Assembly: GCA_003614735.1 (NCBI GenBank)
Contig: KZ992606.1
Span: forward strand, 1 to 26,737
Length of the DNA stretch: 26,737 nucleotides
Source: Thamnocephalis sphaerospora
Lineage: Eukaryota > Zoopagomycota > Zoopagomycetes > Zoopagales > Sigmoideomycetaceae
Direction of reading: 5' to 3'
A program made the position numbers and the translations under genes. Position 1 is the stretch's first letter. Every line of letters begins with the position of its first letter. The notes below the pieces were generated by a model. It had not been told where the DNA came from. It searched no databases and was given only the letters and a program-made list of their open reading frames with translations. Shown piece after piece: positions 1-26,737 of this stretch.

Positions 1-355
1 GTTATAAGGGAAACATTAAACCTGTTGTCGTGGTCACTCATGGTCCGTTTACGCAATGCCCATGGATCTGCTACAGCTCACATGCGACGCCCTCAATGGC
101 AGCAACAAGGCTCTCGCAAAGCCATAACGAGGGGCATCCTGTTTATCCACGGCGCAACTGGTCACGCATGTTGTCACCGCGCATTGTCTTTGCTTATGAT
201 CAATGTATACATGCAATAAAACATCCAGCACTGACTATTGAATCAATGGCTATATGTCACCGTTTGAACGCCAGATTGCATTCTGCACCACAGACTATAC
301 AGCATTTCGCGTGCTAAAAGGCGCACATGAGCGCTAGCACCAACGATCGCACCTT
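1..355. other. Left flank, no gene recognised
   Basis: This stretch lies downstream of the alkyltransferase stop codon at 356-358 (minus strand). Short open frames exist on both strands, but none has a recognisable domain, signal peptide or convincing composition. It probably holds the 3' untranslated region of the alkyltransferase and the flank of a gene outside the window. Confidence 0.5.
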
Positions 356-1237
356 TCAGCAACAAAAGTCGGTAAATAGCCGCGCCTTCTGGCAGTCGGG
401 CAGCAAGTATGATTCATCGTCAAACTCCAGCCCTTCCTTTGCTAACAGCGATCGCTTGGAGCAGATCTTCTCGCCACTGCCCCATTCGCTGCGTACAAAA
501 TTTCGTCAGTAGCTATAGCGCTAGTGTGGAAGGCCAAGCTGGTAGCTCACCCACTAAATCCGCCAATGAACGCATTTGCTGTCAAAACGCGATGGCCTAT
601 GCATACCGCCCGAGTAAGCATATCGATCAATCGCAATCAACGAAAAGGCGTATCTCTGCACCTACAGGGAACGGGCAGTGGGCAGAACGGATTCCATCTT
701 AGCGCTTGACCAACTAGAGAGGGGCAAAAGGATTAGCGGACTTGCACTGCCTCTAGTACCATGGCAGACTTGCCTGCTCGTGGTGATGCGTGGATCTTGT
801 TGGAGATATCCCTATAGGTGGAGTAGTAACCTAGGGAGTGCATCACTCAGCACACGCCGATGCGCGGTCACAAACTTTATACGCTGCCATACCCTCGGGA
901 ATCTGTGCGCACATGTCGTAAACACGGAACTGGAACGCAGTGACGCGTCGACCAGTTCGTTTGTTGACAAAGTCTTTACGCTCTGCTGCTGTAGACGGAA
1001 AGTATACTGAAGCGAGCGGATACAGACACGCAGTCAGCCCGAGCAAGTGTGCCGCATAGTGATAGACCAACCTTGCTCCAGCGTGCTCGCGGTAGCCGCC
1101 TGTGCAGCGTCGTCATTGCTACTTTCATTGTCCTCTGCGTCGCGGCACTCTGGCTTCTTTCCCGCGCCAAAGTAGGGCGAGCGCTGGGACGTTTTGCGCT
1201 GGGTAGCAGCGGCAGTATGGCGGCGAGCAGGTGGCAT
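356..1237 (-). CDS. MGT1: O6-alkylguanine-DNA alkyltransferase (MGMT family), 6 exons
   Basis: Suicide DNA-repair enzyme that moves the alkyl group from O6-alkylguanine to its own cysteine. Exons on the minus strand are 1237-1072, 1006-893, 830-774, 713-666, 596-551 and 488-356. All phases join, giving 187 residues, close to the yeast enzyme. The diagnostic segments are TAFQFRVYDMCAQIPEG (DNA-binding core), SPRAVGQALRWNPF, PCHRV with the acceptor Cys at about residue 129, and FIGGFSGEWG, followed by an LFTDF-like tail. Each segment sits on a different exon, so the splice model is well constrained. Intron 3 (714-773) starts with GC (AG|GCAAGT) and is needed to join PRA to VGQAL. The start at 1237 gives the usual length; an in-frame ATG at 1282 would add 15 residues. 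The N-terminal 55 residues are low-complexity and not conserved. Identification is firm; the first exon boundary is less certain. Confidence 0.93.
714..773 (-). other. GC-AG intron in the alkyltransferase gene
   Basis: The donor reads AG|GCAAGT and the acceptor CTCTAG, with a GCTAAT branch-like site between. No GT donor nearby keeps the frame, whereas this one joins SPRA to VGQAL exactly as in the MGMT family. The intron is 60 nt. The extended match to the GC-donor consensus supports real splicing over a sequence error. Confidence 0.8.
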
Positions 1238-1309
1238 TGTGTAGTAGGCAGGAGGAAAACAATGTTTGGGCGGATTAGTCATGCTCGAGCGGTTCAATGT
1301 GATGACACA

Positions 1310-1350
1310 GTGCCAATTGCATGGGCTGCGCCCTGGCTTGCCAGTTCCAC
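1310..1350. repeat. Diverged direct repeat, copy 1, upstream of the alkyltransferase
   Basis: This 41 bp segment matches 5266-5307 in the same orientation. There are 34 identities, one single-base gap and seven mismatches, all C/T transitions. It lies 73-113 bases upstream of the alkyltransferase ATG and just downstream of the primase-helicase stop codon. The shared core is TGCGCCCTGG. It may be a promoter element or the trace of a duplication. Confidence 0.55.
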
Positions 1351-1387
1351 CCGTGTATGTATTCAAATCAACCCTCGCCCGGTCACA

Positions 1388-4300
1388 TCAGTCACACATG
1401 CGCAGACGCAGCGATCGTTGCCGCAAACTGCTGGTGTCGGTCTTTTCGCGAGTTCTCTTTGCTAGCAGCCTTTGCGATCCAGTACCGGCTGACAGCATCA
1501 GTGGCTCGTCGTCGGCGTCGGTGTAAATGTCAACGTCCGTGTCCTGCTCCGTGCTGTCTTCAGGCGCATCGTCTGCGGATGGACTGCTCAAATGCTCAAA
1601 CTCGTTGGCAGCTTCTCGCATTAGCTGTGGATCAATGATCAGCCTGTAGCTGTCAAAGTGCGTAGGCGGCATAATGCAGCGCAGCAGCGCCAGAGTTCTT
1701 GTTAGTCCGACGTATTTGATGAACCGATCGTGAAACTTTAAGCTAATTGACGAGCAGCTCAGACAACTGCCGGCCAACTGGTTGGCAGTCTTGCGCGTCT
1801 CGCGCCACACCTTGAATCCCTGTCGCATAGGAATGATCGCCTTGATGGCCGGTCGAAACTCTTTGACAAGCGCCAGCAGTCGCTCCAGCGTGGGCGGCCT
1901 GCCCTCGGCCGGCTTGAAGCTGTTCAGATGAAAGATATATCCGCTGGAGAATGCGCCATACGCCAGCAGCAGCCGATAGGTGAGTTTGGCAAACATAGGC
2001 GATGCGCTGCTGAGCGGCGTGCCCGTCCTTTCGCTCGCATCAGCCTTGTAAGAGAGGCGCTGCTGAAAGTAAGTGTATGTGTTGAGATCAACCATGTCCC
2101 CGCGCGTGCTAAGACAAAAGTCGAGAAACGCGCTAAGCTGTAGCGTGGGCGCAAGCGTCTGCGCAACATCAGAAGCAGACATGGACTCGATTTTGGGGAA
2201 AATGTTGACCAACACTGCCCTTGCATGTTTGCGCTCTGGGTACTTGATAAAGTCGTCCAGCGACGCTCCGGCCTCTTCGTAATGCAAAGCCATAATGGCA
2301 CGCAATTGACGCGACGCTGCAAGGTCAAGCTCATGAGCAAGATCAAACACGTCTGCCTCGTGATCCAGCAGCCGTGCGCGCGAGACACTGCTGGCAGTCC
2401 GGACCCATTTGCGTACATGCGCAACGACCCATTTGCGGTTGTAGACTGACGTGTCTGGTGTGTTTGGCAGCCTGACAAACGTATGCCTGGCGTTGTCACC
2501 GGTAGGCGCGCGATTCCAGATCCAATAGTGCTGACCGATGTTGTCCACTCGCTTGTCATATGCTGACACAAACTCTGATGCCATGTAGCATGTGACATCG
2601 CTATCGATGCTGGTCGCTTGAACGGCGTCTGTGTTCTCTTCAAGTGAGGCGATGTGATCGGGCGCATGGCTGGACTGGATCTCCATGGGCGCTTGGTCCG
2701 TATTCTCGCCCATGACATGGAGCCGCGAGACTAGCTGAGCCCCACCGCGTGCGCTGGCATCAATGTACAAGAAATAAAACGATACGCGGAATCGTTCGCT
2801 GAAGCTGTGGCCAGCTTGTACAGCGGGAGTGACTACCAACACGTCGACGTCTGATGCGTATTTCTCCGATGCGCACAGAAATTGCTGATTCCATGGCAGA
2901 TGCTGCACCGAGCTCCAGATGCCATGAATGTGCTCCTGCGCAGTCTTGCCAAACTCCTCCCGCGCCACTCTCTGCAACAGGTTGGTCACTAGCATGGCGT
3001 GATCGGCCCGCGTACAAAAGACGATGATTGGATTGCGGCTGCGGTGGGACTGTCGGTCCATGCTGGCAACGTATGTGCCAAATAGCACCGAAAGCATGCC
3101 AGCGTGGTCGCTGGTAGCTCGGTGCTGCAGCAACGAGACAGGGCCCAGCTTGTGCTTGCACACTTCCGCTTCCTGATCAACCTCGGCAGACTCGCAGTAG
3201 AATCTGATGCAGGACTCTGTGATGCGGTGCTGTGACAAGATAATCTTTTCCGCACCGCGCAAAATCTCACCAAGATGCTTACTTATACGGGCCATGCGAT
3301 TGGACATGACGCTAGAGACGAGCTGATAGCGAAGAGACGCCGCATCGTCTAGCAGTACCACGTCAAACTCGCTCTGTGCCACCAGATGAAGACTGCCTAT
3401 GCACACGACAATGCGTCTGCCAGGTTTCGCGTCGGTGCTGGGCCTTTTCGAGGTATGTTCGGCCCCGCTAGTATCTGGCTCAAGCTGGCAATATTCGAGG
3501 CCAAGCTGTTTGGCAATTTGCTTTGCTGACGCGACGCGAAGTGCAATGGCCATTACGGCGAGCTGCGGGTTGGCTTTTACGTAATCTGCAACAGCGTGCG
3601 TTCTGTCAGCACCCGCAGGTGCGTCGATCGCTATGATGCGCTCCTGCACATTAAAATCTATGTTGCTACTATTGTTTGTGCTGGGCTTTGCGTGACCTGA
3701 GCTGGCCAGGTCTTGGGACGATTGTGCTACATATTCTTGCTGATCCGCCGCGCAGACAAGCCATGCGATCTGGCAACCATTAATGCAAAATATGCCGCGA
3801 TCGCCGCAGGATGACTCAAAAACCTTTGCAGATGGCACTCCATGGGGAACACCGTGCTGGCCACGAGCTCTAGCGTATCGGACGTTGCACTTGCGGCAAT
3901 GCACGATGCTATCGTTGCTCAGATCGCGCGCCGCAACAAGACGCCTTTGCTCATTGAACAGCAGCGTTCCATCATCCAGCAGAGTGCTGTTGGCGTAGGC
4001 GAGCATGGGCGATTGGCGAAGCTTGGTGGCGGTCGTCTGACGCACACCCGTCCAGCCGGCTATGTCTGCGTTGCACCAGTCCACGTCGGCGGCGCTTTCC
4101 AGGAATCGGCCTTCCCGTCGCATGGCGCTGATGGGCTTACGGCCTCCAGAAGTCATATTGCTGTAGGCCATGGTGACGGACAGGCGGTAGAGAAATGACG
4201 ACGGAGCAACGTGGCGCGGCCTTTCTCCTGCGCCCACCGCCGTGACCATCGTCTCGCAGAGGTGCGTCGGCGATGTCACCAGATCGCGGAAGCACCAAGA

Positions 4301-5108
4301 CGCAGGTGTAAATTGAATAGGCAGAATAAATAGGTTGAGCGTATTGCTGGGCATAGCCTTGACCGGCATTAGAGGACGGTCGCTGCCAAAGTCCGTGTTG
4401 CCAAAAAGGCGGAGCGGCTGATTGTAATTGTACACATTGAGGTCGATAAGCTCCGGCGAAAGAACCGACCGTGCCCATACGTCATCGGGATCTTGGCGAT
4501 ATTCCGCGCGCAACATTGGCATACGATATGTAATAAAAGCACGGAACTCGGCGCACGTGGCCAGTGCTGACACGGGCGCAGTGTCTAGCACAAGCCCGCG
4601 ACAGACCATACGGAGCGAAAACTTTTCCGGGCTGCACGCAGAGGCAACGGCGACCTTTGGGGCCAGACTGTCGCCGAATGCACGGGCAAGAAATCTAGCG
4701 AGCAGACGATAAACGTGTGTAGGCAGCATCGTCGTTCGCCGCCACTCACTCGTGCAAAAGATGGTAAAGCAGCGTGGCTAGCGCGCTGGCCCGCCCTACC
4801 GTCAGGTCTCCGGCATCAAACGACTGTCCAGCGTCAAAGTACATCCTGACGCGCTTTCTGGATGACACCACTTCGTAAAAGCTTGGCTGCATGCGCTGCG
4901 CCATCTTCTCGTAGATAGCATGGGCGCTGGCAACGAGAAAACGCTTGGCGATGTGCGACGCTGTATCGCCCCTATGGTTGACCCCCTGCCGTTGTATATC
5001 CTCCGCCCACACCTGGCCGCTTCGACCTTTGGCGACGCTGTACGCGGCGGCCAGCGTGCTCCGAGGACAGATGCCGTCTTGCACGCCTGAGCGCTGGTAG
5101 GCAGACAT
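1388..5108 (-). CDS. AEP primase / UL9-like helicase fusion with eroded catalytic motifs
   Basis: A primase-polymerase (AEP) module fused to an SF2 helicase of the herpesvirus origin-binding (UL9-like) type. Proposed exons are 5108-4750 and 4667-1388, giving 1,212 residues. The 82-nt intron (GTGAGT...ACAG) joins the two frames in phase. Without splicing, the front frame stops at 4746 and the second could start at the ATG at 4729. Primase landmarks: FYEVV...RMYFDAG (about 78-94), ASACSPEKFSLRM (128-140), IDLNVY (194-199). A Cys-rich patch follows (six Cys, about 377-425). Helicase landmarks: APAGADRT at the Walker A position (469-476), VVLLDDAAS at Walker B (556-564), VVTPAVQAGHSF (motif V, 731-742), QLVSRLHVM (motif VI, 764-772). 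Several catalytic positions differ from the family: the second acid of primase motif I, the His of motif II, the Walker A Lys and the Walker B Glu. The frame is nevertheless open for over 3 kb. An acidic then basic tail ends the protein. Domain assignment is by motif order and spacing. Confidence 0.72.
4668..4749 (-). other. Candidate intron joining the primase N-terminus to the rest
   Basis: It begins GTGAGT and ends GACAG, is 82 nt long, and joins phase 2 to phase 1 so that the frame carrying motif I continues into the frame carrying motif II. The alternative is a one-base frameshift in the 35-40 nt overlap where both frames are open. The intron body also encodes a plausible helix, so splicing is likely but not certain. 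Confidence 0.55.
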
Positions 5109-5265
5109 GCTGGCGCGGAATGGATATCTTAACAGGTCAAGCTAGCGCTAGTGATGGTGGGGGACAACATGAGGCCTAATAAGCGAAAAGCCAACAACGT
5201 CACTGCGCTGCTGTACAGCCATTTCTGTCTGCGCAGACCTGATTGGTAGTCGGTGCAAAACGGCG

Positions 5266-5307
5266 GTGTCAACCGTATGGGTTGCGCCCTGGTCTTGTCA
5301 GTTCTAC
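5266..5307. repeat. Diverged direct repeat, copy 2, upstream of the primase-helicase gene
   Basis: Same-orientation partner of 1310-1350. It lies 158-199 bases upstream of the primase-helicase ATG, and just upstream of a plus-strand TATA box. Every mismatch to copy 1 is a C/T transition. Confidence 0.55.
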
Positions 5308-5320
5308 TGATGACTGGACG

Positions 5321-5328
5321 TATAAAAG
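5321..5328 (+). promoter_or_regulatory. TATA box with no assigned gene
   Basis: TATAAAAG in plus orientation is followed about 30 bases later by a pyrimidine-rich stretch suited to transcription initiation. No protein-coding gene follows on the plus strand before the PITP gene, which is on the opposite strand. A plus-strand AATAAA occurs at 5968-5973. It may drive a noncoding RNA, or be fortuitous. Confidence 0.3.
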
Positions 5329-5539
5329 TCTGGCGCGTCTTTTTCGCTTTTCACATACACCATCTTTTCTCTTGCCTGCTCTCCATTTGCCCCATTGCCG
5401 CTTGTACTTTTACCTTGGTATGTATGCTGTCCCGCCCGTTGCTGCAGCGAGTCGCGCACGCGTGCGTGCGTAGGTGTGCGAGAATGATGACCATTATAAA
5501 CCCAGCTCGTCGAGGGGTGTCCCACTGTTAGATTAGGGG

Positions 5540-5557
5540 CATCTTCATGAGAAGATG
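5540..5557. repeat. Perfect short hairpin
   Basis: CATCTTC and GAAGATG are exact inverted arms of 7 bp around the loop ATGA. The palindrome GGCACGTGCC follows at once, with an E-box core CACGTG. No function can be assigned. Confidence 0.4.
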
Positions 5558-6277
5558 GCACGTGCCAACCCTAACTGAACCCGCATACACCTACGCACGC
5601 GCGCGCGCGCGTCAAAGTGAAACACGCTACTGTGCCGTTGCTTTGACGGTAGGCTAATCGATTGTGCGCATGCTAGCCCTTGCCTTGTTTTGATGTCGAG
5701 CTAGCCGTGACGATTTACATATGGTAGGTTTGCGCTTGCAGATGTACGGTGGCGCGGTGCGTGTGCGGTGTGATGATCATCTACGCCTATACCCAGCTCA
5801 CTTCGAGAAGGGGACGGAATAACCGATCTCCTGTGAGAAGAACGGCGATTCAGTATCTGACCACACACGCACCGCCCAACAGGCGTTGTGCTGTCTTGCA
5901 AATGAGTGTGCTAACAAACGCTGCGCCTCTAGGTAGATGCTTCACACGCTGTGCGCAATGCATTGCAAATAAATATACGCTTGACCCATTATATATTGCC
6001 TTTCCCACCGCAACAACCGTGCCATTTTCACCGCCGCAAGCGGAGCTCGCTGATCATGTACGATATCGCCGCTGGTCCGTATGCGTACACATGTGGTAAT
6101 CAAAGTGCGCGTCTCTGTTTCTCTGGCAGAGCATCCTTGCCACCGCTCGTCCCTCGCTGGTCGATCATGCACAATGGCCACACGTACACGCAACACGATC
6201 ACGCACAATGATAGATCGAAATCAATAGGCTGCCACCATATGGCAACGTTTACTAGCACACTATTGCATGCACGAGT

Positions 6278-7606
6278 CTACGATGCTTTTTCCGCGTTCT
6301 GCTTCCGTTTCTATCCGCGACAAAAGGCGTGTGTGTGAGTATTGAAAAGGTGAACGTGCATCGCTGCGTCGCTACCTACCTCGTCAAGCTCGTGCTTTGT
6401 CTTTTCCTCGAGCGCACGAATGTCCTCCATGGTCATGCCGTACCACTTGTCCGTCCAGCAGAAGAGCTTACGGCTAAAGTTGGTGAACAGCGAGCGCACC
6501 GTCTACATCACGGCACAAAGTCATCAGCACGCCGCGTACACTTGCCGCTGCTGTGGTACGCCGACTGCACTTACGGATGCAATGAACGCTTCAACCTTGT
6601 TCTGCAGCAGCCTCCACACAAACTTGATGCGCACCACCTTGTAGCAGGTCATTACCGGCTCAACGGTCGGCTGAACAGAAAGGGTCAGCAAAGTGCGCCC
6701 ACATTGGATCATCACCGCGTTCACCTACAATCCAATCACCCTTGAGCGGACCACGGCCCGTCTTCTCGCTCGTGTAGAGCGACGGGTCCTCATCGGCGCG
6801 GTAGTCCTTCTTGTCAACCTTGTCGTTGGCAATGTCGATAATGGTTACCTCGCGCATCTTGAGCTCCTCCTCAGACAGCTTCAGCGCCTATCTCGTCATG
6901 TGCAAGCGATGATGGTCAACCTCTTGATCACATGAGCGCGAAATTTGCTTCGTGTGACTCACGTTATCAATCTCGCCGCGGCTGTTGCCGACGTGCATGG
7001 TTTCAATTGTCAGCTCAAAGTTCTCCTTCATGTAGCCGTTCTGTAGGTGGCAATGTGTTTGCAGCCATGAACATGTTAGTAAACGGCATCTGGCCAGTAT
7101 CCCGCAGCACATGCCACACTCAAACATACCGTGAGAACTAGTTGCAAATAATAGCACGCCAGCAAACCAAAGGCCGCCGCATCCAGTTAGCCAGCGCATA
7201 CATACGGGGCGAGAGCAACATCGTGTCAGGTGCACTTGCCTGTCTTGCAGTACGGGTAGCCGTTCCACGCTTCCTCGTACAGCTCCAGGGAGCCCTTTGG
7301 CGCAAACGAGCGAACCCAGCCGGGCACTTTGCTGGCAACAGGTGATAGGACGCAGCGGGTTAGCCATGTCGCTGCTTAGCGTGCAAGTGGCGGCAAGCGC
7401 GGCGACACGTACTTGGTAAGATGGTACACCTTGTAGGTGTACTGGCCCTTGCCAAACTCGTTCTCGTACGGCTCGTTCTTGCGCACCTCGACGCCGTCGC
7501 CGTCGCCGGTTTCCTCCTTGCTCTGCTCAGCCACAGCATAGAGCTGCGCCACTTGATACTCCTCTTCGGTGCAATTCATCACCACGCGGTACTCCTTGAG
7601 CAGCAT
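6278..7606 (-). CDS. Class I phosphatidylinositol transfer protein, 8 exons
   Basis: Soluble START-like protein that moves phosphatidylinositol and phosphatidylcholine between membranes. Exons on the minus strand are 7606-7413, 7331-7240, 7137-7130, 7040-6963, 6887-6729, 6670-6575, 6502-6380 and 6310-6278. All phases join, giving 260 residues (family about 270). Signatures: LLKEYRVVM near the N-terminus, [36 protein letters not shown] with the lipid-headgroup Thr57 and Lys59, [10 protein letters not shown] with the Cys (93) known to sit near bound phosphatidylcholine, [36 protein letters not shown] and [19 protein letters not shown]. Exon 3 is only 8 nt and the intron before it is GC-AG; both are needed to give [15 protein letters not shown], which matches the animal proteins. 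The start at 7606 sits exactly where family members begin. Function by homology; the exon model is strongly constrained. Confidence 0.95.
7130..7137 (-). other. 8-nt microexon in the PITP gene
   Basis: The minus-strand sequence TTCTCACG lies between an acceptor (AACTAG) and a donor (GTATGT). With one base from the exon before it, it encodes Val-Leu-Thr, giving [15 protein letters not shown]. Animal PITPs have a nearly identical segment (YCRTVITNEYMKEDF). Skipping it would delete conserved residues and break the frame. The flanking introns are 7138-7239 (GC-AG) and 7041-7129, each with a clear branch-like site (GCTAACT, ACTAACA). Confidence 0.85.
7138..7239 (-). other. GC-AG intron in the PITP gene
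   Basis: The donor is AG|GCAAGT, the same extended sequence as in the alkyltransferase GC-AG intron. The 102-nt intron ends AACTAG next to the microexon. It supplies the phase needed for the conserved YCKTVLTN segment. Confidence 0.8.
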
Positions 7607-8525
7607 GTTGGCGGCGGTGCTTGTAGGAAATGTAAACAGGTAAAAGTTTGCTAGCTACGCTTGAGCCAACGTGTCGCTGTCGCGGCCGTAGAAGTAGTAG
7701 TAGTAGTGGTGGTAGTAGTAGGGTAGGACGCGCGGTGTTGCACACACAGGTCCAAAAGCGTGGTGCCAACGATGGGCGACGGTATCGGCGGGCGGCTGGA
7801 ACGGAGCGCGGCTTGACCAGCGGCGGCGGGTGTCTGTAATCGAAGGTGGCAAAGGTACAGCTAGCAAGCAACGGCGGCGGCGGCGGATGATGAGATGGCG
7901 GATGCCGTGAAGCGGGGAAGAATGAGAGTGATAGTGGAAGAGTGGGTGGCCAGCATTTCTGGTGCTTTCGATTTAAAAGGCAGCCGCTGATATGACCACC
8001 GTTTGCTTGGCCAGCGGCATCTACCGTCCTCTGTCCGTTTCTTGCGAGAGATGGCCTCTTCCCAGCCGGCCACTGTCCGCGGTGCAACCGCGCGCACATC
8101 CAAACGCGCCGATGGTAGAATGCTCAGATGCCATGCCGCGACAACCCGTGCAGGCCAACATCTAGACCCGCGTGGACGCGGATATGGCGCGCGTGCGTGC
8201 GCGGCGTGTATGCTTGCCAACCGGCGCCACGCGCTCACGCGGGGTCGGTCCACGCTGAGCTGCGCATCGTACGGATGCCAGAGGCCACACCCGCACACAG
8301 AAGACGCGCCACCGTGTTTGCTGGCATGCGGCGATGCCGTTTTGCCGAGTAGTTACGCCGATCCGGCCCTGTGGGGCTGCCTAATAGGTGCGCCATGTGC
8401 CGCCCCAGCTGACCTGGTCCGCTGGGCAAGGCAGGTTGATTTCGACCATTTTTGACCGCAGCGAAACCGCCTTGGACGTTTTTCTTTTTTCCGTCTGACA
8501 AGTCCGATTGCATAGACAGCGCGTC
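7607..8525. other. Divergent intergenic region between PITP and MAK5
   Basis: The region separates two genes transcribed away from each other, so it should hold both promoters. It is GC-rich, with alternating GCGCGTGCGTGCGCG around 8187-8205 and GTAGTAGTAGTAG repeats near 7687-7720. Long frames on both strands here are compositional; none shows a domain. No clear TATA box is visible. Confidence 0.5.
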
Positions 8526-11500
8526 ATGGTCGCCGACACGGTCCATAGCAAAGGAGCAGCAGCCGACGGTGCGCGCAAGCGGTCGAGGCGCAAGCGCGCG
8601 CCTGGCAAGCGTGCACGCGCTTTGATGGCCGACGAACAGGCTCAGGAGTCGACGGCGGCCGACAGCTTTGCCCGGGCGGACGGACTGGCTTGGGCTGAGG
8701 TGGTGCCGCCCAGCGGTATCATCCACGGTGACGACGACCTCGGCGGTTTCCTCTGTCTGGAGGAGGTGGAAGGCGTGGATTGCGTATGGGAGGGCGACGA
8801 CTCGGTCGGCAGGGTATGCCGCTTCAAGGTGAGCGTCATGCGCTGGCGACAACAGACGTCGTCTAGCTGCTAACCCGTGGAACTAGCCTGCAGCCAGCAA
8901 AAGCGCAAAGCAGTCGCAACAGACTCGTCAGGCACATCCAGATGCGCCGCTGACGGAAGAGGAGATGCAAAACTTTATTCATATTGATGACTTTATCGAG
9001 ACGGACAATGCGCCTAGCCAAAGGACCAAGACTGGCAAGCAAAGCAAGGGCAAAAAGACGCCTTTGGAAGTATCGGAAAAAGAGGAGGAGGAAGAGGATA
9101 AGCAGGTATCGGACGACGAGGAGGAAGATGACGATGAGGAGAAAGAAGAAGAAGAAGAGGAGGAGGAGGAGGAGGAGGAGGAGGAGGAAGAAGAGGAGGC
9201 AAAAGAGCATGCAAAGGCACCAGCAGCATCAAAGGCATCCAAGCAAACGATGCCAGCTGCTCAGGCGCATCAAGGTGCGCATTGATGGGCGTGCAGAATA
9301 GCTGGATATCTCGGCTAATGTAGCGCACGGTTGTAGACGTTGATGTATCCGCATGGGAAGCACTTGGACTGGCATCGCCAATCCTAGACGCTCTTAGGAA
9401 ACTTGGCTTCAGCAAGCCATCGGAAATCCAGAGCAAAGTGCTACCACTGGCCCTCAAGAAACGTGATATTATTGGCGCTGCCGAGACGGTGCGTGCGACC
9501 AGCTGACCTTGATCATCGTCGTGTGCAGCCGAACTAACGGCACGCGTGGTATAGGGCTCGGGCAAGACACTGGCGTTTGGTATCCCGATGGTTCAGTATC
9601 TGGCTCGCTTGCCGGACTTGGCCGAGCAGTCGCAGCGTGGTCTGACCGGTCTGGTGCTGGCACCGACGCGTGAGCTGGCCATCCAAGTCAAGGACCACAT
9701 TGCAGCCGTGGCACAGTGCATGCCTATCAGGGTGCGTCGCTATTGTTCAAGGCCCATGCGGCATCTGCGCCTGCAGCTCACAGCGAGCGTGCTGTGTCTT
9801 AGGTGGCCGCCATTGTTGGTGGCATGTCAGTGCAGAAGCAGGAGCGTATTCTGCGCCAGCGTCCCGATATCCTCGTGGCCACGCCTGGTCGACTGTGGGA
9901 AATCATGTCCGAGGTATGTGGTCTAACATTTTTGCAAGCTGTATGGGCCGTCCCAGCTTATGCAGACGGGCCGAACGGTACTAGAATGACGACCATGCCG
10001 CACATATTCGCCGTCTCCGTTTTTTGGCGCTGGACGAGGCAGACCGCATGCTCGAGTCAGGCCACTTTAAGGAGCTGGAATTTATTTTGAGTGCCATTTC
10101 GCGCAAAAACAGGTGAGCTGCAGTCCAATTGTATCGGCCATGCTGCAGGCAGACGGCAGTAGCGCGCGCTAACAAAACAACATGGCGTTCTATTGCAGCG
10201 TCAACGAGTGGAAAAAGAGCGATACTCCAACTGGTCAGCATGCCACGGCTGCAAGTGAGGACATGCGTGCATACGCCAGCGTGTTCATCGTGGAGCGTGG
10301 TGCACGATGCTAACCAGATTGGGCTTGCGGGTAGAGAAACCGCCCAAGCGGCAGACTTTTGTGTTTTCGGCAACGCTTAGCCAAGATCTTCGCATTGGCA
10401 AGCGTGGGGCCGCGCCCAAGAAGCAAAAGACTGGTGCGACCGGTGCTCATGGACTGCGTATGTACATTGGCGAGTTGGCATGCGGCAAACTGCGGTGTGC
10501 TTGGCTAAACCTGGCACCATTAGAGGATCTGATGGACCGCATCGACTTTGACGACAGCAATCCTCAGACAGTGGACATTACGCGCCAGGAAGCGGTGGCC
10601 GAGCGACTGGTGGAGGCTCGCATTGACTGCCTCAAGGAGGAAAAGGTGCGCGCCATGATATGCGCATACCGGCGCAGTAGCTCCCTGTAGCATGCTGACG
10701 ACGATGCGCCAGGATCTCTATCTGTACTACTTTCTCTGCCGCTATCCCGGCCGCACACTGGTGTTTGCCAACAGCATCGACTGCATTCGCCGTGTGTTGC
10801 CGCTGTTCAAGCTGCTTCGTGTGAATGTGTACGGCCTGCACGCACAAATGCAGCAGCGCCAGCGTCTCAAGAATGTCGACCGGTAGGTACCCACGGCGCT
10901 GCAACCTATTACTGTCGCTCACCTGTTCACGATGGCACCATCCAGGTTCAAGGCAGACGACCGTGCCGTGCTGATTGCCAGTGATGTAGCGGCTCGCGGT
11001 CTCGATATCCCCTTTGTCGAGCATGTCATTCACTACCAGCTGCCACGCTCTGGCGAGGTGTGTAGACTGAGTCGATAGCGCCTGCTCAACCGCCGATACT
11101 GATGGCTTGCCTCATGGGGATGGTCCTTGTGCATATGTGCTTGCCCCACATACGTGCGATAGATTTACGTGCACCGCAGTGGCCGTACAGCGCGTGCGGG
11201 CCGTGAGGGCATCAGCGCTATGCTATGCAGCCCCGACGAGTTGACGCACTACCGCAAGTTGTGCCAGGTGCTGAAGAAACGTACGTGTGTTTTGCACACG
11301 CAACCGCATGCGACCAGCTGCTAACGAGCCATTTTCCCGTCGCGGCGGCCTCCTACCGCCAGCCAACGGAGTACCCGAGTTTCCCGTGGACCAGACTATT
11401 GTCGGAGAACTCAAAAAGCGCGTGCAGCTTGCGCGCAAAATTGACCAAGAAGAGCATCGCATGCAGAAGGTAGGCCAGCTGCAGCTGCACATTGTCTAGC

Positions 11501-12029
11501 TGCAGACCGGCCAACGCTGACGTGACTGCCGGCGCAATGACATGCAGAACCGTCATGAAGACGACTGGATGGTGAAGCACGCAGAGGCCATGGACATTGA
11601 GCTGGACGAGTCCATGTAGGTGTCCGTTTCTCTCTTCCCTCCCTCCCTCCCTCCCCTCCCCCTGCAGCGATGGCGATGCCACTCACACGACCGACGCAGG
11701 CTTCGCAAGCCAGTCGACACAGAAGAGCAGCAGCGCAGTAAAACCAAAGTGCAGCAGATGAAGCGCACACTGGCCGACCTCCTTGCACGGCCGCTGATTC
11801 CGCGCGGCTCCTCCGCACGCTACCTCACCAGCGGCGTTGTGCGCGATTTGGCCGAACGCCTTCTCGGCGATACTGGTAAGTGAACGCAGCACGCGTCTTC
11901 ATGACAACGTGGCTCACTCGGCAGCGCAACCCCGCAGGCAACAGCGTGCTGCCAGCCTTGGACAAGTCAACGGCCATCCTGGATGCCAAGTCGCTCAAAC
12001 GGAAACGACGCCGGGGCGAGCTGGTGTAG
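8526..12029 (+). CDS. MAK5: DEAD-box RNA helicase MAK5/DDX24, 15 exons
   Basis: Nucleolar ATP-dependent RNA helicase of 60S ribosomal subunit assembly. Exons: 8526-8828, 8887-9274, 9337-9488, 9555-9731, 9803-9913, 9985-10112, 10199-10254, 10335-10645, 10713-10882, 10946-11057, 11163-11280, 11363-11469, 11548-11615, 11700-11875, 11938-12029. All phases join, giving 822 residues. The N-terminus is basic, then carries [13 protein letters not shown] as in MAK5 and a long Glu run (exon 2). Helicase motifs: Q-motif region [17 protein letters not shown] (279-286), [21 protein letters not shown] (394-397), SAT (450-452), [41 protein letters not shown]. The inserted segment before the second RecA domain, and the tail with FPVDQTIV and [13 protein letters not shown], fit MAK5/DDX24 rather than DRS1. 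The ATG at 8526 precedes the basic tract with no intron needed. Introns are 58-105 nt with GCTAAC-like branch sites. Confidence 0.95.
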
Positions 12030-12639
12030 ACGACAAGACGACTTGTCGTGACTGCCAAATTCCAAATACACGCGTTTTGCTCGCATGCTTTGTGTCTACC
12101 GTTTACGGCAAGTTCATGGTATCTTCTACCGTGGCAAGAGTCCAGCCTCTGTGATGCTGCCGTGGCGCCACTGTGAACAAGTGGCCAGCCTGCTTTCTCT
12201 TGAACATGCTAGCTGAAAGGGAAAGCAGCCTTGTTTTCCTTTACCAGCAACAGATACACCACCGTCGCTACCATCTCGTACGCACACCTTTGCCTCTTCA
12301 AGCGCTTGCACTCCATCGCGCCTGTTCGCCTTGCCGCGCATCCGCACGTGTGTGTGTGTGCCTCTCCCATTGATACAGCGTGGCGCTTGTCTTTGCACGC
12401 GTTCGTCGGCACGCTCTTTCTTACTCTTCGTCCTTTTGCTCTCCCTTTCTCTCCTGCTCTCTCGTTCTCTCCTCAGTCTCCCCTATCTCTACCCTGTGAC
12501 CTCCACGGAAACTGGTTGCTTTGGTCTTGCTCACGTGTTGCCAGTCAAAGTCGTCCACATCTTTTTCGATTCCACCGTTTTTACTACTAAACACCTTATT
12601 CCCCATTCCACCTGGCTAGAGACTGCGCCGGTGGACATC
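12030..12639. other. Promoter and 5' leader of the 965-residue gene
   Basis: No gene is seen between the MAK5 stop and the next ATG. From about 12410 to 12495 the plus strand is almost purely pyrimidine (CTCTTTC, CTCCCTTTCTCTCC and similar). This is typical of fungal promoters near transcription start sites, or of a 5' leader intron. An E-box CACGTG lies at 12532-12537. Confidence 0.5.
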
Positions 12640-15600
12640 ATGCCTCTTTCCGTCACGCCAAAGGAAAGTCCAGCCGTTACCGAAAGAGAATTGGCGGCGC
12701 GAAGAAGACAGCCGCGCCTGTTTCTCTCGCTGGGTAATCATGGACTAGGACCAGCAGTGCGAGAGGTGGCTTTGAGCGGCAGTAACGGTGGACTGGCAAC
12801 CGCCGCCACTGGAAGCAGCTATGCGCACGCCACGATTGGCTCACCGTACCGGCGAAGGGGCGAAAGTCCGCTTGCAGAATGTTCGCCAAGCAGTCCGCTG
12901 GCCCAGCCTGCTGTGGCGCTGGGTCAGGCCGGCCATGGCACACTAGGTAAACGCCATTCGCAGGTGGCCGCTTGGGTAGCAGAGACACGGCGGATGCTGA
13001 GTACCGACTGGGTGAGTCGCGTCTCCAAGGGTTACGGCCTAGACGACGACGACGACGACGACGGCGGTGACGACAGTGGCGTCAATGGCAACGGTGTTAG
13101 CACCAGCAGCGGCAAGAAGCACGGTCTGCTGGATACCGGCATTCGTGCAAGGCCACGTGAGTGTGAATGCGCTGATAACGCATGTATGCGGTTGACGCTG
13201 ATGGTCTTGTGAACAATGTGTATCGTAGCGCTACCGCAGGAATTTCGGGAGGTGGCAGGGGCCAGCGTGGCGACAAAGCAGACGTTTGCCCCAGCGGCTG
13301 TGGAGGCACAGGCTGGAGAGCGCCAGTCAGAAAAGGACACTGCGCCACAGCTGCGGCAAAACAATATCTCCCATAGCGGTGCAAACCAGAGCAACGGCAA
13401 CCCCAAAGGCTACAGCGGCCGCCTTTGGGAGCACGGCTACGATAATAGTGGCGATAAGCACAACACGAGTGAAGCAGGCAACGATGACGAAGACGACGAC
13501 GATGATCGCCAGCTGCGCATGCTGCTCTCTTCAGTTCGCGATGAAGAGGCGGTGCATCTGACGCGCTTGGCACGGGGATATGCTGAGCAGCGGCGAGCTA
13601 ATCGCACTAGCATTGGCTCCAGCGTTGATCTGACCAATACGTCGGCGCATAATCGTACACAAGAGTCACTGCTACCGCTTGCAACAACAGGGCGATCCGC
13701 CAGTGAGTCGAGCCAGCGGCCGCCACGGCTGCAGGGAACGCCTGCGCGGGATACGACGGCCGAAAGCGATGTACACATCTCTGCTTCCACTTGGGATCGG
13801 AGTGATCGATGCAAAACAAATTTGCAAAATCGATACAATCATATCTACGCTCAAATGGCGGAGCATGGTAATTACAATCCACTGGATGAGCGCCGCAAGA
13901 AACAGCAGCAGCAGCAGCAACACGCGGCCAGTGAGACATATAGTCGTGCATCAACGCCCGAAGGAACTGTGATTGCTGGCAGTAGGATTACATCGGCAAC
14001 ACCTGCTGCCATCGGTCGGGCAGAATTGACGCATCTTCGCGCCCCAGCGTCAAGCAGAGCGCCAGCAGAAACTGGTGCTTATGGAAAACGATCCATCCTA
14101 TCGAGCATGGATCCCGACATGAGCAACCATCACCACCACAACAACCATAACAACAGCAATGAGGAGGAGGAGGAAGAAGGAGGGGTGGATGAGGACGACG
14201 ACATGGACGAGGACGAGGGTAGCTCTCAGGCTTCCTCGTCTAGTAGACCTTTCCAGCGGCGTGGGCGCACATTGGCGCGGGAAATCAAGCAGGTGTTGGC
14301 ACACGCGCGGCTCAAGAATCCGCTTCGGCGAGCCATATCGCGTACACGACAGGTAACAGGCATGAGCGAGGGACGCATAGCTGGTGAGCAGACGCTTACG
14401 CTGTGAAATGCACCAATAGCGGGGACATACTCGGCACAACCAATCCGAGTCTGATATCACGGTTGACGGCGAAGTTGGACCGGCCGAAAATCCGCACGAC
14501 GCACGCGCTTCTGGTTCAGAGTCGGGTGATCCAATGCGCTCGTCGCAGTCGATGCCGGTGTTGCCGCGCGACCGTGTTGCAGGTCAGCCAGAGTTGGCGC
14601 GTCGTCTGCGGTCAAGCACGCTGCCGGTGGTGCAGGAGAAGGATGAGCCGGTGCGGTCGCCAAAGTCACTGGTAGGTGCTTTTGCCACGATGGCGCCTAG
14701 ACCCCTGTTGATTAGCATTCTGCAGGATTGTGGTAACGTCACCTTTGAGCGCTCGCCTCCCGGAGAGCATCGCAAAGCACTGTCGGAAAAGCAGATGCCA
14801 GCTCGCTCGCGGCTACGCTTCTCTGGCGCCGACCGTCCGGTATCATTGGCACGAGGTAGGTGGCTAAGCGTGTAGGACGTATTGTCATCTCTTTCCACCG
14901 ACGGCGCGCTGACCTAGTTGCATGCACGACCAGCTCTCGAGTCGCCTGATAGTGCGGCAAAGCCTGTTTATTCGCGTCTGCAGGCGCTGCAAGAGTCGGA
15001 GGAGCTGCGCTCGGCACTCATGTCGGAGCGCGTTGTACTTTTGTTCAAACGGTTCCACGAGCAAAGTGAGCACGCGCCTGCGTGTGCCGCAACTGGTGCT
15101 GCCGAGTGGCTAACCTATCTGTGCAGATGCATACGTCGACACGCGCGGTGACGACACCTTTTTGATGAGACGACTCATCGAGGACCAAGGTCTGCAACAC
15201 GAATCAGAGCGGTCTTGTGCACGCAATGCGCTAACATGAATTCACACGCTTACAGGCAAACTGGCCGAACTGGAGATTACCTTGCGTACCGGCAAAATTC
15301 CCATGTGTGTTTCTGCGCTGTTTAATGGCGCACGCGTGAGCACATGTATCCTGCTGTCACACAGTGCTCATTGCATTACTCCATGTTGCAGGTACCATGA
15401 ATTCATCGAGCTACTGGGTCACGCGCAAACAAATGAGCGAGAAGTGCGTCAGTTTACAGAAAGCCTGAATGTAAGCAAGCATGCTAGCGCATGGTCGTCA
15501 CTGCATGGTTGCCCGTACTGATGCAGCAAATGTAGAACCGCTGGGCGGCGATGGATGGCCTTGGCCAAAGGCGGGTGCGCTCAGCAATTATGGATGACAT

Positions 15601-16254
15601 GCATGGCGGCGAAGCGCATGCATCAACCGGCATACTCGCGCGCAAGGATGAGCACCGCACACTCACCGAGCTGATAGAAAGCTTGAACGAGCACACGGCA
15701 ACGTTCCTTGACCAGTTGGAAGAGGTTACGCAGAGTCAGCGCTGGTAAGTGGTCGGCATGCAGCGATGCTATCGTTGCTGGCCTGCTTGCTAATGGTGCG
15801 CGGGTGTCTGCTACTGCTGCAGTATCACCGAAGAGACACGCGGTTCGCTGGCACGTACTAGCGGCATTGCGCAGCAAAGTGGACGCTGCTTTCAACAGGT
15901 GAGGAGGAGAAGGAGGGTGGGCGGCGCTGCAGTGTGACTTGCGTGCGGTGATAGCATGCTAACGCTGCGCAACGTGTAACCAGCTCAATATGCTTGCGGA
16001 CGAGCATCAGCGCTTCATGGCCGCGCACCAGGGCTATTGGATGGAGCTGGTCTACTCGCTTGTTTCGTATCTTTTAGAAGGTGAGCTGCATCCGCCCTTG
16101 CTCTGCTGTCGCGTGTTTATGCTAACGCAAAGGCCCAGGCGCTGCATTTGCATTCTGGATCGTTGCGTTGCTAATCATCTACATTCGGCGGATCATTCTG
16201 CTACCCAAAACGCTTTTCTCAACGCGCGGACCAACGACACATCATCACCGCTAG
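12640..16254 (+). CDS. Unrecognised low-complexity, coiled-coil, tail-anchored protein, 11 exons
   Basis: I do not recognise this gene. Exons: 12640-13156, 13229-14352, 14420-14855, 14934-15065, 15127-15189, 15256-15304, 15392-15470, 15536-15744, 15823-15898, 15984-16080, 16139-16254. Every junction keeps the frame, giving 965 residues. The first two thirds are disordered, rich in Ser, Ala, Arg and Gln, with Asp runs (near 13043 and 13488), a Gln run (13900-13920), a His/Asn run (14125-14158) and a Glu/Asp run (14161-14217). The last third is helical and likely coiled coil (QALQESEELRSALMSERVV, LTELIESLNEHTATFLDQL). It ends with one hydrophobic segment, AAFAFWIVALLIIYIRRIILL, and a short basic tail. 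This suggests a tail-anchored membrane protein facing the cytosol or nucleoplasm. The start at 12640 is the first in-frame ATG after the pyrimidine-rich leader. Function unknown. Confidence 0.75.
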
Positions 16255-16320
16255 CACTCGCATGTATATCAATAATATGTATTTTTAGTATTGTCACGCA
16301 CAGCCAGTCTGCTCTGCTGC

Positions 16321-18181
<1,861 letters not shown>

Positions 18182-18297
18182 GGTACTTGTGGTGGCTAAA
18201 GACGATTTGACGTGGCGCCAGAAAAGGTCGTTCAGTTTACTTTTCGCCCTTTAGCAGATTTCAGACTGCATCAAGTCGAGGCTATTTGGTGCTCAGT

Positions 18298-18307
18298 CCA
18301 GGGCGCA
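18298..18307. promoter_or_regulatory. Inverted copy of the TGCGCCCTGG core upstream of NDUFAF7
   Basis: CCAGGGCGCA is the reverse complement of the 10-bp core shared by the two direct repeats at 1310-1350 and 5266-5307. It lies 117-126 bases upstream of the NDUFAF7 ATG. Three such sites, each upstream of a start codon, is more than chance predicts for a 10-mer in this window, but the number is small. Confidence 0.3.
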
Positions 18308-18374
18308 GTCAAAGACTGCACTGCATAGTGAAATGGTCATTGAATAGATAAAGAGTGGTTGGCGAAAAATTGCA

Positions 18375-19339
18375 TCACTCTGTCAGCTCCACAAAGGATG
18401 ACTGAGGCTTGCTGGTGTGTGCCGAATGCACATGCGCGATAATAAGTACCGAGCAGACGAACCTACGTGTGCATGCCGGGTTAATCGCAGCAACACAGCG
18501 GCGCAGACGCCATGTTCTTACCAGTCCAACATGTAGACGACTCCTGAAAATGTGCCCGACAGATCGAAAGCAATGATAAATAGACAGGTGAGATGAGAGA
18601 GAAGCAGGCACAGAATGAGCTGAGTGCCACTTTGCGTCAGCTGCTTCCAGGCTTCCGAGCCAAAGCGACGCAGGTGGCGGAAGACGACCACGAGGAAAAC
18701 GGCCGAGCATGCAACGTCCAAGGGAACGTACAGGCCAAAGCGTATCCACGGATAGTAGAATCGATAGTCGACCGTACATTCGCAGGTTGATCCTTGGATG
18801 GCGGGGCTGGCCCATGCCGCATAGACAAGGAGCGGTGGCGCAGCTATAATCAACAGGCCGAAAACAAGCATCCAGCGAGGTCGGTCCTGAACAATGTATG
18901 CCTTTTGCAGCAGCACAGCACTGATGCACGCTTCGCCTAGATTGGCGGTGACAGCCGCCGTCCACGCGCTTTTCCGACACGTAGCACCGTCGGGATGCAG
19001 CGAAGAGATTGCCACCGCGTTGTACGCAACACCGCACGTCGTTTGGATTAGACAGCACCAGCTGGCCAGAGCGTGCGGGCGCATGCGTATCATGCCGATG
19101 GATAGCCATAGGCAGTGCAGAAACACCAGCAGCATGATGATATTGAGGAATCTTTGCGTGTACATGCCAGAAAAATGCGCCCGCTGCTCCTCTATATTAT
19201 GGCCGGCCTCCACAATGCATTGAAAAGAGTTTCGCTCGCCCAGCGGATGAAGAGGAATGGAGCCAAACCAAATGGCGTCTTTTTGCCACTCTGGATCCGG
19301 CTGCGCGTGCATGTTCATGCTATCACTACTCGGCAGCAT
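18375..19339 (-). CDS. Seven-transmembrane protein, paralogue 1, 2 exons
   Basis: Integral membrane protein of a fungal 7TM family with no function I can name. Exons are 19339-18522 and 18462-18375 on the minus strand, giving 301 residues. Seven hydrophobic segments can be counted, with an outer N-terminus carrying WFGSIPLHPLGE. Shared with paralogue 2 (22905-23891) are ASWCCL-Q, LLQ-AY-V, RFGSEAW followed by GTQ, and LDW in the last segment. The 59-nt intron (18463-18521, GTAAGA...CGTAG) splits the Trp codon of LDW, and removing it restores the seventh helix (FVCSVLIIAHVHSA). Paralogue 2 has no intron there. The C-terminal tail is short. Start choice is between ATGs at 19339 and 19321; no N-terminal signal peptide is obvious. 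Confidence 0.78.
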
Positions 19340-19486
19340 ACTGCTCGAATGGTGGCGAAAATGCGTGTGCTAGGTAGTGGCGTGAGACAGGATACAAGAA
19401 ATGAGACGATGGTGGCGACGTGGTATTAGGGGATACAGGCGTGGTCTAGGGTCAGTGTAGCCGGTGGCGACACTTAAGCATTGACG

Positions 19487-19740
19487 CTGGCGTTGGCTGG
19501 CGACTTTGCCAATCAGGAGACTCTGAACGCAGACATAAGCGCCTGCATCCAAGGGTCCTTGTTGGGCAACTGGTGTTCACGCCACGGTTACACGCTGCGT
19601 GCATTGCCGCATTCGAAGGCTACTTTGCTGGATGTCTAGACGACGCCACTAAATGTGAACGATTGGTGGACCAAGTGCATTCGTGCCACTGCAGCATGCC
19701 GTTGCCAAAGGTGGCCGTAAGCGAGCTGTTGGGACGGTGA
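19487..19740 (+). other. Possible small Cys-rich exon pair
   Basis: One frame reads ETLNADISACIQGSLLGNW. The frame ending in TGA at 19738-19740 reads DDATKCERLVDQVHSCHCS. They can be joined by an intron ending GTCTAG, but the donor is weak (GTTCAC) and no start codon or signal peptide was found. It resembles small secreted fungal proteins in spacing of cysteines only. It could equally be a relic. Confidence 0.2.
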
Positions 19741-19931
19741 TTGCGCGCTGCCTCTCGCTACAACCGCCTATCGATGCAGCTCGTTCTCTGGTTTATGCCT
19801 AAAGTGTTGAACTGCAAAAGGACCGTTGCCTAGACCCCGGAGCGCAGAGGCGGTGGCATGCCAGATGCCGAGTGGACAAGTCGGTGGATGCGATCGCGCC
19901 AACAGCTAGTCCCCAAGCCCTAATGCTGGGG

Positions 19932-20225
19932 CTAGACGCTGGCGCATAGGCCAGTCCAAGGTGAACCTGAGCAGTGCCGGACCGTCGAGTAAAAGGGGGC
20001 GGGTATAGCGATGAGATGTACCAAATACCCGGCGCGCACCCTTGAGTCCGTGGATTTAACGGACATGTCCATACTGGGCAAGCCAGCGACCACAGCCAAA
20101 TGCCGTTGGCTAGGAATGATCCGGCAAATGTGCTCATGTTTGCGCCACAGAGGTGCTGCGGTATGTCCTTGCAAACACGGCAACAGCGCCGCCAGCAGCA
20201 ATACCATAAGCATTTTCGGCATGGA
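19932..20225 (-). CDS. Possible small secreted protein
   Basis: Open frame of 97 codons starting MPKMLMVLLLAALLPCLQG, a good signal-peptide pattern with a likely cleavage after Gly or Ala. The rest has no recognised domain, and its composition (HLAVVAGLPSMDMSVKS and similar) is not distinctive. No introns were needed. It could be a chance frame in an intergenic region; the only positive evidence is the N-terminus. Confidence 0.28.
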   Translation of the reverse strand, partial: SMPKMLMVLLLAALLPCLQGHTAAPLWRKHEHICRIIPSQRHLAVVAGLPSMDMSVKSTDSRVRAGYLVHLIAIPAPFYSTVRHCSGSPWTGLCASV

Positions 20226-20870
20226 CCGGCTGCTACATGTCATTTGCATACCACTTTAATAGGACGGCGTATTATGCCTAGTCGGATTGCCTGTAGTGGC
20301 GGCAAGGCCCGGCTGTCTATCCTCAGCAGAGCACAGGCAAGGCAGTTGCTATTGCCTACACGCCCAAAGCGGCATTATACTTACGTCGCTCCGGTTACAC
20401 CAGAGTCCGAGAGTAGCCCAGTAGCTGCCGGTACCAAACGCGCACAAAACCCTGCGTGCTGCATGTTAGCCTTCTTTGCTAGATTTACAAGGCCGTACGG
20501 GGCTGCGTCTGTCTGCAAAAAACCATCGAGATCATCGCCTTGCACCTCTGCAAGCCTGCTTTTCTAATCTAGGCATGCATTGCCTTTTATATACGGCTAC
20601 GCATCCTTGATTGGGTGTGTCCATCGGAAGAATGCACAAGTATTACTGCCTTGTGCTCTGCTTTTATGTGGGACTAGCGCCATTAATTGGCTAGTCGCAT
20701 GCGCACCATGACAATCGCATGATATCAGTTGTGCTGTGTCTATACTAGTCCAGGAGCTGCTGGTAATGTTGTCCATTGGTACAAATATCTGCTACCATTG
20801 GTATGCTGTGCTCCGACATATCCTCCTTCTTTTCGTTCCCATATCAGCTGGTCTTTCTACTTGTATTACG

Positions 20871-22733
20871 ATGCTTACACGCGCGCTAGCAGTGTGCCTT
20901 ATTGCCCTTGCAGCCGTCAATAGCGCCTATAGTCAGCAAAGCAGCGTGCTGCTTCAGCCAGCGGCAGGTCATGACAAAGCTGCTGTGGCCGTGGAGAGCC
21001 GAGCCAAGGTGCCTCAGCAGCAAGATGCTACGCTCACACAGACGACGCGCAGAGGCAGCATAGATCATGATGGCTTCCAGCACCCATCGTTACGTATTCT
21101 CTTTAGCGCAACGCTGGGCGGATCCTCTCACATTTTGCCACTCCTGGACATGGGCGAAGCGTTGGTGGCACGAGGACATAATGTTACCTTTGCTACGTAC
21201 AACGAGTTGCTGCCCGATTATTTGCAGCCAGACTCTGAAATCAAAGGACTGGCTCTGGGCAAGGACACGTTTGGGCCCGAAAAGCGGGATGAAGTCTGGG
21301 GCAAGCACATGCACCATGACGGCGATGTGGACGAGCTACAGGTGCAGTACCTGATCGTCGAGTCGACTCTGGATACCTATCCAGAGCACTACAGGCGCTA
21401 TCGCGCTTGGATTACCGCAAATGAGCCGGACGTGTTTGTGTGCGATCTCTTTGCTGCAGCTTGCGCAGATGCTGCATACGAGGCCGGTGTGCCCTTTGTC
21501 ATTGTCAGCAGCACGGTGAACTTTCAGGGCTTTGCCGATCAGCCGTACCTATCCAACTTTTTGGGTCGCTTGCCGCCCACATACGAAAGCGCCGGCTTTT
21601 TTGAGCGTTTCGTAGATGCTGTGCTTATCCAGGCGAATATGGTCAGGCGCTTTCTGCCGCTGCTCCAACGACAGAGCGCCATATTTGCCGAGCTTGGTAT
21701 CCGCCCTTATGCTGGAGCACCGGAACGTTGGCACGACGGACTGGTGGTTATCAACAACTATTTTGGCTTTGAGGTAAGAAAGATAGCGGCGCTGTAGGTG
21801 GCCGCAGCTCATATTTAGTACATCCGCCAGACGCCACGACCATTACCGCCCAATACTTTTATGGTTGGACCGTACATGTCGCGCACTTACCCGCCTCTGT
21901 CGGACGAACTGAGCGCTTTTATGAACGCTCGCAAGCGGGTGGCCTATGTTGGATTTGGCGGTCAGGTTATCATGACAAAGGAGCGCGTTGCAGTAATCCT
22001 AGTCGAACTGCTGCGCGCACACCGCGATGGATTGCTGGATGGCGCAATATGGGGCTTGATGCTACTCAATAATGATGGCTTGCTGCCGGAAACCGTCCAA
22101 CTGGAAGGCCGTAATCCGGGCGATCCCTCAGAGACGCACAACATTGCGGACATGCGCGCAGGCAAGCATCCTGTCGTGCGTCTTTTGAACCGTGCACCGC
22201 AGCGTGCTATCCTGCATCACTCCGCCACACAGCTATTCATATCGCATGCTGGCATCCATTCCACCTACGAGAGCCTGTACGCCGGTGTCCCAATGCTGTG
22301 CATGCCAGTAATCGGCGATCAGACACCCAACTCGATCAAGCTGGAACACAACGGTGCGGGTCTTTGGCTGCAGCGGGGCAAAATCACCGGCGAATCGCTT
22401 CGCCAGCAGCTGTATCGCCTTTTGGGTCCCGAGGAATCCGAGTACTTTCGCGCCAATGCAGCGCGCATGCAGCGTGCCATTAGGCTGCTCGACCGCGATC
22501 ACAGCCGGGTGCTTGACCTGATTGAGATGGCAGCCGTGCCTGGCACCATAGCCGCGCATGAGAGTGCCGACTGGCGGATGCCGTGGTGGAAGGCCCGCAA
22601 CTATGACATTTACACCTTTATCTTTACGCTCTTTGGCGCGGTTTGTCTGCTGGTGGTCCATGCAGTGCGCCTTGCACTGGCGTATGTAAAGCGTCGAGTA
22701 CGCGCAGTGCTGGTCAAGCAGAAGCAACTGTAA
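20871..22733 (+). CDS. UDP-glycosyltransferase, signal peptide and C-terminal membrane anchor, 2 exons
   Basis: GT1-family enzyme moving a sugar from a UDP-sugar to a small or lipid acceptor, probably in the secretory pathway lumen. Exons 20871-21773 and 21819-22733 are joined across a 45-nt intron, giving 605 residues. MLTRALAVCLIALAAVNSAYS is a signal peptide. The N-terminal acceptor domain starts with ILFSATLGGSSHILPLLDMG, where His87 sits at the catalytic-base position of UGTs. The donor domain carries FISHAGIHSTYESLYAGVPMLCMP...GDQ, the UGT signature, with HAG where HGG is usual. Near the end, a hydrophobic helix (YTFIFTLFGAVCLLVVHAV) and a basic tail (KRRVRAVLVKQKQL) give the type I topology of animal UGTs. 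An in-frame frame extends upstream to 20736, but the ATG at 20871 precedes the signal peptide directly. Acceptor unknown. It lies between two 7TM paralogues. Confidence 0.9.
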
Positions 22734-22832
22734 TGGCACACTGTTGTCTGGCGCGCCTACATATGCGGAGCGTAGTCTTCACCTAGGCGGACCAGCGGCT
22801 GCTCCTTCGCTTGCAAGTAAATATACTATGAG

Positions 22833-22838
22833 TTTATT
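22833..22838 (-). terminator. Polyadenylation signal for the downstream 7TM gene
   Basis: AATAAA on the minus strand, 67 bases past the stop codon of the 7TM gene at 22905, in a short AT-rich stretch between two convergent genes. Confidence 0.45.
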
Positions 22839-22904
22839 AAAAGCAGCTATGCACCATCGAGCCAGCAAAAGAGCACTGGACCGTAGAGTCTTAAACTGCA
22901 TTCT

Positions 22905-23891
22905 CTATCGAAGCATCATGTAGCAGGCGTTGCGTTGCCGCGGCTGCACCTGATTGGCGGCTGCAGCGTGTGGCGAACGATTCCGCACAGCGTTTGTGTT
23001 GGATGGCGTGTCGGATGTTGTGTGCATAGTGCATATTGCGACACAGTGGCGCACTAGTAATGCAGAGGTGACGACCCAGTCTAATAAGATAAACATTTCG
23101 GAATGCGTGCCGAGAGCTTCGAATGCAACGCAAAACATGCAAATAAAGTTGGTAATGACAATTGCACAAATAGTCTGTGTTCCGTTGCGAACAAGACGCG
23201 CCCATGCCGCGGAACCGTAGCGGCGATACTGGCGATATACAACCATGATAAAAGCACCGGAAAACAAAATGTTGATTGGCGCCTCCATTCCAAGCTTTAC
23301 CCAGGGAAAATATGGCGGATAATAGACGATGCCTCCAACGCCCGGTGCCGAAGCCACCGGACTTGTCCAGAGCGTATAGGTGATAAACGGCTGTGGAAGC
23401 AGAAAAATGATGCCGGTCACCAGCAGCCATTTGTTGCGGTTGTGAACCAGATAGGCCCTTTGTAGTAAGGCGACGCTCACGCAGATCGAAGACACTGGCA
23501 ACGTAATGCCGACAAACCAGAGCAGTTGGCGATACGACGGTCCTCCAGGCATGTGAACCAGAAATATGATCACCACGTATCCTACGCCGACGAGACCCTG
23601 CAAAAGACAGCACCAGCTGGCGGTCACACCGGGACACCGATAGGCCATGCGCACGGCGACGAAAAAGTTGCGCAAGAATAGGTAGCTAACGGCGACATTG
23701 ATGACAAGCTGGGCATGCGTACCGAGCAGACGGACGCGTGTTTCCTCCACGTTATCAAGCGTCTGCATTTCAAAGTCTATTACGTTCAACTCGCCCGACG
23801 GATTCAGCGGAATACCCCATTGGTAGGTTGAGTTTTCCATCCAGTCTTTTGGTAGTACACTACGGCGGCTGATGTAGTCCCAGAATCGCAT
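22905..23891 (-). CDS. Seven-transmembrane protein, paralogue 2, intronless
   Basis: Intronless paralogue of the 18375-19339 gene, 328 residues from the ATG at 23891. The frame is open upstream to an ATG at 24077, but that extra part lacks similarity to paralogue 1 and is unlikely to be translated. The N-terminal segment YQWGIPLNPSGELN aligns with WFGSIPLHPLGERN of paralogue 1. Seven hydrophobic segments follow, with ASWCCLLQ, LLQRAYLV, RRYGSAAWARL...GTQ and LLDWVVTSALL. The cytosolic tail is longer, Asn/Ser/Arg-rich, and lacks similarity to the first copy. Function unknown; a sensory or transporter-like role would be a guess. The gene is convergent with the glycosyltransferase. Confidence 0.8.
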   Translation of the reverse strand: MRFWDYISRRSVLPKDWMENSTYQWGIPLNPSGELNVIDFEMQTLDNVEETRVRLLGTHAQLVINVAVSYLFLRNFFVAVRMAYRCPGVTASWCCLLQGLVGVGYVVIIFLVHMPGGPSYRQLLWFVGITLPVSSICVSVALLQRAYLVHNRNKWLLVTGIIFLLPQPFITYTLWTSPVASAPGVGGIVYYPPYFPWVKLGMEAPINILFSGAFIMVVYRQYRRYGSAAWARLVRNGTQTICAIVITNFICMFCVAFEALGTHSEMFILLDWVVTSALLVRHCVAICTMHTTSDTPSNTNAVRNRSPHAAAANQVQPRQRNACYMMLR

Positions 23892-24995
23892 TGCCACTAG
23901 GCGTGCGGCGTATCCAGTACTGCTACTAGCGAGAGAGGGTGCGTTTCGGGCGGAACAGCGGCGAGTGCGAGTGCAACACCGGATGTACATATGCACTGGC
24001 GTAATGGTCGGCCAAAGGTAGAGACGCAAGGCATACCAATAACACGAAAGCACCGGTAGTCTGTGCATACACCGCATGACGACAGCCGTATTACGCCCGC
24101 GCAGTATTCGTATTCAGACCGCGCATACCGCGCGACAGCCCGCTGCACCGTCTTGTGCTACCTGTGTTTATGGCGATGGCGGCCGCCAAAGACACCATGG
24201 TGCAGCATTGCTCAAGCATGCGGTGCAGAATACAACGCTGCTGCCCAGGCGTCCATTGGTGCATCTGAATCCGGCTAGCAGCCCGCAGGAGCAGGTACCA
24301 CCAGAGGCATGCGGACTGCCTATTGCAGCGGCGGTGACCGTCTGGCCAATTTCATCATCGATCTACCAGGCGAATGCCTGGTCTACTGCCTGGGTGTGCA
24401 GGCCATGCGACCGATGTTCGCGGCATCGTCGTGGCACAATGCTTTTGCACCTTGGCCAAAGCGGATGGCCGCCGTCGCCGTCGTGCTCTCTAGCAAAGCG
24501 TGCAAGCTATGCAGCGATGCCGTCCGGATCCGCATGCACAAAAATTCGCCCATCTGCGGATCCGCCCTTTGATTGCAGCGTCACATGATGGATGGCTGGC
24601 CGGCATGCTTGGTGCGCTGCTGTCTTTTGAGTGGTGCCGACTCCTGTACCTGCGCGGCACAAAACCCCCAGACTGTCCGGCCGATGAATCGTCGGTAATG
24701 CCGAGCCCACCATCGCCCGCCCAGGTCATCTTTGCGTGGCGCTAGCCAGTCGCGCACTGCATCCCATGCACGCACTCTGTCATCGGTCGTCTACAATGCA
24801 GCATTACACTATTGAATGGTACAATCGGCGGCTGCCGTCAGTTTGCGGCGATGCAGTCGGACAGCCTTCGTACGCAAGCCAAGCATGTTGGCTACTTTGC
24901 GCGCAACGACGCATTTTCAAGCACATGCTCCGGCCTGCCACCGCGCTCTTAAACTGCTAGGTACATGATGCGGGCCCCCACGCGGCCGCCGCCGT
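23892..24995. other. Region with open frames but no resolved gene
   Basis: Several plus-strand frames look partly coding. One from 24076 has an Arg/Thr/Ala-rich start resembling a mitochondrial presequence. Another around 24330-24500 reads LANFIIDLPGECLVYCLGVQ. A third around 24545-24745 reads LIAASHDGWLAGMLGALLSF. I could not join them with canonical, in-phase splice sites. They could be one small plus-strand gene, a decayed gene, or chance. The region should also hold the promoter of the 7TM gene at 22905-23891. Confidence 0.3.
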
Positions 24996-25975
24996 CTATA
25001 GTAGCATAAGTTTGTCTTGCCTTCCTTGCGCTGGCCGTAGACCAACGGCTACTGGACAAAACTGTGTTGCTTCAGCATGCATGCCAGTCACGATGCAGTC
25101 TGCAACGCAGCGACATTCTGCCTACCTTGAATGTGGCCATGTTTGCTGGCGGAAATGCCGCAACGGCTAGATTGTCGTTGCACGTTTTGCTTGCTTCCCT
25201 ATCGCCGCGACTGCTGCTGCTGCTGCCGCTGCCGCTGCCGATGCGCATGGCAGATTGGGTAGAGGTTGGCTTTGCGTGTATGCAGAGACGTGCGGCGACT
25301 GATGCATCGCCGGTGCCAACTAGTTGCAGACTTTCCAAAACAAAGTCTGGTCCATAGGACGTGTTCTGCAAAGTGGCACCGTCGGCAGTCTGATAGGCCA
25401 TGCTCTCAACGTGCCTCACCTACCTTTTTGCCGGACTTGACGTAGAGCGACATGTGGCAGCGCATGCCCTGCAGTGCCTTTCCAATGCGCCTGAGCCAGA
25501 GATTTCGACGCCCACCGTGCCCGTGGCCCGCCTGCCTGGTTATCCACTGCAGCGAGACGACGTGCGCAGCGCATTAGCACCGCCCATTGGCGCAGTGATG
25601 CTCGATGCCCACATGGTCCAGATCCGTGGCGGACAGTCCTAGGAGACGCTCTGCCTTGTCGTCAAACGCTATCACCGGATAGAGGCGGCGGCCATGTGCG
25701 ACGCTCATCTGGCGCAGCAGCATGCTTTTTAGATGGTGTGGCGTTTCTGCCTTGCGCTGGCCGCCTACCTGCAGACGGTACTCTTTGCGCGGCTCCTCCG
25801 TAACCAGGCCATGTGTGCTGCAGTAGAAGAGAGTGCACGGCTGCTCGCGCTCCTTCTCTGCCGTCTGGCCAGCACACGCAGCACCAAAGAGCTGGCTTTT
25901 CATTTCTCCAGGACCGTCGGTCGCCGTCGATTCCAGGTCCTCCTCGTCAGCAACACGCTCCAGCTTGACACGGCA
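24996..25975 (-). CDS. Back part of an unidentified gene, fused in frame to an SMC2 fragment
   Basis: Minus-strand exons 25975-25613, 25546-25424, 25365-25126 and 25061-24996 join in phase 0 throughout and end in TAG. I do not recognise the protein. It contains [67 protein letters not shown], a Gly/Ser run and a short tail. Strand-rich segments could form an OB- or clamp-like fold, but this is a guess. Its first codons are identical, on the opposite strand, to the end of the window (26690-26737), where the same gene begins. Here it lacks its own first exon and follows SMC2 codon 97 without a stop. It is therefore an inverted second copy, real or artefactual. Confidence 0.65.
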
Positions 25976-25983
25976 ATTCTCAT
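25928..25983 (-). repeat. Left arm of the inverted duplication
   Basis: These 56 bases are the reverse complement of 26682-26737 with one mismatch (25976 against 26689). The innermost 8 bases (25976-25983) are shared with genuine SMC2 sequence (Tyr-Glu-Asn codons), so they are microhomology at the junction. From 25975 leftwards identity is perfect up to the window limit of the partner arm. Confidence 0.97.
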
Positions 25984-26339
25984 AGCCGACCGGGCTCTTT
26001 TCACGATCCTGGTTATCAAACACAATCGTCACTGAAGCTTTGGTCACGCCTGCCTGGCCACGCTTGTACACCAGCTCGTTCAGATTGTTGGCGCGTACCT
26101 GCCCGCTACCACGTCAGCCGCTGTTCTTTTCTAGACATGCAAAGACCCACTACCCGTCTGCGCACGCCTACCGCAGACAGATTCTTGATGCCCAAAACAA
26201 AGCAAATGGCGTCCAGGATATTGGACTTGCCCGAGCCGTTCAGACCGGTGATGGCGTTGAATTCTGCATCCCAGCCGGTGATGTGCGTGCGCACCGCATA
26301 GGACTTGAAGCCCTCGATAATGAGCTCTTCGACGCGCAT
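25976..26339 (-). CDS. SMC2: Condensin ATPase SMC2, N-terminal fragment, truncated by junction
   Basis: N-terminal 97 residues of the condensin subunit SMC2, whose ATPase head, coiled coil and hinge compact mitotic chromosomes. Exons 26339-26172 and 26098-25976 are separated by a 73-nt intron. Residues 1-56 include [17 protein letters not shown] and the Walker [10 protein letters not shown] (32-40). Residues 57-97 read [21 protein letters not shown], then [18 protein letters not shown]2 should continue for roughly 1,100 more residues (EIT...VIGGRNKYLING next in the family); instead the sequence changes to an unrelated gene at 25975. The rest of SMC2 is not in this window. The start at 26339 fits the family exactly. 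Confidence 0.93.
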
Positions 26340-26553
26340 GATTCGCGTCACTGCATACAGTGTCAACCGCGTAGAGAGACTAGCGTGGCACCTCGTGGCT
26401 GGGACAGTGTGCGCGTGTGGTAGAGTGGCACGCGAGCGGTGAGCCGGCGTAAAGCGGAGAATACAAGAGCGCAGCGGGAAAGAGGCGGCAAACTCGGCGC
26501 GTTATTACTGGGATAGAACGCGTTTGTTTTCATTTCGTTACTGCCACGTCGAC
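26340..26553. promoter_or_regulatory. Bidirectional promoter region, SMC2 / unidentified gene
   Basis: 214 bp between the SMC2 start (minus) and the unidentified gene start (plus). It holds no long frame; the right part (26520-26545) is T-rich on the plus strand, near the presumed start of the plus-strand transcript. This arrangement appears to be the undisturbed one. Confidence 0.5.
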
Positions 26554-26737
26554 ATGAAGCATAGGCAGCTGACCAATTGCACCATTGTGCATGCCTTTAC
26601 GCAGCATATGCTGTGAGTATGCCTAGCATAACGCTGTATACGCCTGCTCACCTGCGCCTGCTAGCGATACGCATTGTCCGCATGAGAAATGCCGTGTCAA
26701 GCTGGAGCGTGTTGCTGACGAGGAGGACCTGGAATCG
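26554..26737 (+). CDS. Front part of the unidentified gene (runs off the window)
   Basis: Exon 1, 26554-26612, begins MKHRQLTNCTIVHAFTQHM. A 52-nt intron (GTGAGT...CTAG, 26613-26664) follows, and exon 2 from 26665 reads [19 protein letters not shown] and continues past the end. Exon 2 is in the same frame as the minus-strand copy at 25975. Together the two parts suggest a protein near 300 residues. No family is recognised; the N-terminus has no signal peptide. The start is chosen because it is the first ATG after the T-rich stretch and splices in phase. Confidence 0.6.
26682..26737 (+). repeat. Right arm of the inverted duplication
   Basis: Partner of 25928-25983, 55 of 56 bases identical in inverted orientation. 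The arm is cut by the window end, so its true length is unknown. The spacer between arms is 698 bp (25984-26681) and holds the SMC2 N-terminus, the shared promoter and the first exon of the unidentified gene. Confidence 0.97.

Follow-up and report, generated by a model that had tools for sequence, protein, structure and literature searches.

Results

A complete gene of 1221 codons on the minus strand

Can a long reading frame that has lost catalytic residues be anything other than a relic in recent decay? A locus of Thamnocephalis sphaerospora, described as one of the mycoparasitic fungi sequenced through single-cell genomics (PMC6784888), raises this question. A first-pass annotation had read it as an AEP primase joined to a UL9-like SF2 helicase with four substituted catalytic residues, and had left recent decay and host use as a binding or structural protein as the alternatives.

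The window, by which we mean the whole stretch of 26,737 nt that was analysed, is the entire contig C183 of a 14.46 Mb assembly of 594 contigs. Read on the minus strand, the gene extends from an ATG at 5108 to a stop codon at 1390–1388, and consists of exon 1 (4750..5108; residues 1–119 and two bases of codon 120), a 55-nt GT-AG intron in phase 2 (4695..4749) and exon 2 (1388..4694, including the stop codon). Once the intron is removed the frame is open, with 1221 codons and 0 internal stops, confirming both the coordinates and the long frame of about 1,200 codons reported earlier. Unspliced, exon 2 lies in a stop-to-stop frame of 1129 codons, while its other five frames, of ~1,100 codons each, hold 25, 38, 54, 39 and 27 stops. 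In a protein search, the spliced 1221-aa model was identical to the deposited T. sphaerospora protein THASP1DRAFT_29781, whose UniRef label starts 'Replication origin-'. The GC3 of the gene is 0.639 (0.55–0.65 in the other genes and ORFs measured), and the GC of the adjoining non-coding DNA, 0.53, lies below it.

A second, motif-intact copy in the same genome

A search of the genome (14.5 Mb assembly) found two copies, the window gene and a twin on contig C379 (L005) at positions 436–788 and 844–3829, continuing in another frame to ~4167. The two share 38% identity across 1067 aligned codons and have the same domain order; their homology covers two stretches (E values of 1.8e-101 and 6.7e-87), and in the tree they are sister sequences with full support (100/100). 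Both carry the 55-nt phase-2 intron at an equal position and with equal phase and length, showing that they share an origin and that the duplication is later than the intron. The twin differs from the window gene in its intact motifs (it keeps DIE, SLH, GTGKT, DEA and SRLR), in its shorter branch (0.40, compared with 1.02 for the window copy, whose row in the tree is a long branch of unusual composition) and in a change of reading frame near C379 3782–3792, which leaves the last ~110 codons in the other frame and may reflect a sequence error, an intron or real damage. 'Intact' refers here to the catalytic motifs of the twin only, and the sequence was not joined across the frame change: the spliced twin to 3829 was used for the intron, rate, tree, simulation and motif work, and an exon 2 piece starting 20 bases inside its intron for the searches and for alignments A1–A6. 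With its own exon 2 as query no identical database protein was found, so the twin seems to be unannotated. This motif-intact copy with its common intron is new and lay beyond the view of the first-pass annotation.

The GC3 of the twin (0.466) is below that of the window gene and of the other genes and ORFs measured. Its neighbours include an F-box-like gene and TAF2 pieces, both below cut-off, and a bromodomain match.

The domain assignment is reached through relatives

The window protein alone matched no Pfam family at E values up to 10, whereas the twin matched Herpes_ori_bp with 61.9 bits (cut-off 20); the family was thus reached through the twin, and the assignment rests on relatives. Among 7993 scored candidates, a protein search with window exon 2 as query returned the window's own protein as sole match; the twin as query gave 6 matches and the alignment 5, ten different proteins altogether. 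Motif, tree and rate work used the window protein, the twin and the long relatives P0002, P0004, P0007 and P0008, which are metagenome proteins, and P0003, from Parasitella parasitica; P0005, P0006, P0009 and P0010 were left out as distant or partial. The five long relatives are homologous to the window protein over most of their own length (23–29% identity), although P0003 is without the N-terminal end and P0007 without the C-terminal part, and unlike the window protein all five keep the catalytic motifs. The nearest named viral protein is the marseillevirus protein P0005, which is 32% identical to the twin across 16% of that query.

A profile of the relatives, with the window copy left out, matched the HSV-1 origin-binding protein (OBP; E 2e-15) and human PrimPol (E 1e-9), the latter with motifs I–III in register, identifying the relatives at the sequence level as fusions of a PrimPol-like AEP and a UL9-like SF2 helicase. 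In a fold test, the window protein showed the two-RecA fold of SF2 with OBP as the nearest structure; structure prediction for exon 2 alone had a mean pLDDT of 48.1. The window protein did not reach the cut-off of PF02399 (Herpes_ori_bp), which matched five of the seven members of alignment A4. This is weak evidence, because the second miss is the motif-intact P0003. The profile search suggested with the first reading gave a divided answer, no Pfam match for the window protein itself and clear matches to OBP and PrimPol for its relatives, and the proposed domain combination stands through these relatives and the fold matches.

Human PrimPol (5l2x) and HSV-1 UL9 (9hgi, 9hgj) resemble the two halves of the fusion in sequence profile and fold, with the AEP fold of the window protein itself putative, but, unlike the fusion, are separate proteins and both active enzymes. 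A passage of PMC11253617 reports fusions of this kind, an AEP domain joined to a UL9-like SF2 helicase, in large DNA viruses, and states that UL9 of mammalian herpesviruses is without the AEP domain; as described there, the viral SF2_Hel of mriyaviruses is a fusion like the window protein. A search of open-access titles and abstract starts found no literature on a fungal AEP-UL9-like family. Parasitella is a mycoparasite, so the two named fungi with the family are both mycoparasites, which with n=2 species may be chance.

Catalytic residues are substituted in both halves

All motifs were compared with six relatives (the C379 twin, P0002, P0003, P0004, P0007 and P0008), and all coordinates are on the minus strand. 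In AEP motif I (YFDAGQSFD, residues 90–98, 4815..4841) Asp92 is kept, while the second acid is replaced by Gly94, giving DAG where 6/6 relatives have DIE or DID. Motif II (KFSLRM, residues 144–149, 4607..4624) reads SLR in place of the S-x-H of 6/6 relatives, with Ser146 kept and the His changed to Arg148. Motif III (IDLNVY, residues 203–208, 4430..4447), whose register with PrimPol comes from the relatives' profile, retains Asp204 as do all six relatives. Three of the four zinc-type cysteines (residues 386–427, 3773..3898) are in register and the fourth is shifted by one residue. In the helicase half, Walker A (DAPAGADRT, residues 477–485, 3599..3625; DAPMG[ST]GKT in 6/6 relatives) has GADRT in place of G[ST]GKT through K484R and G483D, with Gly481 and Thr485 kept; the Walker B region (DVVLLDDAAS, residues 564–573, 3335..3364) has DDA for the DEA of 6/6 relatives (E570D, Asp569 kept); and motif VI (QLVSRLH, residues 773–779, 2717..2737) has SRLH for the SR[LV]R of 6/6 relatives (R779H, Arg777 kept). 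Position 760, Asp in 6/6 relatives, is Tyr. The C-terminal region (residues 801–1221, 1391..2653) is fast-evolving in the window copy and in the twin.

The four substitutions first reported, E94G, H148R, K484R and E570D, are thus real and are joined by G483D and R779H. By eye, P0005, P0006, P0009 and P0010 also retain the Walker A Lys-Thr and the Walker B Asp-Glu, and no relative with the substitutions of the window copy was found among the 7993 candidates scored in the protein search. A pattern check of the whole window protein found neither G..GK[ST] nor DEA elsewhere; intact catalytic residues at another position, which would have overturned the reading of lost function, do not occur. The motifs indicate that the helicase half is very probably dead. 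The primase half is probably dead because of E94G, the acids of AEP motifs I and III being described as essential to catalysis in a passage of PMC5862659. H148R alone is weak evidence for lost priming, because in some SF2_Hel proteins of mriyaviruses Ala or Arg takes the place of the motif II His, and the authors still think the domain active (PMC11253617, in part). Judged by sequence, the window protein is homologous to active primase and helicase families, yet by motif it is a member of neither.

The frame stayed open while invariant residues were lost

Across the six relatives 126 alignment columns are invariant, and the window copy differs at 46 of them. When each relative was left out in turn, it kept 126 of the 131–159 columns common to the other five (79–96%), while the window copy kept 84–102 of the same columns (58–65%). 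We simulated drift by mutating the 1113 spliced codons of the twin without selection until 46 losses were reached (3 settings of 60 runs each). At that point the frames had acquired on average 18.2, 17.2 and 16.6 stops, with a minimum of 9 in 180 runs; the first stop came after a mean of 2.6–3.4 losses and after at most 16, and 46 losses needed 0.21–0.22 mutations per site. The stops that a dead relic was expected to collect would thus number 17–18 on average, and the window gene has none.

Rates of change point the same way. Differences between the window gene and the twin at the three codon positions were 0.475, 0.380 and 0.675, and the pairwise maximum-likelihood (ML) omega, following the suggested dN/dS comparison, was 0.056, with omega = 1 being worse (2dlnL 300); dS was saturated at 11.2, which makes the size of omega unreliable. 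Averaged over the time since duplication, the protein has been constrained. If synonymous change is assumed to be evenly shared, the window branch carries ~72% of the amino-acid change (1.02 of 1.42) and its own omega would be near 0.08. The 46 replacements were also conservative, with a mean BLOSUM62 score of 0.00 compared with −0.66 (sd 0.22) for random mutation, a result seen in 0.32% of 5000 draws. Neutral release within the last ~0.025 substitutions per site would escape detection (5% chance of no stop).

Taken together, 46 losses with zero stops, constraint and conservative replacements make it most likely that selection was still acting on the protein when its catalytic residues were lost. 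The gene does not look like a neutral pseudogene, having 0 internal stops in 1221 codons and codon positions that evolve unequally. Of the two alternatives raised at the outset, recent decay is made unlikely by changes at 46 of 126 invariant residues in a frame that has no stop, while use without catalysis is favoured. Retention of the gene is well supported by these comparisons, which indicate that the loss of catalytic residues is not recent.

Constraint was relaxed by region

The invariant residues kept and lost by the window copy were 22 and 5 in the AEP part (residues 1–320), 10 and 3 in residues 321–435, 16 and 21 in the first RecA region (residues 436–615), 29 and 11 in residues 616–800, and 3 and 6 in residues 801–1221; the first RecA region differs from the rest (p 0.004). 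Departures from the relatives' majority residue, given as window copy/twin, were 19/12 in the AEP part, 15/3 in the zinc region and linker, 64/14 in the helicase and 15/14 in the C-terminal part. In four alignments the AEP–helicase contrast gave p values of 0.027–0.044, and that of AEP and C-terminal parts against helicase and zinc parts 0.0002–0.0008; the contrasts were unchanged with the motif residues left out. With single outgroups, the AEP–helicase contrast reached p < 0.05 in 12 of 20 outgroup–alignment combinations and never with P0008. The ML branch for the AEP part was 0.92 in the window copy and 0.51 in the twin (ratio 1.8), compared with a ratio of 3.3 in the first RecA region. By these sequence measures the window copy has evolved faster than the twin in its helicase and zinc parts, and much less so in its AEP part. 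Catalytic residues were lost no more often than others: of the strictly invariant motif residues 5 of 13 are changed, compared with 46 of 126 for all invariant columns. This argues for regional relaxation and not for targeted loss. The loss of 6 of 9 invariants in the C-terminal part speaks against a preserved C-terminal interface.

Genomic surroundings

The recognised neighbours of the window gene resemble host genes: it is adjoined by a match, below cut-off, to phosphatidylinositol transfer protein, and a UDP-glycosyltransferase gene lies farther on (20736–22733, +). The latter stands between two genes (18521–19339 and 22908–24077, both −) whose products are paralogous (32% identical over 268 aa), have by eye the appearance of multi-pass membrane proteins and are without a Pfam match.

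Of the viral contigs scanned twice (600 and 55 pattern matches), none was confirmed to carry the AEP-UL9-like family. As a check for an endogenous large DNA virus element, profile searches of the genome gave no match to PF04451, PF08706, PF04947 or PF03175, which is weak evidence because control genomes mostly gave no match either: only PF08706 was above cut-off in them, PF04451 and PF04947 were found in none, and PF03175 in none above cut-off. A weak match to PF03121 (UL52) on contig C180 was rejected; it was below cut-off, and by eye the surrounding frames look like an ABC-ATPase gene.

Discussion

We favour, with moderate confidence, the reading that the window gene is an old, retained and catalytically dead paralogue, a pseudoenzyme that probably serves its motif-intact twin as a binding partner or as a regulator. 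Such a protein, presumably used by the host, would work through binding and not through catalysis: binding to nucleic acid or to the twin would persist in the AEP domain, and perhaps in the C-terminal region, and the ATP-driven motor would no longer be needed. It would be a non-catalytic subunit or a regulator, most simply the heterodimer partner of the twin. In HSV-1 OBP the main (primary) dimer interface is placed in the C-terminal domain (PMC12543377, in part), and a title cited in that paper states that helicase-motif residues of HSV UL9 are unneeded for dimerization and origin binding. A copy whose motor is dead could, by analogy, pair with the twin and hold DNA. More tentatively, a homodimeric initiator of the AEP-UL9 type might have turned into a heterodimer in this fungus, with catalysis provided by the twin and the dead copy as the binding or structural half.

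We consider it unlikely that the gene is dying, that is, that it was long constrained, lost its function very recently and now drifts with no stop yet. Its longer branch (1.02, against 0.40 for the twin), the loss of 46 of 126 invariant residues and substitutions common to no relative found would all fit such a history, and up to ~0.025 neutral substitutions per site leave no stop at a 5% chance. That neutral time is, however, too short for the losses observed, which would need 0.21–0.22 mutations per site and bring 17–18 stops; moreover, the replacements at invariant sites are conservative, the relaxation is regional, and the gene has its start, its splice sites and its frame in place.

Rather less probable is a dominant-negative or decoy, which would bind the DNA or the partner of an active enzyme (of the twin, a replicon or a virus) and block that enzyme. 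A dead motor beside a less eroded domain of DNA-binding type is the anatomy expected of it, the cited title on UL9 dimerization and origin binding agrees with it, and dominant-negative herpesvirus proteins are the subject of a review (PMC3185506). But neither viral-contig scan confirmed an invading replicon or a virus that belongs to this family, and the expected anatomy is the same as that of a partner of the twin, so that sequence does not separate the two models. We regard it as very improbable that the protein is still active as a primase or polymerase through an unusual active site and that only its helicase half is dead. In favour of this, the protein retains Asp92, Ser146 and Asp204, its AEP part has suffered the least erosion, with 22 of 27 invariants unchanged, and Arg or Ala occurs at motif II in the mriyavirus proteins thought to be active (PMC11253617, in part); against this, the second acid of motif I, Glu or Asp in 6/6 relatives, is Gly in the window protein, and it belongs to the acids described as essential for catalysis (PMC5862659, in part).

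On the pseudoenzyme reading, a fungal genome keeps two AEP-UL9-like fusions, one motif-intact and one to all appearances catalytically dead, the latter open through deep divergence. That its frame stayed open although the catalytic residues are gone suggests a remaining, non-catalytic task for the dead copy. One duplication followed by decay of the motor in a single copy would be a natural separation-of-function experiment, and it makes testable what the cellular job of such a protein is and whether a binding role can be separated from catalysis.
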